From NCBI GenBank assembly GCA_025060615.1, contig JANXBS010000012.1:62001-126000 (forward strand): DNA of 64,000 bases, read 5' to 3'. The notes below the pieces were generated by a model that saw only the letters and a program-made list of their open reading frames with translations, did not search any database and had not been told where the DNA came from. Of the stretch, positions 1 to 64,000 are shown in pieces. Position 1 is the stretch's first letter. Each line of letters begins with the position of its first letter. The translations under genes were made by a program, and so were the position numbers. This DNA is from Anaerolineae bacterium. GTDB lineage: Bacteria > Chloroflexota > Anaerolineae > DUEN01.

Positions 1-232
1 CGATCTTCGAAGCGGCAGAAGAGCTTATGAGGGATAACGAATATGTGAAATTGTCTCCGCCCAGGTCTTAAGCCTAGCGCGAGGAAGCGGTTGTTCTGCC
101 TACGATTGCGAATTCGTTGCGCTGGCACAGGACTTGAACGCGCCACTGGTAACGGTAGATCACGCGCTCTTGAGCCGATTTCCCGAGGTTGCCATCTCTC
201 CAGAAGCCTTTACGGCTGCATCTGTATCATAG
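1..232 (+). pseudogene. PIN-domain (VapC-type) toxin remnant, frameshifted, 5' end outside window
   Basis: Bases 3-56 read in one frame as IFEAAEELMRDNEYVKLS, which then hits a stop at 69-71. From about base 50 a second frame (shifted -1 or +2) reads through SAYDCEFVALAQDL, LVTVDHALLSRFPEVAISPEAF and stops at TAG 230-232. The two pieces joined match the C-terminal half of PIN-domain ribonucleases of VapC toxin-antitoxin modules; the conserved D of SAYD and the late D of TVDHA would be metal-binding acids. The frame change near 50-60 implies an inactive gene or a sequence error. The antitoxin partner would lie to the left. A terminator follows directly. The family call is from recognised motifs, without a search. 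Confidence 0.7.
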
Positions 233-253
233 TCATGGTCTATCTGGCGCTTA

Positions 254-288
254 GGGGTGCGGGAGTTTTGCCTCCCGCACCCCTTTTT
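254..288 (+). terminator. Rho-independent terminator after the PIN-domain remnant
   Basis: A perfect 12-bp stem (GGGGTGCGGGAG at 254-265, CTCCCGCACCCC at 272-283) with a 6-nt loop is followed by TTTTT on the plus strand. The T tract is on the plus side, so it ends the PIN-domain transcript. The stem may also stop minus-strand transcripts of the alpha-2-macroglobulin gene, which ends 6 bp away. Confidence 0.85.
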
Positions 289-293
289 GCCTC

Positions 294-3200
294 TTACTCA
301 ACGATCACCCAGTCGCTGGCGCTGCGGCCGAACGTCTCCGGTGCATACATTTCCTCGGCCTTAGCCGGCGGCACGATGAACCGGCCAGGCGTGGTCGCCC
401 GCGCCACGTAGGTGTAGCTATACACCCCTTCCCACAACAGCGAAGTGAACGCCTCCGCCCGTTCATCGCGCAGGTTCTGATGCTCGTACCACGGCCACCA
501 CCACGCCCACCAGGGATAGGCTTCGCTTCCGCCCCTATCCTGTGGAAGGCGTCCCGTCACCGCCAGTGCTGGGTTAAGCGCTTCGAAGCCAGCCGGCAGT
601 GGGTCCACCAGCGCCACGTGATACCGCCGTGCTGAAGCCACCATCGTCAGCCGTACTCGCACGCGCGCCCCCGCTTTGACGTGCCATACCCCCTCGGCAT
701 CGCGACGCACATCGTCCGGGTTGTCCACCGCCTCGTAGACGCGCTCGACGGTAAAGCCGTGATCCACCGGCTCCAACCATAGGTTTGTCGGCGCGTAGCT
801 CAGCCCCAGCCGATAGTAGAGCCGCCCAGCTCCCTCCTTGGCCAGGACCAGCCTCTGCAGGCCTGAACCCGTCAGATACGACATGGGCACCTGGATCTGG
901 CGATACTCGGTAGTGCGGCCTCGGAACGCCGACTCGCCTGCGTACCGATCGCCCAGCCACACGCGAGCCACAAAGTCCGGCGTGGTCGCCTCGTAGGTAT
1001 TAAAGTAGCGATGCAACGCCAGCAGGATGAAGACGTTCTCCTGAGTGTTAGTCCAACGTCCTCGCGTGCGATGGGCCAATAGTCCTCGCACTAACTTAGG
1101 GATAAGGTCACTTTGAGGTTGATCTACGAGCAGCGCCTCCAGGATCACCCCGTCGGCTCGCCGATCTGAATGGAGCAGGACATACCCTTGATCACGGTAA
1201 TTAGTGACGAAATGCGCGGCACCGGCCGTCTCCACTACCCGGTTGTTGAGGTAACGGCGAATAACGTTGATTTCCGTAGCGGAGTTCGGATCGCCGCTAA
1301 GCACATACAACAGCCAGCCTACTGCCTCCGGCGACAGCTTCTCCAGCCCCGCGCTCCGGATGAGCTGACGCGCCTTGGCCATATCGGGATCGCCCATTTG
1401 CTTACGCACGTAGAGGCTATAGGCGATCAGCGCATTCCGCTCATCCTGGCCATACCAGGACGGGAAACGATCCTCGATAGTGCGCAGATACTGCGCCACC
1501 CGGGTCACCATCTCTTCTGGCACCCGGTAGTCCTGATCCCGAGCCCGCTGCAGGGCATGGGCCACGTGGATGGTAACATACGGCCACGACTCATCGCCCC
1601 GCTTCCAGAGTGGGAAGCCACCATCCTCATTCTGCATCCCACGTAGCCGCTCAATATCCCGCTCCACCGCCGCCTGGATTTCCCTAGCCGGCGGTAATCC
1701 CTCTGCCTGGAAGGCCGTGAGCACATCCCGTAGTGCGGCCACGGCTAGGATGCGCGAGGCGAGCTGCTCGGCGCATTCGAAGGGGTATGAGACCAAGTAG
1801 AGCATGGCATCGGTGAGCTCCTGGAGCGCCGTAGAGGAGGTGGTGATCTCCAGACCACCGAACTGGGTGAAGACCTCTGTGGGAACGATCACCGGCTGGA
1901 TGATAGCTCCCTCGTCAAGAGTGCCATAAGTGGCGAAGGCCTCCGTAGTGGCCGGCGTCCACACGGGCAGCGAGAACTCGACTGCGTCTGCCCATGAGCC
2001 CGTCGCGGGGAGATCGCCCCTGTTGGCCACTGCGGCCACCTGGAAGCGAGCTCGGCCAGGACGCATTGTAGCGGCCGGGAATCGTACCTCCACTCGATCA
2101 TTAGCCGGGACGGCCACCCGATACCCTGCATGAGCGGTCAGCTCTGCGTTACTAGCTCGCATAGCCACATCCACCCACATCAGCTCGTCCGTCTGGTTTT
2201 GCACCACCACAGGCAGCTCAAAGCGATCGCCGAAGTTGAGGAAGCGCGGTGGCGATGGGCGTACCATCAACGGCAGGCGGGCAGTGATGGACGACTCGGC
2301 CTTGCCGAATCGCTTCCCGCTCGGGTCTACAGCTACAGCCATCACACGGTAGCGGGTCAGATTGTCGGGCAGCTTGACCGCGACCTGGGCGTGTCCTTCG
2401 GCGTCGGTGGTCAAGGCCGGTGCGAAGACCGCAAGCGCTTCGAAATCGAGTCGCACGCGGATGGGTTGAGGACCTGCGCCTGGAGGCGCCATAGGCGTTG
2501 GCATTGCCGCGGCAGGCGCAAACAGGCGCATGCCTTCTGCCTGCGGTTCTTCTATCCCTCCGCCTCCCATCGCCAACAATTGGTCAGGGCTGACCAGCAA
2601 GAGGTTGTGACGCAGGTGGTAATCGCTCACATCGGGCGAGCGCTGACTATAAAAGACGGCCAAGGGATCGGGCAATTGATAATTGGTCAAGGCTAGGACA
2701 GCCTCGTCCACTACGACAACGGCCACCTCGCCGCCCTCTACAGGCTCTCCGTTAGCATCGCGCAGACGGATGTCTACCACGGTCTCACTGCCCGGCTCCA
2801 GCTTGGTCTCTCGCGGCGTTGCCTCAAGGGCCAAGGCACGTTGCATAGGTGGCACCGATAGGTTGAGACTACCCGTGGCAAAGGCGGGACGTTGGGGCAG
2901 CCGTTCATCCACCCTGTCTGCTTCGTCCACTCGCGGCGCTGCACCTACCAAGTCCACTTGCACGGTCAGGTTAGGGATGTAACGTTCTTCGATCGGCACG
3001 CGAATCGTGTACGAGGGCCCATCCATGGTGAACCGCTCGCTGGAGACCAGGCCAGAGCGACGCAGGGTGAGGAGACCCTCGGCTGGATAGAAGGGGGCCT
3101 GTACCAGGATCTCCGCCGTATCGCCGGGTTGGTACGTCTGGCGATCCGGGATCAGGATAACCTTCCCCTGCTCGATCTGGCGGGACGGGGGCATCTTGTC

Positions 3201-6200
3201 ACCGCTTACCCAGCGAGTGATCTCTGTCTGATTCTTGCGATCCTGGTCGTCCACGATCGTCGCCGTGATCCGGTATGTGCCGCCTTCAGGGGTTTTGAAG
3301 GTGCAGCGGACCGGCTCTACAGCCGATAGCACGTTGCAGGTTTGAACGTCCACTTCCTCCTGCTGCCACTGGCCGTTTTTGTAAACCCAATCGAGCCGCA
3401 CGGCTCGCATGGCGATGTTGCGCTCCGGGATCGGCTTGCCATCCAGGTCTACGACGATAGCCTCGATCTCCAACGGTTGGCCCAGCTCAACGAAAGTGCG
3501 TGGGCTGCGCAGGCCCACATACAGCTCGGCTGGATGTACCAGCAGGTTGGTCGCCGCAGTCCAAGCTTGGCGGTTGACGTCTATCACCGTGGCTTCTGCA
3601 TAAACGTTCGTCGGCAGAGGCGGGTCTACCGCATCGAAGTCAATACGCAGCCGGTGTATGCCCTTGGCGTCAGTGCGGCCGGAATACGAAACGCCTTGAG
3701 CGGACACCCCACTCAGCCCATACGGCCCTTCGATGGCCACAACGGGAGCATTCCACGCCATCTCCCACCAGGGGATCCAGCGGCCGAAGGCGAAGTCATC
3801 CCAGTTGGGCGGCCGATAATGGCCAGGAGATGAGGTCACCTGCCAGGCCACCTCAGCGTTGGGAAGACCGCCGCCGGCGTAGTATTTCGCCTCCACTGAG
3901 ATGATGGCATAGCTCCCGACGAAGTGAGGGCCTTCGCTGACGCTGGCGGAGACCTCGAATTCCGGCCTGCGGAACTCCTGCACTTGGAACGAGTGGGTAT
4001 ACGCGCGGCCATGAAGCTCGCCTGCGCCCTCAGCGGTGAGGTGGAGCCAGGCATAGCCCAGATTCATGGCCTCTGGGAGCTGGAACGCCAGATCAAAGCC
4101 CCCCAGTAGGTTGACCTGCAGCGTGCCGTTGGCGATCTCGTTGCCTTGGGAGTCCGTTGCCCGATAGTGCACGCGAGAAACAGCATCCCGCGCTAGCTCG
4201 ATGTCGCCATCAGGTCCGCCGCCCATACGCCGGATCCATCCTTTCACGTGGACCGCCTCGCCGGGGCGGTACATCTGGCGATCATCGAAGACGTACCACT
4301 GCAGCCCATCTAGCGGCGGCCGGCGTTGCCAGCCTCCGCCCCCCCACCAGTACGTGTTCTCCGGCAGAATCGCCACATCTGCGCCATGATGGGCCACCAG
4401 GATGCCGGTGCCCCGGGCCGGCAGGGGAAGAGTAGCCATGCCGCTCTCGTCGGTGAGCGCCGTAGGGCCTTCAGGCAGCAGGCTAAGCTTAACCCCAACT
4501 AGTGGCCTCCCGTCTCGCAAGTCCGTCGCCCAGGTGAGCATCTCTTCGGCGTCTACAAAGGCGTCCAGGCCGATGCGAGTGACCTGGACCCAAGCGTTCA
4601 CCACAGGCTGGGGGCGCTGTAGCAGGAACCGGAAGAGGGTAGCGAACAGGCCTGGCTGAGGCTTGACCACGACGACAAACTGGCCGAAGCCGTTCTCGAG
4701 CAGGGGGCTGAGGTCAATGGACGTCTCCGCCAGCTCGTCCGGCTGGGCCTTCACTGGGATTGTCTGGGAGAGCACCAGTCGGCCCGGTGGGGTAGACGGC
4801 GTATCGGTTCGGTAGGACCCCTGCAGATAAGTTTGAAACGCCGGCCAGTCTTCCGGCTGCACCGCATACACCTGCACGTTTAATTGCCCATAGTTGACGG
4901 TGAACACCGAGTAGGTCGGCTTGCCATAGGGATCGAGTACAACGAAATTGCCGCCGGGCGCTGTGATCATCTCCGGGGCGGAGCCGACGGTGAAAGTCAC
5001 TGTCTGATCCTGGCCCAGGGTTTGGCCGAACTGATCAGTGATGGCCGCGCTGAGGGTGACCTGATACGTGGTGCGTCCCCTGGTGCGCCCCTGGAAGGTC
5101 AGCATGTCACCGATGGCCTGGATCCTCAAGCCGGGCACAGCGGGCTCCACCTGGACCATCGAGGTGTCGAATTTCGCCTCGTCGAGCGGGTTGGTGAAGC
5201 GAATGTACCATAGCGAGAAGGGAGGACATTCGTCGCCCCAGGCGCAGCGGTGCTCGGCCACTCGCAGCGGCCCATAGGTACGGAAAGAGAAGCTTTGGGC
5301 CTCCTCCGTGCGCAACGGCCCCTCCATAGAGGGGGTACCGGGGCCGATGGTGACTGTGACTTCCGTGTCAGCAGGGAACAGTTCGGTCGCACGGAAGGCC
5401 AGCCATCGCCCTTCGCCGGCGTCCTTGGCCATCCGGCGGACGGTGGGGTCGGCTTCGATCTCCTCGGGCTGAGCGAGCCGTAATGGGAATCGCTGAGCGC
5501 CAGCAGTGACCTGGATGGTCGGCAGGACCGTATCAGGGTCAACGCGTTGGTCGAAGGCCACGAAGAGGAGCACATCACGGCGGTGTGGCCCGCCGGTGGG
5601 ATACGAGGCCTGCACCTGCGGAGGCGGCGTCGTAAAGCTCCATCGGACCGCCCTTTCCAGCTTGCCGCCAATGGCTGAGGTAGTGCCGGCGGGGATTTCT
5701 ACAGTGTAGTGGGTGGCCATCGGGAAGCGGCCTTCTGGCTCGAAGAAGAGCGTCTGCGTCCCCACCCAACGCCAGGCGCCGGCCGGCTGCGGGCTAAGCC
5801 GGACGGGCACCTCCTGGCCTGTCAGGTCCTCATGGGCGGTCAGGGCGACCATCGGCTGAGAGAAGGTAACACTGAGGTAGGGAGCCAGGGGCACATCGCC
5901 CTCCGGCTGATAGCGCAACACCTCCAGCGAATCCCCGATAGGCTGCTCAGGCGCAATAGGCGCAGCCTGGGGTGGAAAGGGCTCTTCGATGGTCTTGCCA
6001 GCACGCGGGGGTGGCAGGGGCTTTTCGGGCAGGGCGAACTCCCGCGCTTCCTCAGGGGGCAAGGGAGGCAGGCGGTCTAAAATCGCCTGGACGGTGCTTT
6101 CGGGCAAGGGAGTAGGCGTGACCAGCGGAGGCAATGCAGGGGATGGCTGCTCAGCCCCCTCACTCAAGCGAAACTGCAGACCGGTAGGAGTGCCCTCGTG

Positions 6201-6296
6201 AAGGACAGGGCCGATGCTACCACCGATGCTCTGCGAGCGGCCAAAGACCACTAGCAGGGTGAACAGGGCGATCCCCAAGAGATGAAGGCGTTTCAT
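294..6296 (-). CDS. Alpha-2-macroglobulin family protein (2000 aa)
   Basis: Large secreted or periplasm-facing protease-trap-like protein. The chosen start (6296) gives a signal peptide MKRLHLLGIALFTLLVVFG and is preceded by GGAGG 9 nt upstream; the open frame extends 64 codons further but without these signals. No lipobox cysteine is seen, unlike the anchored E. coli homologue. A Pro-rich stretch (about residues 60-150) precedes repeated macroglobulin beta domains. The thioester motif CAEQ is present (C1508-Q1511, context YPFECAEQ), so the covalent trapping chemistry is probably intact; the alpha/alpha helical thioester domain follows (DEDGGFPLWK-like repeats). Family members usually pair with penicillin-binding protein 1C, which is not in this window. 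The 2000-aa length is at the long end of the bacterial family. A role in capturing foreign proteases is inferred from the family. Confidence 0.93.
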   Translation of the reverse strand: MKRLHLLGIALFTLLVVFGRSQSIGGSIGPVLHEGTPTGLQFRLSEGAEQPSPALPPLVTPTPLPESTVQAILDRLPPLPPEEAREFALPEKPLPPPRAGKTIEEPFPPQAAPIAPEQPIGDSLEVLRYQPEGDVPLAPYLSVTFSQPMVALTAHEDLTGQEVPVRLSPQPAGAWRWVGTQTLFFEPEGRFPMATHYTVEIPAGTTSAIGGKLERAVRWSFTTPPPQVQASYPTGGPHRRDVLLFVAFDQRVDPDTVLPTIQVTAGAQRFPLRLAQPEEIEADPTVRRMAKDAGEGRWLAFRATELFPADTEVTVTIGPGTPSMEGPLRTEEAQSFSFRTYGPLRVAEHRCAWGDECPPFSLWYIRFTNPLDEAKFDTSMVQVEPAVPGLRIQAIGDMLTFQGRTRGRTTYQVTLSAAITDQFGQTLGQDQTVTFTVGSAPEMITAPGGNFVVLDPYGKPTYSVFTVNYGQLNVQVYAVQPEDWPAFQTYLQGSYRTDTPSTPPGRLVLSQTIPVKAQPDELAETSIDLSPLLENGFGQFVVVVKPQPGLFATLFRFLLQRPQPVVNAWVQVTRIGLDAFVDAEEMLTWATDLRDGRPLVGVKLSLLPEGPTALTDESGMATLPLPARGTGILVAHHGADVAILPENTYWWGGGGWQRRPPLDGLQWYVFDDRQMYRPGEAVHVKGWIRRMGGGPDGDIELARDAVSRVHYRATDSQGNEIANGTLQVNLLGGFDLAFQLPEAMNLGYAWLHLTAEGAGELHGRAYTHSFQVQEFRRPEFEVSASVSEGPHFVGSYAIISVEAKYYAGGGLPNAEVAWQVTSSPGHYRPPNWDDFAFGRWIPWWEMAWNAPVVAIEGPYGLSGVSAQGVSYSGRTDAKGIHRLRIDFDAVDPPLPTNVYAEATVIDVNRQAWTAATNLLVHPAELYVGLRSPRTFVELGQPLEIEAIVVDLDGKPIPERNIAMRAVRLDWVYKNGQWQQEEVDVQTCNVLSAVEPVRCTFKTPEGGTYRITATIVDDQDRKNQTEITRWVSGDKMPPSRQIEQGKVILIPDRQTYQPGDTAEILVQAPFYPAEGLLTLRRSGLVSSERFTMDGPSYTIRVPIEERYIPNLTVQVDLVGAAPRVDEADRVDERLPQRPAFATGSLNLSVPPMQRALALEATPRETKLEPGSETVVDIRLRDANGEPVEGGEVAVVVVDEAVLALTNYQLPDPLAVFYSQRSPDVSDYHLRHNLLLVSPDQLLAMGGGGIEEPQAEGMRLFAPAAAMPTPMAPPGAGPQPIRVRLDFEALAVFAPALTTDAEGHAQVAVKLPDNLTRYRVMAVAVDPSGKRFGKAESSITARLPLMVRPSPPRFLNFGDRFELPVVVQNQTDELMWVDVAMRASNAELTAHAGYRVAVPANDRVEVRFPAATMRPGRARFQVAAVANRGDLPATGSWADAVEFSLPVWTPATTEAFATYGTLDEGAIIQPVIVPTEVFTQFGGLEITTSSTALQELTDAMLYLVSYPFECAEQLASRILAVAALRDVLTAFQAEGLPPAREIQAAVERDIERLRGMQNEDGGFPLWKRGDESWPYVTIHVAHALQRARDQDYRVPEEMVTRVAQYLRTIEDRFPSWYGQDERNALIAYSLYVRKQMGDPDMAKARQLIRSAGLEKLSPEAVGWLLYVLSGDPNSATEINVIRRYLNNRVVETAGAAHFVTNYRDQGYVLLHSDRRADGVILEALLVDQPQSDLIPKLVRGLLAHRTRGRWTNTQENVFILLALHRYFNTYEATTPDFVARVWLGDRYAGESAFRGRTTEYRQIQVPMSYLTGSGLQRLVLAKEGAGRLYYRLGLSYAPTNLWLEPVDHGFTVERVYEAVDNPDDVRRDAEGVWHVKAGARVRVRLTMVASARRYHVALVDPLPAGFEALNPALAVTGRLPQDRGGSEAYPWWAWWWPWYEHQNLRDERAEAFTSLLWEGVYSYTYVARATTPGRFIVPPAKAEEMYAPETFGRSASDWVIVE

Positions 6297-6448
6297 TGTC
6301 TTTCCTCCAGGGAGCATGGAGCAAGTGAGAAAAGAAGCGGCTTCGCTCGCTAGGATCGCGAAGCAAACCGGATGGGCTCTGCGAGCACACAATAGACGAG
6401 GGGTTGAAGCGATTTGTTCCAGAGGGTCTTCGGTAGCCGGCTTAGCCC

Positions 6449-7255
6449 TTACGCCAGATCGACGCTTCGCTGATGGCGTTCGGTGCACCCGTAAGCGCGG
6501 CGCACACGAGCGCGGTAGTCGTCATAACATGCCTCGAAGCGGCGCGCGGCAGCCTCGGCGCCGATAAAAAAGCTGCTGGTAAGCACAAGCGGTGGCTGTC
6601 CCAGGCGCGTCAACCGATCAGCCACGAGGCATTTAATTGCGTTAGCCACGGCCACTGCGCCGATAGTTGAGCCCGGCCCAACTGGGTCGGACAATCCCTC
6701 GATGGTAACTAGGGCATCACCGCCGGGGGTGCCGTTGTCAATTGTGACATCGGCTACGTCAGGCAGGCGTTTCCCTGAGCTATGGCGCGGCGGCGTGGCC
6801 CAACAGTGTTCCAATGAAAGCACTGCGATCACCGGCAATCCGCGCCGTTTTGCTCCCAGCGCCACTTCGACCACGACCTCGTTGACGCCGCTGTGGGAAA
6901 AGATGAGAAAGCTATCTGGCGGGGCTAGCACGAAGTTGCGCAGGATCACCTCGCCTAGCCCCTCCACGTGTTCTAGGAACATTGCCTGGCGCTGCCCGTT
7001 GGCACCTACGACGGGGTTGTGATAAGTCAACGACAGCTCGACGATGGGATGGAAACCAGGGAAGCTACCGTGGCGCGGGAAGATCTCCTCGACCGGGATG
7101 CGCGAGTGACCCGTCCCGAAGAGGTGAACCAGTCCGCCTTGGGCGATGGTGTTGGCGCAGATGTCGGCTGCGCGCTCCAACGCGTCGAGCTGGGTAGTGC
7201 GAATGCGATCTAAGATGGCTTGGGCCGCGTCGAGGTACGCCAGGGCAGGATGCAT
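6449..7255 (-). CDS. SIS-domain sugar isomerase-like protein
   Basis: 268-aa protein with a sugar isomerase (SIS) fold: FGTGHSR near the N terminus is the phosphosugar-binding loop, and ILIFSHSGVNEVVVE (about residues 140-155) is the second nucleotide/sugar contact typical of the UPF0309 group. It probably binds or isomerises an amino-sugar or sugar phosphate; the substrate cannot be read from the sequence. Start at 7255 (MHPALAYLD) has AAGGAGA 8 nt upstream; an in-frame upstream extension lacks a ribosome site. It lies 95 nt downstream of a Gfo/Idh/MocA oxidoreductase on the same strand, so both probably act on the same sugar route. Confidence 0.85.
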   Translation of the reverse strand: MHPALAYLDAAQAILDRIRTTQLDALERAADICANTIAQGGLVHLFGTGHSRIPVEEIFPRHGSFPGFHPIVELSLTYHNPVVGANGQRQAMFLEHVEGLGEVILRNFVLAPPDSFLIFSHSGVNEVVVEVALGAKRRGLPVIAVLSLEHCWATPPRHSSGKRLPDVADVTIDNGTPGGDALVTIEGLSDPVGPGSTIGAVAVANAIKCLVADRLTRLGQPPLVLTSSFFIGAEAAARRFEACYDDYRARVRRAYGCTERHQRSVDLA

Positions 7256-7350
7256 GGCCGATCTCCTTCTCTGTGAGGTGCCTCGCGAAGCCACCCTTCG
7301 GCGCGTCGAGGGAAATAGCTTTCACAGGGCGGGCTCCGCGCGTTCGGCGA

Positions 7351-8388
7351 TCAATATTCCACCTTTTCCCACTTTTTGGTCCGCATGGACTTGTAGGCGG
7401 CGTCGAGGATGCAGTTGACGATGTACCCGTCCTCGAAGGTCTCTCGGGGCATCTGGTTCTTGGCCACGCACTCGATGAAGTGGCGCATTTCTTCACGATA
7501 GCCGTAAATCCACGCCTCGTCCACGGGCGGGAATAGCCAGCCGGTCTCAGCCTCGGCCTTCTCGACGACGTACCCTGCCCCTGGCCGTGAGAAGACTTTA
7601 ATGGGCGTCTCACGGGTCACGTCGGTAAAGATCGTCCCCTCGGTGCCGTAGATCTCATTACGCAGGTCCAGCCCGCCGCGAGCGATCCAGCTCAGCTCCG
7701 CTTGGCCGAGCTGGCCACCTTCAAAGCGCATGAGTAGGACTGCGTTGTCTTCGGCCTCCGTCTTGTCGTGGTGGTAGAGCCGATCGCCCCAAGCGATCAC
7801 TTCTACTACGGGGTTCTCCTTGCCGATAAAATAGCGGGCTGCCTCGATGGTGTGACAGCCCATATCCAACAGCGCGCCACCGCCGGCCAGCTCCTTGTTC
7901 CAGAACCACGGCATGTGGGGGCCCGAGTGGGCTTCGCGCGAGCGGACCGTCAGCACTTTGCCGATGGCGCCGCGCTCGATGAACTCGCGCGCTTTCATGA
8001 CCGCGGGGCTGAAGACTTCAGTCTCGGCATAGCCATGCATAACTCCGGCCGCGCGCACGGCGTCTAGCATCTCCTTTGCTTCCTGCCGATTGCGCGCCAA
8101 CGGCTTGGTGAGGACCATGTTCTTACCAGCGCGGGCGCACTTGATGGCCAGCTCCTTGTGGACATAGTTGGGCACGCCCAGGATGATGAGGTCCAGGTCC
8201 CTGCGAGCGATCACGCCATCTATGTCATTGGTGAACTCCGGGATGTTCCACTTCTCGGCGAAGCGACGAGCGTTCTCGACATTGGGTGAGGCTACGACGG
8301 GGATCTCCCAGTTAGCCACGTCGCGCAGGCCAAGCATGTAAAAGTTGGACACGAATCCACTGCCGATTAACCCGATGCGAACTGTCAT
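7351..8388 (-). CDS. Gfo/Idh/MocA family oxidoreductase
   Basis: 345-aa NAD(P)-dependent sugar or cyclitol dehydrogenase type. The N-terminal Rossmann domain starts IGLIGSGFVS, and the catalytic Lys sits in TKP (about residue 95) where most members have EKP. The C-terminal alpha/beta domain carries GGGALLDMGCHTIEAARYF, typical of the family. Start 8388 has a GGAGG ribosome site 10 nt upstream, in CAGGAGGGAAAGCC. Upstream is an aminotransferase (43-nt gap), downstream an SIS isomerase, suggesting one catabolic unit. Substrate unknown. Confidence 0.9.
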   Translation of the reverse strand: MTVRIGLIGSGFVSNFYMLGLRDVANWEIPVVASPNVENARRFAEKWNIPEFTNDIDGVIARRDLDLIILGVPNYVHKELAIKCARAGKNMVLTKPLARNRQEAKEMLDAVRAAGVMHGYAETEVFSPAVMKAREFIERGAIGKVLTVRSREAHSGPHMPWFWNKELAGGGALLDMGCHTIEAARYFIGKENPVVEVIAWGDRLYHHDKTEAEDNAVLLMRFEGGQLGQAELSWIARGGLDLRNEIYGTEGTIFTDVTRETPIKVFSRPGAGYVVEKAEAETGWLFPPVDEAWIYGYREEMRHFIECVAKNQMPRETFEDGYIVNCILDAAYKSMRTKKWEKVEY

Positions 8389-8430
8389 GGCTTTCCCTCC
8401 TGTGTGCAAATGCCTGTTGGCACGCAATGG

Positions 8431-9558
8431 TTAGCCCAAGATGCGCTCTAGCGCGCCGAGCAACGCCACTACGTTCTCTGGCCGGCTGGAGTGGCCCATC
8501 AGGCCGATGCGCCAGATCTTGCCGCGCAGTACGCCCAACCCGCCAGCGATCTCGATGTTATACTCGTCCAACAGCCGACGGCGTACTGCGGCCTCATCCA
8601 CGCCGTCGGGCACGCGCACAGTAGTCAGGCTGGGCAACCGGTGGTCTAGAGGTACATGCAGAGTCAGCCCTAGCTCGGTTAGGCCGTCCCAAAGCATCTG
8701 TGCGTTGCGCCGGTGCCGGGCGAATCGCTCCTGTAGCCCTTCCTCCTCGATCAGCCGAAGCCCTTCTCGCAGGGCATAGTTCATGTTGATCGGAGCGGTG
8801 TGATGATAGGTGCGATCGTTGCCCCAGTACTTCTGCACCATGGTCAGGTCCAGGTACCAGTTGGCGACGCGTGTCTTACGCGCCCGGAGCACCTCTTCCG
8901 CGCGCGGGCTCACCGTGATCGGAGCCAGCCCTGGTGGGCAACTTAAGCACTTCTGTGAACCGCTATAACAGATGTCAATGCCGATCCGATCCACCTCCAC
9001 CGGCAACCCACCCAGCGAGGTGACAGCATCTACCAACAGGAGCGCGCCGTATCGGTGTGTCACTTCGGCGATCTCCTCTAGGGGCTGAAGCGCACCGGTG
9101 GATGTCTCGGCATGGACGATGGCGACCAGTTTGGCCGGATGGGCGCGCAGGGCTTCTTCCACTTGCTTGGCGCTAAAAATGGCACCCCAAGGGACATCAA
9201 TACGATGGACCTCGGCCCCATAGCGCGTCGCCATGTCCACCATACGCTCGCCGAAGTATCCATTGACGCAGATGAGGACGGGATCGCCGGGCTCGATGAA
9301 GTTACAGAGAGCGGCCTCCATACCGGCGCTGCCAGTGCCGGAGATGGGCAGCGTAAGCCGATTGGTGGTCTCAAAGACGAAGCGAAGCAGCTCCTGAATC
9401 TCGTTCATGATGGTGATAAACTCGGGATCCAGGTGGCCAATAGGCGGGGTGGCCAATGCTCGCAGCACCCGGGGATGCACCATGCTAGGTCCAGGGCCCA
9501 ACAACAGACGAGGTGACGGGTTCAGATCCGAAAAGCGCGAGGGATGATGTGTCTCCAT
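8431..9558 (-). CDS. Class V aminotransferase, alanine-glyoxylate / serine-pyruvate type
   Basis: 375-aa pyridoxal phosphate enzyme. Opening LLLGPGPSMVHPRVLRA and the early SGTGSAGMEAAL cofactor loop are hallmarks of alanine-glyoxylate (serine-glyoxylate) aminotransferases. The PLP lysine is K203 in SGSQKCLSCPPG; the preceding D of LLVDAVTSLGG contacts the ring nitrogen. It would move amino groups between serine or alanine and glyoxylate or pyruvate. Two Met codons are possible; the second (9558) is preferred because GAGAGGA lies 6 nt before it and abuts the first. Followed on the same strand by a Gfo/Idh/MocA gene. Confidence 0.9.
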   Translation of the reverse strand: METHHPSRFSDLNPSPRLLLGPGPSMVHPRVLRALATPPIGHLDPEFITIMNEIQELLRFVFETTNRLTLPISGTGSAGMEAALCNFIEPGDPVLICVNGYFGERMVDMATRYGAEVHRIDVPWGAIFSAKQVEEALRAHPAKLVAIVHAETSTGALQPLEEIAEVTHRYGALLLVDAVTSLGGLPVEVDRIGIDICYSGSQKCLSCPPGLAPITVSPRAEEVLRARKTRVANWYLDLTMVQKYWGNDRTYHHTAPINMNYALREGLRLIEEEGLQERFARHRRNAQMLWDGLTELGLTLHVPLDHRLPSLTTVRVPDGVDEAAVRRRLLDEYNIEIAGGLGVLRGKIWRIGLMGHSSRPENVVALLGALERILG

Positions 9559-9662
9559 GGGCATTCCTCTCTGTGGTAATAAGGATTCGATTAGTTAACT
9601 TTACAGCCAGAAGGAGGCACACTCTTCATTGCTGGTAATTCGCTTCTTGTCAGCAACTCTCC

Positions 9663-10100
9663 TCATAGAGGTGGAATCTCAATCGTGACCCACGTCTCCC
9701 CCTGTCCGGTCAGGATGATGCGATAATCTCCTGTCTGCGGCAAGGATACCACCCAATGGCGCTCCATCCCTTCTATCCGTGAAAGGCGCATGAAGCGAAA
9801 GGCAGGCCCGAATGCTGCAATGAAAGGCCTTTCTTCACGTCCCACGGCAGTGATAAATATCTGCTGTCCACGCCTCGCCCACAGCACATAACATCGAGGC
9901 TCATACCAAGACAGATGGACAGTGAACTCAGTAGAGCTACTACCTCGTGCAAATCGAATTCGAGGGCATGACGCGTATTCCGCCCATGGTTCCGATCTAC
10001 CAGATGGAATGGGCGTTGATGCTCGGCTGACTGGTCCAGCAGTGGCTGCAGCTATGCCGATCAGCACAAGGCCTACAAGAAAAAGGATTAAACGGCGCAT
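9663..10100 (-). CDS. Small secreted protein, function unknown
   Basis: 145 aa. Starting at 10100 (AGGAGG 6 nt upstream) the protein begins MRRLILFLVGLVLIGIAAATA, a good signal peptide with an Ala-rich cleavage region. The mature part, about 120 residues, reads like a beta-rich domain: FARGSSSTEFTVHL, then repeated aromatic strands and the C-terminal QTGDYRIILTGQGETWVTIEI. This resembles pre-peptidase C-terminal (PPC-like) beta sandwiches that end in a GDYxIxL strand, but I would not assign a function. It starts 17 nt after a Gfo/Idh/MocA gene stop, so it is co-transcribed with a metabolic gene that gives no hint of its role. Confidence 0.75.
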   Translation of the reverse strand: MRRLILFLVGLVLIGIAAATAGPVSRASTPIPSGRSEPWAEYASCPRIRFARGSSSTEFTVHLSWYEPRCYVLWARRGQQIFITAVGREERPFIAAFGPAFRFMRLSRIEGMERHWVVSLPQTGDYRIILTGQGETWVTIEIPPL

Positions 10101-10117
10101 ATCGTCCTCCTTGGGTT

Positions 10118-11200
10118 TCATACCCGCACTTCTGTACCCGCCTCTACTGAGCGGTAGATCCCTGCCAAGATGCGAGTAAGGATGACCCCCTCCTCCGGTG
10201 TGACTACGGGCGGTGTTGGATCGTCCAGATGCAGCACGAAGTCCTCAATCTGTCGCGCCTGTTGACTGACCTCGAACCGCGGCAGCTCTGGCGTGATGTC
10301 CAGCGGGCGATCCCCCCAGTCCTTATAGATGCGCAGAGAGGTCCCCTGTCCCAGCAGCACCGGATAGATCTCTGCGCCTCCCTCCCGCCCGACAAGTTGC
10401 ACCCGCTCCTCTGCGCGGCCGTGATGCGCCCAAGCCACCTCCAGATGCAATACTGCGCCGTTAGCGAACTTCACCAGCGCCACAGCTAGATCGTCCACAT
10501 CGAAGCGGGCCGGGCCAGGCAGGATATCCGCGCCCCAGGCCCCTAGCTTCTTACGCTGCGGTCCGAACACTGAGAAGGTCTGCCCCACCACCGCTATCGG
10601 CTCCGGATGTCCCATGAAATACATCGCCCAGTCCAACACATGCACGCCGATATCATACAGCGCGCCGCCGCCGGCCAGGTCCTTGTTTGTAAAGTGGCTC
10701 CCATAGCCGGGGATACCAGCTCGCCGCATCATTGTCGCCCGCGCATAGTAGATCTCGCCCAGCTCTCCAGCTTGGCACATCGGCTTCAGCACCAGCGTCT
10801 CCGGGCGATAGCGAAAATGTAGCCCAAGTGTGAGCTTTCGGCCAGCTCTCTTGGCCGCATCGGCCATCGCCTGTGCTTCCTCTACTGTGAGCGCCATCGG
10901 CTTCTCACATAGGACATGGCATCCCTTCTCTAAGGCGGCGATGGTCTGCGGCGCGTGAAAGCGGTTGGGCGTGCCGATGCTGACCAAGTCCAGCTCCGTC
11001 TTCTCCAACATCTCATCGAAATCGGCGAAAACGCGCGGGATGCCGAACTCCGAGGCCACCGCCTTTGCCCGCTCCACGTTGATATCGCAGATGGCCTCGA
11101 TGGAGACGTTGGGGAGCCGTTTGTAGGCAGGGATATGCCCCCGCGCAGTCACAAATCCGGCGCCGGCGATGCCGACGCGTATGAGCTTGTGGGAAGTCAT
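10118..11200 (-). CDS. Gfo/Idh/MocA family oxidoreductase
   Basis: 360-aa sugar dehydrogenase type. Rossmann motif GIAGAGFVTARGHIPAY at the N terminus, catalytic EKPMALT (Lys near residue 97), and C-terminal GGALYDIGVHVLDWAMYFMG. ATG at 11200 follows AAGGAG by 4 nt. It is the first gene of a minus-strand run and is divergent from an alpha-L-rhamnosidase, so oxidation of a released deoxy-sugar or uronate is a reasonable guess but no more. Confidence 0.9.
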   Translation of the reverse strand: MTSHKLIRVGIAGAGFVTARGHIPAYKRLPNVSIEAICDINVERAKAVASEFGIPRVFADFDEMLEKTELDLVSIGTPNRFHAPQTIAALEKGCHVLCEKPMALTVEEAQAMADAAKRAGRKLTLGLHFRYRPETLVLKPMCQAGELGEIYYARATMMRRAGIPGYGSHFTNKDLAGGGALYDIGVHVLDWAMYFMGHPEPIAVVGQTFSVFGPQRKKLGAWGADILPGPARFDVDDLAVALVKFANGAVLHLEVAWAHHGRAEERVQLVGREGGAEIYPVLLGQGTSLRIYKDWGDRPLDITPELPRFEVSQQARQIEDFVLHLDDPTPPVVTPEEGVILTRILAGIYRSVEAGTEVRV

Positions 11201-11514
11201 GCTCCTTTCGCCTCACAGGATACGGGGTTTTCCGGTTTAGTCCCACCGGTGTGATCAATAGTGCCATAAACCAGCCTGATTTGTAAAATTGCGAGCAGAT
11301 GCGTCAAAGGCGTTCTATCGCTTATCCGCACTAGCCAATTTATGGCGGGTGGTCTTCTTTTATCTTGCTAGATATGGATAAGGCGGTTTCTGCGCTTCAT
11401 CCTCACCTTCCGGAGTGTGTTATAATCAAGAACCTAGCTCGAGTGCACTTGGTGAAGTGTGTTGGCTGGGCGTTTTTCCATCGCGTTCGTCAAATCTGAC
11501 CCAGGGAGGCCCTC
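11201..11514. other. Divergent intergenic region, 314 bp
   Basis: Separates the minus-strand oxidoreductase from the plus-strand rhamnosidase. The left half (11260-11390) is AT-richer than its surroundings. No open frame, RNA gene or clear operator was seen. The only promoter-like element is the extended -10 listed separately. Confidence 0.6.
11418..11426 (+). promoter_or_regulatory. Extended -10 promoter element for the rhamnosidase gene
   Basis: TGTTATAAT matches TGnTATAAT exactly and lies 88 bp before the ATG. No recognisable -35 hexamer is at the expected distance, so the promoter would depend on the extended -10 or an activator. Confidence 0.45.
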
Positions 11515-14400
11515 ATGGACTGGCAAGCACGTTGGATCTGGATCAACGGCGAATCATCACCTCGCAACTTCCACCTGTGCGCGCGCCGCAGTTTTCATGT
11601 TGCGCCGGACTTAGCACAGGCGCGCCTCGCCATCACTGCTGATAGCCGCTATGTGCTTTACTTGAACGGCGAGCGGCTAGGCCGCGGCCCCGTGCGCTCG
11701 TTCCCCTCCAACCAGCGGTATGACATCTACAACGTGACCGCCCGTCTGCGGCCGGGGCGTAACGTGCTGGCCGTGTTGGTACGCCACTTCGGCGAGTCTA
11801 CGTTTCAATACATCCTCGGCCGCGGTGGATTGCTGGCCCAGCTCGACCTCATTTACTCGAATGGGCGAGAAGAGGCTGTAGTAACCGATACTCATTGGCG
11901 TGTGTGTGAGCACCGTGGCTACGCAAAGGATGCCCCGCGCGTCTCCATACAGCAGGACTTCGAGGAACAGTTCGATGCCATGGCCGAGCCACAAGAGTGG
12001 ATCGCTCTCGACTACGATGATAGCGGTTGGTCGGAGGCGCTAGAGCTTGGTCCAGCCGGGATGGCGCCGTGGACCGGTCTTAGCCCGCGCGAGATCCCGT
12101 TTCTGACCGAGGAGCCGGTTACCCCTATGAACGTGCTTTGGGCGCGTGTGGTTCGCCCGCCTGCACTGACCGCGTCGATAGACTATCGCGTCACACTTAC
12201 CCCTGGCGTCAAAGATGCCAACCTCAACTGGCTAGAGGGACTGCTAGCCACGGTGATCCATAGTGATCGATCGCAGAGGATAACCCTTCGGCGACACTGG
12301 GGGCTGCTCCGCTTAGTTCGCTTGGATGGGCGAGAGATCAACTTACATGAGGGAGATGTAAGCCTTTCGCTGGATGCTGGCGATCACCTATTGCTCATTG
12401 ACGTCACAGGCCGGCAACACCTCAAGCAATGCACGGTGGTGATAGAAGGTGAGGACCCATCGGCACTGTCATTCCGGGCACTTCCCGGCTTGCCCGCCGA
12501 CTTACCCTGGGCTACCGCCGGCCCCTTTGGGGACGATGTGGCTGCCCATCAGGCATTGTGGGCCTGCACTACGCCAGAGGCTCTGCGTCCTTATCTGCAC
12601 TGGTTTCAGCCGGTGCCTAGGCCGTATTTTACTCACCAACCCGTGGCCGCTATCACCTCGCTCCAACATGAAGTGTCAGGGGGAGTACCGCATATCATCC
12701 ACCCGGAGTTGCTGTGTGCTCTCAGCGACGATGTAACCACCATCTTTCCTGCACCGGAGGGAGGTGATACGGAGATACTGATCGATTTCGGTCGCGAGCT
12801 GACTGGTTTTCTGGACTTCGAGTTAGAAGCACCTGCTGGCGCCATCCTAGACTTCAACCTATTCGAGGCTATCGAGGATGGCCGCATCCACTACACGGAA
12901 TCCGGCGATCACGGCCTACATAACGCGCTACGTTATCGCACGCGCCAGGGCTGGCAACGATATACGGCCGTCAGCCGCCGCGGCTTCCGTTATGCCTTGC
13001 TCACAGTACGTAATCCTAGCGGCCCAGTGCACATTCGCCGCTTAACATGCTTGCTTAGCACCTACCCCTTAGCCGCACGTGGTGCCTTCCAATGCTCAGA
13101 CCCTCTGCTTAATCAGATCTGGGAGATGAGCCGCTATACCCTCAGACTCTGCTCCGAGGACACCTTCGTGGACTGCCCTGCCTACGAGCAGAGTTTTTGG
13201 GTGGGCGATGCCCGTAACGAGGCGCTGATCCTCTACACTGGCTACGGTGACCTTCGGCTTGCCCGACATTGCTGGTTATTGGCTGCTGAATCCCTCGCCC
13301 GTTCGCCCCTAGTGGAGTCGCAGGTCCCTAGCGGCTGGCAGAACATCCTCACTGCCTGGTCGCTATTATGGGTATTGGCTTGCGAAGAATTCTATCGCTA
13401 TTCCGGCGATTTGGATTTCGTGCGCCAGATCTACCCGGCCCTACGCCAACAGGCTGAGAACATCCGGGGCTTCCTAAACCAAGACGGGCTATTAGAGATC
13501 CAGGCATGGAACATGCTCGATTGGGCGCCAATGGACACACCCTCAGCCGGCGTAGTAACGCATCAGAACGCCTGGCTGGTGGAGGCGCTGAGACGCACTG
13601 CATATCTGGCGGAGATATTGGGAGAGACAACAGAGGCTAAACGATATAGCATGATGGCCGAATCGCTAAAGGCGGCTATTAACACCTATCTGTGGTCAGA
13701 AGAGCATCAAGCATATATTGACAGTATCCACGCCGACGGCACGCGCAGCCCAGTGGTCTCCCAGCAGACGAACACGGTGGTTTACCTATGCGATGTAGCC
13801 ACCCCAGAACGTCTGCCCTTGATCGAGCGCTATGTCAGAGAGGTGCCCGAAGGATGGGTACGCATCGGCAGCCCGTTTATGATGTTCTTCACGTTCGAGG
13901 CATTGGCTAAAATGGGAGATTTTGAGACGATTTTGGAGATCACGCGCCAGCGCTGGGGGGAAATGCTTGAGAAAGGTGCTACCACATGCTGGGAAACCTT
14001 CCCTGGCTTCGATCCGCATTGGTGGACACGCAGCCATTGTCACGGCTGGTCGGCTGCGCCTACTTTTTTCCTGAGCACATACCAACTAGGCGTGCAACCG
14101 TTGACGCCTGGCTTTGGTCAGGCGTTGATTGCGCCGATGCCGGCGGGATTGAGGTGGGTACACGGTCGAATGCCCACACCTCACGGCGAGATCGCAGTGA
14201 ACTGGCGACAAGAGAATGACCGCTTTGAGATGAACGTAGTCTTACCGATGGGTACAGCTGGCCTCATCCGGCTGCCACCCTTAGTGCCACAAGCCGCAAC
14301 AGTGGAGGTCACTGGAGCCCAACCCGCTGCCTGGTCCACTGCGGGCTGGGAAATCGAAGCCGCAGCCGGAAGCCAAATAGTTGTCGTGGCTCATTGGTAA
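11515..14400 (+). CDS. Alpha-L-rhamnosidase (GH78-type)
   Basis: 961 aa. N-terminal beta domains (ARWIWINGESS, then YVLYLNGERLGRGPVRS) are the accessory jelly-roll domains of bacterial rhamnosidases. The (alpha/alpha)6 catalytic barrel spans about residues 510-850. The segment VDCPAYEQSFWVGDARNE contains the expected general acid region (D565), and TTCWETFPG holds the likely catalytic-base Glu (E827). A C-terminal beta domain follows. There is no signal peptide, so the enzyme is probably cytoplasmic and acts on imported rhamnosides or rhamno-oligosaccharides. GAGG lies just before ATG (GGGAGGCCCTC). It is monocistronic: both neighbours are on the opposite strand. Confidence 0.9.
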   Translation: MDWQARWIWINGESSPRNFHLCARRSFHVAPDLAQARLAITADSRYVLYLNGERLGRGPVRSFPSNQRYDIYNVTARLRPGRNVLAVLVRHFGESTFQYILGRGGLLAQLDLIYSNGREEAVVTDTHWRVCEHRGYAKDAPRVSIQQDFEEQFDAMAEPQEWIALDYDDSGWSEALELGPAGMAPWTGLSPREIPFLTEEPVTPMNVLWARVVRPPALTASIDYRVTLTPGVKDANLNWLEGLLATVIHSDRSQRITLRRHWGLLRLVRLDGREINLHEGDVSLSLDAGDHLLLIDVTGRQHLKQCTVVIEGEDPSALSFRALPGLPADLPWATAGPFGDDVAAHQALWACTTPEALRPYLHWFQPVPRPYFTHQPVAAITSLQHEVSGGVPHIIHPELLCALSDDVTTIFPAPEGGDTEILIDFGRELTGFLDFELEAPAGAILDFNLFEAIEDGRIHYTESGDHGLHNALRYRTRQGWQRYTAVSRRGFRYALLTVRNPSGPVHIRRLTCLLSTYPLAARGAFQCSDPLLNQIWEMSRYTLRLCSEDTFVDCPAYEQSFWVGDARNEALILYTGYGDLRLARHCWLLAAESLARSPLVESQVPSGWQNILTAWSLLWVLACEEFYRYSGDLDFVRQIYPALRQQAENIRGFLNQDGLLEIQAWNMLDWAPMDTPSAGVVTHQNAWLVEALRRTAYLAEILGETTEAKRYSMMAESLKAAINTYLWSEEHQAYIDSIHADGTRSPVVSQQTNTVVYLCDVATPERLPLIERYVREVPEGWVRIGSPFMMFFTFEALAKMGDFETILEITRQRWGEMLEKGATTCWETFPGFDPHWWTRSHCHGWSAAPTFFLSTYQLGVQPLTPGFGQALIAPMPAGLRWVHGRMPTPHGEIAVNWRQENDRFEMNVVLPMGTAGLIRLPPLVPQAATVEVTGAQPAAWSTAGWEIEAAAGSQIVVVAHW

Positions 14401-14547
14401 GCCTGGAAATCCCTATCCCAAGCTTGCCCATGGATGCGAGCCTATGGCATGTGACGCCGGACGTCCTTCGCCCTTGTGATACGGCGAATTTGACAGCTTT
14501 GATTCGATAGGAAAGTCACGATCGGGGCTTAATACAGGTGCACCTGA

Positions 14548-15336
14548 CTACCGCATCTCTTGCCCGCCAGTTACATTGATCGCTTGACCGGTCATGTACG
14601 ACGCCTGATCGGATGCCAGGAAGACAACCACGTTGCATACATCGTCATAGGTGCAGGTGCGCCCTAGCGGCACCTGTTCCTCGTACTTGCGACGTACCTC
14701 CTCAACGGTGATGCCCCACCGCTTGGCATACTGCTCGTACAAACTCTCCTGCCAGAGGGGGGAGTCCAGCAAGTCGCCAGGACAGACTGCGTTCACGCGC
14801 ACCCCATACGGAGCCAGCTCTAGCGCGATGCTCTGCGTCAACCCGATGCCGCCGAACTTGGAAGCTGAATATGCCGAGTTGCGGAAACTCCCTTTCTTCC
14901 CCGACTTGGAGTTGATCTGGATGATGACGCCGCTACGCTGTTCCTTCATGACCCGAGCTGCCGCGCGAGCGCACAGGAAATAGCCAACCAGGTTTACCTC
15001 GATCACTTTGCGCCAGTCCTCGACAGGGATCTCGGTCAGCTCACCGGAGATGACGATGCCGGCATTGGCCACCATGATGTCCAGCCGTCCGAATTCCTCC
15101 ACGGTGCGCCGGACCGCTGCCTCCACCTGTTCCTCAACGGTGACGTCACACGGCAAGGCCAGGGTGCGACGGCCCGTCTCCGCAGCGATGGCCGCCGCCG
15201 CGCGCTCCACGCCAGCTACGTTGAGATCGGTTAGGACGACATGCGCCCCCTCCTGCGCCAGACGGCGGCTGATGGCCTCACCCAGGCCGCGTGCCGCCCC
15301 CGTGACGATGGCGATGCGATCAGGCAACATATTCAT
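14548..15336 (-). CDS. SDR-family dehydrogenase, sorbitol-6-phosphate 2-dehydrogenase-like
   Basis: 262-aa short-chain dehydrogenase. Cofactor motif TGAARGLG (residues 12-19), NAG of the central strand, and YSASKFGG active site (Tyr, Lys) are intact. The C terminus TGQAINVTGGQEM resembles that of sorbitol-6-phosphate dehydrogenases. It probably interconverts a polyol phosphate and a ketose phosphate. The ATG at 15336 overlaps the TGA of the upstream dehydrogenase (ATGA), indicating translational coupling; a GGAGG lies 10 nt upstream inside that gene. A second Met two codons on is possible. Confidence 0.88.
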   Translation of the reverse strand: MNMLPDRIAIVTGAARGLGEAISRRLAQEGAHVVLTDLNVAGVERAAAAIAAETGRRTLALPCDVTVEEQVEAAVRRTVEEFGRLDIMVANAGIVISGELTEIPVEDWRKVIEVNLVGYFLCARAAARVMKEQRSGVIIQINSKSGKKGSFRNSAYSASKFGGIGLTQSIALELAPYGVRVNAVCPGDLLDSPLWQESLYEQYAKRWGITVEEVRRKYEEQVPLGRTCTYDDVCNVVVFLASDQASYMTGQAINVTGGQEMR

Positions 15337-17090
15337 GGCAGCAACACCTCCAGGAACGCCGCCTCCGCCTCGCGAGTCCAAGTGCGCCCATCATCCTCCA
15401 TACGCCGGGCAACCTCTGGCAGCCGCTCTCGTAACTTGGACAGCGGCGTCAGCGGGAAATCTAAGATCTGCGGGTAAATCACGATCTTACCGGGAAATCG
15501 GCCGTCGGCGACCGCCTGTAGTGCCTCTTTAACGGCGCAGAGCCCAGCCACGGCGGCGACTGAGCCATCTGGGCTGAGCTGTCCAGAGGCGGCCTTCTCC
15601 ATCACACGACGCATGTCAGCGATAGTGGAGCCGCTGGAGCCGACATAGCGCACGCCGCGGCGGATCACGGCGTTCAAGTCCAGCCGGGCCAGCGTGCCGC
15701 GCGGCAGTCCAGCAAACAGGTTGACTACCGCTCCATCCGCCAAATGGGGCTCCAACGCTTCTAAGCTTTGCGCATCCCCAGCGCAGAGGATCACATCGTC
15801 GAAGCCATGGCCATTGGTGAGCGCGCGCAGCTCCTCGGCAAAGGCATCCGGGGTGAAATCACTCTGCGAGCGCGTGATCAGTTTCACCCCTTGGCGATGG
15901 GCCAGAGGAGCGAACTTGGCGGATAAATCGTGGATGCGCGGGGAGCGCAGGTTGGTCGCGACGATGACTGCTGGCCGCTCCGGCAGTTGCAAGGCGCGCT
16001 GGACATGCATATGCCCCATGGGGCCGGCCGCGCCAACGAAGAGCGCACAGCCCCCTGGCTTCAGCTCGACACGGATGGGCTGATATGATGCGGCAATATC
16101 CGGGCCGGCCGATCCGACGAAGGTGATGACATCATAATGGAGCCGGCCAATATCCACTGCCACTGGCCGTTCGAGCGGTTGAGGCGAGACGAGGTTGAAG
16201 ATGCCATTGCGAGCCAGAAGTGAGCTAGCCGCCTCGATTTTCTCCGCCGCAATGGGGCCAAGGGCGACGATATCGTCAAAGCCGGTCTTGTTGGCATAGG
16301 CGCGGGCTTGGGCGAATTGCTCTGGCGTCAACCCGTCGAGCCTGATCACTTCGACGCCCAAAGCCGCTGCACGGGCCATCAGCTCATGATGCAGCGCGGC
16401 CGGCACATCGGTCAGCACGATACGGGCGGGATGCGCACCGACGTCTAAGCCGCGGCTGAGGGTGTAAACCGGGCCATCGGTAGCGCCGCCTAGAAACCAA
16501 GCCACGCCGCCCGGCTTCAATCCGGCGCGGTACTGGATCACATAGGCAGCCTCCACACAGGCCCATGGCTCGGTCAAGGCCGCCTCACTGTAGCCCAGCC
16601 CCTCCGGGATCGGAAGCAAGTAGCATCCTTCATCTCCATGCAGGATCTCGTCGCCGATAATAGCGTACTGGGAATAGCCACCCTGTAGCCGATAGCCATA
16701 CGCCATGGTCTGGCCTTTCACGTAGATGTCAGCCTGGATGGCGAACCGGTCGCCCACGTGGAACTGATCGCGCAGGTTTTCACCCACATCCACCACGGTG
16801 ACTGAGACCTCATGGCCCATAACGACAGGATTGGTCTCCAGATCGCGTCCGATCAACCTAGGGTGGTGGCCACCTTGACGGATGATTTTGATATCGGAGA
16901 AGCAGATGCCCACGGCATCATGTCGTACCAATAACTGATCTGGGCCGGGCCGAGCGACCGGCACCTGGATGGGCCGATCGTTGACGCCTAGCCGTTCAAA
17001 CCCGGCGCCATACAGCGGCCATAACCACTGCCGATCGGGGATGGGGGTTCGGCCCGATCGGTACTTAGCCCATTTGCCTTGATCGCTCAT
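15333..17090 (-). CDS. Zinc-type alcohol dehydrogenase-like protein with two Rossmann domains
   Basis: 585 aa, against about 350-410 for usual medium-chain dehydrogenases. Residues 1-185 form the GroES-like catalytic domain with C63 (GICFSD), H93-E94 (GHE) and E174 as likely zinc ligands. Two Rossmann-like blocks follow. The first begins LKPGGVAWFLGGATDGPVYT (about 191) and has a degenerate glycine motif; the second begins LKPGGCALFVGAAGPMGHMH (about 343) and has an intact GxxGPMG. The second resembles L-sorbose-1-phosphate reductases, which fits the coupled sorbitol-6-phosphate-dehydrogenase-like SDR. Start at 17090 follows a GGGGGT ribosome site. The likely role is NAD(P)H-dependent conversion of a sugar or polyol phosphate; the job of the first, degenerate domain is unknown. 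Confidence 0.85.
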   Translation of the reverse strand: MSDQGKWAKYRSGRTPIPDRQWLWPLYGAGFERLGVNDRPIQVPVARPGPDQLLVRHDAVGICFSDIKIIRQGGHHPRLIGRDLETNPVVMGHEVSVTVVDVGENLRDQFHVGDRFAIQADIYVKGQTMAYGYRLQGGYSQYAIIGDEILHGDEGCYLLPIPEGLGYSEAALTEPWACVEAAYVIQYRAGLKPGGVAWFLGGATDGPVYTLSRGLDVGAHPARIVLTDVPAALHHELMARAAALGVEVIRLDGLTPEQFAQARAYANKTGFDDIVALGPIAAEKIEAASSLLARNGIFNLVSPQPLERPVAVDIGRLHYDVITFVGSAGPDIAASYQPIRVELKPGGCALFVGAAGPMGHMHVQRALQLPERPAVIVATNLRSPRIHDLSAKFAPLAHRQGVKLITRSQSDFTPDAFAEELRALTNGHGFDDVILCAGDAQSLEALEPHLADGAVVNLFAGLPRGTLARLDLNAVIRRGVRYVGSSGSTIADMRRVMEKAASGQLSPDGSVAAVAGLCAVKEALQAVADGRFPGKIVIYPQILDFPLTPLSKLRERLPEVARRMEDDGRTWTREAEAAFLEVLLP

Positions 17091-17131
17091 GTCTGTACCC
17101 CCTGTGATTTCTCCCGATTTTAACTTTTAAC

Positions 17132-20059
17132 TTATGGTTTGGAATGAGTGGGGCGTTTCCTCCTATTGGCAGCCTTCGGATCCTTTGACTGATCCGCCTC
17201 CTGTGAGCTGGTCTGCTCAAGACGACGAGGCTTTGCCCTCGGCTTTTCGGCAGTTGGCTCAGCCTGAGTGGATGAACGTCGGCGAGCGGGTTCCCCCGCC
17301 TTCATCAGCGTGGATTCGTCCGTCTTGCGGGCGCGCGAGTCCGCCTTCCCCACGGCAGTGGGCGCCTGAGAGGCCGTGGAATGTGGCTGCCCTGCCTTCT
17401 TGCCTGATAACCTGCCCCTTGTGACAGTGGCTAGTTCTGCCTCGACTGCTAAACGGCGCTTCGAGGGCAGCCCCTTTTCAGGCTTCGCTTCTGCGGCCGG
17501 CTTCGACGAGGCCGGCCCCGCTATCCTCGCCCCCTTGGCCCTCTCAGCAGCCGGCGCGCCCTTCTCGGCCACAGTGGATGTCTCCCCAGCTATCACTGGA
17601 TCAGCCCCTACCAACTCCACGAGCGCTTTCACCCGATCGCCTCGAGAGAGCGCAAGGACATCTTTGCCCTGGGTGGCGCGGCCCATCTCAGGCACCTCGC
17701 GGGCGGCCAACGGCTTCACCATCCCTCGCTCAGTGAGGACTACGAGGAGCGCATCGCTTCGCTGTACCACTGCCGCCCCTATCATCGGCCCAGTTTTGAC
17801 GGTGACCTTATGAGCGACCACACCGACTCCGAAGCGCCCCTGCACAGGGAATTCGGCCAGAGGGGTGCGTTTGGCATAACCGGCCTCGGTAAGCGTTACT
17901 AACGAAGCCTTCTCATTCACCCGGTTGAAGGCCACCACGCGATCCCCTTCCCCTAACTTGATAGCGCCCACCCCGCTAGCTAGCAATCCCATCGGCCGCA
18001 CATCGCTGACCTTGAAGCGAATCGCCTGACCCCCTTGCGTGACCAGCAATACCTCAGCATTCTCATCGATCACGCGCGCCCAGCCCAGATCGTCGCCTGC
18101 CTCCACGTTCATCACAGGTGAAACACCGCTGGCCGCGAGCACATCGGCCAGGGCCACGCGCTTGATCTTGCCCAGCCGCGTCACCAGAGCGAGATAGGCG
18201 TCGGCCGGCACATCGTCGAAGCGCGGCAGGGCCAGCGCCGCAACGACGCGATCACGCCGGCCCAGATCGCACAGATCAGCCCAGTGTACACCGTCGCCTT
18301 CTGGAATGCGGTGAATGGCCAAGCGCGCCATACGTCCGTCAGACGTGAATAGGAACAATTCGTGGCGCAAGTTGGTGCTGAACAATCCTACATCCGCACC
18401 CTGCGCAGCGGCGCGCACGCTGGCTTTGGTTACGGCCTCCGCAGGCAGGCGAGCCACCATGCCATCTGCGCTCACGGTCAACCAGATTGGCCTGTCCTCA
18501 ATCAAATCGCGGGCGGTCAACGTCCCCTGCATGCGATCCACGATCTGAGTGCGCCGGTCGTCACCGTATTGCTTCTCGAGCTGCACCACCTCGTCCCGGA
18601 TTAGGGCCAGGATCTTTGCGGGATGCGCTAACAGGTCTTCTAGATAGGTGATTAGCTTGCGCTTCTCCTCGTACTCCTCCTTAATCCGTTCCCGCTCCAG
18701 TCGAGCCAGCCGGCGAAGCTGCATGTCCAGGATGGCCTGAGCCTGGATCTCCGTGAGCTTGAACTTGTTCATCAGGCGCGTCCGCGCCGTCTCTGCATCG
18801 GGCGAGCGACGGATCGTGGCGATGACCTCGTCTAGGTAGTCCAGCGCGATGAGCAATCCCTCCAGGATGTGAGCGCGCTCCCGGGCCCGTTGCAGGTCGT
18901 GCTGGGAACGGCGGCGGATGATCTCTTGCCGGTGTTCGACGTAAAGCTGCAGCATCCGTTTAAGCGAGAGCAGGCGCGGCTCGCCGTCCACCAACGCCAG
19001 CATAGAGACACCGAACGTCTGTTGCATGGGGGTGAGCCGGAATAGTTGGGCAAGCACCTCTCGCGGCTCCACCGTGCGCGTCAGCTCGATCACGATGCGC
19101 ATACCCTGGCGATCGGACTCGTCCCGCAGATCAGTGATGCCCTCGATCCGCCCTTCGCGCACGAGCTCGGCGATGCGCTCGATGAGGTTGGTCTTGTTCG
19201 TCTGGTAGGGCAGCTCGGTAACGATGATGCGGTGCCGGTTGCGGCTCATCTCCTCGATGTGTGCCCTGGCCTGGACGACGAAACGCCCTCGCCCCTGGGC
19301 ATAGGCTGCCGCGATGACGTCCACCTGGGCACCGTTACCGTTGGAAGAGGGGTCGCGGCCATAGCGGTACACGATGCCACCGGTGGGGAAATCTGGCCCT
19401 TGAATGAACTGCAGCAGATCCTCTATAGTGACGTCATCCACCCGATCCCAATGGTCAATCAAGTACGCTACGGCGTCGCAGACCTCGCTCAGGTTGTGTG
19501 GGGGGATATTGGTGGCCATGCCCACGGCAATGCCGGAGGAACCGTTGATGAGCAAGTTGGGCAGCAGGGCTGGCAGCACCGATGGCTCTTTCAGCGTGCC
19601 ATCAAAGTTGGGCACGAAGTCCACTGTATCCTTCTCGATATCCGCCAGCATCTCCATCGCCATGCGGGCCATGCGCGCCTCGGTGTAGCGCATGGCGGCG
19701 GCGTTATCGCCATCCATCGAGCCGAAGTTGCCCTGTCCATCTATCAGAGGGTAGCGCATGGAGAAGTCCTGCGCCATGCGCACCATCGCCTCGTAGACAG
19801 GGGCATCACCGTGCGGATGGTATTTGCCTAGCACCTCGCCGACGATGCGCGCTGACTTCTTGTACTCCCGGTCAGGCGTCAACCCCATGTCATGCATAGC
19901 ATAGAGGATGCGGCGTTGCACAGGTTTGAGGCCATCGCGTACATCCGGCAGCGCCCGTGCCACGATGACGCTCATGGCATAATCCAAATACGCCTGCTGC
20001 ATCTCCTGCTCGATAGCGACCTGTTTGACGGTCCCGATCGCAGTGGTCTCAACATTCAT
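17132..20059 (-). CDS. DNA gyrase / topoisomerase IV subunit A with a long basic C-terminal tail
   Basis: 975-aa type IIA topoisomerase breakage-reunion subunit. The winged-helix region KYHPHGD and the catalytic Y125 ([11 protein letters not shown]) are intact. The coiled coil with a LRRLxRLExE-type segment is near residues 440-470. The C-terminal beta-pinwheel starts near 520. The canonical GyrA box QRRGGRG is not visible; the equivalent position has [14 protein letters not shown]. The last ~150 residues (about 825-975) are low-complexity, Lys/Arg/Ala/Pro-rich, ending [12 protein letters not shown]. At the quinolone-contact positions it has A86 and E90. ATG 20059 is preferred over an in-frame TTG 12 nt upstream. 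No gyrB/parE is adjacent. It makes DNA double-strand passage; whether it supercoils is uncertain. Confidence 0.93.
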
Positions 20060-20125
20060 GTACACCCCCAAGGGCCAGGTTACAAAGGGACGAGAGCTCG
20101 CGGCTTCGTCGTCTCATCACCTGCC

Positions 20126-20884
20126 TTAAACCTTCCCCATCTTCTTCAAATTCTCAAAGCTGAGGCGAGCGCTCTCGACCGAGGAACGCCGGCTGCGATC
20201 CTGCTCGACGACGTACCAACGAGCGGTGGAAGCCTCGGCCGCTTGGAAGATGGCCGGCCAGTTCAAAATCCCTTCTCCCACCTCGGCGAACATGTGCTCG
20301 TCTCCCGGTTCCATGTCCTTGAGGTGCAGCAGCCCAAGGCGATGAGCGTATTTACGGATATACGCAGCGGGATCCTGGCCAGCGTATTGTATCCAATAAG
20401 TGTCAAGCTCGGCCTTCACCAGCTCCGGGTCGGTGAGCTCGTACAGCCAATCGAGCGCGAACTTGCCGTCAAAGGCTTCGAACTCGAAGGCGTGATTGTG
20501 GTAGCAAAGGTATAGGCCGGCCTGCCGGACTTTCTGTCCGATCTCGTTGAGCGATGCAGCCACCTGGCGCCAGCCATCCAACGTCTGTCGGCGTTCCGAT
20601 GGTACCCAGGGGATGATGATATGAGGACTACCGATGGCCTGGTTGAACTCGATGACGCCGGCCAGATCGCTCTCCAGGGTGTGGAGGGGTGTATGCGAGC
20701 CCGCCACGAGTAACCCCAGGTCGTCGAGGACTGCCCTCAACTCGCGTGCTGAGAGGTCGCCCGTGCCGGCCAGCTCGACGCCAGCGTAGCCGATCTGCGC
20801 CACTTGTCGCAACGTGCCCAAGAAATCTTTCTCGGCTACGTCACGGACGGTGTACATCTGCAAGGCGATAGGGAGTTTAGACAT
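20126..20884 (-). CDS. Sugar phosphate isomerase/epimerase (TIM barrel)
   Basis: 252-aa protein of the xylose-isomerase-like AP endonuclease-2 fold. Start LPIALQMYTVRD is the usual first strand of this family. Metal-ligand candidates are E in GYAGVELAG, H in LCYHNHAFEFE, D in AELDTYWI, H and D in LGLLHLKDMEP. It likely epimerises or isomerises a sugar or inositol derivative, a common partner of Gfo/Idh/MocA dehydrogenases. Start 20884 follows AAAGGA by 10 nt. The next same-strand gene downstream is the topoisomerase subunit, 66 nt away. Confidence 0.87.
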   Translation of the reverse strand: MSKLPIALQMYTVRDVAEKDFLGTLRQVAQIGYAGVELAGTGDLSARELRAVLDDLGLLVAGSHTPLHTLESDLAGVIEFNQAIGSPHIIIPWVPSERRQTLDGWRQVAASLNEIGQKVRQAGLYLCYHNHAFEFEAFDGKFALDWLYELTDPELVKAELDTYWIQYAGQDPAAYIRKYAHRLGLLHLKDMEPGDEHMFAEVGEGILNWPAIFQAAEASTARWYVVEQDRSRRSSVESARLSFENLKKMGKV

Positions 20885-20993
20885 CGTTTCAGCTTCCTTT
20901 ATGAGAGGTTGAGTGGGCATCTATCCGAAACCCCGCTAGGTAGGCAAAGACATCGCCTTCATACTACTAACTAAACGCTTTTTAGGATAGGCC

Positions 20994-21482
20994 TTAAGCG
21001 CTCTGGGCCAGTTGATCCAAGAAATCCGCAAAAGCCAGGAGCTCGCTTCGAACCCGCTCGAAAGTTACACGCAAGGATCGGGCTCGCTCCTGCAATCGCT
21101 CAGCATCGAAATCAAAGGCGTATACATTCCTCACGAGATGTCGAAAGCGCCGATACTCGTCTAAGGCCTTAATTGTATCCGATGAGAGCACAGGCGGACG
21201 AATTTGAGGCAGGGATAGGCTCATCTGGAGCAACAATTCTCGGTGCCATTCGCTGCCCACCGGCGTACTGCGGTCCAAGTTAACTGCAATGTAGTGCAAG
21301 ACGCGCTCCAGCCCGACGTAGAAATCGTGGAGGTTCAAGGCTGCCGAGTCCAGATAGAGATCCTGATCCTCGGGGTGCCTTTGCGCGCTCGCCATCGCCC
21401 GTTCTACACGAGCGACCACCCGTTCCAGCTCCGGAAGTTCACGCCGGATACGCTCTGACACAAGCACGTAGCGCTCGATCAC
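20994..21482 (-). CDS. HepT-like toxin (HEPN/DUF86 family)
   Basis: 162-aa all-helical HEPN protein. The C-terminal signature RRFRHLVRNVY (residues 111-121) corresponds to the HEPN nuclease motif, where an Arg followed four to six residues later by His is expected; here that His position is Asn (N119), a variant I believe occurs in one large DUF86 subgroup. A GTG start at 21482 overlaps the stop of the nucleotidyltransferase gene by 4 nt (GTGA), so the two are translated together. The pair is an MNT-HEPN (type VII) toxin-antitoxin module in which the MNT protein modifies the toxin with AMP. Activity of this copy is unproven. Confidence 0.8.
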   Translation of the reverse strand: MIERYVLVSERIRRELPELERVVARVERAMASAQRHPEDQDLYLDSAALNLHDFYVGLERVLHYIAVNLDRSTPVGSEWHRELLLQMSLSLPQIRPPVLSSDTIKALDEYRRFRHLVRNVYAFDFDAERLQERARSLRVTFERVRSELLAFADFLDQLAQSA

Positions 21483-21853
21483 AACTCTATTCCTTCCCGC
21501 TCGATCACCTCGCGAATTGAGGAGCGACAGGCTCCCATATCCACCAGGTTGACCCTGATTTCGGAATCTAACTCGAATATCTCCCCGATGGCTCGAAAGG
21601 TGTCCTCAGGGCGGATCCCCCAGGCAGCGATATCCACATCTGACCAAGGGTTAAACATCCCCGGATGAACCAGCGACCCAAACACGACCACACGCGTGGC
21701 GCCGAATTCTTTCTTGAGCAACTGGGCGGCTCGCCTGGCCACCGCCCAGGCTCGCGCTTCGCGTCGAGCCAGTTCTTGCTGTTCTCGCTCCCATCGGCGC
21801 CGCGCCGCAGCCCGATATACTTCCATCTCCTCCGGCGTCACTGAAAGGGGCAT
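21479..21853 (-). CDS. MNT-type nucleotidyltransferase antitoxin
   Basis: 124-aa minimal nucleotidyltransferase. The catalytic signature is G59-S60 then D72-x-D74 (VVVFGSLVHPG, WSDVDIA), the GSx10DxD pattern of MntA antitoxins. The N-terminal 45 residues are a charged helix. It precedes and overlaps the HepT-like gene. In most described modules the toxin gene comes first; here the antitoxin does. ATG at 21853, with an imperfect AAGGAGGCC upstream region. Known members AMPylate the partner HEPN toxin. Confidence 0.82.
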   Translation of the reverse strand: MPLSVTPEEMEVYRAAARRRWEREQQELARREARAWAVARRAAQLLKKEFGATRVVVFGSLVHPGMFNPWSDVDIAAWGIRPEDTFRAIGEIFELDSEIRVNLVDMGACRSSIREVIEREGIEL

Positions 21854-21917
21854 GGAAATGGCCTCCTTGCTGGAAGCTACGGTGATTTTACAACCACAGC
21901 GTTCTCTCGGCTAGGCA

Positions 21918-24002
21918 TCATCGATGATCGGCCACCCTGAGCCGCTGTCGGCGCTCGAGGCGCTCTTGCTCGCGGATCTTCTCCCACTCCGGGCGCGGGT
22001 CTTCCTCTTGCATCTGCCGTCGCAGCTCAAAGATCTGATCGCGCAGCATGGCCGCCTTCTCGAACTCCAGCGCGGCCGCGGCCTCCTTCATCTGCTTCTC
22101 CAGCTCTTTGATCACATGGGCGATCTCATCCTTGGGGATGCGTGGGGGCGCCGCGCGCCCGCCATCCACACGATAGGTTGGCGCCGGCTCCGCCGCCATG
22201 CGCATGCCCATCACGCGATCGGTCAGATCGCGCACCGCCTTGACGATACTCTGCGGCTCGATCCCGTGCTCCCGGTTATATGCCTCCTGGATCTGACGAC
22301 GTCGGTTCGTCTCATCAATGGCTCGCCGCATGGAATCGGTGATCGTGTCAGCGTACATGATCACGGTGCCATGCACGTGGCGAGCGGCGCGGCCGATCGT
22401 CTGGATCAGCGAGGTCTCCGAGCGTAGGAATCCCTCTTTGTCGGCGTCCAGGATGGCCACTAGGCTCACCTCTGGCAGGTCCAGCCCCTCACGTAGCAGG
22501 TTGATGCCTACTACCACGTCGTACACTCCCAACCGCAGATCGCGCAGGATCTCCACTCGTTCGATGGTGTGAATCTCCGAGTGGAGATAGTGCACCTTGA
22601 TGCCCAGCTCGGCCAGGTAGTCCGATAAGTCCTCGGCCATACGCTTGGTGAGGGTGGTCACCAGGACGCGTTCGCCCACACGCACCCGCTTCCGGATCTC
22701 GTAAACCAGGTCATCAATCTGTCCCTTCGTCGGTCGCACTTCTACGTACGGGTCCACCAAGCCGGTGGGACGGATGATCTGCTCGACGATCTGCTGGGAA
22801 TGCTGTCGTTCGTACGGTCCGGGCGTGGCGGAGACGTAGATCACCTGGTTGATGTGCTGCTCAAACTCGTCGAACCGCAGGGGCCGGTTGTCCAGCGCCG
22901 AGGGAAGGCGAAACCCGTACTCCACCAGCACCTCCTTGCGGCTGCGGTCGCCGTGATACATCCCCTGGACCTGGGGGATGGTCATGTGCGACTCATCCAC
23001 GAACAACAGCCAGTCCTCCGGGAAGTAGTCGAGCAGTGTCCACGGGGTAGAACCGGGCGGCCGCTGAGCCAAATGGCGTGAGTAGTTCTCAATGCCAGAG
23101 CAATACCCCACCTCGCGCAGCATTTCGAGGTCGTAACGGGTGCGCTGCTCCAGGCGCTGGGCCTCCAACAGCTTGCCGGCGGCGCGCAGTTCGGCTAGCC
23201 GCTCTTCTAACTCGACCTCAATATCCTGCAGGGCTTTTTCCAGTTTGTCAGCCGGGGTGATGAAATGCTTGGCCGGGAAGATGTCGACCTGTTCGTGTTC
23301 GGCTAACACCTCGCCGGTAAGCGGGTCAATCTCGGTGATGCGCTCGATCTCGTCGCCGAAGAACTCGATGCGATAGGCGAACTCGCTGTAGGCCGGCTGG
23401 ATTTCCAACGTGTCGCCGCGCACGCGGAAGCGGCCTCGTTGCAGGACAGCATCATTACGCTCGTAGTAAATGCCGACCAGATGGCGCAGCACGCGCTCGC
23501 GTCGGCGCGTCTCGCCGCGCCGCAGCGTGACGACGACGCGGCCGTACTCTTCCGGGCTGCCCAGGCCATAGATGCAGCTCACCGAGGAGACGATCAGCAC
23601 ATCACGTCGGCTGAGGAGGGCCGAGGTGGCCGCCAACCGCAGCCGATCGATTTCCTCGTTAATCAGGGCGTCCTTCTCGATATAAGTGTCGGTGCGCGGG
23701 ATATAGGCCTCGGGCTGGTAATAGTCGTAGTAGCTGACGAAATACTCCACCGCGTTATGCGGGAAGAACTCGCGAAACTCCGCATACAACTGGGCTGCCA
23801 GGGTCTTGTTATGAGCCAGGACGAGGGTCGGGCGTTGTACGGCCTCGATCACCTTCGCCATCACGTACGTCTTCCCTGTGCCTGTAGCGCCCAGCAGCGT
23901 CTGATGGCGATACCCCTTGCGCAGCCCCTCTACCAGCTTCTCGATGGCCTGAGGTTGATCGCCCGTAGGCTGGAACTCCGAGATCACCCGGAATGGCGGC
24001 AT
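21918..24002 (-). CDS. uvrB: Excinuclease ABC subunit B (UvrB)
   Basis: 694-aa nucleotide excision repair helicase-like damage verifier. Opening [11 protein letters not shown], Walker A GATGTGKT (38-45), beta-hairpin region [25 protein letters not shown] box, helicase motifs [17 protein letters not shown] and QTIGRAARH, and a C-terminal UVR motif ([23 protein letters not shown]) are all present. The start at 24002 gives the usual MPxF N terminus and follows GGGGGAGAGG directly; an in-frame ATG 12 nt upstream is possible. It has its own promoter (24044-24072). No other uvr gene is in the window. Confidence 0.97.
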
Positions 24003-24043
24003 CCTCTCCCCCATCTAAACAGAACAGAAGTTCGATCCTTTCC

Positions 24044-24072
24044 ATTATACCCTGATTTGCCCGATTTGTCCA
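24044..24072 (-). promoter_or_regulatory. Sigma70-type promoter of uvrB
   Basis: On the minus strand TGGACA (24067-24072) and TATAAT (24044-24049) are separated by 17 bp, 41 bp before the start codon. The -35 matches consensus at 5 of 6 positions and the -10 at all 6. No obvious SOS operator overlaps it. Confidence 0.75.
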
Positions 24073-24197
24073 TGCATCCTGGCTTAAGGGTGTACGCCTG
24101 ATCTTTAGAGAAGGGGTCTCTCTCACACCTCCCGCACTGGCGTCCGTGAGAGGCACTCTGAGAGCTCGCTGTAAATACATCCTAGAGCGAAGCCACG

Positions 24198-24226
24198 TTG
24201 ACAGGGTGGAAGGCAGCGATTATACT
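24198..24226 (+). promoter_or_regulatory. Sigma70-type promoter of the aldo/keto reductase operon
   Basis: TTGACA (24198-24203), 17-bp spacer, TATACT (24221-24226), 65 bp before the ATG at 24292. It is divergent from the uvrB promoter within the same 289-bp intergenic region. Confidence 0.8.
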
Positions 24227-24291
24227 CGCTCCACAGGCAGTCCATCAAGGTGGCTGGCCGCTTATCCATAGCCGATACGAGGAGGATTCCC

Positions 24292-25263
24292 ATGGAGTAC
24301 ACACATCTCGGCCGCACCGGCTTGAAAGTGAGCCGGCTCTGCCTGGGCACCATGAACTTCGGCCCGCAGACCAACGAAGCCGACAGCTTCGCCATCATGG
24401 ATCGGGCATTGGAGCTGGGCATCAACTTCTTCGATACAGCCAATCGTTATGGTATGCCTATCAAGGCTGGCCTCACCGAGGAGATCATCGGGCGCTGGAT
24501 GGCTCAGGGCGGCGGCCGCCGCGAGAAGATCGTCCTAGCGACCAAAGTCTACGGCCCCATGGGCGAAGGGCCCAACGATCGGGGGCTATCGGCCTATCAC
24601 ATCCGCAGGGCGTGCGAGGATAGCCTGCGCCGTCTGCAAACCGATCACATTGACCTCTACCAGATGCATCACATTGAGCGACACACCCCCTGGGAGGAGA
24701 TCTGGCAGGCGATGGAGGTGCTGGTGCAACAGGGTAAAATCCTCTACGTTGGCAGCAGCAACTTCGCTGGCTGGCATATCGCCCAAGCCCAGTGCGCCGC
24801 CGCTCAGCGCCACTTCATGGGGCTGGTGTCCGAGCAAAGCCTTTACAACCTGGCTGCGCGTACCGTCGAGTTGGAGGTCATCCCTGCTTGTCGCGCCTTC
24901 GGGCTAGGGCTGATCCCCTGGAGCCCACTCAACCGGGGCATCCTAGCCGGTGCCTTGCAAGGAGTAACTGAGGGGCGGAGAGCCAATCCGGAAGCTCAAC
25001 GGTTGATCGAGCGACACCGCCCACAGTTGGAACAATACGAGGCATTCTGTCGTGAGCTCGGCGAGAAGCCAGCTGATGTGGCGCTGGCCTGGCTGTTGCA
25101 CAATCCGGTGGTGACCGCGCCCATCATCGGGCCCCGCACACTGGATCAACTGGAGGGAAGCCTGCGCGCCCTGGAGCTCAAGCTCTCAGACGAGGTGCTG
25201 CGGCGGCTAGATGAGATCTGGCCTGGCCCTGGTGGTGAAGCCCCCGAGGCCTACGCCTGGTAA
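24292..25263 (+). CDS. Aldo/keto reductase
   Basis: 323-aa NADPH-dependent oxidoreductase. YTHLGRTGLKVSRLCLGTMNFG opens the barrel. The tetrad is visible as D and Y in FFDTANRYG, K in VLATKVYG and H in QMHHIE. The later GLGLIPWSPL segment is typical of the voltage-gated potassium-channel beta / YajO-like subgroup. Start at 24292 has GAGGAGG 7 nt upstream; the frame extends 14 codons further without a ribosome site. Followed after 21 nt by a Gfo/Idh/MocA gene, forming a two-gene operon with a promoter at 24198 and terminator at 26395. Carbonyl substrate unknown. Confidence 0.92.
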   Translation: MEYTHLGRTGLKVSRLCLGTMNFGPQTNEADSFAIMDRALELGINFFDTANRYGMPIKAGLTEEIIGRWMAQGGGRREKIVLATKVYGPMGEGPNDRGLSAYHIRRACEDSLRRLQTDHIDLYQMHHIERHTPWEEIWQAMEVLVQQGKILYVGSSNFAGWHIAQAQCAAAQRHFMGLVSEQSLYNLAARTVELEVIPACRAFGLGLIPWSPLNRGILAGALQGVTEGRRANPEAQRLIERHRPQLEQYEAFCRELGEKPADVALAWLLHNPVVTAPIIGPRTLDQLEGSLRALELKLSDEVLRRLDEIWPGPGGEAPEAYAW

Positions 25264-25284
25264 CCCATTGCATGGGAGTAGCTC

Positions 25285-26358
25285 ATGGACAAGAAGAAGC
25301 TGCGGATTGCGATCGTGGGCTGCGGCAACATCGCCGGCCCCTACGCAGAGACATTAAAGCCGTATCCCCACATCGAGCTAGTGGGCGCCGCCGATATCGT
25401 CCCACAGCGGGCTTGGGCATTCACGAGCCAATACGGTGGCAAGGCATATGCCTCGTTAGAGGAGCTGCTGGCCGATGAGACGGTAGACCTCGTCGTCAAC
25501 CTGACCATCCATCACGCCCACCCAATGGTGATCACCCAATGCCTGAACGCCGGCAAGCATGTGTTCAGCGAGAAGCCGCTAGCATTGACCCACACCGAAG
25601 CACGTGACCTGGTCAACTTGGCCGAAGCGAAAGGGCTCTGGCTGGGCTGCGCGCCCATCACCTTCATGGGAGAAGCCCAGCAGACGGCCTGGAAGGTGAT
25701 TCGTGAAGGGCGACTGGGCCCAGTACGTGTAGCCTACGCCGAGGTCAACTGGGGCCGCATTGAGTCATGGCATCCCAACCCAGTGCCATTTTACGCGGTA
25801 GGGCCGTTGTTTGACGTAGGCGTCTACCCCTTGACCCTGCTCACAGCCATCTTTGGCCCGGCGCGCCGGGTGACCGCCTTCGGCAAGGTGATATACCCCG
25901 ACCGCACGACTAAGGAAGGAATCCCGTTTCATGTTGAGACGCCAGACTTCGTCGTCGCTGTCGTGGAGCTGGCGAATGGCACGGTGGTGCGTCTGACCAC
26001 CAACTTCTACGTGGGGCATCACAGCAAGCAAAAGGGGATCGAGTTCCACGGCGATCTAGGGTCGCTGTACCTGAGCAGCTGGCAGGACTTCGCTGCGGCA
26101 GTGGAGTTCGCCCAGTTCGGCGATGTCTATGAGCCGGTCCCGTATGTGAAGGAGCCGTATCGAGGAACCGAGTGGGGGCGAGGGGTAGTGGAGATGGCAG
26201 ATGCGATGGCCGAGGGGCGGCCTCCGCGGGCTACCGGCGCGCAGGCGGCCCATGTGGTCGAGATCCTGTGCGCCATTGAGACTTCCTTTCAAGAGGGCCG
26301 GCCAGTGCCTGTCACTTCGAGCTTCACCCCGCCGGTGCCGATGGAATGGGCGTTGTAG
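25285..26358 (+). CDS. Gfo/Idh/MocA family oxidoreductase
   Basis: 357-aa dehydrogenase. N-terminal Rossmann motif IVGCGNIAGPYAE, catalytic EKPLALTHTEA, and C-terminal domain with GPLFDVGVYPLTLLTAIFGPARRV. ATG at 25285 follows GGGAG by about 7 nt. Second gene of the operon with the aldo/keto reductase, so both probably work on one sugar or cyclitol oxidation-reduction route. Confidence 0.9.
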   Translation: MDKKKLRIAIVGCGNIAGPYAETLKPYPHIELVGAADIVPQRAWAFTSQYGGKAYASLEELLADETVDLVVNLTIHHAHPMVITQCLNAGKHVFSEKPLALTHTEARDLVNLAEAKGLWLGCAPITFMGEAQQTAWKVIREGRLGPVRVAYAEVNWGRIESWHPNPVPFYAVGPLFDVGVYPLTLLTAIFGPARRVTAFGKVIYPDRTTKEGIPFHVETPDFVVAVVELANGTVVRLTTNFYVGHHSKQKGIEFHGDLGSLYLSSWQDFAAAVEFAQFGDVYEPVPYVKEPYRGTEWGRGVVEMADAMAEGRPPRATGAQAAHVVEILCAIETSFQEGRPVPVTSSFTPPVPMEWAL

Positions 26359-26394
26359 ATCGGGCGAATGTACGTTTCAAGGCCTCCAGACGTG

Positions 26395-26438
26395 AAGACG
26401 GGGCCTTTGACCAAGCCTCAATGTCAAGGCCCCGTCTT
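26395..26438. terminator. Bidirectional terminator hairpin
   Basis: AAGACGGGGCCTTTGA (26395-26410) pairs with TCAAGGCCCCGTCTT (26424-26438) with a single bulged T and a 13-nt loop. It sits between two convergent genes and has A and T runs at the two ends, so it can serve both the oxidoreductase operon and the minus-strand sugar transporter operon. Confidence 0.8.
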
Positions 26439-26466
26439 TACTTGGCTTTGGATTGAGGAGACCCTC

Positions 26467-28056
26467 TTAGTCCATCCCCATCATCTTGCGATAGAACGCC
26501 TTCTGGCTATCCCGCCCGAGACGGTCGGTGATCTTCTCCCACTCGTCATAGATGGCCTTAAGAGCGGCCGCCGGCTCCTCCTCACCCACGATCGCCGCGC
26601 TGACATGGAGGTCGAGCACCGTGTCTACGTATTCCGGCTTACCAGGGATGCGCAGATCAATCAGGACGTTGGGATTCTCCAGGTCGGCGCGGACCGCCTC
26701 CAGATACTCCTTGGCATCCTGTTCGGCAAAGCCAGCCTTCACCCATGGAGACAGGTCACGCACATGGGTATAGCGATAGACGTTGAAGCCCGTGTCGCCG
26801 ACCACTACGTCCTGGAAGCTGATCTCTGGGCTGTTGAGGAATTTGAGGAAGTCATACGCGGCGTCGGGATTCGGGGAAGTCTTGGTGATCGCGCCCACCC
26901 AGCCGCCGAAGTTCAGCAACGGCGCGGTATTGGGCTTGTCTAGCTTGATCCACTGTTGTTTCTCGCGATCCCACACCTCTAGCGAGCCGGGCCGCGGGGC
27001 AGCACCGCAGTCGCCGAGCACATCCGGGTGCGCGAAAGCGGGATCGTTGCATAGGCCAGGGATGCCACCCCATTCAAAGATCATGGCGATGTTGCCCGTG
27101 CTCGGGAACGCCGAACGGATCTCGCTGACCCCCCACGATTCCATACCCGGAGGCCCGAACTTGGCCATCTCCTTGTACAGCTCGAGCCCTCTGAGCATGC
27201 AAGGCTCGTTGATCAGAGGCTGCATCGTCTCTGGGTCAAAGTAAAGCTGGCCGCGGTAGCGGTCGGGCCCCTCAGGGCCGGGCGGCAACACGCAGAACGG
27301 GGCGACAAAGTCCCAGAACCACCAGTGGGACTGGGTGCCACGCGCCATTGGTTGAGCCCAACCATAATCCGGTTGGCCATCGCCACTCCAATCCCAACCG
27401 GTGAAGAACTCCGCCACATCCCGGAGCTGATCCATCGTCTTGGGGACGGTCAGGTCGTACCCATACTTCTCCTTGAACTTGGCCTGGTTCTCTGGGTCGT
27501 TGAAGAGATGGCGGCGATAGAAGAGGGTGTGTGTATCGCCGTCCAGTGGCAGGCCATAGATCTTGCCCTCCCACTTGACGATGATCTCGCGAAAGGCGGG
27601 GAGGATGTCATCCCACTCAGGATTGGTCTCCGGGTTCGCAATGTAGTCATCCAGTGGGATGAGATAAGGGGTGAAATCGGGCAGCCAGGTCGCGCCGACC
27701 ACAATGATGTCATAAGCGTGGACCCCGCTGGCAAAGGAGGTCATGATCTTCTCGTAGAGGTTCTCATAGGGCACCTCTACTACCTCCACCTGCCCACCGG
27801 TGAGCGCCGTCCATTCGTCTCGGTGATCGAAGAGAGGCCCCGCGATGTAAGGACCGGTCTGCGTGACCGCGACCAGCTTCACCCCATCAAACTTCTTGGC
27901 CTCCGGAGGGACGGGAGTCGGGGTCACCACTACCGTCTCCCTGACGACCACAGTTTCCTTCACTATCTGTGGTGTAGGCGCGGCGACAGGACAACCTGTC
28001 AGTAATAGGGTTGCCACTACTAAAACGGGTAACAGGAATCGGCGTGTGCGCTTCAT
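26467..28056 (-). CDS. Sugar ABC transporter solute-binding lipoprotein
   Basis: 529-aa extracellular solute-binding protein (family 1 type). Lipoprotein signal MKRTRRFLLPVLVVATLLLTGC with the lipid-bearing Cys at residue 22, then a Pro/Thr/Val linker. The mature part includes LYEKIMTSFASGVHAYDIIVVG and GNIAMIFEWGG, characteristic of maltose-binding-like proteins. A GGAGGGG ribosome site precedes ATG. It is the last gene of a minus-strand operon behind two permeases and an IclR regulator. No ATPase gene is in the operon or window, so a shared MsmK-like ATPase elsewhere is inferred. Substrate not predictable. Confidence 0.92.
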   Translation of the reverse strand: MKRTRRFLLPVLVVATLLLTGCPVAAPTPQIVKETVVVRETVVVTPTPVPPEAKKFDGVKLVAVTQTGPYIAGPLFDHRDEWTALTGGQVEVVEVPYENLYEKIMTSFASGVHAYDIIVVGATWLPDFTPYLIPLDDYIANPETNPEWDDILPAFREIIVKWEGKIYGLPLDGDTHTLFYRRHLFNDPENQAKFKEKYGYDLTVPKTMDQLRDVAEFFTGWDWSGDGQPDYGWAQPMARGTQSHWWFWDFVAPFCVLPPGPEGPDRYRGQLYFDPETMQPLINEPCMLRGLELYKEMAKFGPPGMESWGVSEIRSAFPSTGNIAMIFEWGGIPGLCNDPAFAHPDVLGDCGAAPRPGSLEVWDREKQQWIKLDKPNTAPLLNFGGWVGAITKTSPNPDAAYDFLKFLNSPEISFQDVVVGDTGFNVYRYTHVRDLSPWVKAGFAEQDAKEYLEAVRADLENPNVLIDLRIPGKPEYVDTVLDLHVSAAIVGEEEPAAALKAIYDEWEKITDRLGRDSQKAFYRKMMGMD

Positions 28057-28085
28057 TTTTCCCCTCCCCTTTCAGATCAGAAATA

Positions 28086-28154
28086 CTGTTCAGAGATGGC
28101 CAATCAGACGACGATTGGAATCGATCCTCGTTGAATCCCCTCCTTTCTGAACAG
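28086..28154 (-). repeat. Nested inverted repeats between permease and binding-protein genes
   Basis: CTGTTCAGA (28086-28094) and TCTGAACAG (28146-28154) are perfect complements, and inside them CCAATC (28100-28105) pairs with GATTGG (28113-28118). In the transcript this could form a branched stem that protects or separates the binding-protein message, as is common in sugar ABC operons where binding protein is needed in excess. No T run follows, so it is not a standard terminator. Confidence 0.5.
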
Positions 28155-28160
28155 ATCGGA

Positions 28161-29048
28161 TCACTTCAAGGCCCCCAATGTGAGACCCGTGACGATATAC
28201 CGTTGAAGCAAGATGGTGAAGACGAAGACAGGCACTAACGCCAATAACAGCATAGCTGAGATGTCCCACCACAGAGCTGCACCACTGTGTGTAAGGCCAG
28301 CGATTAGGGTAGGAAAGGTCTTCGCTCGATTAAAAGTGAGCGTAGTAGCGAACAACAGCTCGTTCCAGGAGAAGACAATGGTGAAGGCGCTGGTAGCTGC
28401 TAGGCCAGGCAGGGATAACGGCAATGTGATCTTGCAAAATGCCTGGAAGTATGAACACCCATCCACTCGAGCGCTCTCCTCCAGCTCCTGAGGAATGCCG
28501 CGGAAGAACCCGCGCATAATCCATACCACAAAGGGCAGATTTGCTACCGTATGAGCAATAATCATGCCAGGCCGGGTGTCCAGCAGCCCCAACCAGTTGT
28601 ACAGCACAAAATACGGGATCACGAGCACGATTGGCGGCAACATGCGCTGCGAGAGGATGAAAAACGCGATGTCCCGATTCTTCCAGCGCCGAAACTCGAA
28701 ACGGGCCAGCCCATAAGCTGCCAGCGATCCCAACACTATCGAAACCAAAGTGCTCCCCAGCGCGATAATGACGCTGTTTTGCAGCGCGTTCAGGATGGCA
28801 GTCGGATCGTGCGTCCCGCGTTGGGTGGGATCTTTGATCAACCCTACATCTTTCCAGGCAAAGAGGCTCGGCTTGAACTGGATGAAAGGTAGGTATTTCG
28901 GTGGGAATGTGAAGGCATCCCTCGGCTCCTTAAAGGCGGTGACAAAGGTCCAGTATATCGGCGAGATCATCACCACCGTGACCAAGATTAGGATCAAATA
29001 GACCAACCCAAGTTCAAGCCGCTGTCGTGCCTGCTTGGAGATCATCAT
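28161..29048 (-). CDS. Sugar ABC transporter permease (MalG-type)
   Basis: 295-aa inner-membrane permease with six predicted TM segments, the first at about residues 13-34. The EAA loop reads ESARVDGCSYFQAFCKITLPLSLPG, the contact site for the ATPase. Tandem ATG codons at 29048 and 29045 are both possible; the ribosome site is weak (GAGA), so translation may depend on the upstream permease 19 nt away. Works with the MalF-type permease and the binding lipoprotein that follows. Confidence 0.92.
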   Translation of the reverse strand: MMISKQARQRLELGLVYLILILVTVVMISPIYWTFVTAFKEPRDAFTFPPKYLPFIQFKPSLFAWKDVGLIKDPTQRGTHDPTAILNALQNSVIIALGSTLVSIVLGSLAAYGLARFEFRRWKNRDIAFFILSQRMLPPIVLVIPYFVLYNWLGLLDTRPGMIIAHTVANLPFVVWIMRGFFRGIPQELEESARVDGCSYFQAFCKITLPLSLPGLAATSAFTIVFSWNELLFATTLTFNRAKTFPTLIAGLTHSGAALWWDISAMLLLALVPVFVFTILLQRYIVTGLTLGALK

Positions 29049-29067
29049 GGTACATTCTCTAAGGGCT

Positions 29068-30003
29068 TCAGGTCGTCTCAGCTTCGGTGGGCAGAACCCT
29101 CGTCAGGACCATAAACACCATCATCGAGAGGATCAATAGCATGTATGCGATCGCAGCGCCATATCCTAATCGAAATTGGGTTAAGCTCACCAACTTGGCG
29201 TACATGGTTGCGCTTTCGGTGGAGATGCCTGGGCCGCCTCCTGTCATCACGAAGATGATATCAAAAACCTTGATGGCTTCTACCATCCTCAGCAAGATGA
29301 CGATGATCAAGATCGGCGACACCATCGGTAAAGTCAGATAGAAGAACGTTTGAAGACGGGAGGCGCCATCTACCACCGCGGCTTCAAACGGCTCTCTGGG
29401 CAACGATTGAAGCCCCGCCAACAGGACGATGAAGACAAAAGGAGTCCATTGCCACACATCGGTAATGATCACAGACATCAAAGCCGTCTTGCCACTGGAA
29501 AGCCACGTCCCCTTGGGCAGCCCGAGCACACCCAACAGGTGATTGATCGGGCCATTGGTGATGTGATACAGCATACGCCAGGTATAGCCAACAGCTACAG
29601 GCGTGGCCATCATGGGCAACAGAAGAAGTACACGGAAAAGCCCTTGCCCTTTGATATCGCGGTTAAGAAGCAGCGCCAATGCAAATCCAAAGATCACTTC
29701 GAGCGTCACGGCCCCGATCACGAAGAGGATCGTATTAAAAAATGTGCGCCAAAAGCGCTCGTCACGAATTAACTCTGCATAGTTGGCTAAACCCGCGAAC
29801 CTTAACGGGCGATGAGCAGCCACATCCCAATGCAAGAAGGATAATCCAAAGGAGAAAACCAGCGGAACGATGCCGATCAGAAGCAGGTAGAAGATCGCGG
29901 GGACGACGAAGTAATATTTGACCAGTCGTTCGGAGAACACCCGGCTCAACCGATCTGTCACGATAGTCGAGGCTGCTCGCATCTGTACGACGCTGGACTT
30001 CAC
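29068..30003 (-). CDS. Sugar ABC transporter permease (MalF/UgpA-type)
   Basis: 311-aa permease with six TM segments; a cytoplasmic N terminus of about 28 residues precedes TM1 (YYFVVPAIFYLLLIGIVPLV). The EAA loop is FEAAVVDGASRLQTFFYLTLPMV. GTG start at 30003 follows GAGGGGGATGCG. First transport gene after the IclR regulator (71-nt gap), and partner of the MalG-type permease. Confidence 0.92.
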   Translation of the reverse strand: MKSSVVQMRAASTIVTDRLSRVFSERLVKYYFVVPAIFYLLLIGIVPLVFSFGLSFLHWDVAAHRPLRFAGLANYAELIRDERFWRTFFNTILFVIGAVTLEVIFGFALALLLNRDIKGQGLFRVLLLLPMMATPVAVGYTWRMLYHITNGPINHLLGVLGLPKGTWLSSGKTALMSVIITDVWQWTPFVFIVLLAGLQSLPREPFEAAVVDGASRLQTFFYLTLPMVSPILIIVILLRMVEAIKVFDIIFVMTGGGPGISTESATMYAKLVSLTQFRLGYGAAIAYMLLILSMMVFMVLTRVLPTEAETT

Positions 30004-30074
30004 CGCATCCCCCTCGATCGAGAAAAACTAGGCTCTCACAGCCATGCCTCAAGCTGAGCGAAGACGCAGGCAGG

Positions 30075-30872
30075 TCAGCTGTTAGCGGAATATCCCATCC
30101 TTCTAGAGACGCGCCGAGCTGCCTCCCTAACCAAAGGCCCCAACTCGATACACCGCTCGTAAACCAGACGCTGGGCCGGACCAGAGATGCTGATCGCTCC
30201 AATCACTTTGCCATCGTGGTTGAAGACAGGGGCACCTACGCAGCACACCCCGGCCTCGTTCTCTTCCAGATCAACGGAAAACCCTTGAGCTCGCACCCGC
30301 TCTAACTCGGCACGCAAGGTCTCTGGAGAAGTGATCGTGCGCGGGGTGCGTCTCGTCAAACCTTGATGGATAACCCGTTCCACCAACGTAGAGGGCGCAT
30401 AGGCCAGGATAGCTTTGCCTAAGGCCGTGCAATGCATCGGAACTCGCCCTCCAATAGAGGAGCGCATTTGGATGGAGTGGCTGCTGTCTATCTTGGCGAT
30501 GTAAACGACCTCTGTTTCCGAGGGCACTCCTAAATGGATGGTCTCCTGTGTCTGAACAGCCAATTCGTTTAAGATCGCCTCGCTTTGATGCCTGAGGTCG
30601 TTATTGCGTAGAATAACTCCGGCCAGCTCGACCAGTTTGATCCCTAAGTGGAAGCGATCTCGCTCATCATGTTCGACAGTTCCCAATCGTTCCAGAGTAG
30701 TCAAGTAACGATGGGCCGTGCTTTTAGATACCCGGAGGTGTTCGGCGATTTCCGTTAGGGAAGCACCGTCTTTCCCCTTAGATGCGAGTACATCAAGGAT
30801 CGAGAACGCCCTGACCACGCTGGTGGACATCCCATTTGAAGCGACCGGGGATAATGTTTTGCTGCGTTTCAT
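30075..30872 (-). CDS. IclR-family transcriptional regulator
   Basis: 265 aa. N-terminal winged helix (about residues 20-75: AFSILDVLASKGKDGASLTEIAEHL, VSKSTAHRYLTTLE recognition helix) and C-terminal effector-binding domain with HCTALGKAILAY and SVDLEENEAGVCCVGAPVF, diagnostic of IclR. GTG 30875 and ATG 30872 are adjacent; ATG is chosen. It heads the sugar ABC operon on the same strand and is transcribed from a near-consensus promoter whose start region is covered by repeated half-sites, so it probably represses itself and the transporter until a sugar-derived ligand binds. Confidence 0.93.
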   Translation of the reverse strand: MKRSKTLSPVASNGMSTSVVRAFSILDVLASKGKDGASLTEIAEHLRVSKSTAHRYLTTLERLGTVEHDERDRFHLGIKLVELAGVILRNNDLRHQSEAILNELAVQTQETIHLGVPSETEVVYIAKIDSSHSIQMRSSIGGRVPMHCTALGKAILAYAPSTLVERVIHQGLTRRTPRTITSPETLRAELERVRAQGFSVDLEENEAGVCCVGAPVFNHDGKVIGAISISGPAQRLVYERCIELGPLVREAARRVSRRMGYSANS

Positions 30873-30886
30873 CACTAAAGATGCAA

Positions 30887-30916
30887 GTTCTAAAAATTAG
30901 AACAGTATTCTAATTA
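30887..30916. promoter_or_regulatory. Probable IclR operator: three spaced TTCTAA half-sites
   Basis: GTTCTAAAAATTAGAAC (30887-30903) is a perfect 7-3-7 palindrome, and its right arm also pairs with a third site (TTAGAA at 30897-30902, TTCTAA at 30908-30913, 5-bp spacer). The array covers the expected transcription start just downstream of the -10 element of the iclR promoter, a position suited to repression. That the local IclR protein binds it is inferred from location. Confidence 0.65.
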
Positions 30917-30918
30917 AC

Positions 30919-30947
30919 AATATAGCATACTCCTACCGCCTTGTCAA
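30919..30947 (-). promoter_or_regulatory. Consensus-like promoter of the iclR-ABC operon
   Basis: Minus strand TTGACA (30942-30947), 17-bp spacer, TATATT (30919-30924) with an extended TGC before it. The -35 is perfect and the -10 matches 5 of 6. About 47 bp before the start codon. Confidence 0.8.
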
Positions 30948-31215
30948 GCCCGAGGTTATCTGAGGTTCAAACATGAATTCAGACAGGTAGTTGGATAAGG
31001 GGAGTAAAGGTCTGCAGTGTCTAGCGAAAGAGGCGGCATGGGATTCCAACCAATGCTCTGAACTTTTGTTGCGTAGGATAAAGGGGGCAGAAGAGAGTCG
31101 TCTCTTGAGAGGCTTTCGGGACTTGCCGGTAGAAAGTAAGGGATGTTTGGTGTCAAACTCATGTGATTCCTCAGAGGCTGATTAAGACGTTTCAGACCAC
31201 TATCTTGAAGCCATC

Positions 31216-32805
31216 TTATACCGGATGGATACGTGGCCAAATGAGCTCAATCCCCTGCAATTCCAGCAGGCGCTGGAAATCGGCCAGTAGCTCGTGCTTC
31301 TCTCGCACCGCGCGAGGTGGGACGCCTCGGCTCAAGGCGAAGGCAGCCAGTAGCCCCGCCGCCTCGCCGATATTCCACTCCACCGGGTGCAGCCGGTAGC
31401 AGCCGTTGGTGATGTGGGTCACTCCCAGGTTCTTGCAAGCGGGGAGCAGATTGTCCACTCGGATCGGGATCAGGGCGCCTAACGGGATTTGAAAAGGCAG
31501 TGACGAGATGTCGATATAGTTATCCCCGCCGGTGCTGGGATGCAAATCAATGCGATAGCATCCCACTCCGACACTGTCCCTGAAGGTCTCTGCTTCTCTT
31601 CCACCGCGCGCCTCGGTACCCACATGGTTCTCGGTGACCGTAAAGACGGCCCGAATGCGGCGAGACTCTCGGATATATGGGAATTTGGCCAGTCCATCGC
31701 CAGTGCCTACTAGGTCCGGGCGCAGGTACAAACCGGGATAGCCCTGCCCGCCATCAGGACGGGGCGCCTCAGTCTGCAGCCAGTAGAGTAGGCTCAACGA
31801 GAGTTGCCTCGCCTCCTCTAGGCAGCGAGCTACCTCATCCTCCGGCTGGTCAATAATGTTCCCTTCCCAGTAGTCGTTCTGGGGCCAGTTGACCAGCGTC
31901 ACCTCATGGGGCATAGCCCCTTCAGGATAATGCTGGCGGGTTACGATTCGCCGATACAGCCAAAGGGCGTCTCGCAGGTCGTCCGACTCTTCGGGGAACA
32001 ATACTCGCTGGCGAGGCTGGAGCGTGATGGGGTCTGGATGCGTCCAGCTTAGGAGCTTATCAGGCCAGGCTGGGCGCAAACGAGGCACATAGTCGCGCCA
32101 TCGCTCGTATTGCGCTGGCCTCTCGATAGTGTGGTCGCCATGGGGATCGTAAGCCATGGGGAAACACCAGGTGATGGCTTGCACGTTGTTCGGCTGCGCG
32201 GGACCACTGACCGCATGAGGCTCTCCCGTTTCCGCTTGGGACTCGGCACCGGTCACGTACTCCACTCCCGCCAAAGGCAGCAGATCGCCTAACTCTGTAG
32301 CATCCAGAATATAAGGGGCCGAGATCACCTCATCCTCGCCGGTGCGCAGGTTGCGTACTGTCACCGAGCGCACGCGATCGCCCTGGGTATCAGCCGCCAC
32401 TGGCTTTCGCTCTAGCAGCACATCTAGCCGTCCCGCTGCACGATGAGGAGCCATCATTTGTTCCAGAACGGCCAGGGCCACCCGCGGCTCGTGGCAGATA
32501 CGGGAGACATAGCCTGCGCCAGGATTTAGTTCAGGGTGAGCGCGAGCTTCCGGCAGCAGGGGATAGTGATCCCGGTAGAATTGACGCACGCCGTTGCGGA
32601 ATTGCCGATAGCGACGCGTGCAGCCGAATTGCTCGATCCAAGGATGTTCGTCAGGTGGTACGGCTTGTGCCGTGAGCTGGCCGCCGATCCAGTCGGTGAC
32701 CTCTGTCATCACTACGCGGTATCCCAGCGATGCAGCAGCTATTGCGGCGGCACAGCCACCAGTGCCACCACCTACGATCAGGATATCGGCGCGTCGTTCA
32801 GGCAT
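31216..32805 (-). CDS. FAD-dependent oxidoreductase
   Basis: 529-aa flavoprotein. The dinucleotide-binding motif DILIVGGGTGGCAAAIAAASLG is at residues 7-28, followed by WIGGQLT, typical of the FAD-dependent (PF12831-like) group. LDATELGDLLPLAGVEYVTGAE is the second conserved block, and a C-terminal flavin-contact region contains NGCYRLHPVEWNIGEAAG. No signal peptide. ATG 32805 follows AGAGGT by 6 nt. Members are often found with sugar catabolic genes, but the substrate is not known. It lies upstream of the IclR operon on the same strand, separated by a region with its own promoter. Confidence 0.88.
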   Translation of the reverse strand: MPERRADILIVGGGTGGCAAAIAAASLGYRVVMTEVTDWIGGQLTAQAVPPDEHPWIEQFGCTRRYRQFRNGVRQFYRDHYPLLPEARAHPELNPGAGYVSRICHEPRVALAVLEQMMAPHRAAGRLDVLLERKPVAADTQGDRVRSVTVRNLRTGEDEVISAPYILDATELGDLLPLAGVEYVTGAESQAETGEPHAVSGPAQPNNVQAITWCFPMAYDPHGDHTIERPAQYERWRDYVPRLRPAWPDKLLSWTHPDPITLQPRQRVLFPEESDDLRDALWLYRRIVTRQHYPEGAMPHEVTLVNWPQNDYWEGNIIDQPEDEVARCLEEARQLSLSLLYWLQTEAPRPDGGQGYPGLYLRPDLVGTGDGLAKFPYIRESRRIRAVFTVTENHVGTEARGGREAETFRDSVGVGCYRIDLHPSTGGDNYIDISSLPFQIPLGALIPIRVDNLLPACKNLGVTHITNGCYRLHPVEWNIGEAAGLLAAFALSRGVPPRAVREKHELLADFQRLLELQGIELIWPRIHPV

Positions 32806-33226
32806 GGTATACCTCTGCTGGAGGGGGTGAATCCATCCTTTAGAGTCCGCAAGTCACCGTGTGACCATACTTCCCGCTTACTCCAACACTCTTCGATAAC
32901 TGCCTGAGCCTACCCAGCGACCTTGGCCAGGACATCGGTAGGAACCAGCTCGCCAAACATGGCCGCCTGGCCCCCCTGGTCTACGATATCGCGGATATGA
33001 GTTATGAGTATGGGTTGATAGGATCTGAGGGGACACGTCAGTCTCCCGTGCATAGAGAACCTTGTCCCAGTGGAAGTTGATCCCATAGCCGGGAGGGATC
33101 CTCGTTGACCTCCTTGAGGAACTGTAGCATAATCCGTGGCGCTGAGCAAAACGTTGTTTGGCGACTATAGTCCATTCCGTTGGAACACTTTTAAACAAAG
33201 CCGATTCTCAATTATCCCTCGTCAAA
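32806..33226. other. Intergenic region, 421 bp, with a decayed coding segment
   Basis: Lies between the FAD oxidoreductase (minus) and the GIY-YIG gene (plus). Apart from the frameshifted minus-strand coding remnant listed separately, I see no promoter of good quality, RNA gene or repeat. Confidence 0.5.
32910..33175 (-). pseudogene. Frameshifted remnant of an unidentified gene
   Basis: On the minus strand one frame starting at 33175 gives MLQFLKEVNEDPSRLWDQL and ends at a stop near 33039; a different frame then reads HIRDIVDQGGQAAMFGEL and PTDVLAKVAG to TAG 32910-32912. Both pieces have protein-like composition and their order is consistent with one gene broken by a frameshift. I do not recognise the family. 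It may be a leftover of a gene once located ahead of the FAD oxidoreductase. Confidence 0.35.
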
Positions 33227-33670
33227 GTGCACGAGTTTATCCCCTCCACACCAGGTACCTATGCCCTGCTCATCCAAATCAGCGCGCCGATTGAGATCAC
33301 GCCCGGCCGCTTAGGCTCCTTTTCCCTTGTATCTGGCTGGTATGTGTACGTGGGTAGCGCGCGGGGTCCAGGGGGATTGGCCGCGCGCCTCAGGCGTCAT
33401 CTGCGACCTCCTGAGTTCAAGCGCGCGCATTGGCACATAGATCACTTGTTGGCTCAGGCGCCTATATCCAGGGCGATATGGGTAATGGGCGAAGAACGAA
33501 GAGAATGTGAATGGGCACGACAGCTACTGGCCTCACCCGGAGCAGAGCTGCCCATTCCCAGGTTCGGCGCGTCAGATTGTGACTGCCCTTCGCATCTCAT
33601 TCGGTTCACCGATGAGGCAACGGCTACGGCAGTGCTCGTGACACTGACTGAAAGGCTGGATAAAGGATGA
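33227..33670 (+). CDS. GIY-YIG nuclease-like protein (DUF123)
   Basis: About 147 aa. The fold signature is PGTYALLI (GIY equivalent), then GWYVYVGSARGPGGLAARLRRHLR (YIG equivalent and the conserved Arg), and ahead HWHIDHLLA and the Cys-containing ECEW/SDCDCPSHL segments typical of DUF123. These proteins may be nucleases, but no activity can be claimed. The start is uncertain: GTG 33227 gives the family length, while a TTG at 33158 would add 23 residues and run into the neighbouring remnant. Neither has a clear ribosome site. Confidence 0.8.
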   Translation: MHEFIPSTPGTYALLIQISAPIEITPGRLGSFSLVSGWYVYVGSARGPGGLAARLRRHLRPPEFKRAHWHIDHLLAQAPISRAIWVMGEERRECEWARQLLASPGAELPIPRFGASDCDCPSHLIRFTDEATATAVLVTLTERLDKG

Positions 33671-33763
33671 CAAAGAGGAGGGGCAAATCTCTTCCTCTTT
33701 CAGCCTCATCCCCTTGGCTTCCTTCTCCTGTGTGGGGAAGGGGACGAGATCCCCTTTCTAATT

Positions 33764-33810
33764 CGGAGAGGTTTTGCAGGGGCTACGCCGCTGCAAAACC
33801 TCTCCGAAGG
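33764..33810. repeat. Perfect 18-bp inverted repeat in an intergenic repeat element
   Basis: TTCGGAGAGGTTTTGCAG (33764-33781) and CTGCAAAACCTCTCCGAA (33793-33810) are exact complements around an 11-nt loop. The right arm is followed by GGACCCCCCCGCCC. A related core TCCGAAGGACC recurs at 59879-59889, so this is probably a dispersed intergenic element of the genome. It has no T run and can act as a stem in either transcript. Confidence 0.75.
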
Positions 33811-33932
33811 ACCCCCCCGCCCTCATGCGAAGGCGGGGCCAGGGATGGCGATAAGCATCTAGCTCTCAGGCCTACTTCATGGTCAAGCATACAACGGTCC
33901 AGCTGCGGATCTTCTATTGATGCTCTCAGATT

Positions 33933-35870
33933 TCATTTCCTGATGAGCGGGAGAAAGCCTTGGCGCTCGCCGATCACCACGGTAAGGTCTACAGCATAAA
34001 GCCTCGGCGAGACAGCCGGCCCGCCATCCACGATGATCGTCGCCCGATTCGGGCTGGGGCCTAGCTCATCTGGATCCACTGTGACGGTGATGACTGAGGG
34101 CGCGGTGCCCCGATCTGGGCTCAGGAGCACCCACGAGAGCTCCTCCACTGTGACCGCGTCCGGCCCTTCGCCGGCCCGCCAGCCTCCCTCAATGCGCTCC
34201 AGCTTGCCCGACCGCTCCATCGCAGCTCTCAGCACATCCCAATCGCCCGCAGGGATCACTCCAGCGACCCAATTCACCCCTGTCCCGGAGACGTTGATGT
34301 ACGAAGGCGCAAAGGGCTGGCCAGGCACAAATACACGCTGGATCTGCAGTGGGCTAACCCCGAAGGGAGCTGGCGTCACCTGTAGGTTTACTGTGATATC
34401 TTGTGGGCTGCCGGCGATGCCCGCGGCCGTCACGCGCACCTGCCCGGTATAGTTCCCCGGGATCAAAGAGGACGCGTTGATGGTGAGGGTGAGCAAAGCC
34501 GGCGTGGTGCCGCTCGTCGGGCTCACCGAAAGCCAACTTGCCCCCGCAATCACTGCGGCCGTCCACGAGAAGGGCCCTCCTACGCCCACATTGCTGACGT
34601 TGACCGTGCGCGTGGCGCTGCTACCCGCCTGCACCTGTAGGGAGATCGAGGTCGGATCCACACCCAACCGCGGTTCCGCCGCGATCCCTGCACTATCCAG
34701 GTTCCCTAGCGCGATGGGGCTGCGCCCCGACGTGCGGTAGGTGCCGGGGACATCCAAGAATGCCCTGCCCGCTTCTGGATCTGTATAAATCCGGATCGTA
34801 TCCGGGGAGAGGATCACCGCCTCGGCTTTTGCGTCCCCGTCCACATCTCCGGCTACGACCGCCTTCCATTGGCGGCCGATCCTCTCCTCAAAGACAGGCA
34901 CCGCATCTGGGCCATAGTTGCGCATAATGAATGAGATGCCTCCGCTCAGCTCTGGATCGCGCACCAGGAAGACTTCTTCATCCCCACTGTTGTTCACATC
35001 CCCCAGCGCGATATCCGTGAAGTATGGGTAAAACTTCTCGCCGTGCACATCCTGCAGCAAAGAGCTACCGCTCACCCACCGCATCACCAGATATGAGTCC
35101 AGCGAAGTCACCACACCGGAGCGAGTCAGGACGATCTCTTCCACATCTATCCCAGTCGTGCGATGAGTATTGCCAATCGCAATGTCCAACCAGGGGAAGT
35201 TATACGACTTATCGTGCAGGGCGACATTCCAGTTAGCAGGATTCAAGATCGTCACCCGGAAGTCGCGATCGCAGTTGCGGATCATGCCGATGTCGTCCCG
35301 GCCGTCCCCGTTTGCATCACCTAGGGCGATGGCGCTCCAAGGACAGCCGTAGCCGTTGTCGCGCACCTTGGTCCAGACGGTGCCATATTCGCCGCCATCC
35401 CAGACGATCAAGCGCTCCTTGATGTTGGGATCGCTGTCCGAGCGCGTCAAGACGAGCTCGTCGCGTCCGTCTGCGTCGATGTCACCTGTGGCCACCAGCT
35501 CCCAGACATGCGGTGCGATGTTCTGCTCGAACACCACAGGAGGCCGTCCGACCTGCACGATGGGGTCAAAAATTTTCATCCAGCTGCCTTTAATGGCGAC
35601 GATCTCATCATCTCCGTCTCCGTTGAAGTCGCCCGTGGCGACGGCCAGCCATCCATTGTCCGGGGAGCTCCAGATCACCGGTTGCTTGCCGGCAGGGACG
35701 AACGGATCATGTACTTTGATCTGGCCGAAGGAATCGAGGTACACGATCTCCTGATCAAAGGTCTCCGCGGACACGATGGGCGTGGCAGCTTCGCCCCAGA
35801 TCCCGGCCCCTGACGCGACGGAGATCGCAAGGATAGTCAAAACCGCCCAGCCCATGGCATAGCGCTTCAT
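33933..35870 (-). CDS. Secreted FG-GAP repeat protein with BACON-like domains
   Basis: 645 aa with a signal peptide (about residues 1-25). Residues 40-390 contain FG-GAP/VCBS blades with calcium-loop motifs such as GDFNGDGDDE (80-89), GDIDADGRDE (129-138) and GDANGDGRDD, which form a beta-propeller. Residues about 410-500 and 500-635 are Ig-like domains of the BACON type (ASWLSVSPTSGTTPALLTLTINASSL). It ends in a short charged tail, RQGFLPLIRK. Start 35870 follows GGAGG by 7 nt. It is probably an exported adhesion, carbohydrate-binding or surface protein; no enzyme motif was found. Confidence 0.88.
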   Translation of the reverse strand: MKRYAMGWAVLTILAISVASGAGIWGEAATPIVSAETFDQEIVYLDSFGQIKVHDPFVPAGKQPVIWSSPDNGWLAVATGDFNGDGDDEIVAIKGSWMKIFDPIVQVGRPPVVFEQNIAPHVWELVATGDIDADGRDELVLTRSDSDPNIKERLIVWDGGEYGTVWTKVRDNGYGCPWSAIALGDANGDGRDDIGMIRNCDRDFRVTILNPANWNVALHDKSYNFPWLDIAIGNTHRTTGIDVEEIVLTRSGVVTSLDSYLVMRWVSGSSLLQDVHGEKFYPYFTDIALGDVNNSGDEEVFLVRDPELSGGISFIMRNYGPDAVPVFEERIGRQWKAVVAGDVDGDAKAEAVILSPDTIRIYTDPEAGRAFLDVPGTYRTSGRSPIALGNLDSAGIAAEPRLGVDPTSISLQVQAGSSATRTVNVSNVGVGGPFSWTAAVIAGASWLSVSPTSGTTPALLTLTINASSLIPGNYTGQVRVTAAGIAGSPQDITVNLQVTPAPFGVSPLQIQRVFVPGQPFAPSYINVSGTGVNWVAGVIPAGDWDVLRAAMERSGKLERIEGGWRAGEGPDAVTVEELSWVLLSPDRGTAPSVITVTVDPDELGPSPNRATIIVDGGPAVSPRLYAVDLTVVIGERQGFLPLIRK

Positions 35871-36198
35871 GAAATGGCCTCCTTCTGTCGGTTTCGGAAT
35901 ACTTTGAGCCCTTGGGCGTCACCGCACTGGGTGACCCAGCGCAAGGATGCCCTTCCCTAAAGGCCACTAAGTGCAGAGTGATTGGCCGCTGCTTTTGGCA
36001 TTATAACATAGCCTTCATCAGATCAAAAGCACTTTCTCCAGTCCCAGCTCCAGTCCTTGCTCTCTTGCGTTTGACAGCCTGTTGGCCGCATGCTAATCTA
36101 TTGCCTTTGGATTGGCCGTTTTGATGGCTTCCACCGGCATATCCGGTTCAGTTCAGGCAACCGGGCAGAGCCGCCCGCGTGCCTCTGTGGAGATCAGG
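35871..36198. other. Divergent intergenic region, 328 bp
   Basis: Lies between the FG-GAP protein gene (minus) and the class V aminotransferase gene (plus). It contains one good minus-strand -10 (below). The aminotransferase frame stays open back to 36112, but no ribosome site supports an earlier start. No RNA gene or repeat seen. Confidence 0.5.
36000..36028 (-). promoter_or_regulatory. Probable promoter of the FG-GAP protein gene
   Basis: Minus strand TGTTATAAT, a perfect extended -10 (TATAAT at 36000-36005). The hexamer 17 bp upstream (36023-36028) is TTTTGA, a weak -35. It is about 130 bp ahead of the start codon. Confidence 0.45.
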
Positions 36199-37323
36199 AT
36201 GATAGATGTCCAAGCGTTGCGAGCGCTGTTCCCGATAACAGCAAAGAAGGCATATCTGAACCATGCCTCGGTGTCACCGCTGCCGCAGCCGGTGTATGAG
36301 GCGATGCAGTCTTACCTTCACGAAAGCTGGCAACTGGGCGAAAGTTCCTCCGCCCAAGAATCCCTGCAATTAGCTCGTGCTCGCGCGGCTCAGTTGATCG
36401 GCGCTCGCCCAGAGGAGATCGCCCTGGTCCGTAACACCTCGCATGGCATCATGCTGGTGGCCGATGGGCTGGACTGGCGCCCAGGCGACAACGTGGTGTG
36501 CGCCGAGACGGAGTTCCCGGCCACGGTCTATCCCTGGCGCAGCCTGGAGTGGCGTGGCGTCGAGGTACGTATCGTCCCAGCAAGGGATCACCGAGTTCCA
36601 TTGGATGGGCTGCGGGCGGCTATAGACGCTCGCACGCGCGTCGTCTCTATCAGCTTCGTGGAGTTCCTCACCGGCTATCGCAACGACCTGTCCGCTATCG
36701 CCCAGATGTGTCAAGAGGCAGGCGCGCGCCTGTGCGTGGACGCCATCCAGGGGCTAGGCGCCCTCATGCTGGACGTGGAGCAGTCGGGCATAGACTTCCT
36801 CTCAGCCGGCGGGTTCAAGTGGCTGATGGGGCCCACCGGATCGGGCATCTTCTATTGCCGGGCTGATCGTCTGAACGAGCTGGATCACGCAGTGCTGGGC
36901 TTCGGCGGCACTGCGCACGCGCCCGGCGAGTTCTTCAACTTCTATCTGCCCTGGAAACGGGAAGCCTCTCGCTTTGAGGAGGGCGTCCCATCGGTGATCA
37001 GCATCATCGGTCTCGCTGCCAGCCTCGGACTGCTCCTGGATCTGGGCATTGCTCAGATCGAGGCCCGCGTTTTGGAGATCACCGGTTACCTTCTAGACCA
37101 ACTGCACCGACATGATGTTGAGATCATTACCCCACACGCCTGCATCCGGGAGCGGTCAGGCATCGTCTCGTTTATCCCTCGAGGCCAAGACCCGGCCGCG
37201 CTGGCCCAGCGCATGGCCGAGGCCGGCATCGTTATCTCCCATCGTGGCCCTGCGATTCGTGTTTCGCCCCACTGTTATAACACGATCGAAGAGATAGACC
37301 GCATGCTTGAGTTCGTGCCGTGA
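36199..37323 (+). CDS. Class V aminotransferase (cysteine desulfurase / isopenicillin N epimerase-like)
   Basis: 374-aa PLP enzyme. YLNHASVSPLP start, NTSHGIMLVADGLDW cofactor loop, and K207 in FLSAGGFKWLMGPTGSG as the Schiff-base lysine. A desulfurase would need a reactive Cys in a C-terminal loop; I see none in a matching place, so racemase, epimerase or selenocysteine-lyase-like roles remain open. ATG 36199 follows GGAGATCAGG. Its stop overlaps the GTG start of tgt by 4 nt, so both are made together. Confidence 0.85.
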   Translation: MIDVQALRALFPITAKKAYLNHASVSPLPQPVYEAMQSYLHESWQLGESSSAQESLQLARARAAQLIGARPEEIALVRNTSHGIMLVADGLDWRPGDNVVCAETEFPATVYPWRSLEWRGVEVRIVPARDHRVPLDGLRAAIDARTRVVSISFVEFLTGYRNDLSAIAQMCQEAGARLCVDAIQGLGALMLDVEQSGIDFLSAGGFKWLMGPTGSGIFYCRADRLNELDHAVLGFGGTAHAPGEFFNFYLPWKREASRFEEGVPSVISIIGLAASLGLLLDLGIAQIEARVLEITGYLLDQLHRHDVEIITPHACIRERSGIVSFIPRGQDPAALAQRMAEAGIVISHRGPAIRVSPHCYNTIEEIDRMLEFVP

Positions 37324-38507
37324 GCGCTGAGCGCCCTGGTCCTCATCCACTATTTTCCTTCACTGTAGAAGCGACGGACGGAGCGGCCCGCGTGGGCCTC
37401 TTGTGCACGCCTCATGGGCCGATCCACACCCCCTGCTTTGCGCCGGTGGGAACCCAGGCCACAGTGAAAACGGTGACCCCGCACGAGTTGGAGGCATTGG
37501 GGGCTGAACTGATCCTGGCCAATACGTATCACCTCTATCTGCGCCCCGGCGCCGAGCGGATCGCTCGGTTGGGTGGGCTGCATCGGTTCATGAGTTGGGA
37601 TCATCCTATCCTCACCGATTCCGGCGGGTTCCAGATCTTCAGCCTTGCCCATCTGCGCAAGGTGGACGATGACGGCGTGACGTTCCGCTCGCACATTGAC
37701 GGTTCGGAGCACCGCTTCACGCCGGAGCGGGCGATCGAGGTGCAAGAGTTGTTAGGGGCTGACATCATCATGTGCCTGGACGAATGTCCCGATCCCAAGG
37801 ATCGAGCATATAACGAGGAGGCGCTGCGCCGCACGCACGCTTGGGCCGAGCGCTGCAAAGCCGCCCAAAGGCGTGCCGATCAGGCGTTATTCGGCATCGT
37901 GCAGGGGGGCATCTTCCCCGATCTACGAGCGGAGAGCATTCGTTTCCTACAGTCGCTCGATTTTCCCGGCTATGGCATCGGCGGGCTGTCGGTAGGGGAA
38001 ACCAAAGCGGAGATGTATGCCACGCTAGACGCGTTGATGCCACTCATGCCTGCGGATCGGCCACGTTATCTGATGGGGGTGGGCACCCCCGAGGACATTC
38101 TGGAGGCAGTAGCACGTGGCGTAGACTTGTTTGACTGCGTGTTGCCGACGCGTGTAGCGCGCAACGGGGGGTTGCTGACTCGGAAAGGCCGGCTCAACCT
38201 GCGCAACGCCCGCTTCGCCGAGGATCCGGCCCCGATCGAGTCCGGCTGTAGCTGCTATACCTGCTGTCACTTCAGCCGCGCCTACTTACGCCATCTGTTC
38301 AAGGCAGGCGAGGTGCTGGCGCTACGCCTGGCGACCATCCACAACCTGCACTTTATGCTGCGCCTGATGGAAGAGGTGCGCGCCCATATCCAGACTGGCA
38401 CACTCCGGCAATTTCAGGCCGACTTTCTGGCTAACTACGCGCTGCCCGATCAAGAGATTCGGCATGAGCAGCTCATCCGCCGTCGAGCGGCGCGTGCGGG
38501 AGATTAA
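37320..38507 (+). CDS. tgt: tRNA-guanine transglycosylase (queuine/preQ1)
   Basis: 395-aa enzyme that exchanges guanine-34 of GUN-anticodon tRNAs for a queuosine precursor. Active-site Asp in TDSGGFQIFSL (D100) and nucleophile Asp in LFDCVLPTRVARNG (D272) are present, as are GIVQGG and GGLSVGE. The zinc site CSCYTC with a later conserved His is intact. The GTG start overlaps the previous gene (GTGA). No other queuosine-pathway gene is in the window, so the base or preQ1 is made elsewhere or imported. Confidence 0.97.
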   Translation: MSAERPGPHPLFSFTVEATDGAARVGLLCTPHGPIHTPCFAPVGTQATVKTVTPHELEALGAELILANTYHLYLRPGAERIARLGGLHRFMSWDHPILTDSGGFQIFSLAHLRKVDDDGVTFRSHIDGSEHRFTPERAIEVQELLGADIIMCLDECPDPKDRAYNEEALRRTHAWAERCKAAQRRADQALFGIVQGGIFPDLRAESIRFLQSLDFPGYGIGGLSVGETKAEMYATLDALMPLMPADRPRYLMGVGTPEDILEAVARGVDLFDCVLPTRVARNGGLLTRKGRLNLRNARFAEDPAPIESGCSCYTCCHFSRAYLRHLFKAGEVLALRLATIHNLHFMLRLMEEVRAHIQTGTLRQFQADFLANYALPDQEIRHEQLIRRRAARAGD

Positions 38508-38520
38508 AGCGCTAAGGAAA

Positions 38521-38569
38521 AAAGCGGAACCATGTTCTCTACGCCATGTCCAGGCCATGGCTCCGCTTT
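38521..38569. terminator. Bidirectional terminator between tgt and the DUF3782 gene
   Basis: AAAGCGGAACCATG (38521-38534) pairs with CATGGCTCCGCTTT (38556-38569) with one mismatch; AAAAA flanks the left and TTTA the right. Convergent genes end on both sides. Confidence 0.75.
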
Positions 38570-38589
38570 ATCCTCCGACGTTCGGCTCA

Positions 38590-39312
38590 TCACGGGATGA
38601 GCAGAACCTCACGCTCTTGGCAGCGCTGACGCACGTCCGCTTCTGCTCCTACAGCGATCAGAATCCCTGTCACGCGCTTGTCAGGGTTTTGCAAACGCAC
38701 TAGTTCTGTCTTGTCGGCCAGCTCATCCACGTCGTCTACATCGGGCGCGCTTTTTACTTCGAACACCAGCAATTCTCCATCTCGTGCGATCAGGTCCGCT
38801 TCCTTTTGTTTGCCCGCCTTGAATACCAAGCCGGTCGGATCGCTAATCCGCTGGCGGAGCTTCACATTTTGCGGATCAATGTCCGGACGTTGCAATCCTA
38901 ATCGTAGAGCGCCGGCTACGATGTCCTCTAAGCTACGCCCGACTCGAGTCCGTAGACGCCCCGCGATCAACTCCACCCAATCGCGCAGGTCACGCATCTC
39001 CTGGCTGAGCTCGCCTAAACGCTGCTCTACCTTTTCGAGGCGTTGATTCATTTGCTCGAAGCGCCGGTCGATCGCCTCAAAGCGCCGGTCTATCTGTTCG
39101 AAGCGCTGATCCACCCTCTGAAAGCTCTCTCGCTGTTCCTGGCGAAATGACGTGAACTCCTCGAGCAGACGCGCGAACTCATCGCGGCGTGGGAACTTCT
39201 CGCTGATAATGCCCTCGATGAATAGGACAAACTGCGGATCCTGTTCCAGCACGCGCGGTAGCTCGCGCAATACATATCGCTTGATCTCGTCAAGCTCCTG
39301 CTCGCTCAGCAT
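38590..39312 (-). CDS. DUF3782-type protein: coiled coil plus PD-(D/E)XK nuclease-like domain
   Basis: 240 aa. Residues 50-115 are a coiled coil built from near-identical heptads (RFEQIDRRFEAIDRRFEQM). The C-terminal domain carries KEADLIARDGELLVFEVKS, with D and the ExK motif of restriction-endonuclease-like folds. Such genes are numerous in Chloroflexota and cyanobacteria, but their target is unknown. ATG 39312 follows GGAGGGCTT; the promoter is at 39328-39357. Confidence 0.85.
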   Translation of the reverse strand: MLSEQELDEIKRYVLRELPRVLEQDPQFVLFIEGIISEKFPRRDEFARLLEEFTSFRQEQRESFQRVDQRFEQIDRRFEAIDRRFEQMNQRLEKVEQRLGELSQEMRDLRDWVELIAGRLRTRVGRSLEDIVAGALRLGLQRPDIDPQNVKLRQRISDPTGLVFKAGKQKEADLIARDGELLVFEVKSAPDVDDVDELADKTELVRLQNPDKRVTGILIAVGAEADVRQRCQEREVLLIP

Positions 39313-39327
39313 AAGCCCTCCTTTAAG

Positions 39328-39357
39328 ATTTTATCGCAGAAAGGCGAAGCCTGTCAA
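39328..39357 (-). promoter_or_regulatory. Sigma70-type promoter of the DUF3782 gene
   Basis: Minus strand TTGACA (39352-39357), 18-bp spacer, TAAAAT (39328-39333), 16 bp ahead of the start codon. The short leader leaves room for the ribosome site only. Confidence 0.65.
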
Positions 39358-39441
39358 ACCGGAGCATTAAAGGGAAATGATTGTGGTACAATGAGGTCGT
39401 ATTCTGAACTCTGTTCCGCAAAAGGGCCTATGGAGGAACCT

Positions 39442-40809
39442 ATGTCGAGGGAAGCTGGCCGGCACTCCCGCTGGCAGGAGGCCGATGAGGTGCTAGGTTA
39501 CATCAGTCGTCCGGAGTCCTGTTCCATCATCGGTATCAGCAACATCGGCAAATCGTCTTTCATGCGTCTGCTGTGCGAGCCTGCTGTCTTACAAGCCCAC
39601 CTGGGCGATGCCTCTGAGCAACTGGCGTTGGTGTATGTAGACTGCAATCGCATGCTGGAGATGAGCGACCAGGGCTTCTATGAACTAGTCCTGCGCTGCA
39701 CGCTCGATCAACTTGGCGACCTTTTGCGGGCGCTTGGTCTGGACCGTACAGTGCGCCTGGCTTATGAGGCGTTAGTGAGCCCGCCTAGCCCGTTTCATGT
39801 GCCGCTCAGCTTCAACCAGGCCATCACCACCCTCGTCGATCGGCTCGGCCGTAAACTGATCTTGCTGTTCGATGAGTTCGATGCCCCATTAGAGCAGATC
39901 GAGGGACGTCTGTTTCTCAATCTGCGCGCTCTACATGATCAGTATGTGGATCGCCTGGCCTATGTCACTGCGACGGATCGCCGTCTAAGCGAGATTCGCA
40001 GCGATGACGACGTGTCCGAATTCAACGAGCTATTCGCCCACCACCGGTACTATCTAGGTCCCCTCAGTGAGGCCGATGCCCGACATTTCATCATCGCGTT
40101 CACTCAGCGAGAGCCGGTCACCTTTGACGAAGCGGACATCCGGTTTATTCTCGAATGGGCAGGAGGACATCCCGGCCTGTTGGAGGCGGTATGTTGGGAG
40201 TTAGGCTCTGTCACCGGCCAGCCTATACGTGATGCGTTTCAGGACCGCATCATCCACCGCCAGGTGGCGGATCGTCTGGGCTCCAGCCTGAACGTGCGCT
40301 CTGAATGTACCAAGATCTGGCGTCGCCTGACAGATGAAGAGCAGACAGCTTTGCTAGCGCTGTTTACACCCGATCAGCGTCCCGATCCGGCCGCCCTCTC
40401 GTCCCTTCATCAAAGGCATATCCTGCTCTCTAACGGCGATGACCCCCATCTGTTTTGCCGCGCTTTTGCCGAGTTCGTCCAGCGGCAGCGGCTAATCCGA
40501 CGACCTGAGCTGCGCGGAGTCGTGATTGACGTGGACTCGGGTGAGGTCTACGTGGATGGCAAGCCGGTGCCAACGCTTACCAACCTCGAATACCGGCTGT
40601 TGCTGTTGCTCTATGGGCGTATGGGCAAGATCTGTGACAAGTATGAGGTGGTGCAGTCGGTATGGGGCGAGGCGTACATTGACGAAGTGGACGATGCTCG
40701 CATTGAGAAGCTGGTCAGCCGTGTGCGCCAGAAGATCGAGCCAGATCCGGCTAATCCCCGTTATCTGATCACCGTGCGCGGCCGTGGCTACAAACTGGTG
40801 AGCGGATGA
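39442..40809 (+). CDS. ATPase fused to an OmpR/PhoB-type winged-helix DNA-binding domain
   Basis: 455 aa. Residues 15-340 form a P-loop ATPase: Walker A GISNIGKS (31-38), Walker B LILLFDEFDAP (about 150), and a helical region ending near 350 (EEQTALLALF). The C-terminal 95 residues are an OmpR/PhoB winged helix: TLTNLEYRLLLLLYGRMG, VVQSVWGEAYIDEVDDARIEKLVSRVRQKIEPDP, YLITVRGRGYKL. There is no receiver domain. The pattern is that of an ATP-dependent transcription regulator that does not rely on phosphorylation, related to STAND-type or AAA regulators. ATG 39442 follows GGAGG by 5 nt. It is 52 nt upstream of an ABC exporter, which it may control. Confidence 0.85.
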   Translation: MSREAGRHSRWQEADEVLGYISRPESCSIIGISNIGKSSFMRLLCEPAVLQAHLGDASEQLALVYVDCNRMLEMSDQGFYELVLRCTLDQLGDLLRALGLDRTVRLAYEALVSPPSPFHVPLSFNQAITTLVDRLGRKLILLFDEFDAPLEQIEGRLFLNLRALHDQYVDRLAYVTATDRRLSEIRSDDDVSEFNELFAHHRYYLGPLSEADARHFIIAFTQREPVTFDEADIRFILEWAGGHPGLLEAVCWELGSVTGQPIRDAFQDRIIHRQVADRLGSSLNVRSECTKIWRRLTDEEQTALLALFTPDQRPDPAALSSLHQRHILLSNGDDPHLFCRAFAEFVQRQRLIRRPELRGVVIDVDSGEVYVDGKPVPTLTNLEYRLLLLLYGRMGKICDKYEVVQSVWGEAYIDEVDDARIEKLVSRVRQKIEPDPANPRYLITVRGRGYKLVSG

Positions 40810-40861
40810 GCTATGCTGCCCGTTACGGCAAGCGAGCCTGAGCCTAAGCAGCGGCAAAAAG

Positions 40862-41803
40862 ATGTCCAATCCTATAATTAAGGTCGAGGGGCTGATCAAA
40901 AGATACGGTAATCGGATAGCAGTCAATGGGGTGAGCTTTTGCGTCCAAGAGGGAGAAATATTTGGCTTGCTCGGACCCAATGGAGCAGGGAAGACGACGA
41001 CCATCTCCATCCTAGCCACGTTGCTCCCCCTGGATGCTGGACAAGTCACCATCGGCGGATATGACCTGGGGCGAAAGGCGAACCAGATCAAGCCGCTGAT
41101 CGGCTTCGTCCCCCAGGAGCTGGCCCTCTATCCTACTCTTAGCGCTTGGGATAACTTGGCCTTCTTCGGTCGCATTTATGGCCTACGAGGGGCCGCTCTT
41201 AAGGACCGCATTGCCGCCGTGCTGGACCTGGTGGGGCTGCGCGATCGCGCTGGGGAGGCTGTTCGCACCTTCTCTGGCGGAATGAAACGTCGACTGAACA
41301 TCGCCGCCGGTCTTATCCACCAGCCGCGCGTCCTCTTCTTGGATGAACCTACTGTGGGTGTGGATCCTCAATCGCGCAACTTCATCTTTGAGCACATCGA
41401 GCGGCTGAAGGCGGGAGGGATGACGATTATCTACACCACTCACTACATGGAAGAAGCTGAGCGCCTCTGCGATCGGGTAGCGATTATGGACGAGGGGCGT
41501 ATTCTGGCCTTAGATACGCCGAAGGCGCTGATCGGCTTGCTAGGGGGCGGGGTTATCCGCATTGGATTGACAGCAGATGCTATCGAGGCATTGTCGCCTT
41601 CTATCTGTGCCCTATCCCACGTGCAGGCCATTTCTGTCCAAGATGGTCGGCTCAAGATCGAAACTAGCGAGGCCCGTGCTGCCTTGCTGGAATTGATTGA
41701 GCTGTGTAACGCCCGTGATGTGCCCATTCTCTCCCTAGAGGTGCTGGAACCGAACCTGGAGAGCGTTTTTCTGCACCTCACGGGTAAGCGTCTGCGTGAC
41801 TGA
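40862..41803 (+). CDS. ABC transporter ATP-binding protein (ABC-2/DrrA-type)
   Basis: 313-aa ATPase. Walker A GPNGAGKTT (about 38-46), Q-loop in GFVPQELALYPTLS, signature FSGGMKRRLNIAAGL, Walker B VLFLDEPTVGVDP and switch His in TTHYMEEAERL. The C-terminal 80 residues match those of drug and lipid exporters. No strong ribosome site is visible before ATG. The permease gene begins 10 nt after its stop; together they would export an unidentified molecule, ion or lipid. Confidence 0.95.
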   Translation: MSNPIIKVEGLIKRYGNRIAVNGVSFCVQEGEIFGLLGPNGAGKTTTISILATLLPLDAGQVTIGGYDLGRKANQIKPLIGFVPQELALYPTLSAWDNLAFFGRIYGLRGAALKDRIAAVLDLVGLRDRAGEAVRTFSGGMKRRLNIAAGLIHQPRVLFLDEPTVGVDPQSRNFIFEHIERLKAGGMTIIYTTHYMEEAERLCDRVAIMDEGRILALDTPKALIGLLGGGVIRIGLTADAIEALSPSICALSHVQAISVQDGRLKIETSEARAALLELIELCNARDVPILSLEVLEPNLESVFLHLTGKRLRD

Positions 41804-41813
41804 GGGATGTGTC

Positions 41814-43070
41814 ATGCTGAACCAGATCCTGGCCTTGGCCTGGAAAGACCTTAAGATTTTCTTCAAAGACCCGGGAGCAGTAGCCCTGATCTTCCTGCAG
41901 CCCTTTATGTTCATCGTGGTGATGAGTTACGCCCTAGGTGGCCTGTTCGAGCCTGGCAAGGGCCAGATTCAACTTCTGGCCGTGAACCAGGACCAGGGAA
42001 CACAGGCGGCGGCTATCCTGAAACAATTGGACGAAATGGACGCCTTTCAAGTGGAAACGACTTGGGAAGGCCGGCCCTTAACCCGCGAGATGGCTGAGCA
42101 TCTGATCGCCCAGGGAGAACGCAGCCTGGCTCTAGTTTTCCCACCTGAGTTCTCTGAGGTCTTAGAACAAAGCTTGATCACCGAGGAGCGCCGCACAACT
42201 AGAGTGTTGATCATCGTGGACCCAACCACTTCTAGCCAGTTTGTTGAGCCAATCCTGGGAACTTTGCAGGGTTTGATTGAGCGAAGCACCTACACGGCAA
42301 TGATCCCGAAAGGATTGGATCTGCTTTTCGAATGGCTAGCACCTCAGACACCCGAGAGACTGCGTGAGGCGTTCAAGGCCCAAGCCCAAGAGGCGATGTC
42401 CGGCGGCCTGTTGGGAGGAGAACCTGTAGTCATAGTGGAACGGACGGTTCCCGCCGGGATGCAGGTGGAAAAGTATCCGAACGCTTTTCAGCAAAATGTC
42501 CCCGGTTATACCATCTACGGCATCTTCTGGATTGTCAGCCTGCTAGCCGGCTCGGTCCTTCAGGAAAAACGGGAGGGGACCTTCCGTCGGCTGCTGGTGG
42601 CCCCTATGAATCGGGCAGTGATGCTGGCCGGGAAATTGCTGCCGTATTACATCATCAACTTGATCCAACTGACAATCATGCTGGGGGTGTCCAGCCTGTT
42701 GTTTGGGATGAGCCTGGGCTATTCACCCGCTGGCCTAGTGGCAGTGAGCCTGGCCGCCGCAGCGACAGCCACCGGGTTGGGGATGATGGTCTCCGCGTTA
42801 GCTCGCACCGAGGCCCAAGTAGGTGGTCTTACCGTGTTGTTGTTATTGAGCATGTCCGCCTTGGGCGGATGTTTCGTCCCACGCTTCATCATGCCGAATT
42901 GGCTAAGGGCGATCGGCCTTATCACTCCGCACGCTTGGGCGTTAGACGCCTATCAAGACTTGTTGGTGCGGGGATACGGACTGTGGGAGGTATTGCCCAA
43001 GGTTGGAGCTCTGGGCGTGTTTGCGGTGGCCTTCTTTGGGATCGGTGTATGGCGGTTCCGCTTTGAATGA
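41814..43070 (+). CDS. ABC-2 type transporter permease
   Basis: 418 aa with one N-terminal TM (about residues 20-42), a long extracytoplasmic segment (45-225) and five TM helices in the C-terminal half. GYTIYGIFWIVSLLAGSVLQEKREGTFRRLL is the usual start of the ABC-2 permease core, and a conserved ALGGCFVPRFIMP segment follows. ATG 41814 (GAGGG 7 nt upstream) is preferred over an earlier in-frame GTG overlapping the ATPase stop. It should form a dimeric exporter with the ATPase just upstream. Confidence 0.93.
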   Translation: MLNQILALAWKDLKIFFKDPGAVALIFLQPFMFIVVMSYALGGLFEPGKGQIQLLAVNQDQGTQAAAILKQLDEMDAFQVETTWEGRPLTREMAEHLIAQGERSLALVFPPEFSEVLEQSLITEERRTTRVLIIVDPTTSSQFVEPILGTLQGLIERSTYTAMIPKGLDLLFEWLAPQTPERLREAFKAQAQEAMSGGLLGGEPVVIVERTVPAGMQVEKYPNAFQQNVPGYTIYGIFWIVSLLAGSVLQEKREGTFRRLLVAPMNRAVMLAGKLLPYYIINLIQLTIMLGVSSLLFGMSLGYSPAGLVAVSLAAAATATGLGMMVSALARTEAQVGGLTVLLLLSMSALGGCFVPRFIMPNWLRAIGLITPHAWALDAYQDLLVRGYGLWEVLPKVGALGVFAVAFFGIGVWRFRFE

Positions 43071-43186
43071 GATCCCGCCGTTGTCAGGTTGACGTCTGCT
43101 GAGGGTCATGCGCCGTTGGCCTGGCGCGCGATGATCGTCGCAGAGAAATCAGCTTTCGTGATAAACGTATCTGCGGAGGGTAAACA

Positions 43187-43864
43187 ATGGCATCCCTGTT
43201 AGAGAAAGTGGACACCCTGATTCGGGCGAACTTACACGCGCTGGTGGATCGAGCTCTAAACAGCAATTCGCTGGCTGTCTTAGACCAGTATATCCGCCAG
43301 ATCGAAGATCACCTGGAGGATTTAGAGGACGCAGCGGCCACGGTCGGCGGCCAGGTCAAGACGCTCAAACGGAAAGTCGAGGAGTACGACACCAAGGTCG
43401 CTGAGCTCGATCGCAATATTGACCTCTTCCTGCAGGAGGGGCGCGAGGAGCTAGCCGTGGCAGCGCAGAGCAAGTTCAACGCTACCCAGCGCCTGCTGGA
43501 GAACTACCGTGAGCAGTTGCAACGCCAGGAGGCCGAATACCAGAAGCTGCTGGACGCCAAACTGAAGCTGGAGGCTCGTCTGACGACGGTCAAGCAGGAA
43601 CGAGAAGAGCTACGGGCGTTGCTCGACCTTGCCAAGTCCAAGGAAGTCACCGTTCGGACGATCAAGTCGCTAGATGATCTGGTGGGCGTCGGCGATGCAG
43701 ACATCGCTCGGGTGGCCGAGAGCATTCGCGCCCGTCTGGATAAGGCGCAAGCGCAGGCTGAGATGTACGCGCAACGTCTGGATGTCCAAATGGACGAGGT
43801 GCTGGAACGCCATGTGCTGGATGCACAACTAGCGGAACGCAAAAAGAGGCTGGGCATTCAATAG
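43187..43864 (+). CDS. PspA/IM30 family membrane-stress protein
   Basis: 225 aa, almost entirely helical. The conserved start is LLEKVDTLIRANLHALVDRALN, with long coiled-coil hairpins (about residues 30-190). PspA and Vipp1 coat and repair cytoplasmic membranes. A GGAGG site precedes ATG by 8 nt. A membrane-maintenance protein between an ABC exporter and extracytoplasmic binding proteins suggests an envelope-integrity module. Confidence 0.92.
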   Translation: MASLLEKVDTLIRANLHALVDRALNSNSLAVLDQYIRQIEDHLEDLEDAAATVGGQVKTLKRKVEEYDTKVAELDRNIDLFLQEGREELAVAAQSKFNATQRLLENYREQLQRQEAEYQKLLDAKLKLEARLTTVKQEREELRALLDLAKSKEVTVRTIKSLDDLVGVGDADIARVAESIRARLDKAQAQAEMYAQRLDVQMDEVLERHVLDAQLAERKKRLGIQ

Positions 43865-43979
43865 CGAGTCAGCAGCTCGGTGAATCAACGAATAGGTCGA
43901 GGAGACGAGTTAGCGAGTCGGCGAAGCCAAGAGTTCGCTTTCTACCTCTTCATCTCCAGTTGATTCGCCAACTCGCAAC
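43862..43979. repeat. Repeat-rich spacer with a long hairpin
   Basis: TAGCGAGTC followed by A/G-GC occurs at 43862 and again at 43911. GTTAGCGAGTCGGCGAA (43909-43925) pairs with TTCGCCAACTCGCAAC (43964-43979) except for a bulge and a G:T pair. The units look like the short dispersed AGCGAATC-type repeats seen in Chloroflexota intergenic regions. In the transcript the stem may separate pspA from the downstream genes. Confidence 0.55.
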
Positions 43980-43992
43980 GAAAGGCCGGCGA

Positions 43993-45237
43993 ATGAACCG
44001 CACGCGCATCGTCTTCTTTAGCATCGTATTGCTGGCGCTGGTCATCGTAGGCGTATCCCTGATTTGGCGGTCCCTTAACCAACCGCAGGCGTTGACAGTG
44101 ACGTCGCGCGGCCCCATCCAGGTGCGGGTGATCACCGCGTTGCCGGTGGAACCATGGGTGCGGGCGGCCGCCAAGCAATTTAACGCCGAAAGGCACACGC
44201 TGGAAGGTGAGCCCATCCAGGTGGAGGTGATCGCCATGGATGGGCTTGCCGCGCTGGGAAAGTGGGATCGGGATGAGTTCGGCATCTTAGGCGAGCGCTC
44301 GCTCGAGGAGCTGAGCGAGGCTGAGAAAGAGCGGCTAGCTCGCTTCCCCACTGTATGGATCCCGGACTCACGCTATCTAGTCGAGCTCGCCAACGCCACG
44401 TACAAGGAACGGCTGGGGCGCGATGTCTTCCTGACCGATGGCGAGTATCGGGCTCGCCCCCTTGCGATCTCGCTATTCGCCTGGGGCATCTACGAAAGCC
44501 GCGCCCAGGTATTGCAATCCCGCTTCGGCGAGATCAACTGGAAGACTATCCATGACGCTGCAATCGCCAAAGGGGGATGGCCGGAGCTGGGTGGCAGACC
44601 TGAGTGGGGATTTTTCAAACTGGTCGTGCCGAACCCACGCAAAAACGTAGGAGGCCTGGCCGCCATGATCGCTGCCGCTGGCGAATACTACGACCGCCCA
44701 GACATCTCGACGGCGGACGTAACCAACCCGGACTTCCAACGTTGGCTAGGCGAGTTAATGGGCGCGGTGACTGATGTCAGCGGCGGCAGCGCTTACACTG
44801 CTGAGGACTTCGCCCTCTTCGGCTACTCCGTAGGCGATGGCGGACAGCTTCTGGAGAGCGATCTGCTCACCAACATGGCCGGCATCCAGACGCGCTGGGC
44901 TGACCCTCTGCGCATCTATTACCCCAAATACGTGACCTGGTTCGATTTTCCGTTTACCGTGTGGATGGGGCCGGAGACCAGCGCCCTGGAGAAGAATGCA
45001 GCGCTGGAGTTCGAATACTACCTCCTCTCGCCTGAAGTGCAGCGCCAGGCGGTAGAGTATGGGCTGCGTCCGGCCAATCCGGAGGTGCCTGTCACCGGCG
45101 AAAACAGCCTGTTCGTGAGATATGAAGCGCAGGGGGTGCGCCCCGTGGTTCCCCGTGCTGAAGCGATGCGCTCGCCTGATCGAGAGGTATTGCTGGCGCT
45201 CTTGCGCTGGTTCGACCTCAACGTAGCGCAGAGGTAG
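43993..45237 (+). CDS. Membrane-anchored solute-binding-like protein
   Basis: 414 aa. One N-terminal TM (residues 5-25, IVFFSIVLLALVIVGVSLIW) without a lipobox, then a periplasmic-binding-protein type 2 fold: PIQVRVITALPVEPWVRAAAKQF at the first lobe, GLAAMIAAAGEY in the middle, and EFEYYLLSPEVQRQAVEYGLRP near the C terminus. The last part closely resembles the equivalent part of the next gene product (FLLSPEAQRQ), so the two are paralogues. No importer permease accompanies them. Start 43993 lies downstream of an AAAGG motif. The ligand is unknown; sensing or presentation of a ligand at the membrane is inferred. Confidence 0.8.
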   Translation: MNRTRIVFFSIVLLALVIVGVSLIWRSLNQPQALTVTSRGPIQVRVITALPVEPWVRAAAKQFNAERHTLEGEPIQVEVIAMDGLAALGKWDRDEFGILGERSLEELSEAEKERLARFPTVWIPDSRYLVELANATYKERLGRDVFLTDGEYRARPLAISLFAWGIYESRAQVLQSRFGEINWKTIHDAAIAKGGWPELGGRPEWGFFKLVVPNPRKNVGGLAAMIAAAGEYYDRPDISTADVTNPDFQRWLGELMGAVTDVSGGSAYTAEDFALFGYSVGDGGQLLESDLLTNMAGIQTRWADPLRIYYPKYVTWFDFPFTVWMGPETSALEKNAALEFEYYLLSPEVQRQAVEYGLRPANPEVPVTGENSLFVRYEAQGVRPVVPRAEAMRSPDREVLLALLRWFDLNVAQR

Positions 45238-45241
45238 AACG

Positions 45242-46978
45242 ATGGCACGCCGCTTGCGCGCTCGCCCATCTCGCATCCTCTCTTCTCGATCCCGGCGTAT
45301 CTTGATCGCAGTGTTAGCAACCGCAACAGGCCTTCTACTAGCGTGTAGCGCGCTGACCATCGGCCTGTTCCTTATCAGCCGACGAGTATCCACCGAACTC
45401 ACTACATCCACAGTGCGCGATCCCCGCTCGGCCGTGTTGACGGTGGCGGTCTCGCCCGAGAAGCAGGCCCTTATAGAGGCGTTAGTCAGGCAATTCAACG
45501 AGCAGCGACAGCGCACTCCCGATGACGAGGTCATGGCAGTCCGGGTGCAAGTGATGGACCCGGAGGCGATGGTCGAGGCCGCATTGAAAGAGCCGGACTT
45601 CCAGGCGCTTACCCCGGATTCCTCGCTGTGGCTGGATCAGCTCGATCGGGCATATGCCAGTCAAGTCGGTGAAAAGGGGATAATCGCACCGCGCCTGGTA
45701 GCTGAAACGGTGCGCTATGCCGTCAGCCCGATCGTGATCGCCGCTTGGGAACCGGTGGCGCGCGAATTGGGCTGGCCCGAGCGGCCAGTAGGATGGCGCG
45801 ACATCCAGCGCAAAGCCCAAGCTGATCCAGACTTCAAGTGGAACCATGCGTCCACTAGCCATGCCAGCGGCCTGCTGGCTACCCTGGCCGAGTTCTACGC
45901 CGGCGCTGGTAAGGCGCGCGACCTCACCATTGAGGATGTACAGGCGCAGGCGACACTGGACTATGTGGCCGCCATCGAGCGCACTGTGCGTTACTACGGC
46001 GAGGGGGAACTGGCCGTGTTGGAACGGGCTCGCGCCGAAGGACGTCGCTATCTCGACGCGTTCGTGATCCAGGAACAGCTCGTCGTCCAGTTCAACCTGA
46101 GTCAGCCTCCTGAGCGACTGGTGGCGATTTACCCCGCAGAGGGCACTCTGTGGGCCGATCATCCGCTAGCGTTGTTGGAGCGGCCGGAGCCCACGGCTAA
46201 TCAGCGCCGGACGTTCCAGGCCTTCCGTGAGTTCCTGCTCTCCCCTGAAGCGCAGAGACAGGTCTTGGCTGCGGGATATCGGCCGGCCGATCTGAGCATC
46301 CCGCTGGATGGGCCGGATTCACCGTTGACTGCGGCCAATGGGGTGGATCCGATGCAGCCGCATACCACGCTACAGGTCCCCAGTCCGGCTGTGGTAGATG
46401 TGGTGCGCAACGTCTGGTGGTACACCAAGCGGCATACCAACGTCTTCCTGGTAGTGGACACCTCGGGCAGCATGCGGGGAGAGAAGCTAGAGGCAGCTCG
46501 TGAGGCGTTGCGGGTGTTTCTCGACCAAATGCAGGGCGACTTAGAGCGGGTAGGGCTAATCGAGTTCTCCAGTCAGGTCAATCACATTGAGCCATTGGCA
46601 GAGCTGCGCGAGAACCGTGGCCGATTGCAGGAGCGGATTGACGCGCTGGAGGCGCGAGGGAACACTGCGTTGCTGGACGCGGTGCGTACTGCCTACGCGC
46701 GCCTGCGCCGCCTGAACGATGCCGAGCGGATCAACGCCATCGTGGTAATGACCGATGGACGCGAGAACGCCTCCAACGTGAGGCTAGATGAGCTGACTGA
46801 GGAGATCCGGCGTGGCAACCAGGAAGGCCCGCCCATCGTGATCTTCGCGATCGCTTACGGCGAGGATGCCGATTACGAAGTCTTGCAGGCGTTGGCCGAT
46901 GCCTCAGGCGGTCAAGTACGAGAGGGCGATCTGGAGACAATCCGGCAGCTCTACAAGATTCTATCCAGCTACTTCTGA
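45242..46978 (+). CDS. Solute-binding-like domain fused to a von Willebrand factor A domain
   Basis: 578 aa. Basic N terminus and one TM (about 20-42), a solute-binding-protein-like region (about 60-370, with FQAFREFLLSPEAQRQVLAAGYRP), then a VWA domain (about 400-578). The MIDAS metal site is intact: DTSGSM (D406-S410), a Thr in RGNTALLDAV and Asp in VVMTDGREN. The domain order suggests a membrane-tethered binding module whose VWA part contacts a partner through a divalent metal. The ATG is 4 nt after the previous stop, so the two paralogues are co-translated. No catalytic motif seen. Confidence 0.82.
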   Translation: MARRLRARPSRILSSRSRRILIAVLATATGLLLACSALTIGLFLISRRVSTELTTSTVRDPRSAVLTVAVSPEKQALIEALVRQFNEQRQRTPDDEVMAVRVQVMDPEAMVEAALKEPDFQALTPDSSLWLDQLDRAYASQVGEKGIIAPRLVAETVRYAVSPIVIAAWEPVARELGWPERPVGWRDIQRKAQADPDFKWNHASTSHASGLLATLAEFYAGAGKARDLTIEDVQAQATLDYVAAIERTVRYYGEGELAVLERARAEGRRYLDAFVIQEQLVVQFNLSQPPERLVAIYPAEGTLWADHPLALLERPEPTANQRRTFQAFREFLLSPEAQRQVLAAGYRPADLSIPLDGPDSPLTAANGVDPMQPHTTLQVPSPAVVDVVRNVWWYTKRHTNVFLVVDTSGSMRGEKLEAAREALRVFLDQMQGDLERVGLIEFSSQVNHIEPLAELRENRGRLQERIDALEARGNTALLDAVRTAYARLRRLNDAERINAIVVMTDGRENASNVRLDELTEEIRRGNQEGPPIVIFAIAYGEDADYEVLQALADASGGQVREGDLETIRQLYKILSSYF

Positions 46979-46999
46979 TCCGCTAGCGGAAGGCTGAAA

Positions 47000-47851
47000 G
47001 TGGTCATGAGTCCCGAGAGTGCACGCGAGCAAATCGAGCGGCGAGCCCGTCGGGCAATCGTGCAATATGCGCTCTTCCGTTGGGAGAGCGCGGTAGTGAT
47101 CGCTGGGGCGATTCTGCTATCCTTCTTTCTGCCACAGCCGTTCCCTGGCTGGCCTGCCTGGGGATGGATTGCGTTGGCGGTGGTGGCGGAGCTCTTGATC
47201 CTCTACACCAGCCTGACGGACCCAGAGACCAACGCGCGCGTGGTGACCGAGCTGTTCCGCCAGCGGTTCAACCCAGGCGAGATCCGTGATAGAGTGCTGA
47301 GGGGGCAGTTAGAGCAGGCATTGGATTATCATGAGCGGGTGGAACGATTGGTGCAGCAACAGCGGGGCGGCGTCCTACGCGATCGCTTGGCAGATACCAC
47401 AGCACAGTTAGGGGATTGGCTAGAGAACATCTTCCGGCTGGTTCGTCAGCTCGACGCGTATCAGGCCGATCCGATCATTCGGCGCGATCGGGCAGCAGTG
47501 CCAGAGGATATCCGTCGGCTGCGCGCTCGTCTGCGCGAGGAGGATGATCCGGACGTGCGAGCGCAATTGGAAGCTGCACTGTCCAGTCGCGAATCACAGT
47601 GGCGCAGCCTGGAAGCGCTGGACAACACGATGGACCGGGCGCGCTATCAGCTCGAGTCCACTATCTCGGCGTTGGGCACGATATATTCGCAGATCCAGCT
47701 CATCGGTGCCCGTGACGTGGACAGCGACCGCGCGCGCCGGCTGCGCCAGGATATCGCTGAGCAGGTGGCTGCCCTACATGATCTGATGCAGGCCATTAAC
47801 GAGGTGTATCAGATCGGGGGCGAGAGACAAGGTGTGAAAGGTACAAAGTAA
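47000..47851 (+). CDS. Two-TM coiled-coil protein, function unknown
   Basis: 283 aa. Residues 30-72 form two closely spaced TM helices (SAVVIAGAILLSFFLPQ, WGWIALAVVAELLILYT). The remaining 210 residues are charged and helical with heptad-like patterns (RLRQDIAEQVAALHDLMQAINEVY), presumably cytoplasmic. It may connect the membrane VWA/binding proteins to the PspA-like scaffold, but this rests on position only. GTG 47000 (GGAAGG 6 nt upstream) or ATG 47006 can start it. Confidence 0.75.
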   Translation: MVMSPESAREQIERRARRAIVQYALFRWESAVVIAGAILLSFFLPQPFPGWPAWGWIALAVVAELLILYTSLTDPETNARVVTELFRQRFNPGEIRDRVLRGQLEQALDYHERVERLVQQQRGGVLRDRLADTTAQLGDWLENIFRLVRQLDAYQADPIIRRDRAAVPEDIRRLRARLREEDDPDVRAQLEAALSSRESQWRSLEALDNTMDRARYQLESTISALGTIYSQIQLIGARDVDSDRARRLRQDIAEQVAALHDLMQAINEVYQIGGERQGVKGTK

Positions 47852-47917
47852 ACGCTAAGGGGCTTATCTCCCATCCCTGTCTGCGGTTTTCACCATTCGT
47901 TCAAAAGGGGAGCGTTC

Positions 47918-49039
47918 ATGCGTCAGGTCACGGCATGGCTATTGGCACTGAGCTTGCTGCTGGCGGGCTGCGCCAGCCGACCCAGAGGCGAGGTGGTCGT
48001 CTACGTAGCTGCGCCGTTATCTGGCTTCCAGGCCAACGGCGGCCAGACGGTGGTGGGCGGCGTACGCCTAGCCGCAGAGGAGATCAACCGCGCGGGTGGA
48101 CTGCTAGGCTATCGGATCAAAGTCGTCGCCTTGGACGATGAATCCAATTCCCAAGTGGCGGTACAGGTGGCCGAACAGATTCGTCAAGCCGTGGCAGGAG
48201 GTGAGCGCGTTCTAGGCGTTATCGGCCATTACAACAGCGGGCAGACGTTGGCCGCAATGGAAGTGTACAAGAACCTGCCTATTGTCGTCGTCACCCCCAC
48301 GGCCTCCGAAGTCTCGCTGACTCAGCGTGGCTATCGCAACTTCTTTCGGGTAAACGCCAACGATGCGGTGCAGGCGCGGGTGGACGCAGCGTTCCTGGTG
48401 CAGAAATTGGGTGCACGGCGGGTCGCCGTCATCCATAACGATACCGAGTATGGCGTGGGATTGGGGAAGCTAATCGCGGAGGAGATCGCCCGGCTGGGCG
48501 CGCAGGTGGCTATCATCCTCCAGGTCGCCGAAGGGCAATCCCAGTATGCCAGCGAGGTGGAGCGCATTCGGGCGGCCAACCCCGATGCCATCTTCTACGC
48601 TGGCTACGAGATCGAGGCCCCTTATCTGCGAGCGGCGTTGGTGCGAGCCGGTGTGACTGTGCCCATGCTAGCTAGCGATGGCGCGTTTCTCTCAGCTACT
48701 ATTGATGAGTCGGAGGGTACCGCAGAGGGGATGTACGTCAGCTCGTTTGCCCCCAGCCCGGCCGCTGCGGTGGACGAAAAGTGGATAAAGGCATACCAAG
48801 CGGTCGAGTATCGCAATCCAGACACCTATTCGATCAACGGCTATGTGGCCCTCACCGTGTTGGCGGAAGCAGCTAGGAGCGCCAAAAGTGTGGATGGGCC
48901 GCGCCTCGCCGATGCGCTGCGTGCCCTGCGCGCCGATACCGTGATCGGCCCTATCAGTTACGACGAGAACGGCGACCTGCGCGATCCGAAAGTGTTCATC
49001 TTCCAAGTCCAAAAGGGCACATTCGTGCAGGTGCAGTGA
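47918..49039 (+). CDS. LivK-like ABC transporter solute-binding lipoprotein
   Basis: 373 aa, type I periplasmic binding protein (branched-chain amino acid/receptor ligand-binding type). Lipoprotein signal ends LLLAGC (Cys 18). Domain motifs include PLSGFQANGGQTVVGGVRLAAEEINRAGG, VIGHYNSGQTLAAMEVY and FRVNANDAVQARVDAAFLV. No Liv permease or ATPase genes are near; the preceding genes are the binding/VWA group. It may deliver an amino acid-like ligand to that group or pair with distant transporter genes. Confidence 0.9.
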   Translation: MRQVTAWLLALSLLLAGCASRPRGEVVVYVAAPLSGFQANGGQTVVGGVRLAAEEINRAGGLLGYRIKVVALDDESNSQVAVQVAEQIRQAVAGGERVLGVIGHYNSGQTLAAMEVYKNLPIVVVTPTASEVSLTQRGYRNFFRVNANDAVQARVDAAFLVQKLGARRVAVIHNDTEYGVGLGKLIAEEIARLGAQVAIILQVAEGQSQYASEVERIRAANPDAIFYAGYEIEAPYLRAALVRAGVTVPMLASDGAFLSATIDESEGTAEGMYVSSFAPSPAAAVDEKWIKAYQAVEYRNPDTYSINGYVALTVLAEAARSAKSVDGPRLADALRALRADTVIGPISYDENGDLRDPKVFIFQVQKGTFVQVQ

Positions 49040-49074
49040 GCGACAGGCCCTCTTCTCATCAGGTTTGACCGAGT

Positions 49075-51114
49075 ATGAAGCGGGCATGGGATGGCTGGCT
49101 GGCGTTGGGGTGTGGCCTCGTCGCGGGGGTCCTCTACCTGCGCACCCTAGCGCCGGGGCTCCTCTTTGGCGACGCCGGTGAGTTTCAGGTGGCCGCCTGG
49201 ATCGGTGGGTTGGCGCATCCTACAGGTTATCCCCTGTACCTCATCCTGGGCTGGATTTGGACCCATCTATTGCCTCTTCAAAGCCCCGCTTGGCGTATGA
49301 ACCTGCTATCGGCCCTCTGTGGGGCCTCGGCGGTGGGCCTGGTTTACCTGGCGGCATCAGCGCTGATCGCTCAAGCCATACCCCGGCCATCGGATCTCAC
49401 CCGCTGGCTAGGGGCTGTTGTCGCCGCGTTGGCCTTTGCTGTGACTCCAACTTTTTGGTCTCAAGCGGTCATCGCCGAGGTATACACGTTACACGCGTTG
49501 CTGATCGCCGTGACGTTAATAGTCGCCCTACGCTCGGATCAGCGGGAGAGGGATAGATGGGGAGCCTTGGGTTGCGCGCTGGGCGTGGGGTTAACTCACC
49601 ATCGCACCACGCTCCTCTTGCTACCTGGCCTGCTCGGATGGGCGTGGTTGCGGCGTCCGGAACAGCCATGGCCGAGCCGCCGGCAGGCCAGAGCGTTTCT
49701 GTTGGGGGTGTTGTTGCCTCAATTCCTGTACCTGTACATCCCACTGCGGGCGCCAGTCACCCCCTACCTGACCGTGCCGCTGGGGCCGGGGCAGGCCCTA
49801 ACCCTATACGACCAAAGCCTGTCAGGGTTTCTGGCCTTCGTAATGGGGCGCGCCTTCGTCGGAGAGTTGTTGTCGCCGGCGCAGGCATGGGCGCAACTGC
49901 CGACCGTCTTGAGCCTCATTCGGTCGAACCTCAGCTTGCCAGGCATAATCCTGGCCGCGCTAGGCCTGGCCTGGCTGGCCCGGAGGCGATGCTGGGATAC
50001 GCTGGCGTTGACCGGGCTAACAGCGCTGGCCCAGCTTGGCTTCAACCTGTTTTACGGCATCGGCGACGTACACGTGCTATACATCCCCATCTATCTCATC
50101 GCTGCGCTGTGGATAGGCGTCGGATTGACCGCCTTAACGATGGCCGCTTCTCGCCTTGTTGCTCGGGCCGGACGAAGCCCTTTGCGGGCGGTGGCTATTC
50201 CCGCTCTCGGTCTGCTGTTGCCGATCTCTCTGGCCATCTCATCGTTCTCAGGGGTGGATCGAAGCCGGGATGATCGCGCGCGTCGGTTTTGGGATGGCAT
50301 TTTAGGCCAGCCGCTGCCTGCGGCCAGTGTGCTAATTAGCAATGATCGCGATGAGATGGTGCCGCTAATCTATCTGCAGTACGTGGAGGGCAGACGACGC
50401 GATATGACCGGCCTGTTTCCGTTGATGGTGAGGGAGCCGGGATGGCTAAACGTGGGGCAGGTGACGCAATCCGCCCTGAAGACGGGGCGGCCGATCTTCC
50501 TGGTCAAGCCCATGCCTGGACTGGAGGTGCGCTTCGAGCTACGGCCACACGGAACAGTAGTGGAGGTGGTGGGGGAGGTGACTGCGCCGCCGAGCGGTCC
50601 GTTGGGTGTCATCGGCGATGCGCTAGTGCTGCAGGCCGTAGAGGTCAGCCCAGGTCAGGTCTCTGAAAGTAAGCTTCATGCTGGCCGGCCGCTGACGGTG
50701 ACCCTTTATTGGCAGCCGCTGCGGGCGTTGGGCGCGGATTACACGTCCTTTGTGCACGTGCTGGACGGTTATGGCGAGAAGATCGCCCAGCATGATGCGC
50801 CACCTGGTGGGGTATATTACCCCACATCGCTCTGGCAGCCCGGCGAAATCCTGCGCGATCGGCACGTGATTCATTTGCCTGAGAAACTGCCGACCGGCCC
50901 TTATGCCCTGCGTATTGGGCTATACACCGGGCCCGACCTGAGCCTGTTAGGAGAGCCGTTGCTGGTATCGTTGCTATCGGCTCAAAAGCCTCTTCTCGAA
51001 GTGCTTGCTGCACAAGCCTCTCCCTCGAAATCAATAACTACATCCTGGGCGGCAGAAGCGCTACAAACAGCCAATGTCCACCCCCCATTCTGGCGTCGAG
51101 AGGCAAGGCCATGA
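49075..51114 (+). CDS. DUF2723-type polytopic membrane protein (GT-C-like)
   Basis: 679 aa with about ten TM segments in the first 400 residues. The signature is FGDAGEF (about residues 33-39) and LAHPTGYPLYLILG, the acidic and His-containing periplasmic loops of DUF2723, which resemble protein mannosyltransferase-type glycosyltransferases that use lipid-linked sugars. The C-terminal 250 residues are extracytoplasmic beta-rich domains (LTVTLYWQPLRAL, LPTGPYALRIGLYTG). It probably glycosylates an envelope component. Start ATG 49075; the gap to the preceding gene is 35 nt, so it may be part of the same transcript. Confidence 0.85.
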   Translation: MKRAWDGWLALGCGLVAGVLYLRTLAPGLLFGDAGEFQVAAWIGGLAHPTGYPLYLILGWIWTHLLPLQSPAWRMNLLSALCGASAVGLVYLAASALIAQAIPRPSDLTRWLGAVVAALAFAVTPTFWSQAVIAEVYTLHALLIAVTLIVALRSDQRERDRWGALGCALGVGLTHHRTTLLLLPGLLGWAWLRRPEQPWPSRRQARAFLLGVLLPQFLYLYIPLRAPVTPYLTVPLGPGQALTLYDQSLSGFLAFVMGRAFVGELLSPAQAWAQLPTVLSLIRSNLSLPGIILAALGLAWLARRRCWDTLALTGLTALAQLGFNLFYGIGDVHVLYIPIYLIAALWIGVGLTALTMAASRLVARAGRSPLRAVAIPALGLLLPISLAISSFSGVDRSRDDRARRFWDGILGQPLPAASVLISNDRDEMVPLIYLQYVEGRRRDMTGLFPLMVREPGWLNVGQVTQSALKTGRPIFLVKPMPGLEVRFELRPHGTVVEVVGEVTAPPSGPLGVIGDALVLQAVEVSPGQVSESKLHAGRPLTVTLYWQPLRALGADYTSFVHVLDGYGEKIAQHDAPPGGVYYPTSLWQPGEILRDRHVIHLPEKLPTGPYALRIGLYTGPDLSLLGEPLLVSLLSAQKPLLEVLAAQASPSKSITTSWAAEALQTANVHPPFWRREARP

Positions 51115-51190
51115 CATTGATGCGGCCTTCCTTGAGCTTGTGCTCCAGTTCTTCTAGCTCTAAACCGCTGACCGGATCGCCGTATTCCAC
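51038..51190 (-). pseudogene. Possible degraded short gene, antisense to the DUF2723 end
   Basis: On the minus strand from 51190 a 50-codon frame reads MEYGDPVSGLELEELEHK followed by LKEGRINVMALP and stops near 51038. Its charge pattern is protein-like. The ATG TCT GAA just before it (51204-51196) is in another frame, which would suit a frameshift. It overlaps the C terminus of the DUF2723 gene on the other strand and follows the GT39 gene. I do not recognise the product. Confidence 0.2.
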
Positions 51191-51204
51191 CGTTCAGACA
51201 TACT

Positions 51205-52890
51205 CTAAGGCACCACGCGCATCACCCGGAATGCGGTGCGGCGGGTTCGCTCGCGTATCACGATTTCCCTGACGAAACGGCGTCCCTCACGAAGGGCTAG
51301 CTCTTTGAGCGCCTGACGCCGGCCCTCAAAGATGGTATCGTCTCCTGAGCGAAACAAATACACCGTATCCGGATTTTCCAGATACGGGAGCAAACGGGCT
51401 TCGAACCCAGGATCGGGAGCGTCCAAGCGCTCGTAGCCGAATAGCTCCACCGGATTAACCCTTCCCTTGGTCAGGAAATACACCGGCGCGGCGATTCCCC
51501 AGTCCAGCGCCACGACAGGCTGTTCCGGTCGCTTGATCAAATGGCCTGCCAGGGCATAGATCGCGTCGGAATGAGTGCCATGGCCGCCGGTGAAGCGCAG
51601 CACCTGATGATAGCGTAAATCAGTGACCAGGTCGCTACCCGCCCAGGCAAACGTTAGCGCTAGCGCCAAGGCCATGCCGCGTCGTCCTGCTACCTGGACA
51701 AGTACGCCCACGGCCGAGCCAACGACGAGGAAAATGAAGGGCAAGCCGGTGGCATAATGAGTGATAAACAGGTCGGATATGGTAAACGAGCTCTGTACCA
51801 CGTAGAGGGCGACGAATAACAAGCCGCCAGCTAACGGCGCAAGCTGCCTCAGCTGTCGCTGCGGTCGCGCGGCCCAGACAATCAGCGCCGATACTAGTAG
51901 CGTGATGGCCAGCCAGGGCGCCAGTTGGTTCGAAATGGCTTCCCCTAAATACCACAAGTGTTCACTGTTCAGCAATACCCACAACTGCCAGGCGCGCCGT
52001 TCCAGATTGTGTAGGAAGTCGGCATTGTTCACGCCATAGTAGGACCGTTCCAGGTGGGCGAAAACAGAGATCAGAGTCCCGCTAGTCTGCAAGTTGAAGA
52101 CCAGCAGAGGAGCCATGCCCCCCAGCAGGCCAGCCATCCCCAACACGGGCCCTAGCATTTGGCGAAGCCAGACAAGCCCCTCCGGTGGGCTCAAAACAGT
52201 GGGCGCAACTGCAGAAACCTGACAGGCCCTTTGCATCTGACGCTGGCCGATGAATCCGATCAACGCCACCGTTAACCCCGCACCGATAACCCAAACGAAA
52301 AGCAGCTTGGCCCATAGCCCCAACCCACAGACGAGACCTAAAACGGCCCAGTCCGCTGGCCGACGGTGCCGCGCTACACGCAGCGCTAGCATGGCTGCCA
52401 TCACCGCCAGCAAAGCCGTGATGTTGGTCACAAAGATGCCCTGCCGGCTCCAGAACACAAACGAAGGATTGACAGCCAGCAACAGGGCCGTTAGGCTGGC
52501 AGCGATCGGCCCGACCTGCCGGTTCACCAGCCGGTAAACCAACACCAACGTCAGCGCGGCTATCACCACTGGCAGCAGCCGCAGCGCGACCACATTCACA
52601 CCGCCGAGGACCAGAAACGGAATCGCTAGGTAGACGTTTAAGGCACCGATGTAGTCCTGCACCATGAGGGGAAGCGTCCGTCCCGCGATTCTAACCGTTG
52701 CGCCGCGAAAAGCTTCCACGGGCAGCCCCTGCATCAGTTGCAAGGCATTCACGCCAGCTTCGCGGGCTTCATCGTAGTGCAGGCCTGGCAGGGAAAGTTG
52801 ATACAGCGCAAGCCCCAGGAAGAGGGACAACGCAATGAGCAAGGCGCCCCACTGGCTGACAACTCGCCGGAAACACTCAGGAGATGGCAT
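51205..52890 (-). CDS. GT39-type glycosyltransferase (ArnT/PMT-like)
   Basis: 561 aa with a polytopic TM core (roughly residues 14-420) and an extracytoplasmic C-terminal domain. The acidic motif HYDEAREAGVN (about residues 38-48) is the DE loop of lipid-phosphate sugar-dependent transferases. It likely moves a sugar from an undecaprenyl carrier to an envelope acceptor. ATG 52890 is 6 nt after the stop of the FecR-like gene, so they form one unit. It is convergent with the DUF2723 gene, another GT-C-like protein. Confidence 0.87.
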   Translation of the reverse strand: MPSPECFRRVVSQWGALLIALSLFLGLALYQLSLPGLHYDEAREAGVNALQLMQGLPVEAFRGATVRIAGRTLPLMVQDYIGALNVYLAIPFLVLGGVNVVALRLLPVVIAALTLVLVYRLVNRQVGPIAASLTALLLAVNPSFVFWSRQGIFVTNITALLAVMAAMLALRVARHRRPADWAVLGLVCGLGLWAKLLFVWVIGAGLTVALIGFIGQRQMQRACQVSAVAPTVLSPPEGLVWLRQMLGPVLGMAGLLGGMAPLLVFNLQTSGTLISVFAHLERSYYGVNNADFLHNLERRAWQLWVLLNSEHLWYLGEAISNQLAPWLAITLLVSALIVWAARPQRQLRQLAPLAGGLLFVALYVVQSSFTISDLFITHYATGLPFIFLVVGSAVGVLVQVAGRRGMALALALTFAWAGSDLVTDLRYHQVLRFTGGHGTHSDAIYALAGHLIKRPEQPVVALDWGIAAPVYFLTKGRVNPVELFGYERLDAPDPGFEARLLPYLENPDTVYLFRSGDDTIFEGRRQALKELALREGRRFVREIVIRERTRRTAFRVMRVVP

Positions 52891-52896
52891 GATCGC

Positions 52897-54273
52897 TCAG
52901 CGGGCAATGATCCCGATCTCGGAAACCATGCTCTGGTAGTTCCAACCGGAAGCGTAGATGCGGATAGAGTTCAGGCGGGCCGGCCTAGTATCCCGCAATA
53001 GCTCGATCAAATTGGGCGACTCATAAGGATACCAGATGTGGGGGGGGATCTTCTCACCGTTAATAATAGGCCAGTTGCTGTTGGGATCAGGGTCCCGGTA
53101 ATAGAATCCATGCACCCATTCCAGTTGCTTGCCGTAGACATCGGTGTAATTGAGCCGGACCATTACCGGAAACTCAGAACTCAGATAACCGCCGCCGGGC
53201 AACGATTGATGGATCAGCCGCACGTCCAACCGGATGCTTAGTTGCTCGAAATCGAGCACATCCTTGTTCAACGCCTGCTCGATCCAGGCTTCGGTATGGA
53301 CCCCTTCCTCGGCGCTGCGGGAGAAATAGACGGCCTTTCGCCCTCCCACTTCTACCACTTCGACCGTGGCAGGAGCTACCGTCGGAAGCTGCTGATAGGT
53401 TCCTACTTGCCAAGCAGACGTCAGCCCCTTCTCGAAATTACCATTGACTAGCAAGTTCTGCGCGGCAGGCAAGGGCTCTAAGGGGGGGACTGCCTCCTGT
53501 AGAATGGTGCGCTGACCGGGTCTTACCGTTACGGCAGCACCGCCGGAATGGGCGATGGCCTCTCCCGAGCGCGCAGTAACCTGCGTCTCTTCTCGGCTTA
53601 CCTCGATGGAAAAGCTACCCGTGGTCAGGTCTACCACCCCCTGTGGGGTGTATACGCGCACCGCTAGCGCCCGCCGGAGCGGCTGGAGATTGAGGACACG
53701 CACCCGCCCGTTATGCAGCTCCAACTCGATGCGATATGGCTCACGGCTGAGGCTGAACCGTGGGCGGTTCGCCTTGCGCACGGTGAGCTCTGTCTGACTG
53801 TACAGTTGCACGGTGCTGAGGACCCCTTCCGGCTCACTGGGCTCCTCGATGCTGAGAATGACACGAGCATCTCCCGAGCGGATGGTATCCCCTTTCTGGA
53901 TCGGACGCGTGTTTTCGACGCCAGCTGGCTCCCGCGCGCCCACAGAGAAGACCAGTGCAGTGCCTGTCCCGGCGAGCACATCTATGCGGGCCGGCACCCG
54001 CTCCACAGAATAGAGCAGATACCAACGGATCGCAAGGGGAACCGAAACCGCCAAGAAGCAGAAGATCACAAAAGCAGCGATGAGGATCGTCCAGGCCATC
54101 CGCTCCGGATTCGCCCGCCAGCCCCTGTATCCCATCCTTTGCAGGGAGCTGTCCCAGGAAGCGACAATCGTTTGGCCTGCGGGCGCAATCTCCCGGGTGG
54201 AATTCCCCACCAAGGTAGATGGCTCCGTCGCAGAAGATGCCTCTCCCGCCTGCCCGATCGGGCTGTTTACCAA
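52897..54273 (-). CDS. Membrane protein with a FecR-like periplasmic domain
   Basis: 458 aa. Cytoplasmic N terminus of about 58 residues, one TM (about 60-82), then a FecR-like beta domain (about 95-250) with IQKGDTIRSGDARVILS and VYTPQGVVDLTTGSFSIEV, and a beta-sandwich domain (NLLVNGNFEKGLTSAWQVG onward) resembling carbohydrate-binding modules. No sigma-factor gene is near, so a classic FecI/FecR role is unlikely. The TTG start at 54273 overlaps the acylphosphatase stop by 7 nt, which supports the choice, together with GGTGAGG upstream. Confidence 0.8.
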   Translation of the reverse strand: MVNSPIGQAGEASSATEPSTLVGNSTREIAPAGQTIVASWDSSLQRMGYRGWRANPERMAWTILIAAFVIFCFLAVSVPLAIRWYLLYSVERVPARIDVLAGTGTALVFSVGAREPAGVENTRPIQKGDTIRSGDARVILSIEEPSEPEGVLSTVQLYSQTELTVRKANRPRFSLSREPYRIELELHNGRVRVLNLQPLRRALAVRVYTPQGVVDLTTGSFSIEVSREETQVTARSGEAIAHSGGAAVTVRPGQRTILQEAVPPLEPLPAAQNLLVNGNFEKGLTSAWQVGTYQQLPTVAPATVEVVEVGGRKAVYFSRSAEEGVHTEAWIEQALNKDVLDFEQLSIRLDVRLIHQSLPGGGYLSSEFPVMVRLNYTDVYGKQLEWVHGFYYRDPDPNSNWPIINGEKIPPHIWYPYESPNLIELLRDTRPARLNSIRIYASGWNYQSMVSEIGIIAR

Positions 54274-54581
54274 AGCCTCACCTCGAATCCGTCATATTGA
54301 CCAGTGTAAGGTCCCCATATGGCGTGGACGCACTCAACCCGCGCAGCCGTCGGCCCTCGACGAAGTGCCTGCAAGAAATGCTCTAGGGCCGCTCGCGTGC
54401 CCTCGGCTTCCAGCTCTACGCTACCATCTCGCCGATTACGCACCCATCCACTGAGGCCGAGCCGGCGCGCCTGGCTTTGCACAAAGTATCGATACCCCAC
54501 ACCCTGTACGCGACCATAAACCTCAACGCTCACCCGGGCCTTTTCCTCTCGATCGTGAACCGGAACTCCTTCTTCGCTCAT
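54267..54581 (-). CDS. acyP: Acylphosphatase
   Basis: 104 aa. VYGRVQGVGYRYFVQSQARRLGLSGWVRNRRDGSVE is the acylphosphatase signature, with the phosphate-binding loop GRVQGVGYR (catalytic Arg) and the conserved Asn in VRN. It hydrolyses carboxyl-phosphate bonds. The first 15 residues are an extra acidic lead. ATG 54581 overlaps the radical SAM stop (ATGA) and its own stop overlaps the next gene, so three genes are tightly coupled. Confidence 0.95.
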   Translation of the reverse strand: MSEEGVPVHDREEKARVSVEVYGRVQGVGYRYFVQSQARRLGLSGWVRNRRDGSVELEAEGTRAALEHFLQALRRGPTAARVECVHAIWGPYTGQYDGFEVRLW

Positions 54582-55525
54582 CGCTTCAGCCAGGCAACTC
54601 GGAAGACGTCTACCCGCCGATCCAGACGATAGAGGCCGGCCGCGCGAGCAGCCTCTTCGGCCGCTCGCACCTCAGCAGGCTTCACCGGTCGGTGCAACGG
54701 TGGACGCGACGCCGCCCGATAAGCCGGATGGTACTGACCCATGATGTTGATGTAGGTGTGACGCGATACCTTCTCGGCCAGAAAGCGGGCGACCTCAGCC
54801 GTGCCGGCCAGGCCTTCTGGCAGGACGAGATGTCGGACCAACAGCCCACGGCGCGCCAGCCCTTGCTCGTCTATGACCAGGTCACCCACCTGACGATACA
54901 TCTCCTGAACGGCCGTCTGGTTGACCTCGGGGTACTTAGAGACCCCAGAGAGTTCGCGCGCGATGGCGGCGTCCGCGTACTTCATATCGGGCATATAGAT
55001 GTCAATCACACCATCCAGTAGGTGGAGCGCCTCCAGGGAATCGTATCCCCCGGTGTTGTATACGATCGGGATGCTCAGGCCGGCCTCCGCGGCGATGGCG
55101 ATCGCACCTAGGATCTGCGGCACCACGTGACTAGGGGAGACCAAGTTAATGTTATGACACCCCTGCGCCTGCAAATCCAACATCATAGCTGCCAGCTCTT
55201 CCTCGCTGACCTCTTGACCCTGACCTAGCTGGCTGATCTCGTAGTTCTGGCAAAAGATGCAGCGTAGGTTACACCATGAGAAGAAGATCGTACCCGAGCC
55301 GCGCCAACCACGCAGGCAATCCTCCTCACCAAAGTGAGGGAAATAGCTGGAGACGACAGCGCGCCCGCCGGTACGGCAGACACCGCGCTCCCCAGCCAGC
55401 CGGTTTACATGACAACGCCGGGCACAGCCCACGCAGTCGCGTAGCATCTCACGCGCCAGCGCCGCTCGTCGCCGCAGCTCACCAGAGGCCAACAACGCTC
55501 GATAGGAAGGCTCGTATTTTTCCAT
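54578..55525 (-). CDS. Radical SAM protein, pyruvate-formate-lyase-activase-like (PflX/AmrS group)
   Basis: 315 aa. Core cluster motif Cx3Cx2C at C85, C89, C92 (WCNLRCIFCQN). An extra N-terminal Cys set, C31, C34, C38, C50 (CVGCARRCHVNR, GVC), is typical of the PflX-like group and may hold a second metal site. YNTGGYDS and YMPDMKYAD match the SAM-binding barrel. The C-terminal tail differs from true PFL activases. No glycyl-radical enzyme is adjacent; the substrate is unknown. Coupled to acylphosphatase through ATGA. Confidence 0.9.
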   Translation of the reverse strand: MEKYEPSYRALLASGELRRRAALAREMLRDCVGCARRCHVNRLAGERGVCRTGGRAVVSSYFPHFGEEDCLRGWRGSGTIFFSWCNLRCIFCQNYEISQLGQGQEVSEEELAAMMLDLQAQGCHNINLVSPSHVVPQILGAIAIAAEAGLSIPIVYNTGGYDSLEALHLLDGVIDIYMPDMKYADAAIARELSGVSKYPEVNQTAVQEMYRQVGDLVIDEQGLARRGLLVRHLVLPEGLAGTAEVARFLAEKVSRHTYINIMGQYHPAYRAASRPPLHRPVKPAEVRAAEEAARAAGLYRLDRRVDVFRVAWLKR

Positions 55526-55539
55526 CGCTCCCCAAGCCT

Positions 55540-56124
55540 TTAAAGAAAACGCCCTTCAGGCTCATCGGGTTCCTCAGCCGGCGGATCTTGCTGCTCATCG
55601 CCAGGCTCCCCAGCCCGTTGAATCCAATCAAGCCAAAAGCGCGCATCTCGATCGTTCGGATCAGTTTCCAGCGCCCGCTGGAAGTGCGCAAAAGCCCGCT
55701 TCAAATCGCCGCGTTCTTTGTAGATCAAGCCCAGGTTGTAGTGCACGTTGGGCGCACCTGGATTTGCCTGCAAAGCCCGTTCAAAGGCGGCAATAGCTCT
55801 GTCTTGCATCTCGCGGCTGGAAAGTTCCAACCGTCCCAGATACGCCGCGGCCAAGTTAGTCCACACCATGGAGTTGTTTGGCGCCCGTTGCGAGGCCGCC
55901 TCCAGCACGGGTATCGCCTTGGAGAACCGGCCTTGCATCACGTAAGCGCCCCCTAGATTGATCGCTACATCCACGTTCTCAGGGTCGAGCGTATATGCTT
56001 CCTCCAGCGCGAGGACAGCCTCGCCGGGCCGGCGTTGATACAGCAGGCGAGCGCCTTTATTTAGCAGCTCATGAATGCGACGCGCTCGCTCTTGTTGTTT
56101 CTTTTCGTCTCCTTCTGAGATCAT
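55540..56124 (-). CDS. TPR-repeat protein
   Basis: 194 aa with about four tetratricopeptide units, for example GAYVMQGRFSKAIPVLEAASQRAPN and GLIYKERGDLKRAFAHFQRALETDP. No TM or signal peptide. The tail is acidic and Pro-rich (DPPAEEPDEPEG). ATG 56124 is preferred over GTG 56130 because AAAGAGA is 7 nt ahead. Likely a protein-protein scaffold. It is 14 nt upstream of the radical SAM gene, so it leads that operon. Confidence 0.87.
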   Translation of the reverse strand: MISEGDEKKQQERARRIHELLNKGARLLYQRRPGEAVLALEEAYTLDPENVDVAINLGGAYVMQGRFSKAIPVLEAASQRAPNNSMVWTNLAAAYLGRLELSSREMQDRAIAAFERALQANPGAPNVHYNLGLIYKERGDLKRAFAHFQRALETDPNDRDARFWLDWIQRAGEPGDEQQDPPAEEPDEPEGRFL

Positions 56125-56182
56125 CTTCACGTCTCTTTGCTGGCCAATGGAGCCAACTGCCGCTTACCATAGAGGCTGTGTG

Positions 56183-57187
56183 TTACGAATCTTGATCGTT
56201 ATCCAACGCATCCCAGAACTCTAGATCGTCTTCGTCTTCTTCTACATCCAGGCCGTATACCGGAATACTGAGCGCATCCTCTCCAAAGGCCAACTCTTCC
56301 ATGGCAGCCTCTGCAGCATCGCGAATGGCTTCTTCCTCGCTGTCCAGGTACTTGAGAAGGATACGCCGCGCCTCGCGGCCACCGATGCGCCCCAAGGCCC
56401 ATATCGCCGCCTGCCGCACCTCGGTGTCCTCGTCCTCCGCCAACACAGCTAGCATAGGCACGGAATCGCGCAGTTCCAGCTCTCCGCAAGCGCGAGCCGC
56501 CTCAAAGCGCATCTCCGGCAGCTCGCTCTTCAGCTCAGCCAACACGATGGAACGCCAATATCGGTCGGCGCTGCGCCCCATGGCGAACACCGCGCTGACC
56601 CGCATCCGCTCATCCTCGTCATAGTAAGCGTTGCGGATCACATCGCGCACACCCGCCTCGCTGGAGTAAGCGATGGCCTCCACAGCCCGTCGGCGCACCT
56701 CGAGGGATTCTTGCGGTGTGTGAATAGTGGCTAGGAGTGCCTTTTCGGCCATCATCGCCATAGGGCCGTCAATCTCTCCCAGCTCGCCCAGCAGAACGAA
56801 TCGCCCCAACGCGCTGGCTGCTGCTGCCCGCACGCTTTCGTCCGGATCCTCGCGAAGCATGCGCACAAGAGGGTGGATCAGATTCACGTTCTCGTCTTCC
56901 CATAGCCCCTCAATAGCCTGCACGCGCACGACCGGATCGGGATCCCCCAGCAGCCATCGGAAGAGCGGATTGTAGTACAGCTCGACATGCTCCTCCGCCA
57001 GTTCAACCAGATTGCGGGCAATCCATCGCCGCCGAGCAACTGGCAGTTCGCTCCAGGTGGCCTGGAAGCGTAACACCTCCTCTCGCCCTAAATCGGATAG
57101 GCTATATAAAATCGAGAGACTTGGCCGTTTTTCCGGATCGGCCAGACGGGCTAATACCGTCTGAATGTCAACTTTCGTCTTCACCCT
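56183..57187 (-). CDS. HEAT-repeat protein
   Basis: About 334 aa, nearly all HEAT-type helical repeats (for example DPDPVVRVQAIEGLWE, DPDESVRAAAASALGRF, DEDTEVRQAAIWALGRIGG) and an acidic tail (EEDEDDLEFWDALDNDQDS). The GTG at 57187 places the start at VKTKVDIQTVLARLADP, near the usual N terminus; the open frame runs up to 57274 but that part has no repeat pattern. A scaffold function is inferred. It lies between the TPR and LysM genes on the same strand. Confidence 0.82.
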   Translation of the reverse strand, partial: RVKTKVDIQTVLARLADPEKRPSLSILYSLSDLGREEVLRFQATWSELPVARRRWIARNLVELAEEHVELYYNPLFRWLLGDPDPVVRVQAIEGLWEDENVNLIHPLVRMLREDPDESVRAAAASALGRFVLLGELGEIDGPMAMMAEKALLATIHTPQESLEVRRRAVEAIAYSSEAGVRDVIRNAYYDEDERMRVSAVFAMGRSADRYWRSIVLAELKSELPEMRFEAARACGELELRDSVPMLAVLAEDEDTEVRQAAIWALGRIGGREARRILLKYLDSEEEAIRDAAEAAMEELAFGEDALSIPVYGLDVEEDEDDLEFWDALDNDQDS

Positions 57188-57267
57188 AGATACCGCCGGC
57201 GTGATGCCGGCCACCTCCTTCCGACAAACTGTTGATGCAACAGGGGGAGACTCGCCGTCGGCCCCCT

Positions 57268-58584
57268 TCACCACCAGCTAAAGCCCCAAAGAGCGCTCCG
57301 TGGGCTACGAGGGATCCTTTCGATGATCCTCCCATCCGCATCGCGACGGATCTGTTCGACTTGAACATACCACCGAAAAGCGCGTCCCATTTCTTGGGGG
57401 GCATAGGGTTGAAAGGCACCTGGCACCCGCCAGCTAGTGCCCTGCACCATATCCTCATAAAACCACTTGATCTGATCTGGAGCAATTAGATAGCCCAAGT
57501 GAACCACATACACTTCTCCAGGCTGCAGCGGGCCGACATCCTGCCAGCGCAACTCGATAAAGGCCTGGTCGCCTCCAGAGAACGGGGTGTTATCACTGGG
57601 GCTGAGGAGCTGTGGCGCCGGGTAAACCAATGCCACAGTAGGGGTTGGCGCAGAAGCAGGCGTCAGAATGGGCGTAGGCGTAGGTGTGGCCAGCGCGCTG
57701 CCCGTACGTAGGATAATCAGCCGCTGGTTCACCTGCAGCCGGCTGGCATCTCGAATGTTGTTGACACGCATCAGCTCCTCCACCGTGATCCCGAAACGGC
57801 GGGCGATGCTGCTCGGCGTGTCTCCGGGCGCCACTATGTAGACACCAGCTTCGGATGGCGCTAAGGGGGTCGGCAGCGCTTCACCTGCGCGCGGGATCAC
57901 CAGGTGCTGGCCGACCTGGAGCTGCTCCACATCCCGGATGTTGTTAGCCCGCGCGATCGCCTCCACCGTCACGCCGAAACGGCGGGCGATCACACTTAGC
58001 GTATCACCATGCTCCACTCGATAAACCACGGCTTCACTCTCAAGAGCAGCCGTTGGCGTCGCAGTGGGCGTCTCCGTGGCAGTCGGCGTGGGCGTAGGCG
58101 GCTCAACCGTAGGCGTCGGTGTCGCTTCGGGGGTGGGCGTATCGGTCGGCACGAATGGCTCAACAGCTGGCGTCAAACTGATCTCCCCGTCCGAAGCGGC
58201 TTCCAAGGGCATAGCGGGCTCCGGCGTCCTCAATGCTGAGATGGATTCGACTGTAGGGAGGATCGCGTCCATCAGAGCGGCCAGATCCGGCCCCTCAGAT
58301 ATCCTCTGGGCAAGAACAGCCCGCACCTCTCTAGAGGGGAAAATGCCCATCCACCAGGCTGTCATCAGGGCGACAATCACCGCTATGCCAACCCACCACG
58401 CTGGTGACACACCACCAGAGCGCCTTTCACGACCGCAGCGTGGGCATAAAATCAGCTCTGCTGAAGCACGATAACCACAATAACGACAACGTATCTTTCG
58501 TGACCCGGCTTGGAGCTGCGCGCCACAGGCCGGACAGAGTCTCAGCCTCCGGTGAACCTCGGCGCCGCAATAATTGCACTCCAT
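57268..58584 (-). CDS. Zinc-ribbon / LysM membrane protein
   Basis: 438 aa with an unusual layout. Residues 1-55 carry two zinc ribbons (CNYCG...CPACG and CRYCG...CPRCG). A TM helix lies at about 62-82 (AWWVGIAVIVALMTAWWMG). A Pro/Thr-rich linker (about 125-180) precedes two LysM domains (VYRVEHGDTLSVIARRFG and VYIVAPGDTPSSIARRFG) that bind N-acetylglucosamine polymers such as peptidoglycan. A C-terminal beta domain ends the protein. The zinc ribbons face the cytoplasm. ATG 58584 begins MECNYCG and is 1 nt after the RseP stop. Confidence 0.85.
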   Translation of the reverse strand: MECNYCGAEVHRRLRLCPACGAQLQAGSRKIRCRYCGYRASAELILCPRCGRERRSGGVSPAWWVGIAVIVALMTAWWMGIFPSREVRAVLAQRISEGPDLAALMDAILPTVESISALRTPEPAMPLEAASDGEISLTPAVEPFVPTDTPTPEATPTPTVEPPTPTPTATETPTATPTAALESEAVVYRVEHGDTLSVIARRFGVTVEAIARANNIRDVEQLQVGQHLVIPRAGEALPTPLAPSEAGVYIVAPGDTPSSIARRFGITVEELMRVNNIRDASRLQVNQRLIILRTGSALATPTPTPILTPASAPTPTVALVYPAPQLLSPSDNTPFSGGDQAFIELRWQDVGPLQPGEVYVVHLGYLIAPDQIKWFYEDMVQGTSWRVPGAFQPYAPQEMGRAFRWYVQVEQIRRDADGRIIERIPRSPRSALWGFSWW

Positions 58585-58585
58585 A

Positions 58586-59665
58586 TCACCGCCCTGACAC
58601 CCCCCAATCAATGGAAGGAACGCCCTTTACCAAATCTTGGTATGTGATCAGCAACATCAGAGTGAACAGCAATGCCATGCCAATCAAATGGACCATCCCT
58701 TCTTTCTCTGGGTCTATCCGCCGCCCGCGGATTATCTCCACCACGATGAATAAGAGACGGCCACCGTCCAGAGCGGGCAATGGGAGCAGATTGGTGACTG
58801 CCAGCGCAGCGCTCAGGACCGCCACAAACTGCAGGATGGGAAACGCCATGCCAGCGGCAACTGAGGCTTCGACTGCGCCGCTGGTCAATTGGGCGATCCC
58901 CACGGGACCGATCGGGCGTGCCGCTTCTGCTGGGATCAGTCCACGCAACAGCAGGATAGGCAACGAGAGGGTGATGAGGACAAAGGAGACTGTAGAGCCC
59001 AGACCGTAGACGAATGCTTGCCCCAGTGGCAGCCGCCGAATCTCGCTCGCCTGTTCGATGGAGATGCCCATCGGGCCCTCACCCGGGGGGGGAGTCACCC
59101 GGGGCGTGACGTGAATGGTCAAGATCTGGCCATCCCGGCGGATGGTCAACGCCACCGGCTGTCCGGCCTGCGCAGCCACCACTCTTGTGATATCGCTGGG
59201 GACTCTAACCGGCTCCTCTGCGATAGCCGTGATAATGTCGCCCGGCTGTAGCCCCGCCACTTCCGCAGGAGAGCCGGGAGCAACAGCCGTGATCACAGCG
59301 CCCGACGTAGGCATCGGTTGGCCCAACATGAACGAAGCCGTAAATAGCAACACGGCTAACGCAAAATTCATGCCTGGCCCTGCCAACAACACAGCCGCCC
59401 GCGCCCGCTTCGACTTAGAGGCGAAGCTGCCCGGTCCCTCACGGCCATCCTCCCCTCGCAGGCGTACAAACCCACCGAAGGGAATGGCGTTCAGCGTATA
59501 CAAGACCCCTTTATGCCGAAACAGGACCACTAGACGAGGTGGGTAACCCAGGCCAAACTCCTCAACGATGATCCCTTGACGCCTGGCTACAATGAAATGA
59601 CCAAACTCGTGAGCCAATACTAGCACGCTGAGAACAATAAAAAACGCAATCGCGGTAATCCACAT
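58586..59665 (-). CDS. rseP: RIP metalloprotease RseP (site-2 protease)
   Basis: 359-aa intramembrane zinc protease. TM1 contains HEFGH (residues 19-23); a PDZ domain (PGSPAEVAGLQPGDIITAI) is near 130-200; the third metal ligand lies in NLLPLPALDGGRL. It cleaves anti-sigma or other membrane proteins after a first cut. ATG 59665 follows GGGGAG by about 6 nt. A probable promoter is at 59726-59754. No dxr or bamA homologues, its usual neighbours, are in the window; the next gene encodes the zinc-ribbon/LysM protein. Confidence 0.95.
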   Translation of the reverse strand: MWITAIAFFIVLSVLVLAHEFGHFIVARRQGIIVEEFGLGYPPRLVVLFRHKGVLYTLNAIPFGGFVRLRGEDGREGPGSFASKSKRARAAVLLAGPGMNFALAVLLFTASFMLGQPMPTSGAVITAVAPGSPAEVAGLQPGDIITAIAEEPVRVPSDITRVVAAQAGQPVALTIRRDGQILTIHVTPRVTPPPGEGPMGISIEQASEIRRLPLGQAFVYGLGSTVSFVLITLSLPILLLRGLIPAEAARPIGPVGIAQLTSGAVEASVAAGMAFPILQFVAVLSAALAVTNLLPLPALDGGRLLFIVVEIIRGRRIDPEKEGMVHLIGMALLFTLMLLITYQDLVKGVPSIDWGVSGR

Positions 59666-60027
59666 GTTCACTCCCCGTGTCTAACCATCCTTCGAACAGA
59701 CTCCGATCAGGTGTCTGTATACTTAATCGTATCTTTGAGGAAAGGCATATTCAACGGAAGACGTAGGGGGAACCCTCTCTGAGAAAACCTTCTCGCAGCC
59801 TTTGTCCACCCTCTCCTGGCCTAGCTAGCCCTCCCAGTAGGCCAGGAAAGGCAAGTAAAAAAGCTGTTTAAAAGCCTTTCCGAAGGACCTCCTCGTTTTT
59901 TTCCATCACGCCCAGGCGCAATAGTACCTATATAGCTATGTCCCTTCCGTCGGAGATTATACCCGGTTTCATAGGGGGTGGCAAGGCCAGGCACCAGTTT
60001 ATGGACTTTTGGCTTAACCAGGTTAGC
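59666..60027. other. Intergenic region, 362 bp, with a repeat copy
   Basis: Contains the rseP promoter at its left, then an inverted repeat CCTGGCC...GGCCAGG (59815-59845) and a core TCCGAAGGACC (59879-59889) shared with the 33.8-kb element, followed by a run of seven T. No coding frame or RNA gene was recognised. The T run after a short imperfect stem might end plus-strand transcripts, but no plus-strand gene is nearby. Confidence 0.5.
59726..59754 (-). promoter_or_regulatory. Probable promoter of rseP
   Basis: Minus strand TTGAAT (59749-59754), 17-bp spacer, TACGAT (59726-59731), 61 bp before the start codon. Each hexamer matches consensus at 4 of 6 positions. Confidence 0.45.
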
Positions 60028-60846
60028 TCACCGCCTGTAGCGAATCCGCGTGCCGGTCGGATACTCCGGATCCATCAACACTTGGGTTAGACGTCCCGGC
60101 ACCTGGCCGCTGATCAAGTGCACTTCCAGTTCCGGCATGCGCTGGATGAGCTCGCACATAGTCATCACCTTGCTGGCCATGCCGCCCGTCACATCCACTC
60201 CCATTCCTTCTCCCAAATCGAGCTCGCCGGCTGCGATGGCCTTGGGGGATAGCCATGGGATAGGACGGGCCATCGGATCCCGCAGAGGATCGGCAGTGAA
60301 CACGCCATCCACTTCGCCAACCAGGATGATGCGACGCGGCCGTAGCCGGGGAGCCAGAAAGGCGAATAGCTCTTCCGTCGAGGCAATGGTGCCGCCGCGT
60401 ACCTCATCCAGCGCCACATCCCCGTAGATGAGAGGCACCAGCCCTGCGGCGAGCGCGCGTTCGATCGTCTCCCAGCCTAGCGAGATCAACACCCCTTCGC
60501 GGCAACGGGCCGTCGCCGAGGGTTGGATAGACCACGCAGGCAAGTGAGCTGCCAACATCATATCCGTCACCAGCCGATTCAGCCGGGCCGCTGCAGCTGC
60601 CGTCTCAGCAAACCCTCGCCAGCCCTCCGCGTTATGCACGCCTGCCCGCGTTCCGTAGCGTTGCCCCACCACGTGCCCAAAAGAGCCGCTGCCGTGTCCC
60701 AACAATAGGTGCAAATCCGGCCGCGCCGCTCGTGCCTGCGCCAGCTCCTCGGCCAGACGGGCGATCACTTCCTTCCGCACTGTAAAGGGGCGCGCCTTGT
60801 CGGTGATCAGCGATCCGCCCAACTTGACGAACACCAGCTCGCTCAT
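60028..60846 (-). CDS. Isopentenyl phosphate kinase
   Basis: 272 aa, amino-acid-kinase fold. KLGGSLITDK (K8 phosphate-binding), GHGSGSFGH (H51-H58, with H58 at the position of the conserved catalytic His of archaeal enzymes) and GDVALDEVRGGTIASTEE are diagnostic of isopentenyl phosphate kinases. It phosphorylates isopentenyl phosphate to isopentenyl diphosphate, the last step of archaeal-type and some Chloroflexota mevalonate pathways. ATG overlaps the upstream DUF126 stop (ATGA). The neighbouring aconitase-X subunit suggests the anhydromevalonate route rather than phosphomevalonate decarboxylation. Confidence 0.93.
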   Translation of the reverse strand: MSELVFVKLGGSLITDKARPFTVRKEVIARLAEELAQARAARPDLHLLLGHGSGSFGHVVGQRYGTRAGVHNAEGWRGFAETAAAAARLNRLVTDMMLAAHLPAWSIQPSATARCREGVLISLGWETIERALAAGLVPLIYGDVALDEVRGGTIASTEELFAFLAPRLRPRRIILVGEVDGVFTADPLRDPMARPIPWLSPKAIAAGELDLGEGMGVDVTGGMASKVMTMCELIQRMPELEVHLISGQVPGRLTQVLMDPEYPTGTRIRYRR

Positions 60847-61265
60847 GCTGAAACTTCGTCCTCATCCCGCCAAACCATTACAACGCCATTCTCCACGCGC
60901 ACCCAATCGCCGGTGCGAATGCGCTCGATATCCACCTGATCCACCATGGGGATGTCGGCGAGGATGGCCCCTACCGCGACGATGGCCTCGCTCTCGCGAT
61001 TGATCATAGCCGCCGGGGCGTGACCACTGTATCGTAAGCGCAGGATGGTGTAAGAGCCCACCGTGCTCCCCTTGCCGCTGGGGAAGACCAGCACGCGACC
61101 AGTGATGTCCTGGCCTTGCAGCGGATGCCCTGGCTCGATCACGATGCCGGTATCAGGGTCCACGCCTCCTAGAAAGCCGATGGGCTCCGACGACACCAAC
61201 GCAATCCCTTCAGCGCGGCCAGTCCGAATCACCCGGCCCTCCAGGCGAACCGCCTCCTTACCCAT
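60843..61265 (-). CDS. Aconitase-X swivel domain protein (DUF126), probable phosphomevalonate dehydratase small subunit
   Basis: 140-aa small subunit. GRVIRTGRAEGIALVSSEPIGFLGGVDP is the usual DUF126 opening; VLVFPSGKGSTVGSY is the conserved Ser/Gly loop that contacts the substrate in aconitase X; APAAMINRESEAIVAVGAILADIPMVD follows. In archaea the protein works with the DUF521 large subunit to dehydrate (R)-5-phosphomevalonate. In other bacteria the family includes cis-3-hydroxyproline dehydratases. Overlap with isopentenyl phosphate kinase favours the mevalonate role. The large subunit is not in this window. ATG 61265 overlaps the SelA stop by 8 nt and has GGAG 8 nt upstream. Confidence 0.88.
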   Translation of the reverse strand: MGKEAVRLEGRVIRTGRAEGIALVSSEPIGFLGGVDPDTGIVIEPGHPLQGQDITGRVLVFPSGKGSTVGSYTILRLRYSGHAPAAMINRESEAIVAVGAILADIPMVDQVDIERIRTGDWVRVENGVVMVWRDEDEVSA

Positions 61266-62655
61266 GGACACGCTCCCAGGCAGCCCGCACAACTGCTAGC
61301 AGCTCGGCCTCTTCCTCCGGGAACACCGTGCGCGGGTCCAGCCACACCTTGTCCTCTGCAATACGCACCACCACTGGCGGATCCCCCTCGCGCAAAGCGC
61401 GCCCTAACGCCTCGGCCGAACGGGGTGATAAGACCACCGCTGTGGTCGGCAGGGTCTCACCGGGCAACGAGCCGCCGCCGATAGCGGACTCCGCTGGTGC
61501 TACGCTCGCCGCGATGCCCATCTCTGCAAGCAGGGAGGCCCATCGCTGGGCCCGCGCCGTCAGCTCATTCGGCGGCGTCGCGATCATGCGCCATACCGGG
61601 ATCTCCCGCTCTGCCTCGCCGCGCAGGTAGTGCAGCAGCGTGGCCTGGAGGCCAGCTAGCGTGAGCTTGTCCACCCGCAGGGCGCGAGCCAGCGGATGAC
61701 GACGTAGCGCCTGAATCCAGTGGGCGCGCCCGACGATCACGCCGGCCTGCGGCCCGCCTAACAGCTTGTCACCGCTAAACGTCACCAAATCGGCGCCAGC
61801 AGCCACGCTTTCCTGCACACGCGGCTCTGGCGCCAACCCGTAGGCGGTTGTGTCGAGCAGCGAGCCGCTGCCCAGGTCGTCCACCACCGCTAGCCCGTGC
61901 TCGCGGGCCAGCGCCACCATCTCGGCCAGCGATACCTCAGAGGTGAAGCCAATGATGCGGAAGTTCGAGCGATGAACGCGCAATAGCGCGGCCGTCTCCG
62001 GGCGGATGGCCATCTGGTAATCACGCAGATGGGTTCGGTTGGTGGTGCCTACCTCCACCAGCCGGGCACCGCTTTGCTGCATCACCTCGGGCACGCGAAA
62101 GCCGCCGCCGATCTCGACGAGCTGGCCACGGGAGACGATTACCTCGTGTCCTGCAGCCACGCCTGCCAGAGCCAACAGCACCGCCCCCGCATTGTTGTTG
62201 ACCACCAACGCGTCCTCAGCCCCGGTGAGCTGCCGCAGCAGTGTGACCGCATGCTCGTAGCGGGAGCCGCGTTGGCCAGCGGCTAGATCATACTCCAGGT
62301 TCGTGTACCCCCGCGCTGCCGCGATCATGGCTTCTTGCGTCGCCCGGCTCAGCGGCGCCCGTCCCAGGTTCGTGTGGATGATGACGCCAGTGGCGTTAAT
62401 GAGGCGCCGCAGCGAGGGCCGGATAACCCGGTGCACTTCGGCCAGAGCATCCTGGGCCAGCTCATCCAGTTCAGGACACGTCTCTCCATCCAGGATCGCC
62501 TGACGGGCGCGCTCGACAGCAGCGCGCGCCGCGCTTGTCGCCAGCTCCTGCCCCCACTCGGCGATGACCTGGGCCAGCGCTGGCGTCTGGAGCAGGCGAT
62601 CCACGCTTGGAAGCTTTCTCAACTCTTCATGCACATCCGAACGATCTCGCCCCAT
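61258..62655 (-). CDS. selA: L-seryl-tRNA(Sec) selenium transferase
   Basis: 465-aa PLP enzyme converting Ser-tRNA(Sec) to Sec-tRNA(Sec). INATGVIIHTNLGRAPLS, the central VEVGTTNRTHLRDY and K297 in TFSGDKLLGGPQAG (the PLP Lys, near K295 of E. coli SelA) are present; length is typical. ATG 62655 (GAGGG about 10 nt upstream) is preferred over GTG 62664. selB, selD and selC are not in the window. Its 8-nt overlap with the aconitase-X gene places selenium and isoprenoid functions in one transcript, which has no known logic. Confidence 0.95.
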   Translation of the reverse strand: MGRDRSDVHEELRKLPSVDRLLQTPALAQVIAEWGQELATSAARAAVERARQAILDGETCPELDELAQDALAEVHRVIRPSLRRLINATGVIIHTNLGRAPLSRATQEAMIAAARGYTNLEYDLAAGQRGSRYEHAVTLLRQLTGAEDALVVNNNAGAVLLALAGVAAGHEVIVSRGQLVEIGGGFRVPEVMQQSGARLVEVGTTNRTHLRDYQMAIRPETAALLRVHRSNFRIIGFTSEVSLAEMVALAREHGLAVVDDLGSGSLLDTTAYGLAPEPRVQESVAAGADLVTFSGDKLLGGPQAGVIVGRAHWIQALRRHPLARALRVDKLTLAGLQATLLHYLRGEAEREIPVWRMIATPPNELTARAQRWASLLAEMGIAASVAPAESAIGGGSLPGETLPTTAVVLSPRSAEALGRALREGDPPVVVRIAEDKVWLDPRTVFPEEEAELLAVVRAAWERVHG

Positions 62656-62680
62656 GCTGAACACGCCCTCGTGGGAGATT

Positions 62681-63427
62681 TCACCGCCCGCTGACGGAGA
62701 GCCAGGGGCAAAGGCGTTTTTCCAATTGGTCTACAGCGAAATAAAGCAACAGCCCCAGGATGCTCATCGCCACCACGCCGGCATACATTTCCGGATAAGC
62801 CAGCCGTCCCCAAGCCTCCACAATGATGTAATAGCCTAGGCCTGAGGTCGTGGCAAACGATTCGGCGAAGAAGAGGACGGCAATCGCCGTGCCTACGGAT
62901 ATACGCAGCGCGGTGAGCACGGCTGGCAGTGTAGCCGGCAGGTATACAAACCGAAATAGGGCCAGCCGTCCCGCCCCTAGCGAGCGCACGGAGTAGATCA
63001 GCTCCGGCCGCAACCCGCTCGCCTCATCGCGCACGACCACCAGCACCTGGAAGAACAGGATCAGGGCGATCATGAAGATCTTCGAGCGATCACCCACGCC
63101 CAGGAACAACAAGATGATGGGCAGGAAGACGATCTTCGGGATCGGATACAAGATGTAAATGAGCGGCGAGAAAAGCCGATTAAAGGCCGGGCTCTGCCCC
63201 AGCACCAAGCCTGCTGGCGTGGCCGTGAGCACAGCGACGATCACCGAGGCCACCACCCGCCAGCCGCTCACCAGGAAATGGCGTCCCAATTCCCGAGGCA
63301 ATTCGGCGAAAAACGTCCAGAGCACACGATAGGGCGCGGGCAGGACCTCGCGATGGACGATCCAAGCCAGCACCTGCCAAGCGATGATCAGCGCGATCAC
63401 TGCCAGAGCTACATCACGACGTCGCAT
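62681..63427 (-). CDS. ABC transporter permease (SsuC/TauC-type)
   Basis: 248 aa with about six TM segments. The EAA-loop region reads ELIYSVRSLGAGRLALFRFVYLPATLPAVLTALRIS, matching nitrate/sulfonate/taurine and thiamine-precursor importers. No cognate ATPase or binding protein is next to it in the window, so it is an orphan or its partners lie elsewhere. ATG 63427 has only a weak ribosome site. It starts a minus-strand run of four genes, 25 nt ahead of selA. Confidence 0.9.
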   Translation of the reverse strand: MRRRDVALAVIALIIAWQVLAWIVHREVLPAPYRVLWTFFAELPRELGRHFLVSGWRVVASVIVAVLTATPAGLVLGQSPAFNRLFSPLIYILYPIPKIVFLPIILLFLGVGDRSKIFMIALILFFQVLVVVRDEASGLRPELIYSVRSLGAGRLALFRFVYLPATLPAVLTALRISVGTAIAVLFFAESFATTSGLGYYIIVEAWGRLAYPEMYAGVVAMSILGLLLYFAVDQLEKRLCPWLSVSGR

Positions 63428-63480
63428 AGGTCAACCAGATCAGTTTGCCAAAGATTTTCCGACGAGAGCTCCATACCCAT

Positions 63481-63518
63481 CGCCAAACTGGCGCAAAGTG
63501 CGCTAAGGCCGGTATAAT
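63481..63518 (+). promoter_or_regulatory. Tandem palindromes and TATAAT upstream of the metallohydrolase gene
   Basis: CGCCAAACTGGCG (63481-63493) and GCGCAAAGTGCGC (63491-63503) are overlapping perfect 5-3-5 palindromes. TATAAT follows at 63513-63518. The palindromes occupy the -35 region, where no consensus hexamer is seen, so a regulator-dependent promoter is possible. It lies in the 177-bp divergent region, 87 bp before the ATG. Confidence 0.4.
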
Positions 63519-63604
63519 CCTTTGCGGCAGGGGCATCGGTTTCCCCCCATCAACAGCGAACTCACTCTATTCTAACGTAATCCCACCGCCAATGGAGCAA
63601 TCTC

Positions 63605-64000
63605 ATGAACATCCGCTTTCAGGGCACACTCACTGATGCTGACAGCAAACGCTATATCCTACATGCTTTTCAGGTCCCAGCCGAGGCCGGACAGATAGAA
63701 ATCCGTTTTCGGTATGCGCCCGCCCGCGTCCACACGGTACGCAACCTGCTCAGCCTGACCATCTTCGATCCGGACGGCTTTCGAGGGGCGGGCCATCGCA
63801 GCCCGGCCACCCAACGCGTTCAGATCAGCGCCGGCCGAGCCACCCCAGGCTACCTGCCCGGCCCGGTGAAGCCCGGGGAATGGCTGGTCGAGATTGATGT
63901 ACACATGGTCTTGCCAGGCCGGCCGTGCCGCTATTGGCTTGACATCGCCATCGCGCCCGCTCTAGAGTCGAAGCCATCCCCTCATCCGCTTCACCTCGCT
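63605..64000 (+). CDS. CehA/McbA-type metallohydrolase, N-terminal part (runs off window)
   Basis: The first 132 codons are in the window and no stop occurs. ATG 63605 follows GGAG by 7 nt. The visible region is the N-terminal beta domain of these PHP-fold hydrolases: MNIRFQGTLTDADSKRY, QIEIRFRYAPARV, TIFDPDGFRGAG, PGYLPGPVKPGEWLVEI. The metal-binding PHP domain would follow beyond the right edge. Known members hydrolyse carbaryl-like or phosphoester substrates; the substrate here is unknown. Confidence 0.8.
   Translation, partial: MNIRFQGTLTDADSKRYILHAFQVPAEAGQIEIRFRYAPARVHTVRNLLSLTIFDPDGFRGAGHRSPATQRVQISAGRATPGYLPGPVKPGEWLVEIDVHMVLPGRPCRYWLDIAIAPALESKPSPHPLHLA

Follow-up and report, generated by a model that had tools for sequence, protein, structure and literature searches.

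The anhydromevalonate (tAHMP) route to isopentenyl diphosphate (IPP) was established in Aeropyrum pernix by Hayakawa et al. (2018), as described in the review PMC10040528; the same review called the route unique to archaea and stated that the genes of the two AcnX subunits usually lie in tandem or as neighbours. In bacteria, the archaeal route was reported by Kanno et al. (2024, AEM 90:e0110624) in Candidatus Promineifilum breve, cited in the 2026 review PMC13001223, whose passage on the subject notes the route for some Chloroflexota on this single case. The pathway is thus not new in kind for a Chloroflexota bacterium. Members of the Chloroflexia use phosphomevalonate decarboxylase (PMD) and isopentenyl phosphate kinase (IPK) (Dellas et al. 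2013, PMC3857490), and a 2024 survey gives Chloroflexota the haloarchaea-type route (PMC11052028).

In the window, the whole 64,000-nucleotide stretch of an Anaerolineae genome analysed here, the gene of an AcnX small subunit (AcnXS, DUF126) overlaps an IPK gene on the minus strand, the stop codon of the former and the start codon of the latter sharing ATGA (the minus-strand junction from DUF126 to IPK reads TTTCAGCATGAGCGAG). This overlap had been pointed out in a sequence-only reading of the window and is borne out by the coordinates and by the matches of both genes to curated models (Table 1). In the order of transcription, the pair follows selA, which shares 8 nt with the DUF126 gene, and precedes an rseP-like gene after a gap of 356 bp; no tRNA-Sec, nor any other tRNA, was found in the 64-kb window. 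The DUF126 gene likely starts with the ATG at 61265, preceded by GGGAG, by eye a plausible ribosome-binding site, and not with the TTG at 61292 where the mechanical open reading frame begins. The best solved relatives of the kinase are archaeal-type IPKs (7n9d, 7lnt and 3ll9), and the GAGSFGHVI motif known from solved IPKs lines up with its GHGSGSFGHVV, which may include the key active-site histidine of the H60 type.

Table 1. Location of the features discussed. Plain numbers are positions in the window; L, G and C are our handles for loci, genomes and contigs.
Feature	Location	Strand	Profile match or remark
RseP-like site-2 protease, conserved neighbour downstream of IPK; outside the pathway	58586..59671	-	PF02163 and PDZ
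Isopentenyl phosphate kinase (IPK), 272 aa	60028..60846	-	NF040647 IPPK_Arch 165 bits (cut-off 120); PF00696 114 bits
AcnX small subunit (DUF126 / UPF0107), 140 aa from ATG; predicted small subunit of phosphomevalonate dehydratase	60843..61265	-	PF01989 119 bits (cut-off 27); NF003046 164.9 bits (cut-off 163)
selA, L-seryl-tRNA(Sec) selenium transferase; outside the pathway	61258..62664	-	TIGR00474 592 bits (cut-off 268)
AcnX large subunit (DUF521)	C13:76633-78024
P5C dehydrogenase	L002:8034-9629
UbiX (prFMN synthase)	L211:8728-9327		NF004685 266 bits (cut-off 188)
HMGR-HMGS-thiolase-DUF35 cluster, contig C23	L210:5995-10204		HMGR TIGR00532; HMGS TIGR00748 539 bits
Polyprenyl diphosphate synthase-like gene and type 2 IPP isomerase (IDI-2)	L006:9191-11392		IDI-2 TIGR02151 427 bits
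Polyprenyl synthase of the preceding row	L006:9191-10222
Cluster of MDD, AMPD, AcnXL, AcnXS and UbiX, family f2	G072:C1:190628-194635 (L015, L053, L181)
Fused AcnX	L134:7348-9162
Fused AcnX	L132:7316-9166
Fused AcnX	G372:C1:3837630-3839303
AMPD-like gene, Candidatus Diapherotrites archaeon contig	L166:5998-7299

The finding of an AcnX small subunit beside IPK had led the sequence-only reading to propose that this lineage may use the archaeal variant of the mevalonate pathway or a hybrid. Profile searches of the window genome (a draft of 3.86 Mb in 73 contigs, 97.8% complete) favour the former, since they returned candidates for an archaeal-type set of HMG-CoA synthase (HMGS), HMG-CoA reductase (HMGR), mevalonate kinase (MVK), phosphomevalonate dehydratase (PMDh), the decarboxylase of trans-anhydromevalonate 5-phosphate (AMPD), IPK and IPP isomerase (IDI), spread over at least four loci; a hybrid route is not needed to explain this gene set. 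The separate large AcnX subunit (AcnXL) is encoded by the only DUF521 gene of the genome, at a locus unlinked to the window pair, and the DUF126 gene is likewise single, which leaves neither subunit with another candidate partner. On contig C13, the gene of MVK (TIGR00549, 247 bits, cut-off 163) lies directly upstream of that of a UbiD-like protein of 453 aa, which carries all three UbiD-fold domains (PF20695, PF01977 and PF20696) and scores above cut-off only with the general UbiD model TIGR00148 (351 bits, cut-off 245); its linkage with MVK, AcnX, IPK and UbiX makes it the candidate AMPD. A second UbiD gene, on contig C14 beside a UbiA-like gene, was ruled out as AMPD because it encodes a menaquinone-type decarboxylase (TIGR03701, 619 bits, cut-off 496).

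Both UbiX and HMGR are present, the latter encoded together with an archaeal-type HMGS, a thiolase and a DUF35 protein; the second-best model of the thiolase is the acetyl-CoA acetyltransferase NF053570 (411 bits, under the cut-off of 600). This four-gene cluster resembles the genes of the archaeal HMG-CoA synthase complex, yet it stands in a bacterium. About 1 kb past the end of the window begins a polyprenyl diphosphate synthase-like gene followed by that of the type 2 IPP isomerase; in NCBIfam, the synthase comes closest to the family 2 encapsulin cargo polyprenyl transferase, at 336 bits, which falls short of the cut-off of 450. Neither PMD, sought by its C-terminal domain (MDD/PMD, here MDD_C), nor DXP reductoisomerase (DXR) was found in the window genome by searches that matched the positive-control genomes, and the PMD and MEP routes were set aside on this ground, although in a draft genome such absences are not absolute. 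A complete PMD pathway lacking the anhydromevalonate decarboxylase was one of two signs which the sequence-only reading had said would tell against its proposal.

The MVA5P-binding residues of Thermococcus kodakarensis (Tk) AcnX (7cnr/7cns) and the cis-3-hydroxy-proline-binding residues of the Agrobacterium enzyme have been described by Watanabe et al. (PMC8184944). When 74 AcnX large subunits were aligned, that of the window genome equalled Tk PMDh at all 15 positions compared. Among these, the cluster cysteines and the catalytic Glu and Lys are kept (C161, C352, C409, E181 and K429 for Tk Cys110, Cys283, Cys342, Glu129 and Lys361), as are the phosphate-loop residues (A89-G90-V91-S92-N95 and N121 for Tk Ala47, Gly48, Val49, Ser50, Asn53 and Asn79). 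By way of common conserved motifs, the cysteines and the glutamate also match Cys122, Glu145, Cys297 and Cys356, which were mutated in the A. pernix enzyme (residues from PMC10040528). The small subunit agrees at 4 of 4 positions, L32-S67-T68-V69 corresponding to TkAcnX Leu27, Ser62, Thr63 and Val64, where type I has Trp, Ser, Cys and Thr. Identity to the Tk enzyme is 46% for the large and 53% for the small subunit (67/126 to 7cnr_B), compared with 38% for each to the type I hydroxyproline enzyme, which shares superfamily and fold. These residues mark the AcnX pair as a predicted phosphomevalonate dehydratase of type IIb, and not as an enzyme of the hydroxyproline type.

A catabolic, hydroxyproline-type function of the pair would fit with two observations. 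The NCBIfam model nearest to the large subunit is C3LHyp dehydratase, though at 337.7 bits the match is far under the cut-off of 700, and the gene of the proline-catabolic P5C dehydrogenase (P5CDH) is divergent from the large-subunit gene at a distance of 4 bp, an arrangement kept in one other same-family genome. The type I residues that bind the ring or the nitrogen of proline (Asp203, Ile206, Trp35 and Thr72) are, however, replaced by those of PMDh, and the third cluster cysteine, C352, is present where the type I enzyme 7cnp has Ser. In the AcnX tree, a group of IIb-like and fused sequences splits from a hydroxyproline-like group with an SH-aLRT of 100%, and the true hydroxyproline-type AcnX that also occur in the class form a clade of their own. 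P5CDH was not found beside the large subunit in genomes of other families with a covered upstream flank, so its adjacency is probably local synteny, shared with mutL and a fabF-like gene. A hydroxyproline function would, moreover, leave neither PMD nor DXR for making IPP. Placement of DUF521 in a hydroxyproline cluster, named in the earlier reading as the sign that would speak against an archaeal route, is therefore approached only superficially and in one family, and hydroxyproline catabolism was rejected as very improbable on residues, clade and non-conserved neighbours.

Gene content, orthology, residues, gene order and co-occurrence, all observed directly in the genomes, make it very probable that the window pair codes for IPK and the small PMDh subunit as two parts of a complete archaeal (anhydromevalonate) pathway; its catalytic activities are predicted, as is its role as the sole IPP route of this bacterium. 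In this pathway, the thiolase, HMGS and the DUF35 protein would convert acetoacetyl-CoA to HMG-CoA, HMGR would reduce the latter to mevalonate and MVK would phosphorylate it to mevalonate 5-phosphate. The heterodimer of the large and small AcnX subunits, with an Fe-S cluster, would then dehydrate mevalonate 5-phosphate to trans-anhydromevalonate 5-phosphate, which the UbiD-family AMPD, with prenyl-FMN made by UbiX, is expected to decarboxylate; IPK would yield IPP, and the type 2 isomerase DMAPP.

The predicted pathway has in common with that of A. pernix a heterodimeric PMDh whose cluster and substrate residues are identical, a UbiD-family candidate AMPD, UbiX, MVK and IPK, as well as the archaeal-type upper part (TIGR00748 HMGS, thiolase and DUF35). 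It differs in its bacterial host, in the unlinked AcnX subunit genes and in the coupling of AcnXS to IPK, with selA before them. With the Roseiflexus and haloarchaeal pathway it shares the conversion of mevalonate 5-phosphate to isopentenyl phosphate and of the latter to IPP by IPK and, in the case of Roseiflexus, the phylum, whereas the ATP-dependent, GHMP-fold PMD of that pathway is absent here. The sequence-only reading had noted that the described Chloroflexota kinases are linked to PMD, unaware of the earlier report of the archaeal route in one bacterium of the phylum. Being archaeal in type, the enzymes might also come from archaeal contigs binned with a bacterial genome, but their genes sit among bacterial selA, rseP, ftsH and mutL, the contigs being 60 to 140 kb long and alike in G+C (0.59-0.63), and contamination, to which we give practically no credence, is refuted because the arrangements recur across family and class in independent MAGs.

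These arrangements were followed by annotating the loci of relatives, and the stretches around DUF126 genes, with the window genome's own proteins. On contig JAGVRI010000007.1 the order is UbiX-AMPD-AcnXL-AcnXS-IPK, the first genes overlapping; four other loci read AMPD-AcnXL-AcnXS-IPK-RseP, and another has MVK-AMPD and a kinase-like gene followed by AcnXL-AcnXS-IPK. The order SelA-AcnXS-IPK of the window recurs in all three other same-family genomes and in several other families, with RseP next in most cases where the stretch extended to it and MVK-AMPD elsewhere. The pairing of AcnXS with IPK, found in most of the relatives examined, is more than chance, and the window pair appears to be what is left of a larger gene run, AMPD and the large subunit having presumably moved elsewhere. 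In one genome of family f2, MDD, AMPD, AcnXL, AcnXS and UbiX lie side by side, placing both decarboxylation routes in a single cluster; three other genomes also carry both.

The distribution of the two routes was surveyed in 199 genomes of the class, representing 52 family-level groups, where proteins that share at least about 48% identity with the query and stand clearly apart from other UbiD proteins were taken as AMPD orthologs. AMPD was found in 83 of the 199 genomes, AcnX in 89 and MDD_C in 96. Nearly all AMPD-bearing genomes also have AcnX (77/83, Fisher p 2e-34), and only 11 have MDD, against 72 with AMPD alone and 85 with MDD alone (odds ratio 0.06, p 7e-18). Counted by family-level group, AMPD occurs in 29 of the 52, MDD in 33 and both kinds of gene in 11. 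When genes were permuted within mixed families, the deficit of double carriers was modest (11 versus 13.9 expected, p 0.017), and the class-wide exclusion of AMPD and MDD is thus partly phylogenetic. IPK exceeded the cut-off in 171 of the 199 genomes, a frequency to be expected of an enzyme in which either route would end. Of 9 AMPD-bearing genomes that were checked for UbiX, 2 gave no match. A separate, phylum-wide sample of 400 genomes contained AMPD at 46% identity or more in 11, of which 10 belong to this class.

The frequency of MDD_C in the class, together with the route shown for Chloroflexia, could mean that the window lineage too proceeds through PMD and IPK in the manner of haloarchaea and Roseiflexus, its AcnX and UbiD-like proteins serving elsewhere. 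This is, however, a highly unlikely reading, as MDD_C is lacking in the window genome and in three other genomes of the family, and AMPD and AcnX co-occur in the class and largely replace MDD. We consider it probable, though less firmly than the assignment of the window pair, that the anhydromevalonate pathway is a major and old route in this Chloroflexota class, which has for the most part taken the place of phosphomevalonate decarboxylase, one lineage after another; one branch would have a fused dehydratase, and another a split one that has been rearranged.

The fused AcnX, of about 600 aa with the large part first, adjoins AMPD in the Promineifilum-type genomes G144 and G372. Its domain order is 1-2-3-4, compared with 4-1-2-3 in type I and the split of type II. 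Its active-site motif is intermediate: the third cluster cysteine is retained, as is the Gly-Val-Ser loop, next to other differences (SGVSTNCESNCCEKY; small part LSSV). The fused proteins form one clade on a long branch of the AcnX tree, and the AMPDs of the genomes that carry them form one subclade within the Chloroflexota AMPD clade. Phylum and overall pathway are common to these genomes and the window lineage, and AMPD is 61-65% identical; the fused AcnX, in contrast, is only about 33% identical, its residues differ in part, and the AcnX of the window lineage is of the split type IIb. For P. breve itself, dehydratase activity was reportedly obtained in vitro and decarboxylase activity through carotenoid production in E. 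coli.

Compared with that single case, the present data add breadth (29 family-level groups), a predicted heterodimeric dehydratase whose subunit genes are unlinked, and conserved operons. The survey suggests that a rarely reported bacterial version of the pathway is common in this class. With about two fifths of its genomes carrying one decarboxylation route, about half the other and several families both, the class lends itself to testing how lineages exchange the step from mevalonate 5-phosphate to isopentenyl phosphate. Of the two routes, the archaeal one costs less ATP and depends on prFMN and on an Fe-S enzyme that is labile. For isoprenoid engineering, the class offers many bacterial PMDh/AMPD sets, and it has a bearing on the debate over inter-domain transfer of the mevalonate pathway.

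Besides Chloroflexota, the AMPD search of genome contigs returned one Diapherotrites locus. This AMPD-like gene is on a contig with a G+C of 0.42 and flanks that look archaeal, and its product, 56% identical to the query, groups inside the Chloroflexota AMPD clade, a possible case of inter-domain transfer.
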